Assembly: GCA_004210455.1 (NCBI GenBank) | Contig: SEFA01000034.1 | Coordinates: forward strand, 1-61,424 | DNA from: Rubrivivax sp. | GTDB taxonomy: Bacteria; Pseudomonadota; Gammaproteobacteria; Burkholderiales; Burkholderiaceae_C | Direction: 5' to 3' | Length of the DNA: 61,424 nucleotides | Part shown: one piece after another, positions 1-61,424 of the stretch | Position numbering within the stretch: position 1 is the stretch's first letter | Layout of the letters: every line of letters starts with the position of its first letter | Position numbers and translations under genes: made by a program | Notes under the pieces: model-generated | Database searches by the model: none | The model's input: the letters and a program-made list of their open reading frames with translations, nothing else | Told to the model about the DNA's origin: nothing

Positions 1-740
1 GTCCCCGGCAAGCCCGGCGGCACGGCACCGCCGTCGGTGATCGACAGCAGCACCGCGATCAGCGCGATGCCGTCGGCGATGCAGTGATGCACGCGCGCGA
101 TGAGCGCGCTGCTGCCGTCGTAGTGTTCGATCAGGTGCAACTGCCAGAGCGGGCGGGCCGGGTCGAGCGGCTCCGCGGCCAGTTCGGCGAGGCGGTCCTG
201 CAGCGCGCCTTCGAGCGGTCGGCCGCGACGACGGTTCAAGGTTTCGGCCACAGCGTGCCGGGTGATGTCGACATCGGCGTCCTCGACCCACCAGGCGCTG
301 TCGCCGGCCTCCACGACGCGCTGTCTGAAGCGCGGGAACCGCAGCAGCCGTTCAGCGACGCGCGCGCGCAGGTCGTCAAGCGCGACGTGCGGCTTCAGCA
401 GCAGCACGCCGTGGATGATCATCCGGTTGGCTTCGGTATCCAGGCGCAGCCAGGCGGTGTCGACCTTGGACATCGGCTCGGCGCCCTTCGGCAGGCCGTC
501 AGGACGATCGAGGCTGCTCGCGCCCTTGCCGTTCTGCTTGCCGTTCTGTTTGCCGCTCCCGTTCCTGGCGGCATTGGCCCCTGTGTCTGCGGCGGGCGCA
601 CGCTTGGCGGGAGCCGCCGAAGATTTGGACGTGGCGCTCCGCAGGGGGGACGATCTGGACGCGGCGGGAGTGGGCAATGCGGTCTCCTGGACGGACGGGG
701 CGGACAACGACGCGAAGGACGAGGCGATGCAGCGGATCAT
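1..740 (-). CDS. WS/DGAT wax ester synthase/diacylglycerol acyltransferase, N-terminal part (runs off window)
   Basis: This family transfers acyl groups from acyl-CoA to fatty alcohols or diacylglycerol, making wax ester or triacylglycerol storage lipid. The frame is open from an ATG at 740 to the left edge, so about 246 residues are visible and the C-terminal half is missing. The catalytic motif HHCIADG (HHxxxDG pattern) is at residues 218-224, preceded by PLWQLHLIEHYDG. Two starts are possible: 740 gives a low-complexity Ala/Ser/Pro/Gly-rich extension of about 89 residues, while the ATG at 473 (MSKVDTAWLRL) puts the motif near residue 129, as expected for the family from AtfA. Neither has a convincing ribosome binding site. 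It is divergent from the acyl-CoA-binding protein gene, which fits a role in acyl-CoA use. Family is sure; start is not. Confidence 0.85.
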   Translation of the reverse strand, partial: MIRCIASSFASLSAPSVQETALPTPAASRSSPLRSATSKSSAAPAKRAPAADTGANAARNGSGKQNGKQNGKGASSLDRPDGLPKGAEPMSKVDTAWLRLDTEANRMIIHGVLLLKPHVALDDLRARVAERLLRFPRFRQRVVEAGDSAWWVEDADVDITRHAVAETLNRRRGRPLEGALQDRLAELAAEPLDPARPLWQLHLIEHYDGSSALIARVHHCIADGIALIAVLLSITDGGAVPPGLPG

Positions 741-857
741 CCGTCATCTAGAGAGGCGACCCCAGTCCGAACGTGGGGGTGGGGTGGGTAACATCGCGGC
801 CGTCCGTCCCGATTGTCGCCAACGGGACGCCCTGCTCACCGCCACGGGAGACACACC

Positions 858-1109
858 ATGAGCCTGAAGGACCAATTCGACGCCGCCGTCGCCGATTCCA
901 AGAATCTGCCCGAGCGCCCGGACAACCAGACGTTGCTGAAGCTGTACGCGCTGTTCAAGCAGGCGACCGCGGGCGATGTCGACGGCGACCGCCCCGGCAT
1001 GACGGACTTCGTCAACCGCGCCAAGTGGGACGCCTGGAAGACCCTCGAAGGCAAGACCAACGACGAGGCGATGCAGGACTACATCGATCTGGTCGAAGGC
1101 CTGAAGTAA
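858..1109 (+). CDS. Acyl-CoA-binding protein (ACBP)
   Basis: A small cytosolic protein of 83 residues that binds long-chain acyl-CoA esters and buffers or carries them. The length and the core LYALFKQATAGD followed by AKWDAWKTLEGKT match the four-helix ACBP family, including the Tyr, Lys and Trp residues that contact the CoA and acyl chain. The ATG at 858 is chosen because GGGAG at 846-850 sits 7 bp upstream; a longer in-frame extension adds unrelated residues. It is divergent from the WS/DGAT gene, suggesting that it supplies acyl-CoA for storage lipid synthesis, which is inference. A hairpin terminator follows. Confidence 0.93.
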   Translation: MSLKDQFDAAVADSKNLPERPDNQTLLKLYALFKQATAGDVDGDRPGMTDFVNRAKWDAWKTLEGKTNDEAMQDYIDLVEGLK

Positions 1110-1148
1110 GCCTTCAAATGCCGGCGCCCGCGCCGGTCAGACCATGAG

Positions 1149-1180
1149 GCCGCCTCGCAAGGGCGGCTTCGTCGTTTCCG
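1149..1180 (+). terminator. Rho-independent terminator after ACBP gene
   Basis: Stem GCCGCC/GGCGGC (1149-1154 and 1162-1167) with a 7-nt loop, followed by a T-rich tract TTCGTCGTTT. It lies 40 bp after the ACBP stop codon. Confidence 0.6.
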
Positions 1181-1227
1181 GGCGCTCTCTCGGATGATCG
1201 CTGTTCCCCTCCTCTGAGGGCGTCGCG

Positions 1228-2298
1228 TCACTGGCGCGCCAACGCCGCCCGGCGCTCTTCCTTCGGCAGCTTCGCCAGCCGCTGCACCTCGGCGTAGAAG
1301 CGCGGCCAGTCCGCGCCTTGCCGTTCGAAGAGCCGCACGAAGTCCGGCACCAGGTCCGTGTAGCTGCCCTGGATCGCCAGCGCGGGCGTGTTCAGGCCCA
1401 GCACCCAACGGTCGAAGCGCGTGTCGCCGTTCCAGCGGTCGCGCTTGATCGCCTCGTAGTCCGCCCTCAGCTTCGCGAAGGCCGCGGCCTTGCCGGCGCG
1501 CTTCTCGTCATCGCTCGCCGTGCTCCGGAACACGTCCTGCAACTGCTCCCGCGTCGACTTGAGCAAGACCTGGATCTCGTCCTGTCTGCGGCGCGATTGT
1601 TCGTCGTCGCGCAGCGCCTCGGGCCGGTCCTTCAGCCACCGCCCCACGCCGATCTGCTCGACGGCCGTCGCGAAACTCTCGTTGAACGCGGTGTCGTCGC
1701 TGGCGTACGCGACCTGATGGGCCAGTTCATGGAAGATCATCCGAGCCAGCTGCGCCTCTGGGTAGCGGATGAAGGTGTTCAGCAGCGGATCGCCGCCCAG
1801 CCAGTTGCTCCAGCCCAGCGACGAATACGCCGGCACGCCGTAGACGTAGGGCTCCAGCCCCTCCTGGCGGAGTTCCTGGGCCAGCTCGCGCGCCTCGTGC
1901 GGATCGAAATAGCCGCGGTACCCGGCGCAACCCATGATCGGATAACACCAGGTCTTGAGCTGCAGGCTCAGCTCCGGCGTCGCGACGACGTTCCACACCG
2001 CCGAGCCGCGCTTCAGATCGGCGTAGCGGCGGTAGCTGTCGTTGTCCGGCAGCTTCAGCTCCGACGAGGCGTAGTCGCGCAGGGACTTCGACAACTCCAG
2101 CTGCTTGCGCACGTCGGGATCGAGGTCCGGCTGACCCAGCCAGTCGTCGACCGGCTTGGCCGATCGCACCAGCGACAGATGGCCCGACAGCGACTGCCCG
2201 TAATAGGACAGCTGGGCGCAGCCGCCCAGCGCCGTCATCGCCAGCAGCAGCGGCGCGGCCAGCAGGATCAGGAGCAGCCGTCGTGCGCGCTTGGTCAT
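1228..2298 (-). CDS. Predicted aminopeptidase, lipoprotein (Aminopep/DUF2265 family)
   Basis: A 356-residue putative zinc peptidase anchored in the envelope. Residues 7-26 are a hydrophobic signal ending in a lipobox (LGGC, lipidated Cys27). The zinc motif HELAH is at 190-194, with NESFA (Glu207) downstream as the likely third ligand, and a conserved CYPIMGCAGYRGYF segment at 118-131 precedes it; this arrangement is typical of the family annotated as predicted aminopeptidase. The ATG at 2298 overlaps the stop of the upstream molybdopterin oxidoreductase as ATGA, so the two are translationally coupled, though no biochemical link between them is obvious. The substrate is unknown. A longer upstream in-frame start would lie inside the preceding gene and lacks the signal peptide, so it is rejected. 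Confidence 0.85.
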   Translation of the reverse strand: MTKRARRLLLILLAAPLLLAMTALGGCAQLSYYGQSLSGHLSLVRSAKPVDDWLGQPDLDPDVRKQLELSKSLRDYASSELKLPDNDSYRRYADLKRGSAVWNVVATPELSLQLKTWCYPIMGCAGYRGYFDPHEARELAQELRQEGLEPYVYGVPAYSSLGWSNWLGGDPLLNTFIRYPEAQLARMIFHELAHQVAYASDDTAFNESFATAVEQIGVGRWLKDRPEALRDDEQSRRRQDEIQVLLKSTREQLQDVFRSTASDDEKRAGKAAAFAKLRADYEAIKRDRWNGDTRFDRWVLGLNTPALAIQGSYTDLVPDFVRLFERQGADWPRFYAEVQRLAKLPKEERRAALARQ

Positions 2299-4382
2299 CC
2301 CGCCGACACCTCGACCAGGCAGTCGTAGAAGCACGGCGCGCGGCCCAGGTCGGTGAGCCGCTGGTGCGTGACCTCGTTGACGTTGCGCCCGTCCGCGCCC
2401 AGCTTGCGCCACCAGATGCCCAGGCCGTGGACGACGCCCTCCCGCGCCCGGGCGCTCACGTCCAGCCGGCAGGCGTAGCTGCCGCGATCGTTGAACACGC
2501 GCACCAGCTGGCCATCGGCAAGTCCTCGCGCGGCCGCGTCGCCGGCGCTCATCTCGAGCACCTGTTCGCCCTCGATGTCGCGCAGGCTCTTCACGTTCAC
2601 GAAGGTGCTGTTCAGATGATGGCGCGCCGGCGGCGAGATCATCGCCAGCGGATAACGCGCCGCCAGTGCCGGATCGCTCGTGCGGCTTTCGTAGTTGGGC
2701 ACGTAGTCCGCGCCGCGCGCATCGGCCTTGCCGGTCGCCGACGGGAAGCCGCCCTCGGCGAACGGGGCCTCCGCCAGCGGCAGCTTGAACCAGCCGCGTT
2801 CGCGCAGTTGCAGCAGATCGACGTCGTCGCGGAAGGCCTGACGCAGCAACGCCTCGTCGTCATCGTGGAAGGCGGCCTCGTCGAAGCCCATCGCCGCCGC
2901 CAGGTCCCGGAAGATCCGCGTGTTCGGACGCGCCTCGCCGACCGGCGCGATCGCCGGCTCGTTCAGCAGCACGTCCGTGTGGCCGTAGCTGGTATGGATG
3001 TCGAGGTGCTCCATCTGCGTCGTCGCCGGCAGCACGTAGTCGGCCAGGTCGGCCGTGTCCGTCATGAAGTGCTCCAGCACCACTGTCAGCAGATCCTCGC
3101 GCTGGAAGCCCGCCACCACCTTGGGCGACTCCGGCGCCACCGCGACCGGGTTGCTGTTGTAGACGATCAGCGCCTCGACCTTCGGGCCGAACGCGGGCGA
3201 GGCCTCGCGCAGCAGGTCGTCGCCGATGGTGCTCATGTTGATCGTCCGCGACGGCCGGCCGGCGCGCAGGTCCGGGCGCTCCAGCGCCGGGTTCTTGAAC
3301 GGCGCGAACCAGCCCGAACTCGACAGCAGCAGTCCCCCCGCCCGATGGCGCCAGGCGCCGGTCAGGCACGGCAGCAGCGCGATCAGGCGCACCGCGTTGC
3401 CGCCGCCGCGCACGCGCTGCATGCCGTAGTTCAGCCGGATCGCGGCCGGCGCCATCGTCCCGTAGTCCCGGGCCAGGCCGCGGACCTCGTCCGCGGTGAG
3501 CCCGCATTCGGCCGCCGTTCGTTCGGGCGTCCACGCGAGCGCGCGGTCGCGCAGTTCGTCCCAGCCGTCCACATGCCGGAAGAGGTAGTCGTGATCGAGC
3601 CAGTCGTTGGCGATCAGCTCGTGCATCAGCCCCAGCGCCAGCGCGCCGTCCGTGCCCGGCAGCAGCGCCAGGTGCTGATGGCACTTGTCGGCGGTTTCGG
3701 TCTTGCGCGGATCGATGCAGACCAGCTTCGCGCCTGCGCGCTTGGCCTGGTTCGCGAAGGTCCAGAAATGCAGGTTGGACGCGATCGAGTTGCTGCCCCA
3801 GATGACGATGAGCCGGGATTCCGCGAAGTGCGGCAGGTGCATGCCGACCTTGTGCCCGTAGGTGGCCGCCAGCCCCGCGCCGCCCGCCGACGCGCAGATC
3901 GTGCGGTCCAGGCAGGAGGCGCCCAGCCGGTTGAAGAAGCGCCCCGCCATGGCCTCGCCCTGCAGCATGCCCATCGTGCCCGCATAGCTGTAGGGCAGGA
4001 TCGCCTGCGGATCGCGCGCCGCGACGGCCTTCAGCCGGCCGGCGATCTCGGCGATCGCCTGGTCCCAGCCGATGCGCTCGAAGCGCGGCGGCTCGTGCTT
4101 GGCGCTGACGCGCTTGAGCGGGTGCAGCACCCGCTCCTCGTGATAGGTGCGTTCGGGGTACCGCGACACCTTCGTGCACAGCGCGCCGTGGGTGCTCGGA
4201 TGCTCGGGCTGGCCCTGGACCTTCACCACCTTGCCGTCCTCGACCGTGATGCGCAGCGCGCAGGTGTCCGGGCAATCGTGCGGACAGGCGCCCTTGACGA
4301 CACGCGTGCCGCGGTCGACGGCCAGCAACGGGAGGGCGTGTGGCGGGAGGTTCACGGCGGGTTCAGAGAGCACGGACGACAT
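2295..4382 (-). CDS. Molybdopterin-dependent oxidoreductase (DMSO reductase/formate dehydrogenase-like)
   Basis: A 695-residue protein of the bis-MGD molybdoenzyme superfamily. Near the N-terminus Cys33, Cys37, Cys41 and Cys69 (CPHDCPDTC then ALCTK) form the binding set for one 4Fe-4S cluster. The following segments, such as LIVIWGSNSIASNLHFW and the C-terminal domain with ISPPARHHLNSTFVN and GQLVRVFNDRG, are typical of the catalytic and molybdopterin dinucleotide-binding domains. There is no Tat signal, so a cytoplasmic enzyme is expected. No electron-transfer or membrane subunit lies next to it, so the substrate cannot be assigned. Its stop overlaps the lipoprotein aminopeptidase start. It is divergent from the periplasmic binding protein gene at 4567. 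Confidence 0.88.
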   Translation of the reverse strand: MSSVLSEPAVNLPPHALPLLAVDRGTRVVKGACPHDCPDTCALRITVEDGKVVKVQGQPEHPSTHGALCTKVSRYPERTYHEERVLHPLKRVSAKHEPPRFERIGWDQAIAEIAGRLKAVAARDPQAILPYSYAGTMGMLQGEAMAGRFFNRLGASCLDRTICASAGGAGLAATYGHKVGMHLPHFAESRLIVIWGSNSIASNLHFWTFANQAKRAGAKLVCIDPRKTETADKCHQHLALLPGTDGALALGLMHELIANDWLDHDYLFRHVDGWDELRDRALAWTPERTAAECGLTADEVRGLARDYGTMAPAAIRLNYGMQRVRGGGNAVRLIALLPCLTGAWRHRAGGLLLSSSGWFAPFKNPALERPDLRAGRPSRTINMSTIGDDLLREASPAFGPKVEALIVYNSNPVAVAPESPKVVAGFQREDLLTVVLEHFMTDTADLADYVLPATTQMEHLDIHTSYGHTDVLLNEPAIAPVGEARPNTRIFRDLAAAMGFDEAAFHDDDEALLRQAFRDDVDLLQLRERGWFKLPLAEAPFAEGGFPSATGKADARGADYVPNYESRTSDPALAARYPLAMISPPARHHLNSTFVNVKSLRDIEGEQVLEMSAGDAAARGLADGQLVRVFNDRGSYACRLDVSARAREGVVHGLGIWWRKLGADGRNVNEVTHQRLTDLGRAPCFYDCLVEVSAG

Positions 4383-4471
4383 GCGTCAACTATTGCACAG
4401 GCGCCACACCCTTGCGATTTCTTACCCGAGAGAGCGACAACGCTGGACACACGAACCGCTAAGCTCGCAGA

Positions 4472-4507
4472 CCAGGAGGCCGAAATAGGTCGTGTCGAGC
4501 CTCCTGG
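4472..4507. promoter_or_regulatory. Inverted repeat in the divergent spacer, possible operator
   Basis: The arms CCAGGAGGC (4472-4480) and GCCTCCTGG (4499-4507) are perfect 9-bp inverted copies with 18 bp between them. They lie between the divergent molybdopterin oxidoreductase and binding-protein genes, so they could be an operator or a leader hairpin. No regulator can be named. Confidence 0.3.
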
Positions 4508-4566
4508 CGCCGCTTGCCCTCCGGCGGACGCCACAATATCAATTCGTACCCCTCTGGGAGTCCCCT

Positions 4567-5700
4567 TTGGATCGCCGTCAACTTCTCGCCTCCGCCAGCG
4601 CCCTGGGCGCGCTCGCCACCCTGCCGATCCCGTCGGCCGTCCGCGCCCAAGGCAAACGCCTGGTGCTGGGCCAGTCGGTTCCGCTGACCGGCGCCGCGGC
4701 CCAGTTGGGCCTCCAGATGCAGGCCGGCGCCAAGCTGTTCTTCGACGCCCAGAACGCCGCAGGCGGCATCAACGGCACCATCATCGAACTGCGCACGCTG
4801 GACGACGGCTACGAGCCCGACCGCGCCAAGGCCAACACCGAGAAGCTGATCGCCGACGACGTGTTCGCGCTGTTCGGCTACGTCGGCACGCCGACCTCGC
4901 TGGCCGCGCTGCCGCTGGTCAACCAGGCCAAGATCCCCTTCGTCGCCCCGTTCACCGGCGCCGAAGCGCTGCGCGACCCGTTCAGCCCGTGGGTCTACCA
5001 CGTGCGGGCGTCGTACTACGACGAGACCGCCCTGATCGTGAAGCAGCTGACCCAGCTGGGCCTGATGCGCATCTCGGTCTTCCACCAGAACGACGCCTAC
5101 GGCAAGGCCGGCATGGACGGCGTGCTGCGCGCGATGAAGCCGCTGGCGCTGCAGCCGCAGGCCACCTCCACCGTCGAGCGCAACAGCGTCGACGTCGCCA
5201 AGGCGGTCAAGGATCTGGTGCAGAGCGGCTCGCCGCCCGAGGCCATCGTCATGATCAGCGCCTACAAGAGCTGCGCCGCCTTCATCCGCGCCGCGCGCAA
5301 GGCCGGCTACGGTGGCGTGTTCTACAACGTGTCCTTCGTCGGCACGCAGTCGCTGCTGGACGAGCTCGGCAAGGACGCGGTCGGCGTGGTCGTCAGCCAG
5401 GTCATGCCCTACCCGTTCGGCTCGCAGGTCGGCGTGGTCCACGACTACCAGCAGGCCGCCACCAAGGCCGGCCAGAAGTTCAACTACACCGCCATCGAGG
5501 GCTACATCGGCGCCAAGGTCATCAGCGAAGGCATCCGACGCATGACCCGCCCGACCCGCGACGGCCTGGTCGCGGCGCTCGACACGCTGTCGAACTACAA
5601 CGTCGGCGGCTTCAACGTGAACTTCCGTCCCAACAAGCATGTCGGCTCGACCTTCGTCGAGATGACGATGCTGACCAACGACGGTCGCGTGAAGCGCTGA
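4567..5700 (+). CDS. ABC transporter substrate-binding protein, branched-chain amino-acid (LivJ) type
   Basis: A periplasmic binding protein of about 377 residues in the Leu/Ile/Val-binding family. It begins (M)DRRQLLASASALGALATL, a signal with Tat-like RR and an AQ cleavage region near residue 26. The mature part has the family hallmarks GQSVPLTGAAAQLG, the FFDAQNAAGGINGT segment and a ligand-binding fold with FGYVGTPTSLAALPL. I place the start at TTG 4567 because TGGGAG at 4555-4560 is ideally spaced and the signal peptide then begins at residue 1; an upstream GTG at 4492 would add 25 unrelated residues. No permease or ATPase genes adjoin, so it is an orphan that probably docks on a transporter encoded elsewhere. 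Ligand unknown. Confidence 0.85.
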   Translation: MDRRQLLASASALGALATLPIPSAVRAQGKRLVLGQSVPLTGAAAQLGLQMQAGAKLFFDAQNAAGGINGTIIELRTLDDGYEPDRAKANTEKLIADDVFALFGYVGTPTSLAALPLVNQAKIPFVAPFTGAEALRDPFSPWVYHVRASYYDETALIVKQLTQLGLMRISVFHQNDAYGKAGMDGVLRAMKPLALQPQATSTVERNSVDVAKAVKDLVQSGSPPEAIVMISAYKSCAAFIRAARKAGYGGVFYNVSFVGTQSLLDELGKDAVGVVVSQVMPYPFGSQVGVVHDYQQAATKAGQKFNYTAIEGYIGAKVISEGIRRMTRPTRDGLVAALDTLSNYNVGGFNVNFRPNKHVGSTFVEMTMLTNDGRVKR

Positions 5701-5730
5701 CCGGCCCGCGGGTACACTGGTCCGACCACA

Positions 5731-5764
5731 GCGGCGCCGCCCTGAGCGGCGCCGCGGCCTTTCT
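5731..5764 (+). terminator. GC-rich hairpin terminator candidate
   Basis: Two copies of GCGGCGCCGC (5731-5740 and 5746-5755) form a strong stem-loop 30 bp after the binding-protein stop, followed by GGCCTTTCT. The T-tract is weak, so this is a probable rather than certain terminator. Confidence 0.45.
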
Positions 5765-5815
5765 GGCCCGCGGCAAGCCCGACGCGCTGTCGCGACGACA
5801 TCGGAGTGCCCGCAC

Positions 5816-7030
5816 ATGAAGCTGATCGAACCCATCCTGGCCGACGCCCCGGCCATCGCCAAGCTGCGACGCGACCTGCACGCGCATCCGGAGCTCTGCT
5901 TCCACGAGGACCGCACCGCCGACGTGGTGGCGAAAGCCCTGAGCGACTGGGGCATCGAGGTCCACCGCGGCCTGGGCAAGACCGGCGTGGTCGGCATCAT
6001 CAAAGGCCGCGACGGCGGCGCCAGCGGCCGCACGCTGGGCCTGCGCGCCGACATCGACGCGCTCCCGATCACGGAGCACAACACCTTCGCCCACGCCAGC
6101 AGGCACCCCGGCAAGATGCACGCGTGCGGCCACGACGGCCACACCGCGATGCTGCTGGCCGGCGCCAAGCACCTGGCGGCGCAGCGCGACTTCGACGGCA
6201 CCGTCTACGTCGTGTTCCAGCCGGCGGAGGAAGGCGGCGGCGGCGCCCGCGAAATGATCAAGGACGGCCTGTTCACGAAATTCCCGATGGAGGCCATGTT
6301 CGGCATCCACAACTGGCCGGGCATGGCGGCGGGGCAGTTCGCGCTCAAGAGCGGACCGGTCTTCGCGTCGAGCAACGAGTTCAAGGTCCGCATCAAGGGC
6401 AAGGGCGCGCACGGCGCGATGCCGCACCTGGGCACCGACCCGGTGGTCGTCGCGGCGCACCTGGTGCAGGCCTATCAGACCATCATCACCCGCAACAAGC
6501 GGCCCATCGATGCGGGCGTGATCTCGGTGACGATGATCCACGCCGGCGAGGCCACCAACGTCATCCCCGAGAGCTGCGAGCTGCAGGGCACGGTCCGCAC
6601 CTTCACGCTGGAGACGCTGGACCTGATCGAGCGCCGCATGAAGCAGATCACCGAGGCCACCGGCGTCGCCTTCGAGTGCGAGTGCGAGTTCTCCTTCCAC
6701 CGCAACTACCCGCCGACGATCAACCACCCCGCCGAGACCGAATTCGTCCGCGGCGTGCTGACCGAGATGCTGGGCGCGCCCAATGTGCAGGAGTTCGAGC
6801 CCACCATGGGGGCGGAGGACTTCAGCTACTACCTGCAATCGGTGCCGGGCTGCTACTTCCTCATCGGCAACGGCGACGGCAGCCACCGCGAGGGCGGCCA
6901 CGGCCTCGGGCCCTGCATGCTGCACAACCCGAGCTACGACTTCAACGACGAGCTGATCCCGCTGGGCGGTTCGATGTGGGCGCGCCTGGTCGACGCGTGG
7001 TTCAAGCAACCCCGGCCCGTCAAGGCCTGA
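5816..7030 (+). CDS. M20 family amidohydrolase (hippurate hydrolase/N-acyl amino acid deacylase type)
   Basis: A 404-residue cytosolic metallohydrolase that removes N-acyl groups from amino acids or related amides. The family signature blocks are all present: RRDLHAHPEL (18-27), LRADIDALPI (77-86), MHACGHDGHTAMLL (101-114, with metal-binding Cys104 and His106), FQPAEEGGGGAREM (134-147, catalytic Glu) and GAEDFSYYLQSVPGCYFLIG near the C-terminus. The inserted lid domain lies between the last two blocks. Length is normal. It follows the binding-protein gene by 115 bp with a hairpin between, so co-transcription is doubtful. The acyl substrate cannot be told from sequence; HipO-like or AbgA-like use is possible. 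Confidence 0.9.
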   Translation: MKLIEPILADAPAIAKLRRDLHAHPELCFHEDRTADVVAKALSDWGIEVHRGLGKTGVVGIIKGRDGGASGRTLGLRADIDALPITEHNTFAHASRHPGKMHACGHDGHTAMLLAGAKHLAAQRDFDGTVYVVFQPAEEGGGGAREMIKDGLFTKFPMEAMFGIHNWPGMAAGQFALKSGPVFASSNEFKVRIKGKGAHGAMPHLGTDPVVVAAHLVQAYQTIITRNKRPIDAGVISVTMIHAGEATNVIPESCELQGTVRTFTLETLDLIERRMKQITEATGVAFECECEFSFHRNYPPTINHPAETEFVRGVLTEMLGAPNVQEFEPTMGAEDFSYYLQSVPGCYFLIGNGDGSHREGGHGLGPCMLHNPSYDFNDELIPLGGSMWARLVDAWFKQPRPVKA

Positions 7031-7060
7031 GCGACGACCACCCTTGCCGCCGACCACGCC

Positions 7061-7120
7061 CAGCAGCCAACGTCCAGCAGCCAACGTCCAGCAGCCAACG
7101 TCCAGCAGCCAACGTCCAGC
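7061..7120. repeat. 14-bp direct tandem repeat, 4 copies
   Basis: CAGCAGCCAACGTC is repeated perfectly four times (7061-7116) with a partial fifth copy. The array fills the gap between the amidohydrolase and DUF1415 genes and takes the place of a normal ribosome binding site. The unit is not a multiple of three, so copy changes would shift any frame read through it. Confidence 0.9.
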
Positions 7121-7130
7121 CTACCGCCCG

Positions 7131-7730
7131 ATGACCAGCACGATCGCGCCCGACCAGGAAAAGACCGTTCTCGAAGACACCCACCGCTGGTTGCAGCGGG
7201 CGGTGATTGGCCTGAATCTCTGTCCTTTCGCCAAGAGCGTCGAGGTCAACCAGCGGCTGCGCACCGTGGTCAGCGCGGCGCGCACGCCGGAGGACCTGCT
7301 CAAGGACCTGGCGCATGAGCTGCTCGCGCTCAACCGCGAGGATCCGGAGGACACCGAAACCACGCTGATCGTCCATCCCTGGGTGCTGAACGACTTCCTG
7401 GACTTCAACGACTTCCTCGGCGCCGCCGATGCGCTGGTCGAGGACCTGGACCTGGACGGCGTGCTGCAGGTCGCCAGCTTCCACCCGGACTACCAGTTCG
7501 ACGGCACGGACGCGGACGACGTCGACAACTTCAGCAACCGTTCGCCCTACCCCACGCTGCACCTGCTGCGCGAGGAGAGCATCGAGCGCGCCGTCGAGAC
7601 CATGCCCGACACCGACGCGATCTACGAAGCCAACATCGAAACGCTGCGCCGCATCGGCCGCAAGGGCTGGGACGCGCTGGACGTCGAGGCCAAGCTGCCG
7701 CTGGCCCAGCGCACCACGCGCGAGGACTGA
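7131..7730 (+). CDS. DUF1415 family protein
   Basis: A 199-residue protein recognisable as DUF1415 from the N-terminal segment THRWLQRAVIGLNLCPFAK, the middle TTLIVHPWVLNDFLDFNDFL and the block VASFHPDYQFDGTDADDVDN followed by RSPYPTLHLLRE. The conserved Cys and His residues suggest a catalytic or metal site, but no function is established. The ATG at 7131 is used because upstream in-frame codons would lie in the tandem repeat. No clear ribosome binding site is visible, which is unusual. The gene stands alone between the repeat array and the isochorismatase-like gene. Confidence 0.85.
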   Translation: MTSTIAPDQEKTVLEDTHRWLQRAVIGLNLCPFAKSVEVNQRLRTVVSAARTPEDLLKDLAHELLALNREDPEDTETTLIVHPWVLNDFLDFNDFLGAADALVEDLDLDGVLQVASFHPDYQFDGTDADDVDNFSNRSPYPTLHLLREESIERAVETMPDTDAIYEANIETLRRIGRKGWDALDVEAKLPLAQRTTRED

Positions 7731-7825
7731 TGTCCTGATTTGACCGCGACTGGTCCGCCGGCGGCGCGACGGCAACGCCGGTCGGCGGCACGATGACTGC
7801 CATCAACCACCCGATGGAGTCCTCG

Positions 7826-8419
7826 ATGACCACCGCCTCGAACACCGCCGCCAACGCGGCCCCCACGACCGCCGTCCTGCTGATCGACGTCCAGGAATCC
7901 TTCCGCCATCGTCCCTACTGGGACGAGGCCACCTGGCCGGCCTTCCAGGAGCGCACCAACGCCCTGCTCGACGGCGCCGCCGCCCGCGGGCTGCCGATCA
8001 TCCGCGTCCTCCACAGCGACGGCCCGGAGACGGCGGACAACCCCTTCTCGCTGGTCAGCGGCCACGTCCGCCCGCTGGATGGCTTGGCCCAGGTCCCCAT
8101 CGCCGCCGAGTTCCTCAAGCGCCGCCACAGCGCGCTGGTCGGCACCGGCCTGTCGATCTGGCTCACCGAGCACGGCATCCGCCGCCTGATCGTCGCCGGC
8201 ATCCGCACCGAGCAGTGCTGCGAGACCACCACCCGCCACGCCAGCGACGAGGGCTGGACCGTCGACTACGTGACCGAGGCGACGCACACCTTCCCGATCC
8301 CGCACACCAGCGGCGTCGTGGTCTCCGTCGACGACCTCAAGCTGCGCACCGAGGTGGCCCTGCAAGGCCGCTTCGCCGACATCGTGACCGTCGAGCAGGC
8401 GCTGGCCCGCGCCGGCTGA
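7826..8419 (+). CDS. Isochorismatase-family cysteine hydrolase
   Basis: A 197-residue cytosolic hydrolase with the cysteine-hydrolase fold. The catalytic triad is visible: Asp in AVLLIDVQESF (residue 21), Lys in FLKRRHSALVGT, and Cys in GIRTEQCCETTTRHA. I choose ATG 7826 because GGAG at 7816-7819 is spaced 6 bp; ATGs at 7793 and 7814 are in frame but less well supported. The substrate could be an amide, a ureido compound or isochorismate; nothing nearby decides this. A GlxA-type regulator starts 15 bp after the stop on the same strand, a pairing often seen when the regulator controls the hydrolase. Confidence 0.87.
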   Translation: MTTASNTAANAAPTTAVLLIDVQESFRHRPYWDEATWPAFQERTNALLDGAAARGLPIIRVLHSDGPETADNPFSLVSGHVRPLDGLAQVPIAAEFLKRRHSALVGTGLSIWLTEHGIRRLIVAGIRTEQCCETTTRHASDEGWTVDYVTEATHTFPIPHTSGVVVSVDDLKLRTEVALQGRFADIVTVEQALARAG

Positions 8420-8434
8420 GCGCATACTGCGTCG

Positions 8435-9460
8435 ATGTCCGTTTTCGATGCCTCCCGGCCGACCGGCGCCGGAACCCACGCCGAAGTCGCCCCCATCGAC
8501 GTCTGGATCCTGGTCGAGCGCCACACCCTGCTGCTCGACCTGGCCGGCGCCGCTGAAGCGCTGCGGCTCGCCAACCAGGCGTTGCGGCGACGCGGCGAGC
8601 CCGAGGCGTTCCGGCTCAGGTACTGCGCCGCGAGCGAATCCGCGCCCACCTCGGTGGGGCTGACGCTGGCGGCGTTGGAGCCGCTGCCAGCGCTCGGCCT
8701 GCGGGATTGGCTCATCCTCAGCGGCCGGCGGCATCCTCACCCGGACGATCCGCCACCGGACACGGCCGGTCGCGAGGAAGAACTGCGCATCGAGCGCTGG
8801 TTGCATCGGGAAGGCCTCGCGCTCCTGGCCGGAGGTCAGGGCCGCTTGCTGAGCATCTGCGCCGGCGCGCTGCTGGCGGCGCGGGCCGGGCTGCTCGACG
8901 GGCGTCGCTGCACCACCCACCACGAGGCGCTCGACGCGCTGCGGGACGCCGCCCCGCGCGCCGACGTGCAGGCCAACCGGGTGTTCGTGCTCGACGGTCC
9001 CTTGGCCAGCAGCGCTGGCATCACGGCCGGCATCGACCTGGTCCTGGCGCTCATCGCTGAGCACTGCGGCGAGGCCATCGCCGCCTCTGTCGCACAGGTG
9101 ATGGTTGTCTACCTGCGCCGCGGCGCGCAGGATCCGGAACTCTCGCCGATGCTTGCGAACCGGCATCACCTGCATCCTGGGCTGCACCGTGTGCAGGACG
9201 CGGTCTGTGGCGATCCGCGCGCCGACTGGAGCCTGGCCCGCATGGCCGAGGTTGCCCATGTCACGCCGCGGCACCTCACGCGACTCTTCACCCAGCACGG
9301 CGGCACCACGCCGCTCGACTACCTGCGCGCCATCCGTCTCGAACTGGCGCGGCGGGAGCTCCAGCGCGGCACGAGCCCCGCTCAAGCGGCGCTCGCCGCG
9401 GGTTTCAGCTCCGACCAGCAACTTCGCCGCACCCGCCGTCGTCTGAGCGCCGACGCCTGA
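8435..9460 (+). CDS. GlxA-family transcriptional regulator (DJ-1/PfpI plus AraC helix-turn-helix)
   Basis: A 341-residue regulator. Residues about 20-200 form a DJ-1/PfpI-like amidotransferase fold used as sensor, with the nucleophile-elbow-like segment LLSICAGALLAARAGLLDGR and the typical THHEALDAL. Residues about 235-338 form two AraC-type helix-turn-helices (WSLARMAEVAHVTPRHLTRLF and the second around PAQAALAAGFSS). The ATG at 8435 lies 15 bp after the hydrolase stop, so the two are probably one operon. The inducer is unknown. It is followed by a non-coding stretch of nearly 300 bp rich in repeats. Confidence 0.88.
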   Translation: MSVFDASRPTGAGTHAEVAPIDVWILVERHTLLLDLAGAAEALRLANQALRRRGEPEAFRLRYCAASESAPTSVGLTLAALEPLPALGLRDWLILSGRRHPHPDDPPPDTAGREEELRIERWLHREGLALLAGGQGRLLSICAGALLAARAGLLDGRRCTTHHEALDALRDAAPRADVQANRVFVLDGPLASSAGITAGIDLVLALIAEHCGEAIAASVAQVMVVYLRRGAQDPELSPMLANRHHLHPGLHRVQDAVCGDPRADWSLARMAEVAHVTPRHLTRLFTQHGGTTPLDYLRAIRLELARRELQRGTSPAQAALAAGFSSDQQLRRTRRRLSADA

Positions 9461-9476
9461 CGTCGCCCGCCGAAGA

Positions 9477-9532
9477 TCGACGATCGACTAGCGACGACCG
9501 AATAGCGACGATCGAATGGCGACGGTCGAAGT
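9477..9532. repeat. Imperfect 14-bp tandem repeat, 4 copies
   Basis: Four consecutive 14-bp units of the pattern GCGACGATCGAATG with one to four differences each fill 9477-9532, just after the GlxA-type regulator stop. Each unit carries a TCGA or CCGA core. No function visible. Confidence 0.75.
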
Positions 9533-9539
9533 ACATCGA

Positions 9540-9620
9540 GACGGCGGAGCCGGTGCCCCTCTGAACGAACCCTGAGCGAAGCGAAGACTGTGAGAGAAGA
9601 GGGGCACCGGCTCCGCCGTC
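9540..9620. repeat. Perfect 23-bp inverted repeat, terminator or REP-like element
   Basis: The arms 9540-9562 and 9598-9620 are perfect inverted copies, with core GGAGCCGGTGCCCCTCT, separated by 35 bp. A transcript in either direction would form a very stable hairpin. There is no T-tract on either side, so it may be an intergenic repeat rather than a terminator. The rest of 9461-9757 holds only the neighbouring tandem repeat, a G-rich run near 9640 and the gshA leader. Confidence 0.7.
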
Positions 9621-9775
9621 TGTGCTCCCTGCGTGCGCCGGGGGGGGGGCTGGCCCGACGATTGCCCCGGCGCGTCCAGCGCATGTCGACTTAGCACAAA
9701 CTGCATAAATCCAAGTCAAGCGGGATTCGTGCACTTCTGGTAACTTGCGCGCCCACAGTGAACGAGGAGCGGCAT

Positions 9776-11296
9776 TTGAACGATTGGTTGAAGCGACTGG
9801 AGGCCCTGGATCCGGCCCGTCTGGCGGGCATGCGCCGCGGCGTGGAGAAGGAGAGCCTGCGCGCGCAACCGAGCGGCGCGTCCCTGGCGCTGACGCCGCA
9901 TCCGACGGCGCTGGGTTCTGCGCTCACGCACGAGACCGTTACCACCGACTTCAGCGAATCGCAGCTTGAACTGATCACCGGCGTGCACGCGTCCGCCGAG
10001 GACTGCGAACGGCAGCTTACCGAGATCCACCAGGCGGTCTACCGCTGTCTCGGCAATGAACTGATGTGGGCGTCGAGCATGCCCTGCCAGCTCCCGGCTG
10101 ACGAGACCATCCCGATCGGCCGTTATGGCGCCTCCAACATCGGTCGCGCCAAGAGTGTCTACCGCATGGGCCTGGGCCACCGCTACGGGCGGCGCATGCA
10201 GACGATCTCCGGCATCCATTACAACTGGTCGATGCCGGGCCTGGACAACGCGGACCACTTCGCGCTGATCCGCAACTTCCGTCGCCACTCCTTCCTGCTG
10301 CTGACGCTGTTCGGCGCCTCGCCGGCGCTGTGCGCGAGTTTCGTCGCCGGTCGCGAGCACGGCCTGCAGCCGCTGGTCGACGGCACGCTGCACATGCCGT
10401 ACGGTACCTCGCTGCGCATGGGGCGTCTCGGCTACCAGAGCGACGCCCAGGCCTCGTTGGCGGTGAGCTACAACAGCATCGACGGCTACGCCGCCTCGCT
10501 GCAGGACGCGTTGACGCGTCCCTATCCGGCCTACGAGCAGGTCGGCGTCGTCAATCCGGGCGGCGAGTACAACCAGCTGTCGACGACGCTGCTGCAGATC
10601 GAGAACGAGTTCTACGGCACGATCCGCCCCAAGCGCACGATCCGCTCGGGCGAACGCCCCCTGCACGCGCTGCGCGAGCGCGGCGTCGAGTACATCGAGG
10701 TCCGCTGCATGGACCTGGATCCGTTCGAGCCGGTCGGCATCGCCGCGGGCACGATGCGCTTCCTGGACCTCTTCCTGCTGCACTGCTGGCTGACCGACAG
10801 CCCCAACGACACCCCGGAGGAACTCGGCGCGCTGGCGCGCAACCAGCACCGCACGGCCTCGGCCGGTCGCGAGCCCGGCCTGACGCTGGAGCGCCGCGGC
10901 GGCCAGGTGTCGCTGCGCGACTGGGGCCGCGAGCTGTTGGCCGAATTCGCGCCGATCGCCGACAAGGTGGACGCGGCGCTGGGCGGCTCGTCGTACCGCG
11001 AGGCCCTCGCGCAGGCGATCGAGCGCTGGGACGATCCGGATCAGTTGCCTTCGGCCCGCGTGCTGGCGGCGATGCGCGCCCAGCACGAGTCGTCGCATCT
11101 GGCCTTCGTCGCGGCGCAGTCCGAGCTCTCCCGCCGCCACGTCCTGGAGCAGCCCCTGCCAGACGGCCTGATGACGCGCTTCGACCAGTCGGCGCGCGCC
11201 TCGCTGGAGGCGCAGGCCGCGATCGAGGCGGCGGACACGATCGATTTCGAGACCTTCCGGCAGCAGTACCTCGATCCCGCGCAACTGCGCGGGTGA
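9776..11296 (+). CDS. gshA: Glutamate-cysteine ligase, type 1
   Basis: First enzyme of glutathione synthesis, joining glutamate and cysteine with ATP in the cytosol. The protein of about 506 residues shows the type 1 blocks [28 protein letters not shown], a [18 protein letters not shown] segment, [12 protein letters not shown] and [15 protein letters not shown] place the start at TTG 9776 because a perfect GAGGAG at 9764-9769 is 6 bp upstream, giving the N-terminus (M)[12 protein letters not shown]; a GTG at 9758 would start before that ribosome binding site. It is a single gene. No gshB is in the window. Confidence 0.93.
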
Positions 11297-11314
11297 ATCC
11301 GCCGGGCCGGGCGC

Positions 11315-11806
11315 TCAGCCCGGCAGCGACGAACTGCGCAGCTCGTCGTGTCGCCTCTGCAGTTCCTGGCGCAACTTCTTGCGCTCCAACGCCGCGTCCC
11401 AGCGGCGTTTCTCGTCCGGCGTCGAGGGCGTGCGCGGCGGCACCGCCACGGGGCGGCCGTCCTCGCCCACCGCCACCATCGTGAAGAAGCAGCTGTTGGC
11501 GTGGCGCACCACCTGCTCGCGGATGTTCTCGGTGATGACCTTGATGCCGATCTCCATCGACGAGGTGCCCGCGTAGTTCACCGACGCCAGGAAGCTGACC
11601 AGCTCGCCGACGTGGATCGGCTGGCGGAACATCACCTGGTCCACCGACAGCGTCACCGTGTAGCGGCCCGCATAGCGGCTGGCGCACGCGTACGCCGCCT
11701 GGTCGAGCAGCTTCAGGATGGTGCCGCCGTGCACGTTGCCGGAGAAGTTGGCCATGTCCGGCGTCATCAGCACCGTCATCGTGAGTTGGTGGGAAGGCAG
11801 GTCCAT
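11315..11806 (-). CDS. Acyl-CoA thioesterase (hotdog fold, YciA/BACH-like)
   Basis: A 163-residue cytosolic enzyme that hydrolyses acyl-CoA to free acid and CoA. The hotdog signature GNVHGGTILKLLDQAAYACA is at residues 23-42, with the catalytic Asp in LLDQAA, and VTLSVDQVMFRQPIHVGELV follows. Length fits the single-domain class. The C-terminus is charged (about 30 residues rich in Arg, Lys and Glu). It converges on gshA with 18 bp between stops. It is divergent from the cNMP-binding oxidoreductase gene. Confidence 0.9.
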   Translation of the reverse strand: MDLPSHQLTMTVLMTPDMANFSGNVHGGTILKLLDQAAYACASRYAGRYTVTLSVDQVMFRQPIHVGELVSFLASVNYAGTSSMEIGIKVITENIREQVVRHANSCFFTMVAVGEDGRPVAVPPRTPSTPDEKRRWDAALERKKLRQELQRRHDELRSSSLPG

Positions 11807-11964
11807 GGCGCGGGATCCGGCGTCGGATCGGGGAGTGAGGGAGTGGCCGCCATGGTGCCAGAGTCCGGGGAAGCTGAGGGTCGCGGCGGGCGGGGGGAGC
11901 GACTCCCCCTTCTGGCGCTTGCCGCTGACACGGGCCTCGGTTAGGGTGCGCGCAAGGAGATTCC

Positions 11965-13689
11965 ATGGCCCAGGTCCAGCAGCCCAGCATCGTCGACACG
12001 CGCGGTGCCCAGATGTTCCCCGCGCTCGGGGTGGCGGACATCGCGCGCGTCGCGCGATTCGGCCGGTTCCGGCGTTATGCCCAAGGCGAATGGGTCGTGC
12101 GTGCCGGCGATACCGGCATGGGCATGATCCTCATCCTCAGCGGCGAGATCACGGTGTCGCAACGCGACAGCCTCGGTCATGTGACGCCCATCCACCGGCA
12201 CGGCCCCGGCGGCTTCCTGGGCGAGGTCGGCCAGCTCAGCGGCCGGCCCTCCTTCATCGACGCGATCGCCGAGACCGAGGTCGAGGCGGTCGACGTCAGC
12301 CCGCCGCAGCTGCGCGCACTGCTGATCGGCGAGGCCGACCTGGGCGAACGCCTGACCCGCGCCTTCATCCTGCGCCGCGTCGGCCTGATCGAGGCCGGCG
12401 CCAGCGGCGCGACGCTGATCGGCCGCGGCAAGTCCGCGGCGGTGATGCGGCTGCGCAGCTTCCTGGGCCGCAACGGCTACCCGCACCAGCAGCTCGAACC
12501 CGACCAGAACGAGGACGCCAAGGCGCTGGCCGACCAGTACATGACCGAGGGCGTGCAGATGCTGGTCATCTGCCCCGGGGGCGAGGTGCTGGTCGATCCG
12601 ACCGACGACGAGGTCGCGCGCTGCATGGGCATCGTCGACATGCGCGAGCGGACCGAGCTCTACGACGTCGCCATCATCGGCGCGGGCCCGGCGGGACTGT
12701 CGTCGGCGGTGTATGCGGCCTCGGAGGGCCTGTCGGTGCTGGTGCTGGACTGCCGCTCGTTCGGCGGCCAGGCCGGCGCGAGCTCGCGCATCGAGAACTA
12801 CCTCGGCTTCCCGACCGGCATCTCCGGCCAGGCGCTGGCGGGGCGGGCCTTCGTCCAGGCCCAGAAGTTCGGCGCGGACATGCTGATTCCCGCCAAGGTC
12901 ACGCAGATGAGCTGCGAACGGCAGGGCATGGAGGATGAGCTGCACCTGTCGCTCGAAGACGGCCGCAAGGTGCGCGCGCGCACCGCGGTGATCGCCACCG
13001 GCGCGCGCTACCGCCGGCCCGAGATCGACGCGCTGACCCGCTTCGAAGGTCGGGGCGTCTGGTACTGGGCCTCGCCGATCGAGGCCCGCATCTGCAGCCG
13101 GCAGACGGTGGTCATCGTCGGCGGCGGGAACTCGGCGGGACAGGCGGCGGTGTTCCTCGCGAACCACGCGGCCAAGGTCATCATGCTGATCCGCGGCCCC
13201 GGTCTGGCGGCGACGATGTCGCGCTACCTGATCGACCGCATCCAGGGCACCGCCAACATCGAGCTGCAGCCGCACCAGGAACTCAAGGCGCTCGAGGGCG
13301 GCGACTCGCTCGAAGCCGTGAGCTGGCGCGACCGCCGCAACGGTCAGGAACGCAGACTGGCGCTGCAGCACCTGTTCATGTTCATCGGCGCCGAACCGGA
13401 GACCGGCGTGATCGCCGAATGCGGACTGGAACTCGACCAGGCCGGCTTCATCATCACCGGCCGCGCCTGCGCCTGCCCGCTGTCCGACTACAAGCCCGAG
13501 CCGCTGGAGTCGAGCATTCCCGGCGTGTTCGCGGTCGGCGACGTGCGTTCGGGCTCGGTGAAGCGCGTCGGCGGCGCGATCGGCGAAGGCGCCCAGGTCG
13601 TCGCCAGCATCCACCAGTACCTGGCCCGCCAGGATGCGGCGCGCGCCGAACGCCTCAGCCCCGCCGCCGTGGCCCGCGTGCCGGTCTGA
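11965..13689 (+). CDS. cNMP-binding domain fused to thioredoxin-reductase-like FAD oxidoreductase
   Basis: A 574-residue fusion. Residues about 15-135 form a cyclic-nucleotide-binding domain (GEWVVRAGDTGMGMILILSGE and GGFLGEVGQLSGRPSFIDA). Residues about 145-225 resemble a thioredoxin/glutaredoxin-like insert. Residues 233 onward form a thioredoxin-reductase-like flavoprotein with the FAD motif GAGPAG (240-245), the SFGGQAGASSRIENY block, the pyridine-nucleotide motif VVIVGGGNSAGQAA and the C-terminal FAD contact GVFAVGDVRSGSVKRV. Where thioredoxin reductase has a CxxC disulfide there is only WYWASPIEARIC, so the active-site pair is missing and the natural acceptor is not thioredoxin. AAGGAG at 11953-11958 supports the ATG at 11965. 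Role unknown; possibly a ligand-gated redox enzyme. Confidence 0.88.
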   Translation: MAQVQQPSIVDTRGAQMFPALGVADIARVARFGRFRRYAQGEWVVRAGDTGMGMILILSGEITVSQRDSLGHVTPIHRHGPGGFLGEVGQLSGRPSFIDAIAETEVEAVDVSPPQLRALLIGEADLGERLTRAFILRRVGLIEAGASGATLIGRGKSAAVMRLRSFLGRNGYPHQQLEPDQNEDAKALADQYMTEGVQMLVICPGGEVLVDPTDDEVARCMGIVDMRERTELYDVAIIGAGPAGLSSAVYAASEGLSVLVLDCRSFGGQAGASSRIENYLGFPTGISGQALAGRAFVQAQKFGADMLIPAKVTQMSCERQGMEDELHLSLEDGRKVRARTAVIATGARYRRPEIDALTRFEGRGVWYWASPIEARICSRQTVVIVGGGNSAGQAAVFLANHAAKVIMLIRGPGLAATMSRYLIDRIQGTANIELQPHQELKALEGGDSLEAVSWRDRRNGQERRLALQHLFMFIGAEPETGVIAECGLELDQAGFIITGRACACPLSDYKPEPLESSIPGVFAVGDVRSGSVKRVGGAIGEGAQVVASIHQYLARQDAARAERLSPAAVARVPV

Positions 13690-13731
13690 GACGGGGGGCT
13701 CACGCCCCCGCGTCCTGTTCCTCTTCGTCTC

Positions 13732-13755
13732 GCCGCCCCGCCTCGCCGGGGCGGC
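13732..13755 (+). terminator. GC-rich hairpin terminator candidate
   Basis: The arms GCCGCCCCG (13732-13740) and CGGGGCGGC (13747-13755) pair perfectly with a 6-nt loop, about 40 bp after the oxidoreductase stop. Only a short CTTT follows, so termination strength is uncertain. Confidence 0.4.
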
Positions 13756-13819
13756 AGCGCTTTCAACGCCTCCCTGATCTGCGGCTCCCCCTTTCACCCG
13801 GCACAGCGCTTCGCCATAG

Positions 13820-13843
13820 AATGCGAATCGTTGTTATTTGCAA
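13820..13843 (+). promoter_or_regulatory. Putative Fur box upstream of the iron operon
   Basis: An AT-rich island in otherwise GC-rich sequence, with GCGAAT and ATTTGC as near-inverted halves (TGCGAATCGTTGTTATTTGC). Betaproteobacterial Fur sites often read ATGCGAAT..ATTTGC. It lies 16 bp before a small membrane protein gene, then a TonB receptor, PepSY protein and fur itself, so Fur repression of the whole operon is likely. Confidence 0.55.
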
Positions 13844-13858
13844 ACTGGGCGCCGTCAG

Positions 13859-14041
13859 ATGCTGTCTCCCGAATCCCGCCGTCTCTGGACCTGGCCGATC
13901 GCGCTGGGTGTGCTGAGCACCTCCGGCCTGCTGACCGCGCTCGTGTCCGACGACTGGGGCGACGCCTGGTCCTGGGTCGGCCTGGGCGTGCCAGTGGCGG
14001 TCATCGCCTGGTACGCCTGGCGTCCCCAGACGCCGCGCTGA
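13859..14041 (+). CDS. Small two-helix membrane protein, first gene of the iron operon
   Basis: A 60-residue protein that I do not recognise. It has two hydrophobic segments, about residues 12-26 (PIALGVLSTSGLLTALV) and 36-54 (WSWVGLGVPVAVIAWYAW), and a basic end, as expected of a small inner-membrane protein. It starts directly after the putative Fur box and precedes the siderophore receptor. Small uncharacterised membrane proteins in this position occur near siderophore receptors, so an accessory role in iron uptake is inferred only from context. Confidence 0.6.
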   Translation: MLSPESRRLWTWPIALGVLSTSGLLTALVSDDWGDAWSWVGLGVPVAVIAWYAWRPQTPR

Positions 14042-14056
14042 AGGCCGCGCCGCTTT

Positions 14057-14111
14057 CATCGCCATCTCGTCACCGTGTCGTCACCGTCTCGTCGCCGTTT
14101 CGTCGCCGTCT
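14057..14111. repeat. 11-bp tandem repeat, 5 copies, upstream of siderophore receptor
   Basis: Five consecutive 11-bp units (pattern CGTCGCCGTCT; the first and others differ at one to three positions) fill the gap between the small membrane protein and the receptor gene. The period equals one helical turn. It is non-coding; a change in copy number would alter leader length but not phase along the helix. Confidence 0.8.
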
Positions 14112-14181
14112 GGCAGGCGCGTCCCATCCGCTCCCCAGCCGGTTTCTCTTTCCAGAAGAAGTCCCGCAAGGTCCCCGCCCC

Positions 14182-16431
14182 ATGAATTCCCCTTCCCTGC
14201 GCCCGTTGGCGCTCGCCATCGCCCTCGGTCTGTCCGGTCTCGCCGCACCTGTCGCCTTCGCGCAGGACGCCGCCCAATCGAAGGACGCGAACAAGGACGA
14301 GGCCAAGGACGGCGGCCCGTCCCAGCTGCCGGCCGTGACCGTCAGCGCCACCGCGGACAAGCAGGGCCTGTCCAAGGCCTACGCCGGCGGCCAGGTCGCG
14401 CGCGGCGGCCGCGCCGGGATCCTGGGCACCAAGGACAACATGGAGACGCCGTTCTCCATCACCGCCTACACCAACGAACTGATCCAGGACCGCCAGGCCA
14501 AGAGCGTCGCCGAGGTGCTGCAGAACGACCCCGGCGTGCGCGCAGCCCGCGGCTTCGGCAACTTCCAGGAGGCCTACTTCATCCGCGGCTTCATCCTGAG
14601 TTCGGACGACGTCGCCTACAACGGCCTCTACAGCCTGCTGCCGCGTCAGTACATCGCCTCGGAGCTGTTCGAGCGGGTCGAGGTGCTGCGCGGCGCCTCC
14701 GCCTTCCTGATGGGCGCCAGTCCCGGCGGCAGCGGCATCGGCGGCAACATCAGCCTGCTGCCCAAGCGGGCGCCGGTCGAGCCGCTGACGCGCCTGACGG
14801 TGAATGCGGGCAGCGGCGGCTCGGGTGGCGCGGCGCTCGACGTGGCGCGACGCTTCGGTCCCGACAACGCGACCGGCGTGCGCTTCAACGCCGCCTACCG
14901 TAACGGCGGCACCGCCGTCGACGACGAGAAGGCCAAGACCAGCGTGGTCGCCGTGGGTCTGGACTGGCGCAGCCGCGACGTGCGCCTGAGCGCCGACCTC
15001 GGCTGGCAGGACAACCGGCTCACCCGCACGCGTCCGAGCGTCACCGTGCAGGGCCTGTCGGCGATGCCGTCGGTCCCGGACAACAAGGCCAACTTCGCGC
15101 AGCCCTGGACCTTCTCCAACGAGCGCGACACCTTCGGCACGTTGCGCGGCGAGTGGGACCTCACCGACACCATCACTGCCTGGGCCGCCTACGGCGCGCG
15201 CCGCAGCAAGGAAGAGAACCGCCTGGCCGGCCTGACCGTCACGGACGCGGCCACGGGCGCGGGCAATTACTACCGCTTCGACAACGGCCGCAAGGACAGC
15301 GTCGACACCGGCGAAGCGGGCGTGCGCGGCAAGTTCCGCACCGGTCCGGTCGGCCACGAGTGGGTGGTTTCGGCCTCGATCTTCTCGCTGGACACCAAGA
15401 ACGGCTACGCGATGGACTTCGGCAACCTGCTGCCGACCAACCTGTACAGCCCGACCTCCGACGCCCAGCCGGTCTTCTCGCCCGGCGTCTACATCGGCAA
15501 CAGCGTGGACGATCCGCGCCTGAACACCCGCGTGCGCAACCGCAGCGTCGCGATCGGCGACACGCTGTCGATGTTCGACGACAGCTTCCTGCTGACGCTG
15601 GGCCTGCGTCACCAGACGCTCAAGCAGGACAGCATCTCGCCGCGCGTGCAGTGGAACTTCAACGGCGCGGACTTCGGCTCGCCGGGCGGCGTGGTCACGA
15701 CCTACGACCAGGACAAGACCAGTCCCGTCGTCGGCGCGGTCTACCGCTTCACGAAGCAGCTGTCGGTCTACGGCAACTACATCGAAGGCCTGAACAAGGG
15801 CGACAGCCTGGCCGCGCAGGACGGCCTGCCGGCGCGCGACCTGGCCCCCTACCAGTCCAAGCAGAAGGAAGTCGGCGTCAAGTACGACGGCGGCCGGCTG
15901 GGATTCGGCGCCGCGTACTTCACGACGGACAAGCCGCGCGCGGTGCTGGCGCAGAACGTGGCGCAGGGCGAGGACCGCCATCGCGGCATCGAGCTGAACG
16001 CCTTCGGCGAAGCCACGCGCGACCTGAAGGTCCTGGGCGGCCTCACCTGGCTGGATGCCAAGCAGCACGGCACCGGCGTCGCCGCGACCGAAGGCAAGCA
16101 CACGCTGGGCATCCCCCGCATCCAGGCCAACCTCGGCACGGAGTGGGAAGTCCGCGCGCTGCAGGGTCTGGCGGTCGACGCGCGCGTGGTGCACACGGGC
16201 AAGTCCTACGCCGACAGCGCCAACACGCTGCGTGTGCCGGCCTGGACGCGCCTGGACGCCGGCGCGCGCTACCTGTTCGAGGTCCAGGGCACGCTGCTGA
16301 CGCTGCGCGCGCGGATCGACAACGTCACCAACCGCAAATACTGGGCCTCGGCCGGCGGCTACCCCGACCAGAGCTACCTGGTGGTCGGCCAGCCGCGCAG
16401 CTTCAACCTGAGCCTGGCGGCGGACTTCTGA
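14182..16431 (+). CDS. TonB-dependent siderophore receptor
   Basis: A 749-residue outer-membrane receptor that imports ferric siderophore with energy from TonB. It has a signal peptide ending AFAQ near residue 29, then a plug domain with LPAVTVSATAD, METPFSITAYTNELIQDRQA, VLQNDPGVRAARGFGNFQEAYF and the VEVLRGASAFLMGASPGG block, followed by a long beta-barrel and a C-terminal Phe. These plug sequences are typical of the siderophore class. The barrel is Gly/Ala-rich. The ATG at 14182 lies after a tandem-repeat leader. PepSY protein and Fur genes follow within 35 bp each, so this is an iron-regulated operon. The siderophore is not known and no biosynthesis genes are present. Confidence 0.93.
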   Translation: MNSPSLRPLALAIALGLSGLAAPVAFAQDAAQSKDANKDEAKDGGPSQLPAVTVSATADKQGLSKAYAGGQVARGGRAGILGTKDNMETPFSITAYTNELIQDRQAKSVAEVLQNDPGVRAARGFGNFQEAYFIRGFILSSDDVAYNGLYSLLPRQYIASELFERVEVLRGASAFLMGASPGGSGIGGNISLLPKRAPVEPLTRLTVNAGSGGSGGAALDVARRFGPDNATGVRFNAAYRNGGTAVDDEKAKTSVVAVGLDWRSRDVRLSADLGWQDNRLTRTRPSVTVQGLSAMPSVPDNKANFAQPWTFSNERDTFGTLRGEWDLTDTITAWAAYGARRSKEENRLAGLTVTDAATGAGNYYRFDNGRKDSVDTGEAGVRGKFRTGPVGHEWVVSASIFSLDTKNGYAMDFGNLLPTNLYSPTSDAQPVFSPGVYIGNSVDDPRLNTRVRNRSVAIGDTLSMFDDSFLLTLGLRHQTLKQDSISPRVQWNFNGADFGSPGGVVTTYDQDKTSPVVGAVYRFTKQLSVYGNYIEGLNKGDSLAAQDGLPARDLAPYQSKQKEVGVKYDGGRLGFGAAYFTTDKPRAVLAQNVAQGEDRHRGIELNAFGEATRDLKVLGGLTWLDAKQHGTGVAATEGKHTLGIPRIQANLGTEWEVRALQGLAVDARVVHTGKSYADSANTLRVPAWTRLDAGARYLFEVQGTLLTLRARIDNVTNRKYWASAGGYPDQSYLVVGQPRSFNLSLAADF

Positions 16432-16441
16432 GGACACGACG

Positions 16442-17611
16442 ATGCTGAGTTCGCGCGCCATCCGGGTCTGGACCTGGCTCCACAAGTGGACCAGCCTGGT
16501 CTGCACGCTGTTCATGCTGCTGCTCTGCCTGACCGGGCTGCCGCTGATCTTCCATCACGAGATCGGTCACCTGCTCGGCGACGAGATCGAGGCGCCCGAG
16601 CTGCCCGCCGCGATGGACAAGCAGCGCGTGTCGCTGGACGTGATGGCCAAGGCGGCCAACGCGGTGCATCCAACGATGGTGATCCAGTTCGCCGGCGAGA
16701 ACGAGGACGACCCGCGCCTGTGGTGGTTCACGCTCGCGCCGACGCCGGAGCCGACCGACCAGTTCAAGTCGGTCGCCGTCGACGCGCGCACCGGCCTGGC
16801 GGTGCGCGAGTACCGCATCGGCGAAGGCTTCATGGACCTGATGTTCCGGCTGCACGTGGACATGTTCGCGGGCCTGCCGGGCAAGCTCTTCCTCGGCCTG
16901 ATGGGCCTGCTGCTGCTGATCGCGCTGGTCAGCGGCGTGGTGCTGTACGCGCCCTTCATGCGCAAGCTCGACTTCGGCGCGGTGCGCAAGGACCGCTCGA
17001 CGCGCGTGAAGTGGCTGGACCTGCACAACCTGATCGGCATCGTCACGCTGGTGTGGTGCTTCGTCGTCGGCGCGACCGGGATGATCAACACCTGGGCGGA
17101 ACTGCTGGTGCAGTACTGGCAGTACGACAAGATCACCGCGCTGCTGGCGCCTTACAAGGACCAGCCGTTGCTGACGGTCGCCGAACGCGCGCCGCTGCAG
17201 GACTCGATGGACACGGCGATGCAGGTCGGCGCGCAGCGCAAGGTCTCGTTCATCGCGTTCCCGGGGACCTCGTTCTCCAGCCCCCACCACAACACCTTCT
17301 TCCTGAAGGGCACGACGCCGCTGACCTCCAAGCTGCTGCAGCCGCTGCTGATCGACGCGAAGACCTCGCGGCTGACGGCCGCGCCGGAACTGCCGTGGTA
17401 CCTGACGGCGCTGCTGGTGTCGCAACCGCTGCACTTCGGCGACTACGGCGGCATGCCGATGAAGATCCTGTGGGCGCTGCTGGACGTGGCGACCATCGTG
17501 GTCCTCGGCAGCGGCCTCTACCTGTGGCTGCGCAAGCCGCAGGGCGCCAGGAAGGCCAGCAAGGGCGCCGAGCTCGACGACGCCAAGCATCCCGAAACCG
17601 CGGCCGCCTGA
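16442..17611 (+). CDS. PepSY-associated membrane protein, siderophore operon
   Basis: A 389-residue inner-membrane protein of the PepSY transmembrane group, whose siderophore-linked members such as PiuB and FoxB are thought to act as reductases or in periplasmic iron release. Four transmembrane segments are visible, near residues 15-37, 140-165, 194-216 and 345-365. Conserved His residues (LHKWTSL, FHHEIGH, RLHVDMFAGL, DLHNLIGI) could ligate haem. Two PepSY-like domains lie in the loops. It starts 10 bp after the receptor stop and is surely co-transcribed. A reductase role is inferred from family and context. Confidence 0.87.
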   Translation: MLSSRAIRVWTWLHKWTSLVCTLFMLLLCLTGLPLIFHHEIGHLLGDEIEAPELPAAMDKQRVSLDVMAKAANAVHPTMVIQFAGENEDDPRLWWFTLAPTPEPTDQFKSVAVDARTGLAVREYRIGEGFMDLMFRLHVDMFAGLPGKLFLGLMGLLLLIALVSGVVLYAPFMRKLDFGAVRKDRSTRVKWLDLHNLIGIVTLVWCFVVGATGMINTWAELLVQYWQYDKITALLAPYKDQPLLTVAERAPLQDSMDTAMQVGAQRKVSFIAFPGTSFSSPHHNTFFLKGTTPLTSKLLQPLLIDAKTSRLTAAPELPWYLTALLVSQPLHFGDYGGMPMKILWALLDVATIVVLGSGLYLWLRKPQGARKASKGAELDDAKHPETAAA

Positions 17612-17642
17612 TCGCCAGTCCGCACGATCACACTCACCGCAC

Positions 17643-18104
17643 ATGCCTGATTCGAACAAGCCCGACTCCCCCAAGCACCAGATCGAGAGCCTGCAGTCCA
17701 GCGGCCTGAAGGCCACGCTGCCCCGCATCAAGGTGCTGCAGATCTTCGAGCAGTCGGACCAGCGCCACCTCAGCGCCGAGGACGTCTACCGCCAGTTGCT
17801 GCTGGACGGCGCGGACATCGGCCTGGCGACGGTGTACCGGGTGCTGATGCAGTTCGTCGAGGCGGGCCTGCTGGCGCGCCAGCACTTCGAATCCGGCAAG
17901 GCCGTGTTCGAGCTCAACTCCGCGCAGCACCATGACCACATGGTGTGCCTGGCCTGCGGCCGGGTGGAGGAGTTCTACGACGCCGGCATCGAGCAGCGCC
18001 AGCGCGAGATCGCCGAGGAGCGGGGCTACGAACTGGTCGAGCACGCGCTCGCGCTGTACGGGCTGTGTTCGAACCCGGAATGCCGGGCCAAACGCAACCG
18101 TTGA
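17643..18104 (+). CDS. fur: Ferric uptake regulator Fur
   Basis: A 153-residue iron-dependent repressor. The N-terminal winged helix contains SGLKATLPRIKVLQIFEQS and GLATVYRVLMQFVEAGLL (recognition helix), and the C-terminal metal/dimer domain has HHDHMVCLACGRVEEFYD plus a second Cys pair, CSNPEC. It closely follows the PepSY gene (31 bp) and shares the Fur-box promoter, giving negative feedback. In many relatives the main fur lies elsewhere, so this may be a second copy, but the sequence is a normal Fur rather than Zur or PerR. The stop codon lies in a 12-bp tandem repeat. Confidence 0.92.
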   Translation: MPDSNKPDSPKHQIESLQSSGLKATLPRIKVLQIFEQSDQRHLSAEDVYRQLLLDGADIGLATVYRVLMQFVEAGLLARQHFESGKAVFELNSAQHHDHMVCLACGRVEEFYDAGIEQRQREIAEERGYELVEHALALYGLCSNPECRAKRNR

Positions 18105-18130
18105 AGCAACCGTTGAAGCAATCGCTGAAT
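18095..18130. repeat. 12-bp tandem repeat spanning the fur stop codon, 3 copies
   Basis: CAACCGTTGAAG occurs twice exactly and once with two changes. The first copy contains the last fur codons and TGA; the others repeat TGA in the same frame at 18114 and 18126, giving three stops in a row. Confidence 0.85.
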
Positions 18131-18187
18131 CCGACGGGGGTGGGCCGGAAGACCGTGGCGGGACGCGCACAATCCGGCGCTTCCCTG

Positions 18188-18216
18188 TTGATCACTGTAT
18201 GTGCATACAGTATATT
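18188..18216 (+). promoter_or_regulatory. Sigma70-like promoter with a LexA-type SOS operator in its spacer
   Basis: TTGATC (18188-18193, -35) and TATATT (18211-18216, -10) are separated by 17 bp. The spacer contains CTGTATGTGCATACAG (18195-18210), matching the CTGT-N8-ACAG LexA box of gamma- and betaproteobacteria with perfect 7-bp arms. A repressor bound here would block RNA polymerase directly. It faces the 36-codon ORF at 18258. Confidence 0.75.
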
Positions 18217-18257
18217 TCCCTCCATCGCAGCCAACCCGGCTGCAGCAGGAGATGGTC

Positions 18258-18368
18258 ATGCAGATGCTCAAGCAAACGGTCTGGTCTTCGTTGAACAACG
18301 CGGATGCCTGGGTGGTCTGCATCGGCGTCATGTCCTGCCTCGGACTGGCGACGGGCTTGCTGGGTTGA
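18258..18368 (+). CDS. SOS-promoter-driven small membrane peptide, 36 residues
   Basis: I do not recognise this peptide. It starts MQMLKQTVWSSLNNAD, a polar, slightly amphipathic segment, followed by a hydrophobic stretch of 20 residues (AWVVCIGVMSCLGLATGLLG) that could span the membrane and contains two Cys. AGGAG at 18247-18251 is 6 bp before the ATG, and a LexA-box promoter lies 42 bp upstream, with a strong terminator 57 bp downstream, so a dedicated transcription unit is well supported. By analogy only, SOS-induced one-helix peptides such as TisB in Escherichia coli and SidA in Caulobacter act as membrane-depolarising toxin or division inhibitor. There is no sequence similarity that I can claim to either. 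An upstream ATG at 18252 would add two residues. Confidence 0.6.
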   Translation: MQMLKQTVWSSLNNADAWVVCIGVMSCLGLATGLLG

Positions 18369-18424
18369 GAGCTTAGCTCAGCCTGGCGAACCCTTCGCCT
18401 CCAGTGTTCCGTTCGCGGAGCCAG

Positions 18425-18452
18425 GGTCCCCTCCCGAGGGGACCTTTGTTTT
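18425..18452 (+). terminator. Strong rho-independent terminator of the SOS micro-ORF unit
   Basis: The arms GGTCCCCTC (18425-18433) and GAGGGGACC (18436-18444) pair perfectly and are followed by TTTGTTTTC. It closes the unit begun by the LexA-type promoter. Confidence 0.8.
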
Positions 18453-18489
18453 CAGTGCCTTTCAGTTCTCAAAGCTTTTGTCCGCTCGA

Positions 18490-18544
18490 CTTGAGCAACG
18501 CCTGACCCCGGTCCTGGACGTTGCTCAAGCGGCGGACTTTTTTT
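18490..18544. terminator. Inverted repeat at the LysR 3' end, possible second terminator
   Basis: CTTGAGCAACG (18490-18500) and CGTTGCTCAAG (18519-18529) are perfect 11-bp inverted arms; the second overlaps the LysR stop codon. A run of seven T (18538-18544) follows on the plus strand, itself flanked by GCGGAC/GTCCGC. It may stop transcription between the converging units. Confidence 0.4.
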
Positions 18545-19487
18545 GTCCGCGCTTTTTGGCCTTTGGCGCATCTGCCGGCTGCCTGGCGAGCGCGGCCTGC
18601 CCGTCCTTCACGAAGTCGACGAAGGCGCGCAGCGGCGCCGGCAGGTAACGCCGGCCCGGGTAGTAGAGGAAGGGGCCGCTGAAGGACACCCACCACTCGG
18701 GGAGCACCGGCACGAGCGCGCCGCTGTCGAGATGTGGCCTCAGCCAGTCCTCGAAGGTCTGGATCACGCCGCAACCCTGCACCGCCGCGTCGATCGCCAG
18801 GTCCAGGCCGCCGCCGAGGCGGACGGTCAGCGGACCGTCGGGATCGACGGTGACGGCTTCGCCGTCGCGCTGGAACTCGTAGGCCGGCATCGTGCCGCTG
18901 GGAAAGCGGCCTCGCAGGCAGTGGTGGGCGAGCAGATCCCGCGGATGGGCCGGCTGGCCGTGCTGGGCGAGGTAGGCCGGCGACGCCGCCGTCGCCATGC
19001 GCTGCGTCCGCGGACCGATGGGCACGGCGATCATGTCCTGCTCCAGGCGCTCCTCGTAGCGGATGCCGGCGTCGCAGCCGGCGGCGAGCACGTCGACGAA
19101 GCTCTCATCGACGGTGACGTCGAGCTTGATGTCCGGATACGCCTTCAGGAAGTCCGGGACGATCTGCGGCAGCACGAGCCGTGCCGCGCTCGCCGGCACG
19201 TTGAGCCGCAGCGTGCCGGCCGGCCGCTCGCGAAAGCCGTTGACGACGTCGAGCGCGGCTTCGACCTCGCCCAGCGCCGGTCCGAGCCGGTCCAGCAGCC
19301 GGGCGCCGGCTTCGGTGGGCGCGACGCTGCGGGTGCTCCGGTGCAGCAACCGGACACCGAGCTTCGCCTCCAGTCGCCGGACCGCTTCGCTCAGCCCGGA
19401 AGCGCTCAATCCCGACTGCCGCGAAGCTTCCCGGAAACCACCGGACCGCGCCACGGCGAGGAAGGCCGAGAGATCGCCAAGTTCCAT
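18525..19487 (-). CDS. LysR-family transcriptional regulator beside aldo/keto reductase
   Basis: A 320-residue LysR-type regulator. The N-terminal winged helix-turn-helix is clear (LSAFLAVARSGGFREASRQS, then SGLSEAVRRLEAKLGVRLLHR), followed by a periplasmic-binding-like effector domain with FVDVLAAGCDAGIRYEERLE. The tail is basic (KAKKRGQKKSAA). It is divergent from the aldo/keto reductase gene with 122 bp between starts, the usual arrangement when the LysR protein controls its neighbour. Members of this subgroup, including those next to oxidoreductases, often respond to reactive or aromatic compounds, but the effector here is unknown. Confidence 0.9.
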   Translation of the reverse strand: MELGDLSAFLAVARSGGFREASRQSGLSASGLSEAVRRLEAKLGVRLLHRSTRSVAPTEAGARLLDRLGPALGEVEAALDVVNGFRERPAGTLRLNVPASAARLVLPQIVPDFLKAYPDIKLDVTVDESFVDVLAAGCDAGIRYEERLEQDMIAVPIGPRTQRMATAASPAYLAQHGQPAHPRDLLAHHCLRGRFPSGTMPAYEFQRDGEAVTVDPDGPLTVRLGGGLDLAIDAAVQGCGVIQTFEDWLRPHLDSGALVPVLPEWWVSFSGPFLYYPGRRYLPAPLRAFVDFVKDGQAALARQPADAPKAKKRGQKKSAA

Positions 19488-19609
19488 CTCACTGTCCTTG
19501 ATTTTGCACAGCCCGTGCGGATTCGATCCCCTTATCGTACGGCCGCCCGTTGCCTACAGTCCTTCCACGACGTCGCCGACCTCCCAGAATTCAACTCGAA
19601 GGACATCCC

Positions 19610-20503
19610 ATGAGCAGCACTTCCCCCCGCCCCCTCGCGCAGGCCGGCACGTTCAAGCTGGGCAGCCGCACGGTGACCCGCATCGGCTACGGCGCGATGC
19701 AACTGGCCGGCCCCGGCGTCTTCGGCCCGCCCAAGGACCGCGCCGCCGCCGTCGCGGTGCTGCGCGAAGCCGTCGCGCTGGGCGTCGACCACATCGACAC
19801 CAGCGATTTCTACGGCCCCCACGTCACCAACCAGATCATTCGCGAGGCACTCCATCCGTACCGCGACGACCTCACCCTCGTCACCAAGGTCGGCGCCCGC
19901 CGCGGCGACGACGCCTCCTGGCTGCCCGCGCAGTCGGCCGAAGCGCTGACGCAGCAGGTCCACGACAACCTCCGGAACCTCGGTCTGGACGTGCTCGACG
20001 TGGTGAACCTGCGCAGCATGATCGACGTGCACGGCCCGGCGGAAGGCTCGCTGGAACCTCAGCTGACCGCGCTGGCGAAGCTGCAGGCGTCAGGCCTGAT
20101 CCGCCACATCGGCCTGAGCAATGTGACGTCGCGTCAGGTGGCCGATGCGCGCAAGATCGTCGACATCGTCTGCGTGCAGAACCAGTACAACCTCGCGCAT
20201 CGCAACGACGACGCGCTCCTCGACCAGTTGGCGGGCCAAGGGATCGCCTTCGTCCCGTTCTTCCCGCTCGGCGGCTTCTCGCCGCTGCAGTCGGAATCAC
20301 TGTCGGCCGTCGCCAAGGAACTCGGCGCGACGCCGATGCAGGTCGCGCTGGCGTGGCTGCTGCAGCGATCGCCGAATCTGGTGCTCATCCCGGGAACGTC
20401 GTCGGTGGAGCACCTGCGTCAGAACCTGCAGGCGGCATCGCTGACGCTGCCCGCTGAGGCGGTGGCACGGCTCGATGCAATGGCGTCCGGCAGCGGCCAC
20501 TGA
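19610..20503 (+). CDS. Aldo/keto reductase
   Basis: A 297-residue NADPH-dependent oxidoreductase with a TIM-barrel fold. The catalytic tetrad region is recognisable: Asp and Tyr in VDHIDTSDFYGPHVTN, Lys in LVTKVGARRG, and a replaced His position in VVNLRSMIDVHG, where many relatives have LHR or LHH. IRHIGLSNVTSRQV and VCVQNQYNLAHRN are typical cofactor and barrel segments, and LIPGTSSVEHLRQNL binds the NADP phosphate. AAGGAC at 19599-19604 supports the ATG at 19610. It is divergent from a LysR gene that probably regulates it. Substrate unknown. Confidence 0.9.
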   Translation: MSSTSPRPLAQAGTFKLGSRTVTRIGYGAMQLAGPGVFGPPKDRAAAVAVLREAVALGVDHIDTSDFYGPHVTNQIIREALHPYRDDLTLVTKVGARRGDDASWLPAQSAEALTQQVHDNLRNLGLDVLDVVNLRSMIDVHGPAEGSLEPQLTALAKLQASGLIRHIGLSNVTSRQVADARKIVDIVCVQNQYNLAHRNDDALLDQLAGQGIAFVPFFPLGGFSPLQSESLSAVAKELGATPMQVALAWLLQRSPNLVLIPGTSSVEHLRQNLQAASLTLPAEAVARLDAMASGSGH

Positions 20504-20538
20504 TACTGCCATCGCCAAGCGCGGGCTCTCCACGGGGC

Positions 20539-20571
20539 ATGGGGCACCCCTCCAGGGACCCCTAGCCCCAT
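20539..20571. terminator. Hairpin between convergent genes
   Basis: ATGGGGC (20539-20545) and GCCCCAT (20565-20571) form a stem with partly paired interior, located between the convergent aldo/keto reductase and 2-hydroxyacid dehydrogenase genes. It lacks a T-tract and could act in both directions. Confidence 0.35.
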
Positions 20572-20606
20572 TCCGGCCCCACAGAGACTGAGGCGTTCGT
20601 GCTTGC

Positions 20607-21581
20607 TCAGAGCGGCGTCAGTACCGGCTCGCCGGCTTCCCAAAGCCGGGCGTTCTCGAGGAACAGGTCGACGGTGGCCTGCACGGACTCGGGCGACCAG
20701 CCCGCGATGTGCGGCGTGAGGATCACGTTCGGGAAACCGAGCAGCGCCTCCGGCGGCTTGGGCTCGGATTCGTAGACGTCGAGCGCGGCGCCGCCGAGTT
20801 CGCCGGCCGCCAGGGCCGCGGCGAGCGCGGCCGTGTCGACCAGGCTGCCGCGGGCGATGTTGACGACGTGGCCCTGCGGGCCGAGCGCCTTCAGGACCTC
20901 GGCGTTGACGATGTGTCTGGTGGTCGGCCCGCCCGGCGCGGCGACGATGAGGAAGTCCGCCCAGTGCGCCAGGTCGAGCGCCGAGCCGAAGTACTGGCAG
21001 CCCTGCGAGTCGTTGCGCTCGCGGCGGTTGTGATAACCGACCTCCATGTCGAAGGCCAGGGCGCGTCTGGCGATGCGCAGTCCGATCGTGCCCATGCCGA
21101 GGATGCCCAGCTTGCGCCCGTTGACGCTGGGACGCAGCGGCAGCGCGTCGCGCCAGAGTCCGGCGCGCAATGCCTGCTCCTGCTGCGGCAGGGCGCGCAC
21201 GGAAGCGAGCAGCAGCGCCATCGCATGATCGGCGACGCATGAATCGTTGGTGCCGGCGCCGTTCCACAGCGTGAGGCCGCGCGCCTTGGCGGCGGCGAGG
21301 TCGATGGCCTCGTAGCCCGCGCCTTGAGCGGCGGCGACGCGCAGCTTCGGCATCGCTTCCATCTCGTCGGCGCGAAGGCCGACGGCGCCGATGGTGAGGA
21401 CGATCTCGATGTCGGCGCCGTGCTCGGCGACCGCCTTCGCGCGGGTTTCGGGCGTCGGCGCGTAGATCACGTCATAACGCGCGCGGAACTGCGACAGATG
21501 CGCTTCCGCCGTCGGCATCAGGACGAGGAGTCGGCGGGGAGCACCGGACGAGGGGCTGGCGGACGAAGGATTGGCGGACAC
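20607..21581 (-). CDS. D-2-hydroxyacid dehydrogenase (NAD(P)-binding)
   Basis: A 324-residue enzyme that interconverts 2-oxo acids and D-2-hydroxy acids, such as glyoxylate or hydroxypyruvate. The nucleotide-binding motif GILGMGTIGLRIARR is central, and the catalytic residues lie in VVNIARGSLVDTAAL (Arg), YESEPKPPEAL (Glu) and LTPHIAGWS (His). LRVAAAQGAGYEAIDL is the typical substrate-domain segment. The start is GTG at 21581, preceded by GAGG at good spacing. It is a single gene between convergent and repeat-rich spacers. The exact substrate is not decided by sequence. Confidence 0.9.
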   Translation of the reverse strand: MSANPSSASPSSGAPRRLLVLMPTAEAHLSQFRARYDVIYAPTPETRAKAVAEHGADIEIVLTIGAVGLRADEMEAMPKLRVAAAQGAGYEAIDLAAAKARGLTLWNGAGTNDSCVADHAMALLLASVRALPQQEQALRAGLWRDALPLRPSVNGRKLGILGMGTIGLRIARRALAFDMEVGYHNRRERNDSQGCQYFGSALDLAHWADFLIVAAPGGPTTRHIVNAEVLKALGPQGHVVNIARGSLVDTAALAAALAAGELGGAALDVYESEPKPPEALLGFPNVILTPHIAGWSPESVQATVDLFLENARLWEAGEPVLTPL

Positions 21582-21685
21582 GGCGACCTCATGGAGTCAG
21601 GGAGTTCGCCGTCGATGATAGGAGCGCGCCTCCCCGCAGGCCCCAGAGCGCGAACGCGCTTCGCACGACGTCAAGTCCTTCGTCG

Positions 21686-21819
21686 GCCGCTGGCCCTCAC
21701 CCCCGCCCTCTCCGGCAAGCGGGAGAGGGAGCCACCCCAGCGCTCCTGCTCCGACTGACTCGGTGCATTCTCACTCCCTCTCCCGCTTGCCGGAGAGGGC
21801 GGGGGTGAGGGCCAGCGGC
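21686..21819. repeat. BIME/REP-like element: 46-bp perfect inverted repeat
   Basis: The arms 21686-21731 and 21774-21819 are perfect inverted copies separated by 42 bp. Each arm contains its own smaller stem-loop (CCCTCTCCG and CGGGAGAGGG around GCAAG). This is the layout of paired REP elements. A related copy lies at 33003-33060. It sits between the 2-hydroxyacid dehydrogenase and GST genes. Confidence 0.85.
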
Positions 21820-21827
21820 GATGGCAG

Positions 21828-22466
21828 TCACTCGTCGTCGAGCGGAAAGCGTGCCGCCCAGAATTCCTGCAGCCGCGGGTCGGCGTCGACGCGGCGGACA
21901 ATCGGCGACATCGTCGGCGCGACTTCGTAGAAGCGTTCGCGCCAGGGCCCGAAACGCGACACGACCGTCACGTAGAGATCCAGGACCGACAGCTCGTCGC
22001 CGAGCAGATATCGCCCGGGCATCATCTGCGCGTCCATGACGCCCCAGCAGAACGCGATGCGATCGTGGACCGCATCGACGACCTGGTCGCGCTGATCAGG
22101 CCTCGCGCCGACGCGGGTCACGTCCGGCTTGATCCAGTGCAACGAGTAGATCGCCGACGACACGAACACCATCCAGCGCAGGAACTCCGCGCGCCGCGGA
22201 TCGTCGACCGCCGGCGCCAGCCGCGCCTGCGGATGCGTGTCGGCGAGGTGGATCAGGATCGCGGCGCTCTCCGTCATCACGCGCCCGGCGTCGTCGACCA
22301 GCGTCGGGATCTGCCGCATCGGGTTGGCCGCGCCGACCCGCACCCGGGCGGCCTCGGCCTCCCAGGTCGCGCCCTCGATCAGGTCGACCTCGATGCCCAG
22401 CAGCGTCAGCGCCGCCTCCACCGCCGTCGAGCCGGAGGCGACCGATCCGAAAAGAGTCCAACCCAT
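21828..22466 (-). CDS. Glutathione S-transferase family protein
   Basis: A 212-residue two-domain protein. The N-terminal thioredoxin-like domain begins MGWTLFGSVASGSTAVEAAL, with a Ser in the position that activates glutathione, and continues with NPMRQIPTLVDDAG and MTESAAILIHLAD, the standard cis-Pro and gamma-glutamyl binding blocks. The C-terminal helical domain contains LLGDELSVLDLYVTVV. I choose ATG 22466 because AGGA lies 8 bp upstream; ATG 22472 is too close to it. It lies 35 bp downstream of phnX on the same strand and may be the last gene of the phosphonate operon, although no role there is known. Confidence 0.88.
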   Translation of the reverse strand: MGWTLFGSVASGSTAVEAALTLLGIEVDLIEGATWEAEAARVRVGAANPMRQIPTLVDDAGRVMTESAAILIHLADTHPQARLAPAVDDPRRAEFLRWMVFVSSAIYSLHWIKPDVTRVGARPDQRDQVVDAVHDRIAFCWGVMDAQMMPGRYLLGDELSVLDLYVTVVSRFGPWRERFYEVAPTMSPIVRRVDADPRLQEFWAARFPLDDE

Positions 22467-22501
22467 GCGCATGTCCTGAAGTGGTCAGCGCATTGAACCA
22501 C

Positions 22502-23320
22502 TCAAGGACGCTCGCCGCGCGCCATCCTCGCGTCGATCTCGACAAGCGCCTTGGGCAACTGCGAGACCGAATCGATCACCAGATGCGCGCCCGCCGCGGT
22601 CAGCCGCTGCGCGGCGAAGGCACGCTTGGCCTCGACCTCGGCATCCGGCAGCGCCTGAAGCTGCGCCAGCGTCAGGCCCGTCTCGTTGCCCGACAGGCTC
22701 AGTCCGACCGTCCACATGCCGGCACGCCGGCCTTCCTCGATACCGGGCGTCGTGTCGTCGACCTTCACGCAGGCGCGCACGTCGCCGATGCCGAGCGCCA
22801 GCACGTTCGCCAGCGCCATGAACGGACCCGGACGGCCGCCGGCGGCCAACTCGTCACCCGCGACGACATGGTCCGCCTCGATGCCATCGGCCTTCGCCTG
22901 CGGCAGCAGCACGTCCAGCACCTGGCGCGGATACCCGGAGCACGAGCCGATCTTCAGCCCGGCAAGACGCAGCGCGGCCAGCATCTCGACCGCGCCGGCA
23001 ATCGGCTGCGAGTACTGACCGACCTTCTCGATCTGCATCGGCATGAAGCGTTCGTAGATCGCGTCGATGTCGGACGCGGTCGACGGGCGGCCGAAGCGCG
23101 CCTGCCATTGCGCCTGCAGCGAGGCGTCGTCGAGCAGCGTGCGGATGTGATCGCGCTTGGACAGGCCCATCGGGCCGCGCGCCTCGTCCAGCGTCAGCGC
23201 GATGCCGAAAGTCGCGAACGCGTCGACGAAGATCTGCGTCGGCGCCAGCGAGCCGTGGTCGACCAGCGTGCCGGCCCAGTCGAAGATGACTGCCTGGAGA
23301 TGGGGATAAAGCGTGTTCAT
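22502..23320 (-). CDS. phnX: Phosphonoacetaldehyde hydrolase (phosphonatase)
   Basis: A 272-residue HAD-family enzyme that splits phosphonoacetaldehyde into acetaldehyde and phosphate. The diagnostic start VIFDWAGTLVDHG gives the nucleophile Asp14, and GPMGLSKRDHIR supplies Lys55, which forms the Schiff base unique to phosphonatase. KIGSCSGYPRQVLDVL and VKVDDTTPGIEEGRRAGMWT complete the HAD motifs. It overlaps the Fe-ADH gene by ATGA. With phnD, phnC and phnE upstream on the same strand it forms an uptake-and-cleavage operon. No aminotransferase PhnW or PhnZ is present nearby, so phosphonoacetaldehyde must come from another reaction, plausibly the adjacent alcohol dehydrogenase. Confidence 0.95.
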   Translation of the reverse strand: MNTLYPHLQAVIFDWAGTLVDHGSLAPTQIFVDAFATFGIALTLDEARGPMGLSKRDHIRTLLDDASLQAQWQARFGRPSTASDIDAIYERFMPMQIEKVGQYSQPIAGAVEMLAALRLAGLKIGSCSGYPRQVLDVLLPQAKADGIEADHVVAGDELAAGGRPGPFMALANVLALGIGDVRACVKVDDTTPGIEEGRRAGMWTVGLSLSGNETGLTLAQLQALPDAEVEAKRAFAAQRLTAAGAHLVIDSVSQLPKALVEIDARMARGERP

Positions 23321-24420
23321 GCGTAGGCCTTGATGAAGTTGCGGCCGCGCGGACCGCGCAGCGCCTGTTCGACGCGCGCGTCCCAGTCGGCGGGCGCGAT
23401 GCCGTAGTCGGCGGGATCGGTGGAGACGCCGAGCGCGGCGAGGAAGCGTTCCAGCGCGGCGACCGCGCCGTCAGCGTCGGCCGCGCCGAAGATCGCCAGC
23501 AGCTGCGCATCCAGCGCCGCGTCGCGGCCGAAGGCCAGCCGCATCACGCGTGGCAGGCTGAACGAACACGCGATGCCGTGCGCAGTGCCGTGCGTCAGCG
23601 TGATGTCGTAGGACAGCGAGTGGGCCAGTGCCGTCTTCGTGTTGGAGAAGGCCATGCCCGCCTGCAGCGCGGCGACCGCCAGCGCCTCACGCAGGTCCAG
23701 GCGGCGCGGCTCCCGCAGCAGCGCGGGCAGCGTGGCGACGATGGCGCGCGCGGCGCTCGCCGCGAGGCTGGACGACACCGGATTGCGGTGCACGTTCCAC
23801 AGCGATTCCAGCGCATGGGACAGCGCGTCCAGGCCGCTGGCCAGCGTGGCGCCCGCGGGCAGGCTGACCATCAGCGACGGGTCGACGATCGCGGCTTCCG
23901 GCCAGGTCCACGGCAGGTGCAGCGAATGCTTGCGCGAGCGCCCGGCATCCCACAGCGTGGCCCACGGCGTGACCTCGCTGCCGGTGCCGGCGGTCGTCGG
24001 GATCGCGATCAGCGCGCGATGCGGACCGTCCCCCGGCAGCGGCGCCGCCTCCGGATCGACCAGGTGGTCGAGCAGTTCGTCAAAGCGGCCCGACGGTGTG
24101 GCGGTGAGCATCGCCTTCGCCGCGTCGATGCTGCTGCCGCCGCCCAGCGCGATCACGCAACGCGCGCTGCCGTGGTCGCGCCACAGGCGCTCGTACAGCG
24201 GCGCGAGCCAGCGGACATCGGGATTCGGGGAAATGTCGGCCTCCACCGCCACCAGGCGGTCGCCCAGCATCGCCCTCACCCGCCCGACCAGCCCCAGCGG
24301 ATCCGCCTCGGGAAAGGCGATCAGCAGCGCATCGCGCCCGCCGACCAGGCCGGGCAGCAGCTCCAGCGCGCCGATGCCGGCCCGCACGTCGACCGAGTTG
24401 TGAAACTTCCAGACCTTCAC
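23317..24420 (-). CDS. Phosphonate-associated iron-containing alcohol dehydrogenase
   Basis: A 367-residue group III (iron-dependent) alcohol dehydrogenase. The NAD-binding segment VIALGGGSSIDAAKA and the metal-binding residues in GLDALSHALESLW and THGTAHGIACS are clear. Its place between phnE and phnX and its sequence style match the family annotated as phosphonate metabolism-associated Fe-ADH, related to enzymes that interconvert phosphonoacetaldehyde and 2-hydroxyethylphosphonate. In this catabolic context oxidation of hydroxyethylphosphonate to feed PhnX is a reasonable inference. The start is GTG 24420 with GAGG upstream; its stop overlaps the phnX start. A spacer of 77 bp separates it from phnE. 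Confidence 0.88.
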   Translation of the reverse strand: MKVWKFHNSVDVRAGIGALELLPGLVGGRDALLIAFPEADPLGLVGRVRAMLGDRLVAVEADISPNPDVRWLAPLYERLWRDHGSARCVIALGGGSSIDAAKAMLTATPSGRFDELLDHLVDPEAAPLPGDGPHRALIAIPTTAGTGSEVTPWATLWDAGRSRKHSLHLPWTWPEAAIVDPSLMVSLPAGATLASGLDALSHALESLWNVHRNPVSSSLAASAARAIVATLPALLREPRRLDLREALAVAALQAGMAFSNTKTALAHSLSYDITLTHGTAHGIACSFSLPRVMRLAFGRDAALDAQLLAIFGAADADGAVAALERFLAALGVSTDPADYGIAPADWDARVEQALRGPRGRNFIKAYA

Positions 24421-24497
24421 GTCGTTGTCCTCGTCGTCTCTCGTTGGGTGCCAGTCGGGTGCTCGTCGGGTACTCGTTGCCGGGCGCACCGCCGGGA

Positions 24498-25343
24498 TCA
24501 ATGCCGGCCGCTGTCCTGGATGGCTCGGCGCAACTGGCTCGACACGAAGTCCGCGGCGACCACCATCACGGTGATGACGATGATGCAGGTCGCCGTCTCG
24601 GGATACTTGAACAGCTTGAGGCTGCCCACCAGTTCGAAGCCCAGTCCGCCCGCGCCGACCATGCCGAGCACCGTCGCCGAGCGCAGGTTGACCTCGAAGC
24701 GGTACAGCACGACGGCGATCCACGCGGTCACCACCTGCGGCAGCACGCCGAAGACGATCACCTGCAGCGGCCGGGCGCCGGTGGCGCGCAGCGCCTCGAG
24801 CGGGCCCTGGTCGATCTCCTCGATCGCCTCGGCGAAGAACTTGCCCAGCATCCCCGCGCCGTGGACCGCCAGCGCCAGCACGCCGGGGAACGGCCCCAGT
24901 CCCACCGCCGACACGAAGACCAGCGCCAGGATCAACTCGTTGATGCTGCGGGTCACGTTCAGGCCCTGGCGCGTCAGCTGGTACAGCCAACGCGGGCCGT
25001 GGAGGTTGCGCGCCGCGAGGAAGGACACCGGCACTGCGGCGACCGCGCCCAGCAGCGTGCCCCACACGGCGATCTGGATCGTCTCCAGCGCCGGCGCCCA
25101 CAGCCGGTCGAGGATGCGCCAGTCCGGCGGCCACGTACGGCCCAGGAAGTCGACGATCTGCGGCAGCCCGTTCGCGAGTTCCGCCGGACTCAGTTGCGCG
25201 CCGCCCGCGCTCCACTGCAGCGCCCACAGGCCCAGCACCATCGCGGCCAGCAGCTTCGTCCAGCCGCCCGGCGTCGTGGGCAGCCCCACCAGCCAGCGAT
25301 AGCGATCGGCGGCGGCGCGGTCGACGGCATTCATCGTCGTCAT
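24498..25343 (-). CDS. phnE: Phosphonate ABC transporter permease PhnE
   Basis: A 281-residue inner-membrane permease with about six transmembrane segments. The conserved permease loop reads EALRATGARPLQVIVFGVLPQ, and the end VLGMVGAGGLGFELVGSLKLFKY is typical of PhnE. It pairs with the ATPase PhnC and binding protein PhnD encoded just upstream; the phnC stop overlaps the phnE start as ATGA. Together they import phosphonates across the inner membrane. Confidence 0.93.
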   Translation of the reverse strand: MTTMNAVDRAAADRYRWLVGLPTTPGGWTKLLAAMVLGLWALQWSAGGAQLSPAELANGLPQIVDFLGRTWPPDWRILDRLWAPALETIQIAVWGTLLGAVAAVPVSFLAARNLHGPRWLYQLTRQGLNVTRSINELILALVFVSAVGLGPFPGVLALAVHGAGMLGKFFAEAIEEIDQGPLEALRATGARPLQVIVFGVLPQVVTAWIAVVLYRFEVNLRSATVLGMVGAGGLGFELVGSLKLFKYPETATCIIVITVMVVAADFVSSQLRRAIQDSGRH

Positions 25344-26131
25344 GCGGTTTTCCTTTCGTCTTCCAGCGCCACGGGCTCGATGAGCTGCAGCCCGGCATGA
25401 CCGGCATAGAGTTCATGAAGCTCGGCATCGGAGAGCTCGCCGGGCATCCGGTCGAACAACACCCGCCCTTGCGACAGGCCGACGATGCGGTCGCCGAATT
25501 CCTTCGCGTAGTCGACCTGGTGCAGGTTGCAGACGACGGTGATGCCGAGCTCGCGGCAGGCCTGCTTCAGATAACCGAGCGCCTGGCGCGCGGTGTGCGG
25601 ATCCAGGCTCGCGACCGGCTCGTCCGCCAGGATCACCTGCGGGCGCTGCGCCAGCGCGCGGGCGATGCCCACGCGCTGCATCTGGCCGCCGGAGAGCGAG
25701 TCGGTGCGCTCCTGCGCCTTGTGCGCAAGGCCCACGCGCTCCAGGCATTCCAGCGCCAGCGTCACGTCCGCGGCGCGGAACAGCTGCAGCACCGAGCTCC
25801 AGGTCGACACCGCGCCGAGCCGGCCCGTCAGCACGTTCTTCACCACGCTCAGGCGCGGCACCACGTGGTGATGCTGGAACACCATCGCGACGCGGCGTCG
25901 CAGCTCGCGGACGTCGACGGCGCGCGAGGCGGACATTGCGTCCAGGCCCGCGATCGTCATCGCGCCGGCGTCCGGCTGCGCCAGCCGGTTCATGCAGCGC
26001 AACAGCGTGGACTTGCCCGCGCCCGACGGCCCCAGCACGACGAGGAACTCGCCGGCCTTCGCGTCCAGGTCCACGCCGCGCAGCACGGCGTTGTCGCCGA
26101 AGCGCTTGGTGACGCCGCGCAGCGTGATCAC
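25340..26131 (-). CDS. phnC: Phosphonate ABC transporter ATP-binding protein PhnC
   Basis: A 263-residue ATPase. Walker A is GPSGAGKST (about residues 33-41), the signature is [15 protein letters not shown], Walker B is [13 protein letters not shown] and the H-loop is NLHQVDYA, all in the PhnC style. The start is a GTG that overlaps the phnD stop as GTGA (26131-26128), so translation is coupled. A longer frame upstream lies inside phnD and is a shadow. Confidence 0.94.
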
Positions 26132-27012
26132 TTCATGCTCCGCAGGTCGAGCTTGAGCACCTTGGCCGTGTCGCGCACGACGTCGTAGGCGGCGTCGCTG
26201 GTGGGCTGGAAGCCGTTGAGCACGCCCTGGTCGCCCCACTTCACGTCCTTCAGGTTGGCCAGCGCCTTGGCCAGCTTGTCCTTCAACGCGGGATCGAGGT
26301 CCTTGCGCCAGACCATCGGCGATTCGGGGATGGGCCTGGACGACCACAGCACGACGAAGTCGTCCTGCTTCACCGTGCCCTTGGCGACGGCGCTGGCGAA
26401 GATGCGGTCGGCGACGGCGGCCGCGTCGACCTTCTTGTTGGCGACCGCCAGGATGCTGGCGTCATGCGAGCCGGAGAACAGCACGCGGCCGAACAGCGCG
26501 TCCGGGTCGTAGCCCGCCTGCTGCAGTCCGGCCTTCGGGAACAGGTGGCCGGAGGCGGAACTCGGGTCGACGAAGGCGAAGTTCCTGCCCTTCAGCTCGG
26601 CGACCGTGTGCACGCCGCTGTCCTTGCGGGCCAGGATCACGCTCTTGTAGGCGCTCTGGCCGGTCTTCCTGGTGACCGCGACCGCGAAGGCCTCGACGTT
26701 CGCGACCGAGCTGGCCAGCACGTACGAGAACGGACCGAGGTAGGCCACGTCCAGCTTCTTCGAGCGCAGCGCCTCGATGACGCCGTTGTAGTCGGTGGCC
26801 ACGAAGGGTTTCACCGTGATGCCGAGCTGCTGCTGCAGCGCGTCCAGCACCTGGCGGCTGGACTCGATCATCGCCTGCGAATCCTCGGCCGGGATCAGCC
26901 CGATCGTCAGCGTCTGCTGCTGGGCGGAAGACAGGGCCGGCAGCCCCGCCGCGACAGCGACGGCAGCGGCCAGGACAGCGCGGCGGAGAACGGAGGAGCG
27001 GGCTTGGGACAT
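26128..27012 (-). CDS. phnD: Phosphonate ABC transporter substrate-binding protein PhnD
   Basis: A 294-residue periplasmic protein that captures phosphonates. It has an N-terminal signal ending LSSAQQ near residue 31. The motifs FVATDYNGVIEALRSKKLDV and AYLGPFSYVLAS are the phosphonate-type ligand loops, followed by FVDPSSASGHLFPKAGL, which carries the Ser residues that hold the phosphonate group. It is the first gene of the phnD-phnC-phnE-ADH-phnX run, with a palindromic site in its leader. Confidence 0.94.
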   Translation of the reverse strand: MSQARSSVLRRAVLAAAVAVAAGLPALSSAQQQTLTIGLIPAEDSQAMIESSRQVLDALQQQLGITVKPFVATDYNGVIEALRSKKLDVAYLGPFSYVLASSVANVEAFAVAVTRKTGQSAYKSVILARKDSGVHTVAELKGRNFAFVDPSSASGHLFPKAGLQQAGYDPDALFGRVLFSGSHDASILAVANKKVDAAAVADRIFASAVAKGTVKQDDFVVLWSSRPIPESPMVWRKDLDPALKDKLAKALANLKDVKWGDQGVLNGFQPTSDAAYDVVRDTAKVLKLDLRSMK

Positions 27013-27050
27013 GTGGGCATCCAGGGGTGGTGAGCGGATGCCGCCACTCT

Positions 27051-27097
27051 ATGAATCCAACATGACAGGACATCCATCGATGCCATGTTGAATTCAT
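27051..27097. promoter_or_regulatory. Long inverted repeat upstream of phnD, likely operator
   Basis: ATGAATCCAACATG (27051-27064) and CATGTTGAATTCAT (27084-27097) match as inverted arms at 13 of 14 positions with 19 bp between. It is an AT-rich patch in the 124-bp gap between the phosphodiesterase stop and the phnD start, where a promoter and operator for the phn genes are expected. The divergent LysR at 28749 or another regulator could bind it. Confidence 0.5.
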
Positions 27098-27136
27098 GAC
27101 CGAACCATTGAGGCGATCTATGGATGCAGCCGAGGA

Positions 27137-28621
27137 TCAATGCTGGCCGCAGGCGGGGTGCTTCGCCCCCGCGGTGTCGTTCGGCAGGCCCAGGAAGTCC
27201 AGCACATGCGGCGTCAGCGCGCCGGTCTGCGGCAGCGTCGTGCCGGTCAGGTCGCCCTGGCAGTAGGCCGGCTTGGTCGGATTGCGATAGCTGTTCGTCA
27301 GGATCAGCGCCGCGTCGCGCTCGCCGGCGCTCTGTCCGCCGTGGCCGCTGCCGGACCCGCCATGGTCGGAGACGACGACGATCAGCCACTCCTCCTGGGC
27401 GTAGGTCGGCCGGGCGGCAAGCGCGTCCAGGACCTGCTGGATCTGCGCGTCCTCGCCCGCGATCTTCGACTGGTAGAAGGCGTTGAACGGGTCGTAGCTG
27501 GCGGCGTGGATGTCCACGTTGTGCAGGTAGTAGAAGATCGCCGTCGGCGGATTCGTCCAGGACAGCCAGCCCTTGACGGTGTCCGTCGCCTGCTGCGAGT
27601 TCTTGGCGGCGTTCATGACGACGAAGTCGCTGCCGTCGGCCTTCAGGTTGTGGGTGATGTTGAACCAGTCGCCGACCACCGCCACCGTCGCGGTCGGGTA
27701 GCGCTGCTTGAGGCGGTCGAACACATGCGGCTTGCGCAGCGGCAGGCTGGTGTCGTTGCTTGTCACGCCGTGCTGGTCCGCCCAGTAGCCGGTGAAGAGC
27801 GTGGCCCAGCCGGGTCCGCTCACCGTGTCCTGCGAACCGCCCGCGAGCACGTTGCGGTGGTAGGCGCCGCTGGCCGCGAGCGCGCTCAGCGCCGGGGTCG
27901 ACACGCAGCCGGCGCAGAACAGCGCGTCGCCGCGCAGCCCGTCGATGCCGATCACCAGCACATGCTTGCGCCCATTCGGTCCGGTCACCGGATTGGGAAC
28001 GCCCAGTCCCTGGACCAGCGCGTAGTGGTCGTACGGGTTGCCGGGGTAATCCGTCTTGAGCCCGCCGACATCGCTGGCGCGCTTGTCGCTGAGGTCGCAC
28101 TGCTGCTGCGTCTTGAAGAAGTCGAAGGAGCGGCACCAGGCGGCGCGGCTCGAGGCGGTGCAGGCGGCGGCGCAATCCTGCGGCGAGACCGCGTTCAGAT
28201 GCTCCGTGTTATGGCCGGAGATCGCCGCATCGGCGGTCCTGGCGAAGTCCTTCAGCGCGTCGACGTTCAGCGCGTAGTGGTCATACGGGTTGCCGGCGTA
28301 GTCCGTCTTCAGGCCGCCGACCTCGCCGGCGCGTGCATTGCTGAGGTCGCAGGCCGCCTGGGTCTTGTCGTAGTCGAAGCTGACGCACCAGGACTTGCGC
28401 GCATCGTTCACGCACGCGGCGGCGCAGGCTTCCGGGGTCACGGCGGTCAGGTGCTCGCGGTTGTAGCCCGAGATCGCGGCGTTGATCGTGCGGGTGAACG
28501 ACGCCAGCGGCGACGGCGCGGACTGGGCGACGGCGACGGGGGCGAGCGCCGCCAGGGCCAGGGCGGCGCCCAGTGCACGCAACGCGGCCGTCTGGCGTTT
28601 CAGGGAGGGGAGGAGGGTCAT
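27137..28621 (-). CDS. Secreted alkaline-phosphatase-superfamily phosphodiesterase with two PAN/apple-like domains
   Basis: A 494-residue exported protein. After a signal peptide (cleavage near residue 32, VAQS) come two PAN/apple-like repeats, residues 42-118 and 126-202, with Cys at 66, 70, 79, 91 and again at 150, 154, 163, 175, an exact 84-residue period. The rest is a type I phosphodiesterase/nucleotide pyrophosphatase domain: VLVIGIDGLRGDAL (metal Asp227), GPGWATLFTGYWADQHGV (probable nucleophile Thr274) and VVSDHGGSGSGHGG (metal ligands). GGAG before ATG 28621 fixes the start. It lies between the phn operon and its divergent LysR gene, so it may release phosphonates or phosphate from esters outside the cell; that is inference. 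Confidence 0.87.
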   Translation of the reverse strand: MTLLPSLKRQTAALRALGAALALAALAPVAVAQSAPSPLASFTRTINAAISGYNREHLTAVTPEACAAACVNDARKSWCVSFDYDKTQAACDLSNARAGEVGGLKTDYAGNPYDHYALNVDALKDFARTADAAISGHNTEHLNAVSPQDCAAACTASSRAAWCRSFDFFKTQQQCDLSDKRASDVGGLKTDYPGNPYDHYALVQGLGVPNPVTGPNGRKHVLVIGIDGLRGDALFCAGCVSTPALSALAASGAYHRNVLAGGSQDTVSGPGWATLFTGYWADQHGVTSNDTSLPLRKPHVFDRLKQRYPTATVAVVGDWFNITHNLKADGSDFVVMNAAKNSQQATDTVKGWLSWTNPPTAIFYYLHNVDIHAASYDPFNAFYQSKIAGEDAQIQQVLDALAARPTYAQEEWLIVVVSDHGGSGSGHGGQSAGERDAALILTNSYRNPTKPAYCQGDLTGTTLPQTGALTPHVLDFLGLPNDTAGAKHPACGQH

Positions 28622-28748
28622 GAGGGCTCCAGGCTCGAACGAGCGGGTTGTGGACAGAAAGCCCCTGCAGCGTAGGAACGTCACGTGACCGTCACTCGAT
28701 CGAATCAATATCGGGAACCGCACGAAATCATCGAGAGCCTCTATACCC

Positions 28749-29648
28749 ATGTCGGCCGCCAAGCTCCGCGCCTTCCTTGCCGTCGCCCGCCACGGCAGCT
28801 TCAGCGCCGCGGCGCGGGCGCTCGGGCTGTCGCAGCCCACGCTGACGACCCAGGTGCAGGGGCTGGAGCAGCAGCACAAGGTGGAGCTCTTCCACCGGCG
28901 CGGCCATCGCATCGAGCTGACCTCCGTCGGACATCAGCTGCTGCCGATCGCGCGGCAACTGGCCGCGCTCGAGGTCGAGGCCTACAACCTGCTGCATGAC
29001 TGCGGCGAATTGACACGCGGGCAACTCAAGCTGGGCGCGGTCGGCCCATTCCACGTCATCGAGATGGTGGACGCCTACCGCCAGCGCTATCCGAAGGTGG
29101 ATGTGTCGATCCGGCTGGGCAACTCGGCGCAGGTGTTCGGGGACCTGGAGAACTACGTGATCGACGTCGGCGTGCTGGCGCGATTCCATGACGCACCGGG
29201 CTTCGAGACGATGGCTTACGCGCGGCACGCGATCATCCTGTTCGTGCATCTCGATCATCCGTTCGCGAAGCAAGAGAGCGTGCCGCTGCAGGCGCTGGAA
29301 AACCAGCCGCTGCTGCAGCGCGAGGACGGATCGAGCACCCGGCGCGCGCTGGAGTCGGCGCTGCGGCAGGCGGGCATCGCACCGCGCGTCGCGATGGAGA
29401 TCGGCAGCCGCGAGGCACTGAGGGAAGCAGCCGCGCGCGGCATCGGCATCGGGGTCGTCTCGGAGGCGGAATTCATTCCCGACGCCCGTTTCCGACCGGT
29501 GCGTATCGATGGCGACCCGGCCTTCACCGAGACGCACCTCTACTGCCTCAAGGAGCGTCGTGACAGCTTGCTGCTCACCTCGTTCTTCGACACTGCCACG
29601 GGCCTCAAGAATGTCACGCAGTCCTCGGTAGCAAATCCGCTGCAGTAA
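28749..29648 (+). CDS. LysR-family regulator of the phosphonate cluster
   Basis: A 299-residue LysR-type regulator. The DNA-binding domain is clear: LRAFLAVARHGSFSAAARAL and LSQPTLTTQVQGLEQQHKVELFHRRG. The effector domain continues with LKLGAVGPFHVIEMVDAYRQ. It resembles the LysR proteins linked to aminoethylphosphonate catabolism. It is divergent from the PAN-phosphodiesterase gene, with 127 bp between starts, and probably activates that gene and the phn operon when a phosphonate catabolite is present. Effector unknown. A possible structured region follows its stop. Confidence 0.88.
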   Translation: MSAAKLRAFLAVARHGSFSAAARALGLSQPTLTTQVQGLEQQHKVELFHRRGHRIELTSVGHQLLPIARQLAALEVEAYNLLHDCGELTRGQLKLGAVGPFHVIEMVDAYRQRYPKVDVSIRLGNSAQVFGDLENYVIDVGVLARFHDAPGFETMAYARHAIILFVHLDHPFAKQESVPLQALENQPLLQREDGSSTRRALESALRQAGIAPRVAMEIGSREALREAAARGIGIGVVSEAEFIPDARFRPVRIDGDPAFTETHLYCLKERRDSLLLTSFFDTATGLKNVTQSSVANPLQ

Positions 29649-29660
29649 GGCGACGATGGG

Positions 29661-29850
29661 GGACGGGAGGTCGCGGGGCTCTGGCGCTTGACGCCAGGGC
29701 CCTGCGACCTCGCGGCCAACGCTCACCCGACTCAGGTGGGCGGTCTCCCGAGGACAGATTCCCCTCAGAAACCGGACAGGTTTCTGAAGGGAGGCCCAGG
29801 CATCCTGCGCACCTTCGCGCGGGGGGCCTCAAGGCCGTCTGATCCTTGGA
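29661..29850 (+). ncRNA. Candidate structured leader RNA upstream of double-permease ABC operon
   Basis: The 206-bp gap before the permease gene can fold extensively. Stem 1 pairs 29667-29686 with 29692-29711 (18 or more pairs around CUUGA). A second stem is the perfect hairpin CAGAAACC-GGACA-GGTTTCTG (29766-29786), itself enclosed by TCCCCT/AAGGGA. A third pairs GAGGCCC (from 29791) with GGGGCCTC (29823-29830). I could not match it to a riboswitch class that I know. Stem 1 could instead be the LysR terminator. Confidence 0.4.
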
Positions 29851-29854
29851 ATCC

Positions 29855-31606
29855 ATGCAGAACGAGAAAGCCAAGCTCATGGACCGCCGCCAATTCTTCC
29901 CCCGTCCTGTCGTCGAGGCGGGCACCAATCGCTGGGACTGGGCGCTGCTGCCGCTGGTGCTGGCGCTGCTGGTGCTGCTGGCCTACGGCGCCGCGCAGAT
30001 GGCGCGTCCGTTCGCGCTGGGCGATCCGATGCCGCTGTCGCTGGATCCGTCCCACCTGCCCTACTACCTGCTGCGCACCAACCTGCGCATGCTGGCGGCG
30101 ATGGTGCTGGCGCTGCTGTTCAGCGCGGTCTTCGCGGTGCTCGCGGCCAAGGTCCGCGCCGCCGAGAAGGTGCTGGTGCCGATGCTCGACATCCTCCAGT
30201 CCATCCCCATCCTGGGTTTCCTGTCGATCACGGTGACCGGCTTCATCGCGCTGTTCCCCGGCAATCTGCTGGGCGTCGAATGTGCGGCGATCTTCGCGAT
30301 CTTCACCTCGCAGGCCTGGAACATGGCCTTCAGCCTGTATCAATCGCTGCGCACCGTGCCGTCGGAACTCGACGAAGCCGCGCGCGTGTTCCAGCTCTCG
30401 GGCTGGCAGCGCTTCTGGCGGTTGGAGCTGCCCTACGCGATGCCCGGCCTGCTGTGGAACATGATGATGTCGATGTCCGGCGGCTGGTTCTTCGTGGTCG
30501 CGTCGGAGGCGATCTCGGTCTCCGACCAGAGCATCAAGCTGCCCGGCGTCGGCTCCTACATCGCCCTGGCGATCGAGGCGCGCGACCTGGGCGCCATCGG
30601 CTGGGCGATCGTCGCGATGCTCGTGGGCATCGTGCTCTACGACCAGCTCCTGTTCCGGCCGCTGGTCGCCTGGGCGGACAAGTTCCGCTTCGAGGACAGC
30701 GGCACGGACAGCGCGCCCAATTCCTGGATGCTGAACTGGCTGCGTCGCACCTCGCTCACGCGGCGTTCGGCGTCCTGGCTGGTGGACCGGCTCGAAGGCA
30801 GCCTGGTGTGGTTCCGCCGGCATCACGACGGCACCTCCATCCGCGCCCGACCGCGCATCGCCAGCGCGACCTGGACCCGCGCCTGGGACGCGGTGGTGGC
30901 CGCGGCGGTGATGGTGGCGCTCTACCACCTGATCCGTTTCGTCCACACCGAGGTCGGCTGGTCCGAGGCCGGCCATGTCTTCACGCTCGGCCTGATCACG
31001 CTCGTCCGCGTGCTGGTGCTGATCGCACTGGCCGCGCTGGTGTGGGTGCCCGTCGGCATCTGGATCGGCATGAATCCGCGGTGGTCCGGCCGGCTGCAGG
31101 CGGTGGCGCAGTTCCTTGCCGCCTTCCCGGCCAACCTGCTGTTCCCGGTGGTGGTCGTGCTGATCGTGCGATGGAAGCTCAACCCGGATGTGTGGCTGTC
31201 GCCGCTGATGATCTTCGGCACGCAGTGGTACCTGCTGTTCAACGTCATCGCGGGCGCGTCCAACATCCCCGCCGAGCTGCGACATGCGGCCCGCAACCTG
31301 GGCCTGAGCGGATGGCTGAAGTGGCGGCGCTACCTGCTGCCGGCGGTGTTCCCCAGCTTCGTCACCGGAGCGATCACCGCCAGCGGCGGCTCGTGGAACG
31401 CGAGCATCGTGGCCGAGTACGTCTCCTGGGGCGACACCACGCTCAAGGCTCACGGCCTGGGCAGCTACATCGCGGAGATGACCGCCAAGGGCGACTTCCC
31501 GCGGATCGCGCTGGGCATCGGCGTGATGTGCATCTTCGTGATGGGCCTGAACCACTTCGTCTGGCGCCGCCTGTACCGGCTGGCCGAAGACCGCATGCAC
31601 CTGTGA
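29855..31606 (+). CDS. ABC transporter permease with two fused BPD_transp_1 domains
   Basis: A 583-residue inner-membrane protein made of two permease domains of the nitrate/sulfonate/taurine type in one chain. Each half has its own EAA loop: EAARVFQLSGWQRFWRLELP in the first and HAARNLGLSGWLKWRRYLLP in the second; a soluble linker of about 80 residues (about 285-365) joins them. There are about 12 transmembrane segments. ATG 29855 is used; ATG 29879 is a possible later start. The partner ATPase gene begins 45 bp downstream. No binding protein is encoded nearby, so direction and substrate are unknown. Confidence 0.88.
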   Translation: MQNEKAKLMDRRQFFPRPVVEAGTNRWDWALLPLVLALLVLLAYGAAQMARPFALGDPMPLSLDPSHLPYYLLRTNLRMLAAMVLALLFSAVFAVLAAKVRAAEKVLVPMLDILQSIPILGFLSITVTGFIALFPGNLLGVECAAIFAIFTSQAWNMAFSLYQSLRTVPSELDEAARVFQLSGWQRFWRLELPYAMPGLLWNMMMSMSGGWFFVVASEAISVSDQSIKLPGVGSYIALAIEARDLGAIGWAIVAMLVGIVLYDQLLFRPLVAWADKFRFEDSGTDSAPNSWMLNWLRRTSLTRRSASWLVDRLEGSLVWFRRHHDGTSIRARPRIASATWTRAWDAVVAAAVMVALYHLIRFVHTEVGWSEAGHVFTLGLITLVRVLVLIALAALVWVPVGIWIGMNPRWSGRLQAVAQFLAAFPANLLFPVVVVLIVRWKLNPDVWLSPLMIFGTQWYLLFNVIAGASNIPAELRHAARNLGLSGWLKWRRYLLPAVFPSFVTGAITASGGSWNASIVAEYVSWGDTTLKAHGLGSYIAEMTAKGDFPRIALGIGVMCIFVMGLNHFVWRRLYRLAEDRMHL

Positions 31607-31641
31607 ACGGTGCAATGTGATCTGTGAACTGCGATCTGTGA
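31601..31641. repeat. Imperfect repeats of CTGTGA around the permease stop codon
   Basis: CTGTGAAC, ATGTGAT, CTGTGAAC and CTGTGAG recur at 31601-31641. The first holds the permease stop; TGA recurs at 31618, 31625 and 31639. It resembles the stop-codon duplications at fur, mdcD, mdcE and tetR but is less regular. Confidence 0.5.
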
Positions 31642-31651
31642 GGAGACCGGC

Positions 31652-32977
31652 ATGACCGCATCCATCATCGAACTCCACGGCGTGGGCAAGCGTTTCCGCT
31701 CGGCCGATGGTCATCCGCGTCCCGTGCTGGCGGATGTCGACTTCAACCTGCGCGAGGGCGAGATCGTCGCGCTGCTGGGCCAGTCGGGCTCGGGCAAGAG
31801 CACGCTGCTGCGGATCATGGCCGGGCTGGTGCCGGCCGACGCGGGTCAGGTGCGGTATCGCGGGCAGCCGTTGTCGGGACCGGCGCGGGGCATCAGCATG
31901 GTGTTCCAGTCCTTCGCGCTGTTCCCGTGGCTGACGGTGCAGCAGAACGTCGAGATCGGGCTGGAGGCGCGCGGCGTCGCGAAGGCAGAGCGCGAGGCCA
32001 AGGCCGAGGCGGCGATCGCGCTGATCGGCCTGAGCGGCTTCGAGGGCGCGCTGCCGCGCGAACTGTCGGGCGGGATGCGGCAGCGGGTCGGCATCGCGCG
32101 GGCGCTGGTGACGGAGCCGGACGTGCTGCTGATGGATGAGGCGTTCTCGGCGCTGGACGTGCTGACCGGCGAACGGCTGCGGGAGGACATCCTGGAGCTG
32201 TGGGACGGCGGACACATGCCGACGCGGGCGATGCTGGTGGTGTCGCACAACATCGAGGAGGCCGTGATGATGGCCGATCGGGTGCTGATCTTCGCGAGCG
32301 ATCCGGGTCGGATCCGATGCCAGTTGGCGGTGCAGCTGCCGCGGCCGAGGGATCCGGAGAGCGCGGATGTGCGGGCCTTGATCGACGAGGTGTATGCGCT
32401 GATGACGGCCGGCGCAGCGCGGCCGGCGCGGGCCGCGGGCACGAGCGATGTTGCCGCGAGGCCCGCGCCGCTGGCGGAGCGCCTGCCGGCAGCGGACGTG
32501 GCGCGGATGGATGGGCTGCTGGAGCTGCTCGCCGAGCCGCCCTTCGACGGCCGCGCGGATCTGCCGCAGCTGTGCGAGGAGGCGGGGTTGCCGGACTCGG
32601 AGTTGCTGCCGGTGGCGCATGCGCTGGCCCTGCTGGGGCTGGCGCAGCTCGACAGCGGGGACCTGCAGCTGACGCCGCTGGGGCGGCGGTATGTCGAAGG
32701 CACGCACGGGTTGCGGCGCGATCTCTTCGGCCAGCAGTTGATGGCGCACGTGCCGCTGATCGCGCACATCCGGCACAGCCTGGAGCAGGAGCCCAGCGGG
32801 GAGATGCCGGACAAGCCGGTGCTCAGATTGCTGAGCGAGCATCTCGACGATACCGAGGCGGATGCTGTGCTTCAGACGGCGGTGACGTGGGCGCGTCATG
32901 GCGAGGTGTTCGAGTACGACTACAACACCGGGGCGCTGCGGTTGCCAACCGGCGACGAGGAAACAGCGACGCGCTGA
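31652..32977 (+). CDS. ABC transporter ATPase with C-terminal AAA-associated domain
   Basis: A 441-residue ATPase partner of the double permease. The nucleotide-binding domain (about 1-260) has Walker A GQSGSGKST, signature [15 protein letters not shown], Walker B VLLMDEAFSALDV and H-loop VVSHNIEEAV, in the nitrate/sulfonate/taurine style. Residues about 280-435 form the extra AAA-associated C-terminal domain found in this subfamily (MDGLLELLAEPPFDGRADLP onward), probably a regulatory winged-helix-like module. GAGGAG at 31640-31645 supports the ATG. The gene ends before a REP-like repeat. Confidence 0.9.
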   Translation: MTASIIELHGVGKRFRSADGHPRPVLADVDFNLREGEIVALLGQSGSGKSTLLRIMAGLVPADAGQVRYRGQPLSGPARGISMVFQSFALFPWLTVQQNVEIGLEARGVAKAEREAKAEAAIALIGLSGFEGALPRELSGGMRQRVGIARALVTEPDVLLMDEAFSALDVLTGERLREDILELWDGGHMPTRAMLVVSHNIEEAVMMADRVLIFASDPGRIRCQLAVQLPRPRDPESADVRALIDEVYALMTAGAARPARAAGTSDVAARPAPLAERLPAADVARMDGLLELLAEPPFDGRADLPQLCEEAGLPDSELLPVAHALALLGLAQLDSGDLQLTPLGRRYVEGTHGLRRDLFGQQLMAHVPLIAHIRHSLEQEPSGEMPDKPVLRLLSEHLDDTEADAVLQTAVTWARHGEVFEYDYNTGALRLPTGDEETATR

Positions 32978-33002
32978 AGAGGCTTCAGCACTGCCACCGC
33001 CG

Positions 33003-33060
33003 CGGGCCCTCACCCCTGCCCTCTCACGCAGTGCGGGAGAGGGGGTCAGAGGGGGTCAGA
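33003..33060. repeat. REP-like hairpin plus 10-bp direct repeat
   Basis: GGGCCCTCACCCCTGCCCTC resembles the arms of the 21686-21819 element. CCCTCTC and GAGAGGG (33019-33043) form a stem with inner CGCA/TGCG pairs, and GGGGGTCAGA is repeated at 33041-33060. It separates the ABC operon from the HEAT-repeat gene. Confidence 0.6.
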
Positions 33061-33114
33061 GCGGGCGGACCGTTGTGGGTAGAGTCGGATATCGCGTCTT
33101 CGAGTGCCCCTCCG

Positions 33115-33978
33115 ATGAAACGCCTTGCCCGCAACCGCTTGAAGTCCTTCAGCGTCGATCGTCTGCTGCGCCACGCGCTGCGGCATTGGGATGCGCAGGA
33201 GGGATGGCGTGCGGTCGAGGTTCTGCAGCGACGAGGATCTCCCGCGCTGCTGGCCCGCATCGAGACGCTGAGCGACAGCCCGCGCGTCCGCCGGCGCGCG
33301 GTCGGGATGTCGATCGCCGCGCAGCTGATGCGGCGGGAGCACGGCCGCGACGTCCTCTTCGCCGAGCAGCAGACACAGCAGCTCCTGCTGCGCGGTCTGT
33401 CCGATCCGCATCACGACGTGGTCCGCGCCGCCGTCGCCGGACTCGGGCAACGGCCGCATGGGGCGAGCGTCCAGGGATTGCTCCGCTTGTCGACGCACCC
33501 GGACAGCAAAATGCGATGGCAGGTCGCGGTGGCGCTGGGTTCCTACGAGGAACCGGAAGCGATCGAGGGTTTGATCCGTCTCGCGACGGACCCGTCCGCC
33601 GAAGTGCGCGACTGGGCCACCTTCGGGCTGGGCTCGCTGCGCGACGACGACACGCCGGAGATCCGCGACGCCTTGCGCCTGAACCTGCGGGATAGCGACG
33701 AGGATGTCCGCGGCGAGGCGCTGGTGGGGCTCGCGCGGCGCGGTGATCACGGCATCGTCGAGGTGCTGATCACGCAGCTCACGCCGGAGTGCCATCTGTA
33801 CGAGCTGGACGCGGCAGAGGCGCTCGCCGATCCGCGTCTGGTCGAACCGCTGCAGGCGCTCTCCCGTTCAGCGCCGCCTTCATGGACTGCCGTCTGGCAG
33901 GCCCACCTGGATGAAGCCCTGGCGGCGTGCTCCACTCAATCCGTACCGGTCGGCACAGAACGCAGCAGCGCTTCCTGA
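33115..33978 (+). CDS. HEAT-repeat domain protein
   Basis: A 287-residue protein built of HEAT/PBS-lyase-like helical repeats of about 31 residues, visible as LLLRGLSDPHHDVVRAAVAGLGQ, LLRLSTHPDSKMRWQVAVALGS, LIRLATDPSAEVRDWATFGLGS, LRLNLRDSDEDVRGEALVGLAR and a weaker last copy. Such repeats form a curved scaffold that binds proteins; no catalytic residues are visible. The ATG at 33115 begins a basic N-terminus (MKRLARNRLKS). Its 3' end overlaps the converging PIN gene by 43 bp, so one of the two stop regions may have been acquired later. Function unknown. Confidence 0.8.
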   Translation: MKRLARNRLKSFSVDRLLRHALRHWDAQEGWRAVEVLQRRGSPALLARIETLSDSPRVRRRAVGMSIAAQLMRREHGRDVLFAEQQTQQLLLRGLSDPHHDVVRAAVAGLGQRPHGASVQGLLRLSTHPDSKMRWQVAVALGSYEEPEAIEGLIRLATDPSAEVRDWATFGLGSLRDDDTPEIRDALRLNLRDSDEDVRGEALVGLARRGDHGIVEVLITQLTPECHLYELDAAEALADPRLVEPLQALSRSAPPSWTAVWQAHLDEALAACSTQSVPVGTERSSAS

Positions 33979-34538
33979 ACATCAGCGGCCGCTGTTCTCG
34001 GCGGCTCGTCCTTCGAAATCCTCGAAAGATTCGCGCCCTCGTAGGGCTCGTGGACCGGCCCGAGGACGAAGCGGGCTTGGAGCTCGCGCAGCATCACGTG
34101 CGGTTCGATACAGCGCACGCCGAGCGCGGCACAGACGTCCGGAATCTTGATCTTCTTCTTGGAGCCCTTGGCCGACTTTTCCAATGTCACGACCGTGTCG
34201 CCACGCGCGAGCCCATGGACCACCAGGTACATGTCCGCAGAGTCCATGAATTCAAGTAGCACGGGATCCAGCAGGCGCTGCTTGTTGACCCATTCCTGGA
34301 GGGTGTGAATGGCCATGGCCACCGTCTCATCCGCTTCGAGAAAGAAGCCAGGTGACTGCGCGGCAACCCACGGCACGATCACCTCATCGGTCAGTTCGTC
34401 ACGTACCTGGGTAACGCTGAACAACTGCCCATCGGCCTGGCTGACCGTCAGCCATCGCCAGAAGGCAGGACAGAAATCCATTCCGTAGTAAGTCTTCCGG
34501 GCTTCCAAGAACACATTCGCGTCCAGTAGATAGGCCAT
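33936..34538 (-). CDS. DUF4411/PIN-like protein, probable toxin component
   Basis: A 200-residue protein of the DUF4411 type, a PIN-like nuclease fold. It begins MAYLLDANVFLEARKTYYGM, with Asp6 as first metal ligand, then TQVRDELTD (acidic), and FMDSADMYLVVHGLARGDTVVTLE, the usual acidic cluster. Members normally lie next to an ImmA/IrrE-type gene and are regarded as toxin-antitoxin-like pairs that cleave RNA; activity is not shown here. The ATG at 34538 follows the upstream stop by one base (TGAGATG), so the two are translationally coupled. It overlaps the convergent HEAT-repeat gene at its 3' end. Confidence 0.85.
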   Translation of the reverse strand: MAYLLDANVFLEARKTYYGMDFCPAFWRWLTVSQADGQLFSVTQVRDELTDEVIVPWVAAQSPGFFLEADETVAMAIHTLQEWVNKQRLLDPVLLEFMDSADMYLVVHGLARGDTVVTLEKSAKGSKKKIKIPDVCAALGVRCIEPHVMLRELQARFVLGPVHEPYEGANLSRISKDEPPRTAAADVQEALLRSVPTGTD

Positions 34539-34539
34539 C

Positions 34540-35487
34540 TCAAACCTCCAGATCCAGGGAACGACCGATTGCGTCAAACACGTCGGTGGAATGGATGCCC
34601 AGCATCCGGAACGCCGACATGAGGGTCGTCGACGTTCCGCCCGTGTTGCAGATCAGCGCCCGGGTGAACGTTCGGCTTGACCGGGTCGCCGCGGCCAGCC
34701 AGCCATCGATGGAAGGCATCGATGGAACGACCAGCTTGTTCGCGGCGACATGCCGATGAAGCCGAGCCACGACCTCCCTCGCAACGGCATCGCAGAATCG
34801 CGGCATGCTTGCGTCGCTGCGGACCGGAGCAGCCGCAGTACTCACACCCGACTGCCCGAGCCACACCAAGGCAAGGTGCCTGGCAAGCGCCAGGAGTTGA
34901 TCGTCCTTGCCCTGTCGCTCGTTGAGAACGATCACGGGCGCCAGCTCGTGAGCGAGCGTGAGACCAAGCACCTCCCCCGCATCGGACGGGCCGACTTCGC
35001 CCGCCATGCCCCAGGGGCTCGTCATCACGAGAATGCCGGCGGCCTCCGCCATGTCGACTGCGACGTCGAAGAGGTGGTTCCGCGGCTCGGGCCAGAGGGA
35101 AGTCCTTCCGCGACTGCCGAGGAAAGCGACGATAGACGCCGCCGTGATGTGCGGGACGCCGTTCACAGTCACGCTGCCGACGAACGAGAGCGGATCCTCC
35201 CCGAGTTCGATCAGGTAGTCCTGGTACCACTCCTGCCGCACTTCGAACGGGTGAACCATGGAATCCCAGGAACGCGGACTTCGTGGCAAGGGTGTCGGGA
35301 TCTCCGGGTGCAAAAGCAGGCGCGGCGGGTTGACCAAGTGTTCGAGAGCCACCCGCTGCGATGGGCCCTTCACGTTCGTTTGCTGCATGGACTCATTGCA
35401 CTGCGTCTCGTCCTGCAACGCGATCCTCAATTCGTTGGTAGATGCATGCGCAACACCAATCGCAGATAAAGGTTGGCGCGCCTCCAT
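34540..35487 (-). CDS. Degenerate ImmA/IrrE-like protein, partner of the DUF4411 gene
   Basis: A 315-residue protein resembling the COG2856 (ImmA/IrrE, DUF955) proteins usually found beside DUF4411 toxins. The family segment that normally ends LAHELAHIWLG-SGVS is seen as LARHLALVWLGQSGVS (201-216), so both zinc His residues and the catalytic Glu of HExxH are lost. The N-terminal Xre-type helix-turn-helix expected in full-length members is also missing; the first 45 residues match nothing that I know. FEVRQEWYQDYLIELGEDPL and ILVMTSPWGMAGEV are the better-kept parts. The frame is intact and coupled to the toxin gene, so it is probably expressed, perhaps as a non-proteolytic antitoxin. The start at 35487 is uncertain. 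Confidence 0.65.
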   Translation of the reverse strand: MEARQPLSAIGVAHASTNELRIALQDETQCNESMQQTNVKGPSQRVALEHLVNPPRLLLHPEIPTPLPRSPRSWDSMVHPFEVRQEWYQDYLIELGEDPLSFVGSVTVNGVPHITAASIVAFLGSRGRTSLWPEPRNHLFDVAVDMAEAAGILVMTSPWGMAGEVGPSDAGEVLGLTLAHELAPVIVLNERQGKDDQLLALARHLALVWLGQSGVSTAAAPVRSDASMPRFCDAVAREVVARLHRHVAANKLVVPSMPSIDGWLAAATRSSRTFTRALICNTGGTSTTLMSAFRMLGIHSTDVFDAIGRSLDLEV

Positions 35488-35680
35488 GGATGCCTGATTT
35501 GAGCGGTGTCCGATCCCTGGAATCAGTCGGCGATCACGTCCTTGGTAGCGTTCGAAGCGGAGACTGTTGATCGTCGTCAGGCGATCGCGGACCTTCTGCG
35601 ATCACGCAAATCGGTAGCCTGCTTTCGATCAACGAACGTCCGACGATCCCAAGCGTCGGCGGGGGTCGCCGGGCGCATCC

Positions 35681-35745
35681 GCTATAGCGTTTTTTTCGAG
35701 AAACTGCTTTTCTCTAGCAAAATGAACGCCCCTCTAGCGATTTTC
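35681..35745 (+). promoter_or_regulatory. AT-rich promoter region with direct repeats upstream of the Fic locus
   Basis: A local AT-rich patch contains a run of seven T, the near-palindrome GAGAAACTGCTTTTCTC (35698-35714) and two CTCTAGC copies 20 bp apart (35712 and 35732), two helical turns. It directly precedes the Fic start and may be its promoter and operator. The remainder of 35488-35680 shows no gene that I can support. Confidence 0.4.
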
Positions 35746-35750
35746 ACGTG

Positions 35751-36943
35751 ATGGCGGACGTCCATATTGGCTTTCAGCGACTGGTGGAGCTCTACCAACT
35801 CCAACTGGTGCAACCGCTATTCACCCGCAGCCGCATCGGCACGCGTCTGCAACGGGACGAAGCTTCCGGACGGGAAATCAAGACCTGGACCCCTTCGTAT
35901 CAGCCGGAGGACAGCCTGCGAGGTCACTTCGAGTTCGGCTTGAAATACGAACGCGTCAATCTGGAGTTCTTCTCCCGACTTTTCACGACGATCGATCCGC
36001 AGGAGCTTGCCGATTGGGTCCGGCAAGCGAGGCGGATCAGGAAGACCGCGTGAAGCGTTTTGCTGCGGTGATCCAGGAATACAGCGGCCATCTCGAAGAC
36101 GCGATGGCGCCGACCCACCTCGACATGCTGCAGAAGGCGGTTCTGGGCGATGCGGCGCTGCGGACGGGCGTGCGGCAATCTCCCGTCTTTGTCGGTGAAA
36201 GCACGTGCCTGGGGCAGATCGTCCACTACGTCGCGCCCGCCGATGGCGACGTCAAACCGATGCTGGACGCGCTGCGCGAACTGGAGGTGCGCACGCGCGA
36301 CAGGCCCGGCGTCGCCCGCATCGCGGCCATCTCGTTCGGATTCGTCTATCTGCATCCGCTGGCGGACGGCAACGGCCGTATCCATCGTTTCCTGATCAAC
36401 CATCTGCTCGCCGGCGACGGCCTGGTCCCGCCTACCCTCATCGTGCCTGTCTCCGCCACGATCGCCGGAACAGCCCGTGCGCGAGCTGAATACGACCAGG
36501 TATTGGAGGCAATCTCCAAGCCGTTCATGAAGCGCTACGCCGACGCCTTCCGATTCGGCGAACTGCGGAAATGGCCGGACGGCGTCACGACCGATTTCGA
36601 GTTCCTCCAGATCGAGGACGCTGGACATGTCTGGCGCTTCCTGGACCTCACCGAGCACACGCGCTACCTCAGCGCCGTGCTGCGGCAGACCGTCGAGCAC
36701 GAGATGGCGGAGGAGGCGCAGTTGCTGCGCCAGAACGATCGCGCCCGCGCCGGCATCAAACGTGTCGTCGAGATGCCGGATCACGATGCCGATCGGATCA
36801 TCCGATCGCTGAAAGAGAGCAACTGGACCGTCAGCAACAAGCTGCGCAAGACCTTGCCCGAAATCTTCCAGGATGACGGCAAGCTCCACGCGCGTCAGGA
36901 CCGGATCATTGCCGCGGTGAAAGCCGCATTCGAGGACACATGA
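35751..36943 (+). pseudogene. Fic-domain protein gene broken by internal deletion and frame change
   Basis: Fic proteins transfer AMP or similar groups to target proteins. The N-terminal piece (35751-36053) encodes a normal Fic-family start, RIGTRLQRDEASGREIKTW, then FEFGLKYERVNLEFFSRLF and QELADWVR, after which the frame ends in unrelated codons. A second frame (about 36014-36943) resumes at EADQEDRVKRFAAVIQEYSG and contains the full catalytic motif HPLADGNGRIHR. In intact relatives, as I know them, roughly 150 residues lie between these blocks, including the inhibitory (S/T)xxxE(G/N) helix; here they are gone and the frames no longer match. The catalytic half might still be made from an internal GTG. 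The stop overlaps the mdcR start. Probably a pseudogene. Confidence 0.75.
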
Positions 36944-37860
36944 TGCTCCCCCGCATCAGCGAAGAGATCACCTTCCGCAAGCTCGAGATCCTGATCACGT
37001 TCCTGGAGAGCGGCAGCCTCGCGCGCGCCGCGGAGCGGCTGGGCACGAGCGCCGTCAGCGTGCACCGCGCGCTGCATTCGCTGGAGGCCGGCACGCGCTG
37101 CGCGCTGTTCCGGCTCGAAGGCCGCAACCTGCAGCCCACCGACGCCGCCCATGCGCTCGCCGACGTCGCCCGCGAGATCCTGCAGCGCATGGACGAAGGC
37201 ATCAACGCCACCCGCGCCATCGCCGGCTACGGTGCGGAACGCATCCGCATCGGCTCGCTGTATTCGCTGACCAGCGGCACCGTGCCGTCCATGATCATGG
37301 CGCTCAAGGCGCGCAGGCCCGACGTGCAGGCCGAACTCATCCTCGGCTCCAATGCCGACCTCGTCCAGCGCCTGCGCGACGGCACCATCGACGCCGCCGT
37401 CATGGGCCAGCCCGACGCCGCGCCGGAACTGGAAACCCACGCCCTGTTCGAGGACGACGTCTTCTTCGCCGCGCCCGCCCAATCGCCCTACGCCGGGCTC
37501 GCCAGCATCGACCTGCGCGATTGCGCCGAGGAACGCTTCGTCAGCCTGCAGGAAGGCTTCGTCACCTACAGCCGCTTCGTCGACGCGTTCCGCATCGCCG
37601 GGTTCGAGCCGCAGATCGTCATGAAGACCAACGACATCTTCTCGCTGATGAACCTCGTTGGCGGCGGCATCGGCTGCACCTTGCTGCCCGGCCGCGTGCG
37701 CGGCGTGCTGCCGCCCAGCGTCCGACTCATCCCGCTCCAGGAACGCTACGCCGCCGTGCGTCAGACCATCGCGCTGTGTTTCCTGCGCACCCGCGAGCGC
37801 GATCCCAACCTGCTCGCGCTGCTGGCGGCCAGCCGCACACTGAAACTCGGCGGACACTGA
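36943..37860 (+). CDS. mdcR: LysR-family regulator of malonate decarboxylase (MdcR-like)
   Basis: A 305-residue LysR-type regulator. The helix-turn-helix is FRKLEILITFLESGSLARAA with SAVSVHRALHSLEAGTRCALF, followed by an effector domain with RIRIGSLYSLTSGTVPSMIM and GFVTYSRFVDAFRIAGFEP. It lies directly upstream of mdcA on the same strand, as malonate-responsive LysR genes do in several proteobacteria. ATG 36943 is spaced 7 bp from GAGG; ATG 36940, three bases earlier, is also possible and overlaps the Fic stop. It is expected to activate the mdc operon when malonate is present. Confidence 0.85.
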   Translation: MLPRISEEITFRKLEILITFLESGSLARAAERLGTSAVSVHRALHSLEAGTRCALFRLEGRNLQPTDAAHALADVAREILQRMDEGINATRAIAGYGAERIRIGSLYSLTSGTVPSMIMALKARRPDVQAELILGSNADLVQRLRDGTIDAAVMGQPDAAPELETHALFEDDVFFAAPAQSPYAGLASIDLRDCAEERFVSLQEGFVTYSRFVDAFRIAGFEPQIVMKTNDIFSLMNLVGGGIGCTLLPGRVRGVLPPSVRLIPLQERYAAVRQTIALCFLRTRERDPNLLALLAASRTLKLGGH

Positions 37861-37942
37861 CCCGGAAAACCGATCCCCCTCGGGTATCCCCTTCCCTCGC
37901 CCGCGGACACAGCCGCGCTTCAGGCGACGTCCACCGCCAACC

Positions 37943-37959
37943 ATTCCGTTCCCCGTAAT
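37943..37959. promoter_or_regulatory. Putative LysR-type operator upstream of mdcA
   Basis: ATTCCG and CGTAAT (37943-37948 and 37954-37959) are inverted halves matching at 5 of 6 positions with 5 bp between, fitting the T-N11-A pattern of LysR sites. It is 57 bp before mdcA, a suitable place for MdcR. Confidence 0.35.
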
Positions 37960-38015
37960 CGTCCCGCGCGCCGGTTGATTGATCGGGCGGCGCCCCGCCC
38001 GTAACTTCCGCCTCC

Positions 38016-39695
38016 ATGGACCGCATCCCCATGGACACCAAGGCCCGCGACCGCGCCGCCCGGCTCGCCGCGGCCCGCGACGCGCTCGGCACGCGACTGG
38101 CGGGACGACACGTCGAGACCGACGCCGTCGTCGACCTGCTCCACGCCGTGCTCAAGCCCGGTGACCGCGTCTGCCTCGAAGGCAACAACCAGAAGCAGGC
38201 CGACTTTCTCGCCAAGGCGCTGGTCCGCCTGTCCCCCGATCGCGTCCACGACCTGCACATGGTCCAGTCGGTGCTCGCGCTGCCGGAGCACCTCGATGTC
38301 TTCGAGCGCGGCATCGCCGGGCTGCTCGACTTCAGCTTCTCCGGCCCGCAGGGCGCCCGGCTGGCCAGGCTGCTGTCCGCCGGACGCCTGAAGATCGGCG
38401 CGATCCACACCTACCTGGAGCTCTTCGCCCGCTACTTCGTGGACCTGACGCCCAAGGTCTCGCTGATCGCCGCGCATGCCGCCGATGCGCAGGGCAACCT
38501 CTACACCGGCCCCAACACCGAGGACACGCCCGCGATCGTCGAGGCCACGGCCTTCTCCGGCGGCATCGTCATCGCGCAGGTCAACGAACTGCTGCCCGAA
38601 GGCACCGCCCTGGCCCGCGTCGACGTGCCCGCCGACTGGGTCGACTTCGTCGTGCGCGCGCCCACGCCCAACGTCATCGAGCCGCTGTTCACCCGCGACC
38701 CCGCGCAGATCAGCGAGATCCAGGTACTGATGGCGATGATGGCCATCAAGGGAATCTACGCCGAGTACGGCGTGCAGCGCCTCAACCACGGCATCGGCTT
38801 CGACACCGCCGCGATCGAGCTGCTGCTGCCGACCTACGGCGAGTCGCTCGGGCTGAAGGGAAAGATCTGCCAGCATTGGGCGCTGAACCCGCACCCGGCG
38901 CTGATCCCGGCGATCGAGGCGGGCTGGGTTGAGTCGATCCATTCGTTCGGCTCCGAGCTCGGCATGGAGGACTACATCCGCGCCCGCTCCGACGTCTTCT
39001 TCACCGGCCCCGACGGCAGCCTGCGCAGCAATCGCGCATTCAGCCAGGCAGCCGGGCATTACGCCTGCGACCTGTTCATCGGCTCGACGCTGCAGATGGA
39101 CCTGATGGGCAACAGCTCGACGGCGACGCTGGGCCGCATCGCCGGCTTCGGCGGCGCGCCCAACATGGGCGCGGACGCGCGCGGCCGCCGCCACGCCAGC
39201 CCCGCCTGGCTGAAGGCGGGCGAGGAGGCGCGCGGCCACCTGGGCGGCGCCGCCGCCACGCCGCGCGGCCGCAAGCTCGTGGTGCAGATGGTGGAGACCT
39301 TCCGCGAGCACATGCAGCCCGCGTTCGTCGACCACCTCGACGCCTGGGAACTGCAGCGCCAGGCCGGCATGGACCTGCCGCCGATCATGATCTACGGCGA
39401 CGATGTGACGCACGTCCTGACCGAAGAAGGCATCGCCAACCTGCTGCTGTGCCGCAGCGACGAGGAACGCGAACAGGCGATCCGCGGGGTCGCCGGCTAC
39501 ACCGCCGTGGGGCTGGGGCGCGACCGCCGCGCCGTTGAGAACCTGCGCGACCGCGGCGTGATCAGGCGCCCAGAGGACCTGGGCATCGACCCGCGCCACG
39601 CCACGCGCAACCTGCTCGCCGCGCGCGGCATGCGCGACCTGGTCCGCGCCTCCGGCGGTCTGTACCAGCCGCCCAAGCGCTTCCGCAACTGGTGA
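38016..39695 (+). CDS. mdcA: Malonate decarboxylase subunit alpha (acetyl-S-ACP:malonate ACP transferase)
   Basis: A 559-residue cytosolic subunit that exchanges acetyl for malonyl on the acyl carrier protein, as a CoA-transferase-like enzyme. It shows KARDRAARLAAARDALG, VDLLHAVLKPGDRVCLEGNN, FSGGIVIAQVNELLPEGTAL and MEDYIRARSDVFFTGPDGSL, the typical MdcA blocks, and has the usual length. It is the first structural gene of the mdcACDEGBH run. ATG 38016 is used; ATG 38031 is an alternative. Together the subunits convert malonate to acetate and carbon dioxide without biotin. Confidence 0.95.
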   Translation: MDRIPMDTKARDRAARLAAARDALGTRLAGRHVETDAVVDLLHAVLKPGDRVCLEGNNQKQADFLAKALVRLSPDRVHDLHMVQSVLALPEHLDVFERGIAGLLDFSFSGPQGARLARLLSAGRLKIGAIHTYLELFARYFVDLTPKVSLIAAHAADAQGNLYTGPNTEDTPAIVEATAFSGGIVIAQVNELLPEGTALARVDVPADWVDFVVRAPTPNVIEPLFTRDPAQISEIQVLMAMMAIKGIYAEYGVQRLNHGIGFDTAAIELLLPTYGESLGLKGKICQHWALNPHPALIPAIEAGWVESIHSFGSELGMEDYIRARSDVFFTGPDGSLRSNRAFSQAAGHYACDLFIGSTLQMDLMGNSSTATLGRIAGFGGAPNMGADARGRRHASPAWLKAGEEARGHLGGAAATPRGRKLVVQMVETFREHMQPAFVDHLDAWELQRQAGMDLPPIMIYGDDVTHVLTEEGIANLLLCRSDEEREQAIRGVAGYTAVGLGRDRRAVENLRDRGVIRRPEDLGIDPRHATRNLLAARGMRDLVRASGGLYQPPKRFRNW

Positions 39696-39732
39696 GCCGC
39701 CGCGCGATGCAAGACAACCAGAGAGACAAGCC

Positions 39733-40056
39733 ATGACGCCCCTCCCACCGGGTCTCGAGACCCTGGACTTCCGATTCGCCGGCTCGCACGCGCTGAGCGG
39801 CTTCGCACCGGTGCTGGTCGGCGTCGTCGGCTCCGGCAACCTCGAGGTGATGCTCGAACCGGAGGCCGGCGCCGACTGCGCCGTCCGCGTCCAGACCTCC
39901 GCGCGAGGTTTCGCCTCGATCTGGCAGGCGGTGCTCGACGACTTCCACCGCCGCCACGACCTCGCCGGCGTGCGCGTGTCCATCAACGACATGGGCGCCA
40001 CGCCGGCGGTCGTCAGCCTGCGGCTGGACCAGGCGGTGCAGGAGCTGCGGCCATGA
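39733..40056 (+). CDS. mdcC: Malonate decarboxylase acyl carrier protein (delta subunit)
   Basis: A 107-residue acyl carrier subunit. The attachment site is the Ser in VGVVGSGNLEVM (residue 34), which receives the 2'-(5''-phosphoribosyl)-3'-dephospho-CoA group made by MdcB and attached by MdcG. The length and the ending GATPAVVSLRLDQAVQEL fit the family. Its stop overlaps the mdcD start as ATGA. Confidence 0.92.
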   Translation: MTPLPPGLETLDFRFAGSHALSGFAPVLVGVVGSGNLEVMLEPEAGADCAVRVQTSARGFASIWQAVLDDFHRRHDLAGVRVSINDMGATPAVVSLRLDQAVQELRP

Positions 40057-40979
40057 CGGCGACCTCCTACGCCGAGTGCGCCGCCCGCGAGCGGCTGGCG
40101 CTGCTGCTCGATCCCGGCAGCTTCCACGAATGGCTGCCGCCGCAGGAACGCGTGATGAGCCCGCACCTCGCGCAGCTCGGCGTGCCATCGGCCTTCGACG
40201 ACGGCGTCGCGGTCGGGCGGGCCGCGCTCGCCGGCCGGACGATCTTCGTCGCCGCGCAGGAAGGCGCCTTCATGGGCGGCGGCGTGGGCGAGGTCCACGG
40301 CGCGAAGCTGGTCGGCCTGTTGCGCCGGGCCCAGCGCGAGCGGCCCGCCGCCGTGCTGCTGCTGCTCGATTCCGGCGGCGTGCGTCTGCACGAGGCGAAC
40401 GCGGGACTCATCGCCGTCTCCGAGGTCATGCGCGCGGTGCTGGACGTGCGCGACGCCGGCATCCCGGTGATCGGCCTCATCGGCGCGGCCAACGGCTGCT
40501 TCGGCGGCATGGGCATCGTGGCGCGATGCACCGACTTCGTCGTCATGAGCGACCTCGGCCGGCTCGCGATGTCCGGACCGGAAGTCATCGAAGCCTCCAA
40601 CGGCGTCGAGGAGTTCGACGCCCGCGATCGCGCGCTGGTCTGGCGCACCACCGGCGGCAAGCACCGCTGGCTGAGCGGCGACTGCGACGCGCTCGTCGAG
40701 GACGACGTCGCCGCCTTCCGTCGCGCCGCGATCGCGGCGATGGACTCGCTGCCGACCTCGCGCCCCGTCACGATCGAGGCCTTGGAGACGGAGCACGCGC
40801 TGCTCGCCCACCGGCTGTCGCTGCTCGACGCGGCGGTGACCGGCGACGACGCGCAGGCGCTGTGGACGCGGCTCGGCGTCGCGCAGGCCGCGCAGGTGCC
40901 CGACCTGGACGTCGCCGACGTCGTGCCCTTGCGCACGCTCGCCGCCGCGCCGCAGACCGTGCAGCGGTTGCACGGCTGA
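40053..40979 (+). CDS. mdcD: Malonate decarboxylase subunit beta
   Basis: A 308-residue carboxyltransferase-like subunit; with MdcE it decarboxylates malonyl-S-ACP. The blocks YAECAARERLALLLDPGSFHEW, FVAAQEGAFMGGGVGEVHGAK and LLLDSGGVRLHEANAGLIAVSE form the crotonase-like oxyanion fold, and LIGAANGCFGGMGIVARC follows. It overlaps mdcC by ATGA. The stop codon lies in an 8-bp tandem repeat. Confidence 0.95.
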   Translation: MTATSYAECAARERLALLLDPGSFHEWLPPQERVMSPHLAQLGVPSAFDDGVAVGRAALAGRTIFVAAQEGAFMGGGVGEVHGAKLVGLLRRAQRERPAAVLLLLDSGGVRLHEANAGLIAVSEVMRAVLDVRDAGIPVIGLIGAANGCFGGMGIVARCTDFVVMSDLGRLAMSGPEVIEASNGVEEFDARDRALVWRTTGGKHRWLSGDCDALVEDDVAAFRRAAIAAMDSLPTSRPVTIEALETEHALLAHRLSLLDAAVTGDDAQALWTRLGVAQAAQVPDLDVADVVPLRTLAAAPQTVQRLHG

Positions 40980-41004
40980 ACGGCTGAACGGCTGAACGGC
41001 TGAA
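40973..41004. repeat. 8-bp tandem repeat spanning the mdcD stop codon, 4 copies
   Basis: CGGCTGAA is repeated four times exactly. The first copy holds the mdcD TGA. Because the unit is 8 bp, the repeated TGA triplets fall in all three frames, making a universal stop array before mdcE. Confidence 0.92.
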
Positions 41005-41030
41005 CGACGAGCCTCGAAGGAGATCCGAAG

Positions 41031-41732
41031 ATGGACTGGAAGACCTTGGCCGCCACGCTGTTCGGCTCGGACCGCGAGCTGACGCTGGAGGGCGATTTCC
41101 TGCACGGCACGGTCGAGCTCGACGGCCAGCCGCTGACCGTCGTCGGCACGACGAACCATGCGCCGATCGGCGTGACGCTGGCGCTCGCGCAGGCGCGGGT
41201 CGTGCTGGACACGATGAGCCGCCACCCCGGCCGGCCGATCCTGCTGCTGATCGACACGCAAGGCCAGCAGTTGCGGCGGCGTGATGAGCTGCTCGGCATC
41301 AACCGCGCGATGGCACACCTGGGCATGACGATCGACCTGGCGCGGCGCCGCGGACATCGCGTGCTCGGGCTCGTGTACGACCAGGCGCTGTCGGGCGGCT
41401 TCATCACCTCGGGCCTGATCGCCGACGCCTGCGACGCGTTGCCGGAGGCCGAGATCCGCGTGATGCGCATCCCGGCGATGTCGCGCGTGACCAAGCTGCC
41501 GGAGGAGATGCTCACCGCGCTGTCGGAGACCAATCCGGTGTTCGCTCCCGGCGTCGACAACTACGTCGCGATGGGTGGCGTGCGGCGACTCTGGACCGGC
41601 GACCTGCAGGCCGCGCTGCGACAGGCGCTGGCCGACGCGCCCGCCGAGGACCGTCGCGCGATCGACGGCGCGGCGCGCGGCGGACGCCGGCTCGCGGCCG
41701 ACGTGATGCAGCGCGTGCTCGACGCCGCCTGA
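41031..41732 (+). CDS. mdcE: Malonate decarboxylase subunit gamma
   Basis: A 233-residue partner of MdcD in the decarboxylase step. It has the crotonase-like segments PLTVVGTTNHAPIGVTLALA, PILLLIDTQGQQLRRRDELL and LGLVYDQALSGGFITSGLIA. AAGGAG at 41019-41024 precedes the ATG at good spacing. Length is normal for MdcE. The end of the gene is duplicated in a 10-bp tandem repeat. Confidence 0.93.
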   Translation: MDWKTLAATLFGSDRELTLEGDFLHGTVELDGQPLTVVGTTNHAPIGVTLALAQARVVLDTMSRHPGRPILLLIDTQGQQLRRRDELLGINRAMAHLGMTIDLARRRGHRVLGLVYDQALSGGFITSGLIADACDALPEAEIRVMRIPAMSRVTKLPEEMLTALSETNPVFAPGVDNYVAMGGVRRLWTGDLQAALRQALADAPAEDRRAIDGAARGGRRLAADVMQRVLDAA

Positions 41733-41750
41733 CGCCGCCTGACGCCGCGC
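41721..41750. repeat. 10-bp tandem repeat spanning the mdcE stop codon, 3 copies
   Basis: GACGCCGCCT occurs twice exactly and once with two changes; the first copy encodes the last residues, and the TGA arises at the junction of copies one and two. This is the same theme as at fur, mdcD and tetR. Confidence 0.85.
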
Positions 41751-41777
41751 TGGACCGCGCCTGAACCGGACTCCGCC

Positions 41778-42458
41778 ATGGCCCGCCTTCATCGCCATCA
41801 ACTCGTGCACTTGACGCCCGCGGCATGGGAGCGCTTGCGCGCGACCGCGCGCGACGCCGTCGAGCGCGAGTGCCTCACGCTGTGGGCCTCGCGCGGACTG
41901 CCGCTGGTGGTGACGCAGCAGCGCTGCGACGCGGGCGGCGACCCGGACTGGATCGCGATGGGACTGTCGGCGCCGCTGCGCTGGGAATCGCGCCGCATCG
42001 GCGTGAGCGTCGCCCGCGGCGAGGTGATGTTCTTCGACGAGTTCCCCGCCGCGCGCACCGTGTCCAAGCTGCTGCCGTCGCCGGCCCGCGTCGCCTGGGA
42101 CACGCTGTGCCGCACGATGCTCGCCTGCGGCGTCCAGCCGCGCGTGTACGGCAGCTACGGCTGGCAGGCGCTGTCGACGATGGTCCATGTGCGGGCCGAC
42201 TCCGACGCGGACCTGTGGATCGGCGTCACCGACGCCGGCCAGGCAGATCAGATCGCCGCGCTGCTGGCCGGGGCCGAGATCCCCGGCCTGCGCCTCGACG
42301 GCGAACTGGTCTTCGACGGCGACAACGCCGTGTCCTGGCGCGAGTGGCTCACCTGGCGGTCGGGCGGCGTGCGTTCGATCCTGGTGAAGTCCGTCGGCGG
42401 AAGCCGGCTCGCGACCGAGCTCGGCCACATCGTCCGCGACGTCAAGGCGGCGGCATGA
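41778..42458 (+). CDS. mdcG: Malonate decarboxylase holo-ACP synthase (phosphoribosyl-dephospho-CoA transferase)
   Basis: A 226-residue nucleotidyltransferase that attaches the prosthetic group to the Ser of MdcC. It shows RHQLVHLTPAAWERL at the N-terminus, GLPLVVTQQRCDAG, VYGSYGWQALSTM and the acidic ADSDADLWIGV, which is the likely metal-binding nucleotidyltransferase motif. Its stop overlaps the mdcB start as ATGA, in line with joint action on the carrier protein. Confidence 0.92.
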   Translation: MARLHRHQLVHLTPAAWERLRATARDAVERECLTLWASRGLPLVVTQQRCDAGGDPDWIAMGLSAPLRWESRRIGVSVARGEVMFFDEFPAARTVSKLLPSPARVAWDTLCRTMLACGVQPRVYGSYGWQALSTMVHVRADSDADLWIGVTDAGQADQIAALLAGAEIPGLRLDGELVFDGDNAVSWREWLTWRSGGVRSILVKSVGGSRLATELGHIVRDVKAAA

Positions 42459-43444
42459 ACCTCGGCAACGTCGGCGACGGCAACGGCAACGGCAGCGGCG
42501 CCATCGAGGCCATCGGTCGTGCGGCCGCGGCCGCGCTCCACGACGAGCTGGCCTTGTCGCCCAAACCCGGACTGGTCACCTTCACCAGCAACGGCAGTCA
42601 CGGCGACATGGATGCGCGGACCTTCATGCGCAGCATCTCGTCGCTGCGGCCGTACTTCGTCCGCATCGCCCGCCTCGGCGCGAACGGCGCCGGATTCCCC
42701 GAACTCGAACGCGCCGGCATCGACGCCGAAGCCCGGATGCTCGAAGCGACGGGCGGCGTCAACACGCACCGCGGCGCGATCTTCCTGCTGGGTCTGCTCT
42801 GCGCGTCTGCCGGCGCCATCGTCGTCACGCATCGGCGACTGACGCCAGAGTCCCTGCGTACGACGCTCATCGAGCGTTGGGGCGACGCACTGCAACGCCG
42901 TGCGTCCCGTCCCTCCAAACTGCCAGGCGGTATCGCCGCACGCCGGCTGCAGCTGCGCAGCGCATCCGAGGAGGCCGCGCTCGGATTCCCGGCCGTGTTC
43001 GAAATCGCGATTCCGGCGATGCGTTCGGCCCTTCGGCGCGGGCTGTCGCGCGAGCACGCGCAGCTCGACACGCTCTTCCATCTCATGGCCGCGCTGGAGG
43101 ACAGCAACCTCGCGCATCGCGGCGGCCTCGACGGTCTTCGCTTCGCTCAGCGCGCGGCACGCCGGTTCATTGAAATCGGCGGCGCCGCGGATCCCGACGC
43201 CCTCGCGCGCGCCGAGGCGATCGCCGCCGACTTCGAGGCGCGTCGCCTGTCGCCCGGCGGATCCGCCGACATGCTGGCCGCCGTATGCTGGATGCGCCGG
43301 ATCGGGGCCCTCAGCGCGATCGATGTCGCCGCGGTGGCCGCTGTCGCGGATTCGGCGGATTCGGCCGATTCGGCGGATTCAGCCGATGTGGCCGCTGTGG
43401 CCGCTGTGGTCGACGTGGTGCCGGCACGCCTCGCTCTGCCGTGA
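42455..43444 (+). CDS. mdcB: Triphosphoribosyl-dephospho-CoA synthase for malonate decarboxylase
   Basis: A 329-residue enzyme that makes the prosthetic-group precursor from ATP and dephospho-CoA. The motif LALSPKPGLVTFTSNGSHGD, the block FMRSISSLRPYFV and EATGGVNTHRGAIFLLGLLC match the MdcB/CitG family. The N-terminus is Gly/Asn-rich. The C-terminus is odd: residues about 298-321 are a degenerate 9-bp repeat that encodes ADSADSADSADSADV and more Ala/Val, likely a disordered tail not seen in typical members. It overlaps mdcG (ATGA) and mdcH (GTGA). Confidence 0.92.
   Translation: MNLGNVGDGNGNGSGAIEAIGRAAAAALHDELALSPKPGLVTFTSNGSHGDMDARTFMRSISSLRPYFVRIARLGANGAGFPELERAGIDAEARMLEATGGVNTHRGAIFLLGLLCASAGAIVVTHRRLTPESLRTTLIERWGDALQRRASRPSKLPGGIAARRLQLRSASEEAALGFPAVFEIAIPAMRSALRRGLSREHAQLDTLFHLMAALEDSNLAHRGGLDGLRFAQRAARRFIEIGGAADPDALARAEAIAADFEARRLSPGGSADMLAAVCWMRRIGALSAIDVAAVAAVADSADSADSADSADVAAVAAVVDVVPARLALP
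43346..43417 (+). repeat. In-frame 9-bp tandem repeat in the mdcB 3' end, 8 copies
   Basis: Degenerate units GCGGATTCG, GCCGATTCG, GCCGCTGTG and similar encode (ADS)x4 then ADV/AAV/AAV/VDV. Being a multiple of three, copy changes would only lengthen or shorten the MdcB tail. Confidence 0.85.
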
Positions 43445-44364
43445 GCGTCGTTGTCGTCTTCAGCGGTCAGGGGAATCAGCATCCCGCGATGCTGCCTTGG
43501 CTGGACGACGATGCCTCGCTGTCGTCCATGAACACGCGACTCGGCGTCCCCGACTGGCGTGCGGCGCTTGCCGATTCCGCATGGGCGCGTACGAACGCGC
43601 ACGCGCAAGTGCTGATCACGACGACAGGGCTCGCCGCGTGGTCGCAGATCGCATCGCGTTTGATGTCCGCATCGATAGCGATCGACGGCATCGCCGGCTA
43701 CAGCGTCGGCGAGATCGCCGCGTGCGCCGCCGCGGACGTGATCGATGCTGAACACGCGATCCGGCTCGCGGCCCAGCGCGCGACGTTCATGGACGATGCG
43801 AGCCGGTCGCTCGCGGGCGGCCTCTGCGGTGTGACCGGCATCGCGGCGGCGGAGGTCGAAGCCGTCCTCCTAGAAACGTCCGTGAACATCGCGATCCGCA
43901 ACGGCGACGACTCCGTCGTCATCGGCGGTCCGCTCGGCGAGGACGCGCTCGATGCCGTCGAAGCGACGCTGGCCGCGCGAGGCGCTCGCTGCACGCGGCT
44001 CGCGGTCTCCGTCGCCTCGCACACGCCGCTGATGCGCTCGGCGGCGAAGGCGTTCGGCAACGCGTTATCGGCGGCCAGCCTCCGCGCTCCGACGCTCGCA
44101 CTGTTCGACAGCGACGCCAATCGCGTCTGGACCGCCGACCAGGCGCGGACCGGTCTCGCGCGTCAGATCGACCACACCGTGCGATGGGACGAGGTCATGG
44201 ATCAGCTTGCCGCGCGCGGGCCGTCCTGCGTGCTGGAGATCGGCGGCGGTCAGGCGCTCGCGCGGCTCTGGCAGCAGCGGCATCCGTCGACTCCGGCGCG
44301 CTCCGCCGATGAGTTCCGCACGCTCGACGGCGTGCTCGCCTGGATCGAGCGCTGCTCGTCATGA
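43441..44364 (+). CDS. mdcH: Malonyl-CoA:ACP transacylase of malonate decarboxylase
   Basis: A 307-residue acyltransferase that primes the decarboxylase by loading malonyl from malonyl-CoA onto the carrier protein. The start VVVVFSGQGNQHPAM holds the GQG motif, and GIAGYSVGEIAACAAADV holds the catalytic Ser in GYSVGE (GHSxGE variant, with Tyr for His). VASHTPLMRSAAKAF supplies the catalytic His. The GTG start overlaps the mdcB stop as GTGA. Confidence 0.92.
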   Translation: MSVVVVFSGQGNQHPAMLPWLDDDASLSSMNTRLGVPDWRAALADSAWARTNAHAQVLITTTGLAAWSQIASRLMSASIAIDGIAGYSVGEIAACAAADVIDAEHAIRLAAQRATFMDDASRSLAGGLCGVTGIAAAEVEAVLLETSVNIAIRNGDDSVVIGGPLGEDALDAVEATLAARGARCTRLAVSVASHTPLMRSAAKAFGNALSAASLRAPTLALFDSDANRVWTADQARTGLARQIDHTVRWDEVMDQLAARGPSCVLEIGGGQALARLWQQRHPSTPARSADEFRTLDGVLAWIERCSS

Positions 44365-44558
44365 GACGTGCCGTCATGCGTGGCGTGTGGATCGGCAAGA
44401 GGTCCGCCGCATGGGTTCTCCACCGATCGTTGCAGTGCGCGTAACGGTCCGATCGGAAGCTTGATTGAAGCGCCCACGCGCGCTCGATACCGTGCATGCC
44501 ATCGAGAAACGATGCGGCCGGCGCTCGACACGCCGGACCGCCACAACAGGAGACAACG

Positions 44559-45929
44559 ATGAGCATTCACTGGATGGCGATCCTTCCGCTCGCGGCGATG
44601 TTCGTCGTGGCCACGGCCTTGCCGATCAACATGGGCGTGCTGGCTTTCGTGGGTGCCTTCCTCGTCGGCACGCTCGCCGCGGGCATGAGCACCAAGGCCA
44701 TCATGGCCGGCTTCCCCGCCGAACTGTTCCTGACGCTCGCGGGCATCACCTACCTCTTCGCGCTGGCGCAGAACAACGGCACGATCGACTGGCTGGTCCG
44801 GCTCGCGGTACGCGCCGTGCGCGGTCGCATCGCGGCGATCCCGTGGATCATGTTCATGGTCGCGGCGCTGCTGACCTCGGTCGGCGCCGTCAGTCCGGCG
44901 GCCGTCGCCATCATCGCGCCCATCGCCCTGGGATTCGCCGCGCGGCACGGCATCAACCCGCTGATGATGGGCCTGATGGTGATCCACGGCGCGCAGGCGG
45001 GCGGTTTCTCGCCGATGAGCATCTACGGCGGCATCACCAACAAGATCGTCGCCAAGGCGGGCCTGCCGCTCAGCGAGATCACGACCATGCTGGCGAGCTT
45101 CGGCGTCAACTTCGCGGTGTCGCTGGGGCTGTTCGTCGCGCTCGGGGGACTGCAGCTGATGCGGCGCGGCCGCGTCACGGACGACGGTGAGCTGGCACCG
45201 ATTCCACCGGTCGCGCGGGCGCAGGGCGGACCGCAGGTCTTCGGCGATGCGGAGGCGGCGTCGTACGGCGAGGGCCGCCGCGTCGCGGCGAGCCAGTCGT
45301 CGATGCTGGGGCAGGTCCAGACGCAGACCTTCCGGGACACCGGTCCGCACCAGGTGATCACCGCGCTGGGGCTCCTGCTGCTGGCGGTGCTGACGCTGGG
45401 CTACAAGCTGGACATCGGTTTCGTGTCGATCACGATCGGTCTGGTCCTGAGCCTGATGCAGCCGCGGCTGCAGAAGAGCGCGCTGGGTCAGGTCTCGTGG
45501 CCGGAAATCATGCTGATCGTCGGCGTGAGCACATACGTGGGCGTGATGGAGAAGATGGGCACGATCGACTACGTCGGCCACAGCGTCGCGAATCTCACGT
45601 CACCGCTGATGGCGGCGCTGCTGCTGTGTTTCGTCGGCGCGGTGGTCTCGGCCTTCGCGTCGTCGACAGCGGTGCTGGGATCGCTGATCCCCTTGGGTGT
45701 GCCGTTCCTGACCGGCGACAACTCGACGATGGCGATCGGCTTCATCGCGGCGATGGCGGTGTCGTCGACGATCGTGGACGTGAGTCCGTTCTCCACCAAC
45801 GGGGCCTTGGTGCTGGCCAATGCCAAGGGCGTGGACCGCGACCGCTTCTTCCGTTTGCTGCTGCTCTACGGTGTCGCGGTGACGCTCATCGCGCCGGTGG
45901 TGGTGTGGGGGCTCTTCGTGGTGCTGTGA
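44559..45929 (+). CDS. Malonate carrier, MatC/dicarboxylate carrier type
   Basis: A 456-residue inner-membrane transporter with about 11-12 hydrophobic segments, starting MSIHWMAILPLAAMFVVATA. The segment INMGVLAFVGAFLVGTLAAG and the later MVIHGAQAGGFSPMSIYGGI are typical of the dicarboxylate carrier MatC N-terminal domain family. AGGAGA at 44548-44553 supports ATG 44559; an upstream in-frame start would add 21 unrelated residues. A central cytoplasmic loop (about residues 205-265) is hydrophilic. It follows mdcH by 194 bp, and malonate import is inferred from that neighbourhood. Confidence 0.85.
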   Translation: MSIHWMAILPLAAMFVVATALPINMGVLAFVGAFLVGTLAAGMSTKAIMAGFPAELFLTLAGITYLFALAQNNGTIDWLVRLAVRAVRGRIAAIPWIMFMVAALLTSVGAVSPAAVAIIAPIALGFAARHGINPLMMGLMVIHGAQAGGFSPMSIYGGITNKIVAKAGLPLSEITTMLASFGVNFAVSLGLFVALGGLQLMRRGRVTDDGELAPIPPVARAQGGPQVFGDAEAASYGEGRRVAASQSSMLGQVQTQTFRDTGPHQVITALGLLLLAVLTLGYKLDIGFVSITIGLVLSLMQPRLQKSALGQVSWPEIMLIVGVSTYVGVMEKMGTIDYVGHSVANLTSPLMAALLLCFVGAVVSAFASSTAVLGSLIPLGVPFLTGDNSTMAIGFIAAMAVSSTIVDVSPFSTNGALVLANAKGVDRDRFFRLLLLYGVAVTLIAPVVVWGLFVVL

Positions 45930-46091
45930 CGTGACGGAGAGCTTGGCCGGTGCCGGCGGGGAAGCCGAGCGTTCAAGACTGACTTGAGCGCCGTCTGTCT
46001 GAGTGCAGTGAGCCGCAGGCGAACGGAACGAGTTGGCGCGACCTCGCGAGGCGTGAGCCGCCGGTGCCGGCCAAGCTCGCGCGCTCGTTCT

Positions 46092-46454
46092 TCAGGCGTC
46101 GACGAACGCTGCTGCGATCATTTCTCCGGCGTTAATGGGCCAGGGTTCATCGACGCGCGGGGTGTAGATCATTTCGCCGGCGCGGATGGCGGATCCGGTG
46201 AGCACGCAGATGCCGTCGCGTTTGGACGGGACCATGTCCCAGATCTGGTAGCCGTAATGGCAGGCGCCTGGATCGGACCAGGAGATGGCGGCCGTGCGCG
46301 GTGTCGGGCGGTCCAGCACGTGGATGGTCGGTGCCGTCTTGAACTGCCGCGCGGAGGGGGTTGGCGGCGCGGAGGGGATGCCGCCGTTGCCCAGCCACGC
46401 CACTGTGCGCAGCCAACCGTCGTGGGACGGATCGCTTGCGAGATCCCTGTACAT
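46092..46454 (-). CDS. DUF3331 domain protein
   Basis: A 120-residue protein of unknown function. The block TAAISWSDPGACHYGYQIWD followed by RDGICVLTGSAIRAGEMIYTP and a Pro/Asn/Ala-rich end is recognisable as DUF3331, which occurs mostly in Burkholderiales. The Cys and His residues could form a small metal site. It is divergent from the TetR gene at 46545, with 90 bp between starts, so the TetR protein might control it. Nothing else is visible in the 160-bp gap after matC. Confidence 0.75.
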   Translation of the reverse strand: MYRDLASDPSHDGWLRTVAWLGNGGIPSAPPTPSARQFKTAPTIHVLDRPTPRTAAISWSDPGACHYGYQIWDMVPSKRDGICVLTGSAIRAGEMIYTPRVDEPWPINAGEMIAAAFVDA

Positions 46455-46505
46455 GCGACACCGCCTTTCTCATCCGCCGGACAATCGGCGTCAAAGCCTG
46501 AAATA

Positions 46506-46523
46506 ATTCAACGCGTGATGAAT
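46506..46523. promoter_or_regulatory. Possible TetR operator
   Basis: ATTCA and TGAAT (46506-46510, 46519-46523) are inverted around an 8-bp GC-rich centre in the AT-rich gap between the DUF3331 and TetR genes. Short arms make this a weak call. Confidence 0.25.
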
Positions 46524-46544
46524 ATAACAAAGGCCGGGCGATCG

Positions 46545-47195
46545 ATGGACAAGACCCCGAAGACTGGCGGGACGCCGCGAAGGCGCGGGCGGCCGAGCGC
46601 GGACTGTGCGCAAGGCGCGGACAACCTGCTGCGTACCGCGCGGCGGATCTTCGCGCTGCGCGGCTACGAAGCCGCGAGCGTGCGCGAGATCGCGCGCCAG
46701 GCCGATGTCGACCCGGCGCTGATCGCGCATCACTTCGGATCGAAGGAAGCGCTGTGGCTGGCGGTGGTCGAGCAGATCAAGGTGCTGATGGACCCGATGC
46801 TGCAGACTGCCAGGGACTTGGGCGGCGACGTCTCGCTGGGGCCGCGCCAGCGCGTCGAGCGCTGCATGCTGTCCTTCATCGACCGTGTGTTCGAGCACCC
46901 CGACATCGGCATCTTCTTCTCCACCGCCGCGACCGAGGAAGGCGAGCGGCTGAACGTGCTGGTCGACACCATCGTGCGCCCCTTCCACGATGTCTGCCTG
47001 CCGCTGTTCAGCGACGCGATGGACGCCGGCGAGTTGCACCGCTGCGATCCCGCGCTGCTGTTCTCGGTGCTGATGAACGGCATCAGCAAGACCGTCGCCT
47101 ACGCGCATGTGATGCGGGCGGTGTCGACGCTGCCGGACGACCCGGCGCGCTTCAAGCGCGAGCTGACGGACATCACGCTGCATCTGTTGCGCTGA
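46545..47195 (+). CDS. TetR-family transcriptional regulator
   Basis: A 216-residue repressor. A basic N-terminus (KTPKTGGTPRRRGRPSAD) leads to the TetR helix-turn-helix: LLRTARRIFALRGYEAASVR, EIARQADVDPALIAHHFGSK and EALWLAVVEQ. The C-terminal domain is helical, as in the CerR/AcrR-like group. ATG 46545 is used; ATG 46518 in frame adds nine residues and lies in a possible operator. It is divergent from a DUF3331 gene. Ligand and targets unknown. Confidence 0.87.
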   Translation: MDKTPKTGGTPRRRGRPSADCAQGADNLLRTARRIFALRGYEAASVREIARQADVDPALIAHHFGSKEALWLAVVEQIKVLMDPMLQTARDLGGDVSLGPRQRVERCMLSFIDRVFEHPDIGIFFSTAATEEGERLNVLVDTIVRPFHDVCLPLFSDAMDAGELHRCDPALLFSVLMNGISKTVAYAHVMRAVSTLPDDPARFKRELTDITLHLLR

Positions 47196-47321
47196 GCATC
47201 GGATCGTCTTTCCTTCCCGGGCGGGATACACAGGCATACGAAAGCCGTATCGCCGATCGACGGGTGCCCGAAGAATCCGCTCCATCGCAGCATGCCGCTG
47301 TTTGCCTGGAAAGGATCCACC

Positions 47322-47900
47322 GTGTCACCGACCACCCGACGTTCCCTGTTCCCCTTGCTGCTGGCCGGTGCGTCCGCCGTGGCGGCCGTGACCCTCTCGC
47401 TTCCGCCGATGGCGTCCGATGCGGCGGCGGCATCGCTCTTCGGCGGCGCGGGGATGGACGGAAAACCGGCGCCCGCCTTCAGCGGCATCGACCACTGGAT
47501 CAACAGCCCGCCGCTGAAGATCGACGAGTTGCGCGGAAAGGTGGTGCTGGTGGACTTCTGGACCTACACCTGCATCAACTGCCTCAACCAGCTGCCCTAC
47601 GTGAAGGCCTGGCACGAGAAGTACAAGGACCAGGGACTGGTGGTCGTCGGCGTGCATTCGCCGGAGTACGACGAGGAACGTTCCACCGCCGGCCTCAAGG
47701 ACGCGATCGCGCGTCTGGGCATCCGCCACGCCGTCGCGCAGGACAACGACTTCAAGACCTGGAAGAGCTACAGCAACCGCTACTGGCCGGCGATCTACCT
47801 CATCGACAAGCAGGGGAAGATCGTCTACTCCCACTTCGGTGAAGGTCAGTACCAGCAGACCGAGGCGCAGATCCAGGCGCTGCTGAAGCAGCAGGGTTGA
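47322..47900 (+). CDS. Exported thioredoxin-family protein (TlpA/DipZ C-domain-like)
   Basis: A 192-residue periplasmic redox protein. The signal peptide is RRSLFPLLLAGASAVAAVTL. The redox site is VDFWTYTCINCLNQLPYVKA, with CINC at the start of the helix, followed by VVVGVHSPEYDEERS and the cis-Pro region YWPAIYLIDKQGKIVYSHFG. These features match the DipZ C-terminal/TlpA-like class. The start is GTG 47322, with AAGGA at 47311-47315; an ATG at 47292 lies before that site. It is convergent with a response-regulator gene. Confidence 0.9.
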   Translation: MSPTTRRSLFPLLLAGASAVAAVTLSLPPMASDAAAASLFGGAGMDGKPAPAFSGIDHWINSPPLKIDELRGKVVLVDFWTYTCINCLNQLPYVKAWHEKYKDQGLVVVGVHSPEYDEERSTAGLKDAIARLGIRHAVAQDNDFKTWKSYSNRYWPAIYLIDKQGKIVYSHFGEGQYQQTEAQIQALLKQQG

Positions 47901-47921
47901 TCGATGGAGAGGGCGCGACGC

Positions 47922-48668
47922 TCAATCGCGACCCTCTACCGCCATGGAGAGTACGTAGCCCTCGCTGCGCACCGTCTTGAGGTACTTCGGCTCGCGCGCA
48001 TCGTCCCGCAGCCGCTGGCGGATGCGACTGACGAGCAGGTCGATCGACCGTTCGAAGAGCTCGGCCTCGCGGCCCTGCGTGAGGCTGAGCAGCTGGTCCC
48101 GGCTCAGGACACGCTGCGGATGGTCGAGGAAGACGCGCAGCAGCCGGTACTCCGCGCCGCTGAGCGGCACCACGGTCCCCTGCTGGTCGACCAGATGCCG
48201 CTCGATCGTGTCGAGCACCCACTCGCCGAACGCCAGCCGCGGCGACTCGTCGGTCGAGCGCATGTTGGGCGGCAGCATGCGCGCGCGGCGCAGCACGGAT
48301 TTGATCCGCGCCAGCAGCTCGCGCGCCGCGAAGGGCTTGGCGAGGTAGTCGTCGGCGCCCATCTCCAGGCCGAGGATCCGGTCCGCCTCGTCGCCGCGCG
48401 CCGTCAGCATGATCACCGGCGTCGCCTTGTGTTTTCCCGCGCGCAGGTCGCGGCACAGCGACAGGCCGTCCTCGCCCGGCAGCATCAGGTCGAGGATCAC
48501 CAGGTCCACCGGCGTGCCGGTCTCCAGCGCGATGCGCATGTGCCGGCCGGTCGGCACGGCCGTCACCTTCAGGCCGTTGCGGGTCAGGTAGGTGGTGAGC
48601 AACTCGCGGATCTCGCGGTCGTCGTCGACGATCAACACATGATCCTGGGTGGGGGTGGACGTCTGCAT
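47922..48668 (-). CDS. OmpR-family response regulator
   Basis: A 248-residue two-component regulator. The receiver domain has the acidic pair in VLIVDDDREIRELL, the phosphoacceptor Asp in LVILDLMLPGEDG and the Lys in GADDYLAKPF. The C-terminal winged helix contains LSGAEYRLLRVFLDHPQRVL and RSIDLLVSRIRQRLRDD. It is divergent from a DsbA-like isomerase gene that overlaps a histidine kinase gene, so the kinase at 49468 is the probable partner although it is encoded on the other strand. Confidence 0.92.
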   Translation of the reverse strand: MQTSTPTQDHVLIVDDDREIRELLTTYLTRNGLKVTAVPTGRHMRIALETGTPVDLVILDLMLPGEDGLSLCRDLRAGKHKATPVIMLTARGDEADRILGLEMGADDYLAKPFAARELLARIKSVLRRARMLPPNMRSTDESPRLAFGEWVLDTIERHLVDQQGTVVPLSGAEYRLLRVFLDHPQRVLSRDQLLSLTQGREAELFERSIDLLVSRIRQRLRDDAREPKYLKTVRSEGYVLSMAVEGRD

Positions 48669-48856
48669 GGGGTGAGGCTTCGGACGGGATGAGCGCAATG
48701 TACCGGCCCGGCCCCCGCCGCTGGTACGGACAGGCAATGTTGTGTCTCCGGGGCGGGACACGGATACACGCCAATACAAAGGTACCCACAAGCGGAGCGC
48801 GCGGGCCTATAAACCGGCCTGCGGGATTCGCCGCCAACAACGCTTCGGAGATCCTC

Positions 48857-49471
48857 GTGAGCCGCGTCATCGACTACTTCTTCGCCCCGCACAGCCCCTG
48901 GACCTACCTCGGCCATGAGCGTTTCGCCGCCATCGCGCGCAAGGCCGGCGCCACCGTGCGGCTGATCCCCGTCGACCTGCTCAAGCTGTTCGCCGTGTCC
49001 GGCGGACTGCCGCTGCCGCAGCGGCCGCCGCAGCGCCAGGCTTACCGACTGCTGGAGCTGCGGCGCTTCTCGCAGCATCTCGGCATGCCGATGAATGTCG
49101 AGCCGACGTTCTTTCCGGTCGCGCCGCACAAGGCGGCACGGCTGATCATCGCGGTCGACCAGGCCGACGGCGCGGACGCCGCGATGCGCCTGACCGGCGC
49201 GCTGCTGCGCGCGGTCTGGGAGCAGCAGCGCGACATCGCCGACGACCTCACGTTGACCGCCCTCCTCGGCGAGCAGGGACTGCCCGCCGAGCGCCTGACG
49301 CGCGCCGCGGAGGACGACATCGGCGCGCAGTACGACGCCAACACGCAGCGCGCGATCGACGCCAGCCTGTTCGGCGCGCCGAGCTACGTCATCGACGGCG
49401 AACTCTTCTGGGGCCAGGACCGCCTGGACTTCGTCCAGCGCGAACTGGCGAACGCGAACACCAACGCATGA
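48857..49471 (+). CDS. DsbA-family 2-hydroxychromene-2-carboxylate isomerase-like protein
   Basis: A 204-residue protein of the DSBA thioredoxin-like class that includes glutathione-dependent 2-hydroxychromene-2-carboxylate isomerase (naphthalene degradation) and kappa-class GST. It begins SRVIDYFFAPHSPWTYLGHE, where the Ser of SPW replaces a redox Cys, and ends ASLFGAPSYVIDGELFWGQDRL, the cis-Pro block. GGAG at 48847-48850 supports the GTG start at 48857. No aromatic ring-degradation genes adjoin, so a general glutathione-linked role is as likely. Its stop overlaps the histidine kinase start as ATGA. Confidence 0.87.
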   Translation: MSRVIDYFFAPHSPWTYLGHERFAAIARKAGATVRLIPVDLLKLFAVSGGLPLPQRPPQRQAYRLLELRRFSQHLGMPMNVEPTFFPVAPHKAARLIIAVDQADGADAAMRLTGALLRAVWEQQRDIADDLTLTALLGEQGLPAERLTRAAEDDIGAQYDANTQRAIDASLFGAPSYVIDGELFWGQDRLDFVQRELANANTNA

Positions 49472-50877
49472 GCCGCTCGCCCGCATCGACTGCGTCGGCC
49501 ACATCGGCCGCGGCATCGGCCGCAACCTCGATCAAGACGCGCCGTTTCGGCCCGCGCACGCTCTTCGCGCGCGTGTTCTGGCTGATGGTCGTCGGCATCG
49601 CGATCGCGCAGGCGCTGGCCTACGTCGCGATCCGCCAGGAGCGTTCGATGGCCCTGCGGGCGCTGATGATGTCGGGCGTCGAACGCGACATCGCCACCGG
49701 CGTCGCGGTGCTGGACCGCCTGCCGGCGGCGGAACGCGCCGACTGGCTGAAGCGCCTCGAGCGCCCGAACTACCGCTTCGCGCTCGCCGACGAACTCGAT
49801 CCGACAGCCGGGCCGGTGGAACGGACCGACTTCAACGGCCCCTTCGTCGACGCGCTGGTGCAGGCAATGCAACCCTTCCGCATCGAACGCGCCGTGCAGC
49901 TCGGCGTCAAACGCTATCAACTGCTGGTGCGCCTGAACGACGGCGCCGCGGTGACGGTGCACGCGCAACGCGTCGACATGCCCATCCCCGAATGGGTGAT
50001 GTGGGTGCTGGGCGCACAGCTCATCGTGCTGGCGGTGTGCAGCTGGATGGTGGTGCGACTGGTGACGCGTCCGCTGAAGACGCTGGCGTCGGCGGCGGAC
50101 GACCTCGGTCCGGACCTGTCGCCCACGCTGATCCCCGAGGAAGGTCCCGCCGAAGTCGCGCACGCCGCGCGCGCCTTCAACGCGATGCAGCAGCGCATCG
50201 CCGGCTACACGGCGGAGCGGGTGGAGATCCTGGCCGCCATCTCGCACGACCTGCAGACGCCGATCACGCGCATGCGCCTGCGCGCCGACCTGATGAACGA
50301 CGAGGAACTGCGCGGCAAGTTCCACCACGACCTGCACGCGATGCAGGTGCTGGTCCGCGAAGGGGTGACCTACGCACGCACGCTGCACGGCACGTCGGAA
50401 GTGCCGGCCCGGCTGGACGCCGATGCGCTGCTCGCGAGCATCGTCGGGGACTACCAGGACGCCGGGGAGGCGGTGACGCTGGCTGGCGAGGCCGGGACGC
50501 CGATCATGGCGCAGCCGCAGGCGCTGAAGCGGATCCTGGTCAACCTGATCGACAACGCGCTGGCGTTCGGCGGCCAGGCCGAGATCCAGGTGACGCGCAG
50601 CGGCGCGGGAAATCCGGGAGGCGCGCAAGACCCGACCCATCGCCTCACGATCGCGGTGCTGGACCGGGGACCGGGGATCCCGGACGACCAGTTGCAGGCG
50701 GTGTTCAAGCCCTTCCACCGGTTGGAGACTTCGCGCAACCGCGACACCGGCGGCACCGGCCTCGGTCTGGCGATCGCGCTGCAACTCGCCACCGCCATGG
50801 GAGGGAACTTGTCCCTCCACAACAGGACGGGCGGGGGGCTGGAAGCCCGACTCACCCTCCCCGCCTCGTTGGCCTGA
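49468..50877 (+). CDS. Sensor histidine kinase (EnvZ-like HAMP architecture)
   Basis: A 469-residue membrane kinase. A Ser/Ala-rich start is followed by a first transmembrane helix (LFARVFWLMVVGIAIAQALA), a periplasmic domain of about 115 residues, a second helix (VMWVLGAQLIVLAVCSWMVV) and a HAMP segment (TRPLKTLASAADDLG). The phosphoacceptor His is in AAISHDLQTPITRMRLRADL. The ATPase domain shows LVNLIDNALAFGG (N box), VLDRGPGIP (G1) and GGTGLGLAIALQLA (G2). It is coupled to the isomerase gene by ATGA; the response regulator is divergent. Signal unknown. Confidence 0.92.
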   Translation: MSRSPASTASATSAAASAATSIKTRRFGPRTLFARVFWLMVVGIAIAQALAYVAIRQERSMALRALMMSGVERDIATGVAVLDRLPAAERADWLKRLERPNYRFALADELDPTAGPVERTDFNGPFVDALVQAMQPFRIERAVQLGVKRYQLLVRLNDGAAVTVHAQRVDMPIPEWVMWVLGAQLIVLAVCSWMVVRLVTRPLKTLASAADDLGPDLSPTLIPEEGPAEVAHAARAFNAMQQRIAGYTAERVEILAAISHDLQTPITRMRLRADLMNDEELRGKFHHDLHAMQVLVREGVTYARTLHGTSEVPARLDADALLASIVGDYQDAGEAVTLAGEAGTPIMAQPQALKRILVNLIDNALAFGGQAEIQVTRSGAGNPGGAQDPTHRLTIAVLDRGPGIPDDQLQAVFKPFHRLETSRNRDTGGTGLGLAIALQLATAMGGNLSLHNRTGGGLEARLTLPASLA

Positions 50878-50878
50878 C

Positions 50879-51366
50879 ACTGTCCACGGCTTCTGTGGAC
50901 AACTCTGTTGGCTCAACGGGCAGGGATGCTGCAAGCCGTTGATTCCTCACGGAATTCATTGCGATGCCGCGAAATGAGGCAGCGGCTCAAACGGGCCATC
51001 CGAGGCATCCATCGAAGGTCGCCAGACTGTCCCTGCGAACTGTGGATAAGTCTGTTGGCTGCCTTTGCAGGGGCGACACAAGTCGTTGTTTCAGAAGGGA
51101 AACGCTTGCCGTGCTTCAAAACAAGGCAGGCCGGAGACCGGGGCGGTTGGCGACCAGCCGGCCTTGACTCGACAGTACACCACGGTGGGCAAACTTCGTT
51201 CCACCTCGGCAGTTGCTCACAGTGCCCACCGGTTGTGCACCGGGCGGCCAGACTGTCCACGGCCTCTGTGGACAAGTCTGTTGGCTGCCCGGGCAAGGAT
51301 GCTGCAAGTGCTTGTCGTGGCAGGGAAATGCTTGCAATGCTGCGGAATGAGGCAGGCCCTCCCCGG
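50879..51366. repeat. Three diverged ~110-bp repeats with DnaA-box-like 9-mers in a non-coding region
   Basis: The 499-bp gap between the kinase and FAH genes has three related copies, about 50879-50990, 51025-51140 and 51252-51366. Each begins near CTGTCC, carries TGTGGACAA or TGTGGATAA (50894, 51041, 51267), then TCTGTTGGCT, a GATGCTGCAAG-like part and GAGGCAGGCC or similar. TGTGGATAA is a perfect DnaA box (TTATCCACA on the other strand). In copies one and three the 9-mer is also the arm of a TGTCCAC/GTGGACA hairpin. I see no gene here. Confidence 0.7.
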
Positions 51367-51376
51367 AGGGATGGCC

Positions 51377-52183
51377 TCAGACGATCCGGAGGCCCAGGTT
51401 CGGCAGGCCGTCGATGTGGCAGTCGATGACGTCGCCCTTCACCACCGGGCCGACGTTCTCCGGGGTGCCGCTGTAAATGATGTCGCCGGGCTTGAGCTCG
51501 AAGGCGCGCGAGAGCTGCGAGATCTGCTCGGCGACGCTCCAGATCATCTGGCTCAGATCCGCGTCCTGCTTGGTCTGGCCGTTGACCTTGAGCCAGATCG
51601 CGCCCTTGGACGGATGACCGCCGACTCGCTCGACCGGGTGGATCGGACCGATGGGCGCCGACCGGTCGAAGCTCTTGCCGATCTCCCACGGCTTCTTCTG
51701 GTCGCCCATGCCGCGCTGCAGATCGCGGCGCGTCATGTCCAGGCCGATCGCGTAGCCGAACACGTGCTGGAGCGCCTGCTCCGTCGTGATGTCGCGACCG
51801 CCCTTGTTGAGCGCGGCCACCAGTTCGCATTCGTAGTGGTAGTTCTTCGTCAGCGTCGGGTACGGGTGATCGGCGACGGTGCCGGGCGCGACGTTCTGGA
51901 TCGCGTCGGTCGGCTTCTGGAAGAAGAACGGCGGTTCGCGGGTCGGGTCGCTGCCCATCTCCCGCGCGTGCGCCGCGTAGTTGCGGCCGATGCAATAGAT
52001 GCGGCGCACCGGGAAACGCTGGTCGCTGCCGACGATGGGGATCGTCGTCTGCGGAACGTCGAACGGCGTTCGGGTCGTCCCGGCCGTCGCGGAGGTCGTA
52101 TCGGCCTGGCCCGGCAGCGCGCAGCCGGCCACGGCGCCGGCGGCCATCGCGGCCGAGGTGTTGAGCAGGGAACGTCGGTCCAT
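51377..52183 (-). CDS. Fumarylacetoacetate hydrolase family protein with export signal
   Basis: A 268-residue FAH-family hydrolase, a fold used by fumarylpyruvate and acylpyruvate hydrolases. The conserved segments RRIYCIGRNYAAHAREMG, NYHYECELVAALNKGGRDI (metal-binding Glu residues) and FGYAIGLDMTRRDLQ are present, ending KPGDIIYSGTPENVGPVVKG. Unusually for a cytosolic family it begins MDRRSLLNTSAAMAAGAVAG, with an RR twin-arginine-like pattern and a possible lipobox (VAGC, Cys21), so export to the periplasm is predicted. AGGAG before ATG 52183 supports this start. It lies downstream of the TetR gene on the same strand and faces the repeat region. Confidence 0.88.
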   Translation of the reverse strand: MDRRSLLNTSAAMAAGAVAGCALPGQADTTSATAGTTRTPFDVPQTTIPIVGSDQRFPVRRIYCIGRNYAAHAREMGSDPTREPPFFFQKPTDAIQNVAPGTVADHPYPTLTKNYHYECELVAALNKGGRDITTEQALQHVFGYAIGLDMTRRDLQRGMGDQKKPWEIGKSFDRSAPIGPIHPVERVGGHPSKGAIWLKVNGQTKQDADLSQMIWSVAEQISQLSRAFELKPGDIIYSGTPENVGPVVKGDVIDCHIDGLPNLGLRIV

Positions 52184-52340
52184 CGCGGTCTCCTTCGAGG
52201 TTGAGTTGTCCGACGCGGCACGCCCCTGGAAAGCTGACGGACAGCCGCGGCCGGACGAGCGTAGGCGCCTGCCTGCGGCAACGCTTCCACGTTTCCCCTT
52301 GAAGTGAGACAGACCGGGCGAGACCCGCACGCCGACGCCG

Positions 52341-52385
52341 GATCAGGCGCGGCGCAATCAGGCGCCTCTGGATCAGGCGCCGCTG
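52341..52385. repeat. 15-bp tandem repeat spanning the tetR stop codon, 3 copies
   Basis: GATCAGGCGC plus five variable bases is repeated three times (52341, 52356, 52371). On the minus strand the first read copy contains the TetR stop TGA (52375-52373), and the others repeat TGA in the same frame 15 and 30 bp on. Confidence 0.85.
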
Positions 52386-52984
52386 TGGGCCGCGAGTTCC
52401 ACGACCATCCGCAGACTCCTCAGCACCGCCGCGGGATCCTCGGCGTACTGCGCCTGCACGATCGCCCCATCGACCGCGACGGACAAGGCCGCGGCGATCT
52501 TCTTCCGCTGCCGCGACGCGGGCAGCAGCCCGGCGATCGCATCGGTCATGTCCTGCTTGTGGCGACGGGTCGCCTCGACCACCTCGGGCAGGGTCGGGCC
52601 CATCTCGCCCACGCCGTTCAGGAAAGCGCAGCCGCGGTACTCCCCGAGCGCCTGACCGCCGAACCACTCGGCCATCGCCGGCACCAGCGCACCGACGCCC
52701 GCGCGCCCGTCCGTCTCCTTGGTCGCTGCGCCGTGCCGTTCGAGCGCCCCGTTGAACCAGGCCATCCACCGTCCGTGCCGGAGATCGAGGTAGGCCAGGA
52801 TCAGATCGTTCTTGCTCGGGAAGTGCCGATAGAAGGTGACCTTCGTGACGCCCGACGCCGCGATCACGCGGTCGATGCCTGTCGCGCGGATGCCCTCCGC
52901 GTAGAACAGGTCGTGGGCGGTTCGCAGGATGCGCTCGCGGGCGGGGAGTTCGCCGATGTCCACGCCAAGGTCGATGTCGTTCAT
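52373..52984 (-). CDS. TetR-family regulator with twin operators
   Basis: A 203-residue repressor. The helix-turn-helix is [20 protein letters not shown], then [20 protein letters not shown] and [11 protein letters not shown]. The C-terminal ligand domain includes [14 protein letters not shown] and [19 protein letters not shown], as in small-molecule-responsive TetR proteins of the YcdC/NemR-like type. It is divergent from a DUF1348 gene, with two near-identical 18-bp palindromes in the 105-bp gap, so it surely represses itself and its neighbour. The ligand is unknown. Confidence 0.92.
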
Positions 52985-52993
52985 GCGGATATT

Positions 52994-53011
52994 GTAGACA
53001 GACCTGTCTAC
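52994..53011. promoter_or_regulatory. TetR operator 1
   Basis: GTAGACAGACCTGTCTAC is a perfect palindrome apart from its central two bases (8-bp arms). It begins 9 bp from the TetR start codon, where binding would block its own transcription. Confidence 0.8.
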
Positions 53012-53032
53012 ATGCACCAGAATCCAACCCAG

Positions 53033-53050
53033 GTAGACAGACTTGTCTAC
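53033..53050. promoter_or_regulatory. TetR operator 2
   Basis: GTAGACAGACTTGTCTAC repeats operator 1 with one change. The centres are 39 bp apart. It lies 39 bp before the DUF1348 start, so it probably controls that gene. Confidence 0.8.
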
Positions 53051-53089
53051 CTGAACCGATCTGACCCGTTCCAAGAAAGGACCCCGACC

Positions 53090-53557
53090 ATGGACACCCG
53101 CCCGCCCCTGCCGCCGTACACCCGCGACACCGCGATCCAGAAGATCCGCCTGGCCGAAGACGGCTGGAACAGCCGCGACCCGGCGCGCATCGTGCTGGCC
53201 TACAGCCCGGACACGAAGTGGCGCAACCGGGCCGAGTTCCCGCAAGGCCGTGAACAGGCGCAGGCGCTGCTGGAACGCAAGTGGACGCGCGAGCTGGACT
53301 ACCGCCTGATCAAGGAACTGTGGGCTTTCGAGGGCAACCGCATCGCCGTGCGCTTCGTCTACGAATGGCACGACGACGCCGGCAACTGGTTCCGCAGCCA
53401 CGGCAACGAGAACTGGGAGTTCGACGCGCAGGGTCTGATGACGCATCGCCACGCGAGCATCAACGACCAGCCGATCAAGGCCGAGGACCGCAAGTTCCAT
53501 TGGCCGCTGGGCCGGCGGCCGGACGACCATCCTGGATTGACCGAGCTCGGCCTGTAA
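53090..53557 (+). CDS. DUF1348 (SnoaL/NTF2-like) protein
   Basis: A 155-residue cone-shaped NTF2-like fold of the DUF1348 family. The characteristic run is [40 protein letters not shown], and [20 protein letters not shown] followed by [10 protein letters not shown]. No catalytic function is established; the fold often binds small hydrophobic ligands. AAGGAC at 53079-53084 precedes the ATG. It is divergent from TetR and sits behind operator 2, so it is likely induced when the TetR ligand is present. Confidence 0.9.
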
Positions 53558-53580
53558 GCCGGACAGGCACAGACGTTGCC

Positions 53581-53607
53581 GAGGTGGGGCTCCAAGGAGC
53601 CCACCTC
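53581..53607 (+). promoter_or_regulatory. Stem-loop sequestering the pagL ribosome binding site
   Basis: GAGGTGGGGCTCC (53581-53593) pairs with GGAGCCCACCTC (53596-53607) with one bulged base and a tiny AA loop. The right arm contains the GGAG ribosome binding site and ends at the pagL ATG, so translation would be low unless the stem opens. Confidence 0.55.
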
Positions 53608-54213
53608 ATGAATGACCTGACCCCCAACGCGGTGCGCCGGCGCGCACCGCGGGCCGCGCTCGCCGCGCTGCTCTCGGCCCTCACCTTCCTGCCCGCCCTG
53701 TCCGCCCACGCCGCGGACGACGCGTCCGACAGCTCGTCGTGGCGGCCGAGCCGCTTCTTCCTCCAGGTCGGCGCCTACGACAAGGTGCAGTCCATCGATG
53801 CCGGACTGGCCTGGCTGACCGGCTTCGAACGCCACTGGGGCGACAAGACGCTCAACATCGTGACCACCTCGCAGATCGGGCGCTGGTACCTCGACCGCGA
53901 GGCGCGCTACGACCACAAGGCGTACTGGCACATCGGGCTCACGCCGGCCCTGCGCCTCACCTGGCCCGGCGAGAGCCGCTTCCACATCGAGGCCGGCATC
54001 GGCCTCAACGTCGTGACGCCGGTGTTCCACACCACCGAGAAGCGCTTCAGCACCGCCTTCAACTTCGGCGACCACCTCGCCGTCGGCGGGCTGCTGTTCG
54101 GGCCGAGAGCCGGCGAGTGGTCGCTGCGGTTCCAGCACTTCTCCAACGGCAACATCGCGCGGCCGAATCCGGGCCAGAACTTCGTGCAGATGCGGTGGAG
54201 CCAGGCGCTGTAG
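53608..54213 (+). CDS. pagL: Lipid A 3-O-deacylase PagL-like (acyloxyacyl hydrolase)
   Basis: A 201-residue outer-membrane enzyme that removes the 3-O-linked acyl chain of lipid A. It has a signal peptide (RAALAALLSALTFLPALSAHA, cleavage near residue 36). The beta-barrel body includes IDAGLAWLTGFERHWG and IGLTPALRLTWPGES. The catalytic His and Ser lie in FQHFSNGNIARPNPGQNF, the PagL motif. It follows the DUF1348 gene by 50 bp with a stable hairpin across its ribosome binding site. Ends WSQAL. Confidence 0.87.
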   Translation: MNDLTPNAVRRRAPRAALAALLSALTFLPALSAHAADDASDSSSWRPSRFFLQVGAYDKVQSIDAGLAWLTGFERHWGDKTLNIVTTSQIGRWYLDREARYDHKAYWHIGLTPALRLTWPGESRFHIEAGIGLNVVTPVFHTTEKRFSTAFNFGDHLAVGGLLFGPRAGEWSLRFQHFSNGNIARPNPGQNFVQMRWSQAL

Positions 54214-54231
54214 CCGACCGCTGGCCGACGG

Positions 54232-56476
<2,245 letters not shown>

Positions 56477-56500
56477 CCCCGGCCATCGACCGGTCGAAGA

Positions 56501-57526
56501 TCAGTCGTCGATGATGTTGAGGAAATGATCGAGGATCACGAAGTGGTCCTCGAACAGCTGCGACTCCATCGCCGCCAGTTCGTCGCGATGGAACCAGCGG
56601 GCTTCCTTGACGTCGTCGCTGCCGACGACCTCGGGCAGCGTGCCCATCTCGCCGAACTTGAAGTGGTGCGCCATCGTGATCAACCGCCCGCGCGCGCTGC
56701 GCAGCGGATCCTCGAAAGTCTCGACGCCGTGCAGCGCCGCGAGGAGCGAGGACGGCAGCAGCGGGAACTGCGTCTCCTCGATCAACTCGCGGATCGCACA
56801 CGCGACCAGCTTCTCGCCGCGGTCGAGGTGGCCGCCGGGCACCGCCCAGAGGTCCTCGCCGAACGGCCCCTTGCGCCGCACCAGCAGCACGTGATCGCCC
56901 ACGGTCACGACCGCATCGCCCGTCATGTAGGCGACCGCCGTGTACTTCTTCCGATAGTTCGCGATCGCGGCGTGCTCCGCCTTGCGCCTGCGGTATTCCG
57001 GCAGGCGGCTCCAGGCCTGCAGCCACGCCCGCACCGGCGCGCTGACGTAAGGCGTCATCACCGTCAGCGCGGCGTCCGGATCGTCGGCCTCGAAGAACAC
57101 CTGCCGCATCGCCGTGGCGTCGACATCGGCGAGACGTTCCACCAGTTGCTGTCGCCAACGCGGGAAGTTGTTGAGGTAGTAGCTCGTGTGGTCCTTCTGA
57201 TGGCCGACCAGCACGATGTCCGCGTCCTCGCCGGCGATGGCGCGAACGCCCATCGTCACGGCGGCGTTCCAGCGCTGGTCGTCGAAGTAGTCGCGCACCG
57301 GCAGCACGTGCAGGCGCTGCTGCTGCGCCGGCGTCAGGTCGGCCAGCAGCATCTGCCGGCGTTCCTCATGGACGAAGGGATTGCGCGGATCGCGCGCCTT
57401 GTACGAGGAGCCCAGCACCGCGATCACCTCGTCCGCGAGGCCGAAGGCCGCCTGGAACAGCGCCTCCTGCCCCAGGTGCACCAGCTGCCAGCGGCCGACC
57501 ACGACGGCGACGGTCTTGCGAGTCAT
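56501..57526 (-). CDS. nadM: Bifunctional NMN adenylyltransferase/Nudix hydrolase (NadM-Nudix)
   Basis: A 341-residue fusion. Residues about 1-190 form a nucleotidyltransferase that joins NMN and ATP to NAD; the start VAVVVGRWQLVHLGQEALFQ has the family GRFxxxHxGH motif as GRWQLVHLGQ, with Gln for the second His. VLGSSYKARDPRNPF and DIVLVGHQKDHTSYYL follow. Residues about 205-341 form a Nudix domain with the full box GGHLDRGEKLVACAIREL followed by IEETQF, which likely hydrolyses ADP-ribose. The layout matches slr0787-type fusions. It is the last gene of the NAD operon, 29 bp after nadE. Confidence 0.93.
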   Translation of the reverse strand: MTRKTVAVVVGRWQLVHLGQEALFQAAFGLADEVIAVLGSSYKARDPRNPFVHEERRQMLLADLTPAQQQRLHVLPVRDYFDDQRWNAAVTMGVRAIAGEDADIVLVGHQKDHTSYYLNNFPRWRQQLVERLADVDATAMRQVFFEADDPDAALTVMTPYVSAPVRAWLQAWSRLPEYRRRKAEHAAIANYRKKYTAVAYMTGDAVVTVGDHVLLVRRKGPFGEDLWAVPGGHLDRGEKLVACAIRELIEETQFPLLPSSLLAALHGVETFEDPLRSARGRLITMAHHFKFGEMGTLPEVVGSDDVKEARWFHRDELAAMESQLFEDHFVILDHFLNIIDD

Positions 57527-57555
57527 GAAGGTCCTTCCGATTCTCGATGCGATGT

Positions 57556-59268
57556 TCAGTAGTGCTTCGCCGCGATCGGCAACTGCCGGCCGCTGCCGAA
57601 GGCCCGCGCCCGCAGCCGCACGATGGGTGGCGCCTGGCGGCGCTTGTACTCGTTGCGGGCGATCATGCCCTTGATCCGCGCGATCAGCGCCTGACCTTCG
57701 TCGCTCCCGCGCAGCGCGGCGACCGCGGCCTCCGCGGCGGCGCGTTCGTCGTCGGCCAGGCGCTCGCCCTCGATCAGCACCTTCAGCACCTCGTCCAGCA
57801 CCTCGTAGGGGGGCAGGCTGTCGGTGTCGCGCTGGTCGGGCGCGAGCTCGGCGCTCGGCGGCTTGTCGAGGATCGCCGCCGGGATGATCTCGCGACCTGC
57901 GGTCTCGTTGAGATGGCGGCTCAGCGCGAAGACCTCCGTCTTGTAGAGATCGCCGATCAGCCCCAGCCCGCCGTTGGTGTCGCCGTAGAGCGTGCAGTAG
58001 CCGACGGCGATCTCGCTCTTGTTGCCGGTCGTCAGCAGCAGGTGACCCTGCGCATTGGATACGGTCATCAGCAGCGTGCCGCGCACGCGGGCCTGCAGGT
58101 TCTCCAGCGCGAGGCCGGACGGCCGCAGCGCCAGCGTGCTCGCCGCCATCGTGTCGCCGATCTGGCGCACGATGTCCTCGATCGGGCAGGTGTCCAGCGG
58201 AATGCCGAGCGCATCGCACAGCGCCTTCGAATCGTCGACGCTGCCGGACGACGAGAACCGCGACGGCATCGTGATCGCCGAGACCTTGTCCGCGCCGAGC
58301 GCCTCCACCGCGAGCGCCAGGGTCAGCGCGGAGTCGATGCCGCCCGACGAGCCGACGACGACGCGGTCGAAGCCGCAGCGCCGGGCGTAGTCGCGCAGGC
58401 CGAGCACGATCTGACGGCGGTAGAACGCCATCGTGTCGAGCCCCGCGCTCGCGGGCGGGGGCGGCAGCGCGCCGCCGTCGCGCGACGAGAAGAGTCCGCG
58501 ATCGGTCTCGAAGCGCAGCGTGACGACCTGCGACTCGAAACGCCCGGCCTCGAAGACCACGCCCGGTTCCGGCTCGATCGCGAAGGACGCGCCGTCGTAG
58601 ACGAGCTGGTCGTGGCCGCCGACCTGGTTCACGAACACCAGCGGCAGGCGATGGCGCCAGCAGGCGGCGCGGAACACGGCATGCCGTTGCTCGCGCTTGC
58701 CGACGTTGCTCGGGCTTGCATTGATCGACACGATCAGGTCCGGCGCGGCGTCGGCCAGGCGCTGGAACGGATTGACCGCATAGTCCTGGCCGTCGTCGTT
58801 CCAGCCGTCTTCGCAGATCATGAAGCCGACCTGCGTGCCGCCGATGCGCAGCACGCGCGCGACGTCCGGACCGGGCTCGAAGTGGCGGCGTTCGTCGAAG
58901 ACGTTGTAGGTCGGCAGCAGCTGCTTGTGATAGTCGAGCAGCACTTCGCCGTCGCGGATCACGAGCAGCGAGTTGCGGAAGGCCTTGCCCGCGCCGGGAT
59001 GGCGCGTGGGCGCGCCGACGACCCAGTGGACCGAGTCGACCTCGCGCGTCGCGGCCAGCAGCGCGGTCATCGCCCGGTCCAGGCGCCGGCGAAAGTCCTC
59101 GTCGTCGAGCAGGTCGGCCGGGTAGTAACCGGTCAGCGAGAGTTCGGGGAAGACGACCAGGTCCGCGCCGTCGTGGCGCGCCTGCCGCGCGGCGTCCAGA
59201 TGCAGCGCGAGGTTGCCGTCGAGGTCCCCGATCGTCGGGTTGATCTGGGCCAGGGTGATCTTGAGCAT
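57556..59268 (-). CDS. nadE: Glutamine-dependent NAD+ synthetase
   Basis: A 570-residue enzyme that amidates nicotinic acid adenine dinucleotide (or possibly the mononucleotide) with glutamine. The N-terminal nitrilase-type glutaminase has Glu in LVVFPELSLTGYYPAD, Lys in YHKQLLPTYNVFDERR and Cys in VGFMICEDGWN. The C-terminal ammonia-dependent synthase has VVVGSSGGIDSALTLALAVE (P-loop SGGIDS) and LLTTGNKSEIAVGYCTLYGD. ATG 59268 is chosen by GGAG at 7 bp; ATG 59289 would overlap the pncB stop. Gene order after pncB shows it serves the salvage pathway. Confidence 0.94.
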   Translation of the reverse strand: MLKITLAQINPTIGDLDGNLALHLDAARQARHDGADLVVFPELSLTGYYPADLLDDEDFRRRLDRAMTALLAATREVDSVHWVVGAPTRHPGAGKAFRNSLLVIRDGEVLLDYHKQLLPTYNVFDERRHFEPGPDVARVLRIGGTQVGFMICEDGWNDDGQDYAVNPFQRLADAAPDLIVSINASPSNVGKREQRHAVFRAACWRHRLPLVFVNQVGGHDQLVYDGASFAIEPEPGVVFEAGRFESQVVTLRFETDRGLFSSRDGGALPPPPASAGLDTMAFYRRQIVLGLRDYARRCGFDRVVVGSSGGIDSALTLALAVEALGADKVSAITMPSRFSSSGSVDDSKALCDALGIPLDTCPIEDIVRQIGDTMAASTLALRPSGLALENLQARVRGTLLMTVSNAQGHLLLTTGNKSEIAVGYCTLYGDTNGGLGLIGDLYKTEVFALSRHLNETAGREIIPAAILDKPPSAELAPDQRDTDSLPPYEVLDEVLKVLIEGERLADDERAAAEAAVAALRGSDEGQALIARIKGMIARNEYKRRQAPPIVRLRARAFGSGRQLPIAAKHY

Positions 59269-59285
59269 GACGTCGCTCCGTTCAT

Positions 59286-60545
59286 TCATGCGGTGCCGAC
59301 GCGGAACACCTGCCGCAGATAGTCCAGGAAGGTCCGATCGTCGCAGAGCGTCTTGCCCGGCGCGTCCGAGAGCTTGGCGACCGATTGCCCGTTGCACCGG
59401 ACCAGCTTCATGACGATGTTGAGCGGCTTGGGCCCCAGGTCGTTGCTCAGGTGCGTCCCGATGCCGAAGCCCACCGGCACGCGCCGCGCGAAGTGCGTGT
59501 GCAGGCGGAAGGCCTCGTCGCAGTTCAGACCGTCGCTGAACACCAGGCGCTTGGTGAACGGATCGATGCGCAGCGTCGCGTAGTGCGCGAGCGCCTTCTC
59601 GCCCCAGACCACCGGATCGCCGCTGTCGTGCCGCAATCCATCGAAGAGCTTCGCGAAGTACAGGTCGAAGTCGGCGAGGAAGGCGTCCATGCCGATCACG
59701 TCGGTGAGCGCGATGCCCAGGTCGCCGCGGTACTCCTGGACCCAGCCTTCCAGCGCGGCCTTCTGCGAGAGGCGCAACTGGACGCCCACCGCCTGGTAGG
59801 TCTGCAGGTACTCGTGCGCCATCGTGCCGATGGGAATCAGGCCGTGGCGACGCGCCAGCTCGACGTTGGAGGTGCCCTTGAAGACCGAGGGGATCTCGCG
59901 CTTCAGCGTGGCGACGACCTCGTCATGCCAGTCGCCGGAGAAGCGCCGGCGCAGACCGAAGTCGAAGAACTCGAAGGGATAGGCGTCCTTGCCGAGCGTC
60001 CCGGCCACGGCCGCGGCGTAGTCGCGCAGCCGTGCCGTCTTCGCGGCGAGCCGTGCGCGGCCGTCGGCCACCACCTCGTCCTCGCGGCCCGCGCACAGGC
60101 GACGGAAGTACAGCTCGTTCACGATGGCCAGCACGAAGATCTCGAAGCCCATCACGTGGACCTGCGGCCCCTTGGCGACGATCACCAACTGGCCCGCCTC
60201 GGCGTCCTCCCCGGGGCGCGCCTCGATGAAGCGGCGCTGGAAACGGAAGATCCGCAGGAAGTCGATGAAGTCCGACTTCATGAATCGCAGGCCGCCGAGG
60301 TAGGCGAGTTCCTCATCGCTGAAGCTCAGCGTGCAGAGATGATCCAGCTCGCGGTTGACCGCGTCGCTGAGCTCGCTCAGCGGGAAGGCCGGCGTGTTGC
60401 GGCAGACGAAGCGGTATTCGGCGTCGTTGGCGGGGAAGGTATGCAGCAGCGTCTGCCACATCGTGAACTTGTAGAGATCGGTCTCCAGCAGCGAACGGAT
60501 GACGGGGACAGCGGAGGCGTCGGGGGCGTTGGGGGTGTCGTTCAT
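59286..60545 (-). CDS. pncB: Nicotinate phosphoribosyltransferase
   Basis: A 419-residue enzyme that makes nicotinate mononucleotide from nicotinate and PRPP. It shows [28 protein letters not shown], the [17 protein letters not shown] segment, [20 protein letters not shown] and the phosphate-binding [20 protein letters not shown], the standard PncB blocks. It starts 13 bp after the nicotinamidase stop and is followed by nadE, giving the order of the Preiss-Handler salvage route. Confidence 0.95.
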
Positions 60546-60558
60546 GACGTCGCCCCGC

Positions 60559-61424
60559 TCAGGCCGACAACAGGCCGAGTGCCTGGGCCGCGGTCATCGT
60601 CCGGACGCCGAGCGCGCGGGCGCGGTCGACGAAGGCCGTCGCGCCGGACTCGAATCCGCCGACCGGGCTCATCGCGTCCTCGATCAGGACGACCCGCGCG
60701 AGCCGCTCCGCGCTCATCTCGGCGAAAAGGTCCTCCGCCGTCGCCGCCACGCAATGGCTGCTGGCTTCCCCGGCGATGAAGGTCAGTCCCGGGAAGTCGA
60801 CGATGCGGTCGACCAGCGCGCGGTTGGTCTGGGTGCGCGGGTCGGCGGCGATCGGGACTTCGGCGCGCACGGCGCTGTACTGCTCGGTCATCGGGTTCTG
60901 GCCCTTGAGGACCTTCTCCACCGTGCGCAGACGCGTCGCTTCCCAGCGGCCCAGCGCGGCGGCGAGCTCGCCGTGCACGTTGTGCCCCCAGGTGCCGACG
61001 ACGCAGTGCGTGGGCCACACCATCAGGATGTACTTCTTCGGGCTGGCCTCGAGGGCGTCGAGGTAGGACAGGACCTGATCCCGCAGCGCGGCGTCGCGCG
61101 GCGCAAAGCGGCCGGCGCGGACGTCCTCGGCCTTGATCTGCGTGAACGGGGCGACCGGCAGCGTCGCGCGCTCTGCGCGCTCTTCGCCTTCAGTCACGAC
61201 AACGCCCGGCTGCTGCCAGAACGCCGGCCGCTCGATCGCGTAGACCGGGTGCGAGTCCAGCGTCACGACGATGTCCGCGATGGCGGCGCCAGCCTGGTCC
61301 ACCAGCGCGGCCAGGCGCTTCATGTCCGCGTCCGCGCCGGCCACCGGCAGCGTCGCGCCGTCGATGTCGCAGAAGTCGTTCTGCGGGTCGACGATCAGCA
61401 GTTGGAGGGGCTGGGGGCGTGGGG
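60559..61424 (-). CDS. pncA: Nicotinamidase, N-terminus cut by window edge
   Basis: A cysteine hydrolase that deamidates nicotinamide to nicotinate, first step of the salvage operon. About 288 residues are visible and the frame is still open at the right edge. Near the edge it reads [20 protein letters not shown], with the catalytic Asp of DPQNDF and the metal-binding motif in [17 protein letters not shown] (Asp, His, His-like). The catalytic Cys is in [21 protein letters not shown] middle insertion of about 60 residues ([20 protein letters not shown] region) makes it longer than Escherichia coli PncA. The true start lies outside the window, probably only a few residues away. Confidence 0.9.

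What the first reader, a model, noticed from the sequence alone, without database searches (positions are those of the whole stretch)
18188..18452. Stand-alone SOS-type unit encoding a 36-residue membrane peptide
A LexA-type box (CTGT-N8-ACAG, perfect 7-bp arms) exactly fills the 17-bp spacer of a sigma70-like promoter. It is followed by an AGGAG site, a 36-codon ORF with one hydrophobic helix and a strong intrinsic terminator. All parts were seen directly. SOS-induced single-helix peptides known elsewhere (TisB, SidA) control dormancy or division, so this could be an undescribed member in Burkholderiales.
Basis: partly seen in the sequence, partly recalled or inferred. Interest (0 to 1): 0.82.

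Follow-up and report, generated by a model that had tools for sequence, protein, structure and literature searches.

The report
SOS-controlled one-helix membrane protein family
A tiny gene that looks switched on by DNA damage makes a 36-residue protein that should sit in the cell membrane; relatives with the same kind of switch occur in several other genera, so it may be an unrecognised way for these bacteria to pause when their DNA is broken.

Summary
The unit is real and every described part is where stated. The 36-codon frame is a protein gene: 15 of 16 genus genomes have it and synonymous change far exceeds non-synonymous (mean pS 0.42, pN 0.075, 14 sequences). Named relatives are mostly Roseateles and Mitsuaria. 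The -35/LexA-box/-10 block stays about 90% identical while the box-to-start distance varies from 63 to 211 nt. Iterated profiles found relatives in 14 of 299 family genomes, 8 of 141 genera. Of 25 genomes known to carry the gene, 19 have a perfect CTGT-N8-ACAG upstream and 6 a one-mismatch box. Neighbouring genes differ between genera. No credible Pfam, NCBIfam, PHROGs or Rfam match. W18 and G29-xxx-G33 are invariant; some members carry a C-terminal tail. So this is an undescribed family of LexA-type-controlled one-helix proteins. Function is inferred, not shown: my best guess is a SidA/SosA-like division inhibitor (about 0.4). A TisB-like toxin is less likely: no antisense promoter was seen and the helix core is uncharged. 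A SulA search of this genome found nothing.

The parts
18188..18193 (+). -35 hexamer TTGATC
   Evidence: TTGA kept at this place in all 14 aligned genus members, own included
18195..18210 (+). LexA-type operator CTGTATGTGCATACAG, filling the promoter spacer
   Evidence: perfect box in 19 and one-mismatch box in 6 of 25 carrier genomes, own included
18211..18216 (+). -10 hexamer TATATT
18217..18246 (+). 5' leader, not conserved in length between species
   Evidence: box start to ATG varies from 63 to 211 nt in 14 genus members
18247..18251 (+). Shine-Dalgarno AGGAG, 6 nt before the ATG
   Evidence: a GGAG before the start in the listed members
18258..18368 (+). 36-codon gene MQMLKQTVWSSLNNADAWVVCIGVMSCLGLATGLLG with stop; one hydrophobic helix, residues 18-36
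   Evidence: purifying selection; predicted helix 2-35, mean pLDDT 83.8; Kyte-Doolittle mean 1.95 over 19 residues
18423..18446 (+). intrinsic-terminator-like hairpin
   Evidence: 10 pairs, loop of 4, TGTTTT after it; fold of 18188-18452, z -4.7
16442..17611 (+). upstream neighbour: membrane protein of PepSY look (context, not part of the unit)
   Evidence: ORF; a like ORF upstream in 14 of 15 genus loci, not in G008; name from recall, not scanned
17643..18104 (+). upstream neighbour: Fur-like regulator (context)
   Evidence: ORF; seen in some genus loci only; name from recall, not scanned

Best explanation
A stand-alone LexA-repressed gene. LexA binding between -35 and -10 blocks transcription; when RecA triggers LexA cleavage after DNA damage, a short terminated mRNA is made and a small protein with a single helix enters the inner membrane, probably N-terminus inside, with an outside tail in the long members. 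There it most likely acts as an SOS checkpoint peptide that docks, through its Trp-18 and G29-xxx-G33 helix face, onto a membrane protein of the division machinery (FtsW/FtsI/FtsN as for SidA) and delays division until repair is done. Shown by comparison: a conserved protein gene with a conserved LexA-type operator, in one gene family across 8 genera. Inferred: induction, membrane insertion, topology. Guessed by analogy: division as the target. My confidence is about 0.93 for a LexA-controlled protein gene, 0.9 for membrane location, 0.4 for division inhibition.
For: 15 of 16 genus genomes carry the frame; mean pS 0.42 vs pN 0.075, variable codon positions 15/3/25; pS 0.32-0.62 and pN 0-0.074 over the last 25 codons in the three g29 genomes. 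Promoter-operator block 0.90 identical in 14 genus members; in the 7-sequence short-leader set 0.91 for the block, 0.67 for the leader, 0.34 for the 60 bases after the stop. Perfect box in 19 of 25 carriers, one mismatch in 6. Five relatives picked by protein profile: 4 of 5 have a perfect box, against 0 of 14 and 0 of 28 weaker profile hits. Operator-first search: 14 sites in 13 of 299 genomes, 0 in the reversed control; 7 of the 14 precede a family member, one of them (G049) until then only a chance-level profile hit (E 0.167). Helix core without charge in 7 of 13 members and only an acidic last residue in 6; N-part net charge 0 to +5, tails -3 to 0. No SulA hit in G000 or G007. SidA is a 29-residue SOS-induced inner-membrane protein that interacts with FtsW, and SosA a 77-residue one with an outside C-terminus (passages of PMC4211646 and PMC6851548).
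Against: No expression, binding or phenotype data. No division gene recognised beside it in the contexts seen (by eye). GxxxG helices are common in membrane proteins (recall). In the own sequence the N-part has net charge 0, so its orientation is weakly supported. The 30 bases upstream of -35 are also fairly conserved (0.79) in the short-leader set, so the contrast for the operator is clear against the leader and 3' flank, less so upstream. One-mismatch boxes also turn up near weak non-members (3 of 14; 2 of 28; 4 of 29), so the case of G220, which has only two one-mismatch boxes, is weak support. SulA is expected to be narrow anyway: only 1 of 14 control genomes passed its cut-off. The gene is patchy, 8 of 141 genera, so it is not a general checkpoint of the family. 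Five genus members share a one-mismatch operator, and G007 has no match.
Confidence: 0.45

Rival explanations
1. A TisB-like membrane toxin: after LexA is cleaved the peptide depolarises the inner membrane and makes part of the population dormant.
For: Small, one predicted helix, LexA-type operator; TisB is a 29-residue membrane peptide acting on DNA damage (abstract of PMC11449926). The region folds better than shuffles as RNA.
Against: No promoter on the opposite strand in 17600-18700 and no Rfam match in 17600-18900, so no sign of a type I antitoxin; leader length is not conserved. TisB needs Lys-12, Gln-19 and a C-terminal Lys; the 19-residue core here has no Lys or Gln and the helix end is uncharged or acidic, though some long tails hold Lys or Arg near their end.
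Confidence: 0.15
2. A small regulator of another inner-membrane protein (transporter, protease, envelope-stress or lipid enzyme), tuned to DNA damage but not tied to division.
For: Invariant W18, G29 and G33 would fit helix packing against a partner; neighbours in different genera give no hint of division.
Against: No partner gene was seen beside it across genera; nothing points to a particular target.
Confidence: 0.3
3. A prophage or mobile-element remnant (lysis, exclusion or SOS-triggered excision).
For: LexA-type operators occur in phages (recall); patchy spread over genera.
Against: No credible PHROGs family (5 members scanned, best E 0.036), no confirmed IMG/VR relative (25 pattern matches, none confirmed), no hit in phages for one long member or in plasmids for the own peptide and one long member; same upstream gene in 14 of 15 genus loci.
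Confidence: 0.05
4. The conserved thing is the operator or RNA alone and the frame is incidental.
For: Terminator-like hairpin and folded transcript.
Against: Codon-position pattern and low pN; protein similarity across genera.
Confidence: 0.02

Closest known systems
SidA of Caulobacter crescentus
   Same: SOS-induced, very small (29 aa) inner-membrane protein; primary SOS division inhibitor there (passages of PMC4211646).
   Different: No sequence relation tested (no SidA sequence at hand); another class of bacteria; division role untested here.
SosA of Staphylococcus aureus (and YneA of Bacillus subtilis)
   Same: SosA: SOS-induced, one N-terminal helix and an outside C-terminal part, 77 aa (passages of PMC6851548); the long members here (64-83 aa) look alike in layout.
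   Different: Gram-positive proteins; no homology shown; the Roseateles form lacks a tail, whereas the C-terminal part is essential in SosA.
TisB/IstR-1 of Escherichia coli
   Same: DNA-damage-linked membrane peptide of 29 aa (abstract of PMC11449926).
   Different: No antitoxin RNA or antisense promoter found; needed positive charges absent from the core.
DinQ of Escherichia coli
   Same: SOS-regulated single-transmembrane peptide (abstract start in the listing of PMC3567139).
   Different: DinQ has two small RNAs complementary to it (same listing); none found here.
SulA of Escherichia coli
   Same: SOS-induced division inhibitor (recall, and the PMC6851548 introduction passage).
   Different: Cytosolic and larger; no SulA hit in G000 or G007.

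Membership tests
LexA (SOS) regulon of this genome | LexA-type operator overlapping the promoter | tested here: met
   same extended motif as the imuA operators
LexA (SOS) regulon of this genome | operator conserved in front of orthologues | tested here: met
   perfect in 10 of 15 genus members, one mismatch in 5; 19 and 6 of all 25 carriers
LexA (SOS) regulon of this genome | LexA binding and induction by DNA damage | not testable with these tools
   needs bench work
SidA/DidA/SosA-type SOS division inhibitor (functional class) | SOS control | tested here: inconclusive
   operator present by sequence; induction not tested
SidA/DidA/SosA-type SOS division inhibitor (functional class) | small protein with a single transmembrane helix | tested here: met
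   by prediction only:
SidA/DidA/SosA-type SOS division inhibitor (functional class) | blocks division through FtsW/FtsI/FtsN or other divisome proteins | not testable with these tools
   needs overproduction, two-hybrid and suppressors
SidA, SosA or YneA protein family (homology) | sequence homology | not tested
   no reference sequences at hand; 10 members scanned gave no credible Pfam or NCBIfam match
TisB/IstR type I toxin-antitoxin | antisense antitoxin RNA gene nearby | tested here: not met
   no promoter on the opposite strand in 17600-18700, no Rfam match; a consensus scan can miss weak promoters
[quoted passage not shown]
   no K, R, D or E in the 19-residue core of 7 of 13 members, only an acidic last residue in the other 6; the own peptide ends in LLG; requirement
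phage or plasmid accessory gene | relatives on phages or plasmids | tested here: not met
   Searches (plasmids; IMG/VR; phages, one long member only; PHROGs, 5 members) found none credible

The most novel reading that the evidence does not exclude
This is the SOS division checkpoint of a branch of Burkholderiales (no SulA was found in the two genomes searched): an undescribed one-helix family, arisen independently of SidA and SosA, that stalls the divisome through a Trp plus GxxxG helix face, with a tail-less form in Roseateles/Mitsuaria and an outside-tailed form (a possible handle for proteolytic switch-off) in other genera.
Probability: 0.33. Interest if true: 0.8.

Novelty: new member of a known kind. 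Interest (0 to 1): 0.64.

Why it matters
SulA is poorly conserved outside Enterobacteriaceae (PMC6851548 passage), and how many other bacteria link DNA damage to division is open. A conserved one-helix protein with a LexA-type operator, of a size that annotation tends to miss, gives a concrete candidate in this branch of Burkholderiales, testable with a deletion and an overproduction strain in soil bacteria. It also shows a method: operator plus weak protein profile together recovered a tiny gene (G049) that the first profile left at chance level.

Tried and rejected
Bare-box statistics: CTGT-N8-ACAG alone is not above chance in the window or genome, so it was not used as proof. Start at ATG 18252 or at the upstream GTG 18201: not preferred, because L008 puts the first ATG out of frame and the SD spacing fits 18258. 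RNA-only reading: rejected by the substitution pattern. Phage or plasmid origin: no support. Occurrence outside the family: two order-wide profile searches (399 genomes with A3; 182 genomes with A6) gave only weak hits; no perfect box lay near the 29 of 34 weak places that had a locus nor near the 12. A repeat with the final profile over 200 family genomes gave 9 genomes at E 3.1e-12 or better, all already known, and the next hit at 2.6e-4 has no box. Solved structures: only chance matches, best E 0.57. The predicted model is a lone helix, so no fold search was run. Family scans: nothing credible in Pfam or NCBIfam (10 members) or PHROGs (5 members). PADLOC was not searched.

Papers: seven searches of the open-licence PMC library showed no title or abstract start describing this family; listings are capped and subscription papers are mostly missing. 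One search (mitomycin + Roseateles + SOS response) returned 0 papers. I saw passages of PMC4211646, PMC6851548 and PMC9380542, the abstract and outline of PMC11449926, and only listings of the rest.

Caveats on counts: L032/L033 and L042 were accepted partly because of the box, and L130 was found by the box; these are not independent proof that box and gene go together, and they are rows of the profile used. The members not chosen by box are the 15 of the genus and the five. In one search, weak hits without a locus were not checked for boxes. The Fisher test used 42 weak hits, three of them repeats (G028, G211, G033 occur in both lists), so its p of 3e-5 is slightly too good. The 1.8% background includes loci fetched because of boxes. 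The 0.03 expectation assumes 69% G+C; the 3-kb locus measured 67%. The radical-SAM match was made with a protein cut to 206 residues and scored just under its cut-off.

Full report
What is there. The window holds, at 18188-18452, a compact unit read directly from the sequence: TTGATC, a 16-base LexA-type palindrome CTGTATGTGCATACAG at 18195-18210 that fills the 17-bp spacer, TATATT, an AGGAG site, a 36-codon frame from 18258 to the stop at 18366-18368, and a terminator-like hairpin at 18423-18446. A consensus scan of 17600-18700 on both strands found this promoter and no other.

Is it more than chance? The short form of the box, CTGT-N8-ACAG, is not enriched, so the box alone would prove little. 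The long form CTGTAT-N4-ATACAG is rare: seven copies in the genome by my count of the list, about 0.03 expected under a simple composition model with an assumed G+C. The other six stand before two imuA genes, a putative DNA-repair radical-SAM gene and three unnamed genes. So by sequence the site belongs to the SOS operator set of this genome.

The frame is a gene. It is present in 15 of 16 genomes of the genus, own included (G007 has no match, G008 is divergent at 48% over residues 12-36). Over 14 sequences mean pS is 0.42 and pN 0.075, and variable sites at codon positions 1, 2 and 3 number 15, 3 and 25. In L008 the first ATG is out of frame, which supports the start at 18258. Named relatives are Mitsuaria sp. 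PDC51, Mitsuaria chitosanitabida, Roseateles terrae, R. aquatilis, Roseateles sp. YR242 and two MAGs labelled Burkholderiaceae and Rubrivivax, which places the window in the Roseateles/Mitsuaria group.

The operator travels with the gene. Within the genus the 29-base block from -35 to -10 is about 90% identical over 14 members, although the distance from box to start codon ranges from 63 to 211 nt. In the seven short-leader members, identity is 0.79 for the 30 bases before -35, 0.91 for the block, 0.67 for the leader, 0.88 for the frame and 0.34 for the 60 bases after the stop. The box is perfect in 10 of 15 genus members and is CTGTATGCCCATCCAG, one mismatch, in the other five.

A wider family. 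Searches of 299 family genomes with the peptide and a first profile brought up three g29 genomes and one g85 genome, each with a perfect box upstream. An operator-first search gave 14 sites in 13 of 299 genomes and none for the reversed control; 7 of 14 precede a family member, including one in g35 that the first profile had left at E 0.167. A profile with these added found 14 of 299 genomes, 8 of 141 genera, at E of 1.6e-4 or better; the next hits are 1.5e-3 or weaker. Five of the 14 were new and chosen by protein: four have a perfect box 47-86 bases before the start and the fifth, G220, has only two overlapping one-mismatch boxes. Weaker hits that were checked had no perfect box: 0 of 14, 0 of 28, 0 of 29, with three repeats between the first two lists; one-mismatch boxes occurred near 3, 2 and 4 of them, so such a box is weak evidence. 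In all, 25 genomes are known to carry the gene, 19 with a perfect and 6 with a one-mismatch box. Two order-wide searches found no convincing member outside the family (399 genomes; 182 genomes).

Anatomy of the protein. Members run from 36 to 83 residues. The shared core is [DEQN]-x-W-[VI] followed by a hydrophobic stretch with G29-xxx-G33; W18, G29 and G33 are invariant in the 14-sequence alignment. Of 13 members examined, seven have no charged residue in the 19-residue core (six of these end there; G099 has a tail) and six have an acidic residue at the core's end followed by a tail. The N-part has net charge 0 to +5 and the tails -3 to 0, which suggests N-in, tail-out, though for the window's own peptide the N-part is neutral. 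AlphaFold2 gives one helix, residues 2-35, mean pLDDT 83.8. No family library matched credibly, and there is no Rfam match.

Context. In 14 of 15 genus loci a PepSY-type membrane gene stands upstream, with a Fur-like gene between in some; G008 differs. In other genera the neighbours differ; a mutS-like gene stands beside it in two of the three g29 loci (names by eye and recall). Only the operator was seen in common, which argues for a self-contained unit.

How it works. Shown: conserved gene, conserved LexA-type operator, common family. Inferred: LexA repression, induction by DNA damage, membrane insertion. Guessed: the target. The closest functional models are SidA, a 29-residue SOS-induced membrane protein that interacts with FtsW, and SosA, a 77-residue one with an outside C-terminal part. 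The invariant GxxxG and Trp would fit a helix-helix contact with a partner. TisB needs Lys-12, Gln-19 and a C-terminal Lys; the core here has no Lys or Gln, and no antitoxin signal was seen. A Pfam SulA search of G000 and G007 found nothing; only 1 of 14 control genomes passed that cut-off, so absence is common. I put a division checkpoint at about 0.4, another membrane partner at 0.3, a depolarising toxin at 0.15.

Novelty. The kind (SOS-controlled one-helix peptide) is known; this protein family, its operator-linked spread over eight genera and its two layouts were not found in the libraries searched or in the listings of seven paper searches.

Noticed in passing
L075 (G000:C77, box at 71162) and L076 (G000:C99, box at 11694): Two similar unnamed small genes (about 90-96 aa, MLLDLNxAxxIVEWW...) each close behind a perfect extended LexA box; no NCBIfam match. 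Possibly a second undescribed SOS-boxed family.
   Followed up: partly
L074/L125 (G000:C67, box at 100406): A 169-aa unnamed gene (MRRYEVILERV...) behind a promoter whose spacer is filled by a perfect LexA box, the same layout as the finding; no NCBIfam match.
   Followed up: partly
L067 (G000:C134) and L068 (G000:C30): Two imuA genes, each with its own perfect LexA box: possibly two copies of the SOS mutagenesis module in one genome.
   Followed up: no
L133/L042 (G099) and L136 (G126): Two adjacent or overlapping perfect LexA boxes before the small gene, which could mean tighter repression.
   Followed up: no
L009-L012 and L014: A sub-group of the genus shares a one-mismatch operator CTGTATGCCCATCCAG and longer leaders (98-211 nt from box to start), possibly weaker repression.
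   Followed up: partly
window 13831-18104: A TonB-receptor-like gene, a PepSY-type membrane gene and a Fur-like gene in a row just upstream, looking like an iron-uptake cluster (by eye).
   Followed up: no
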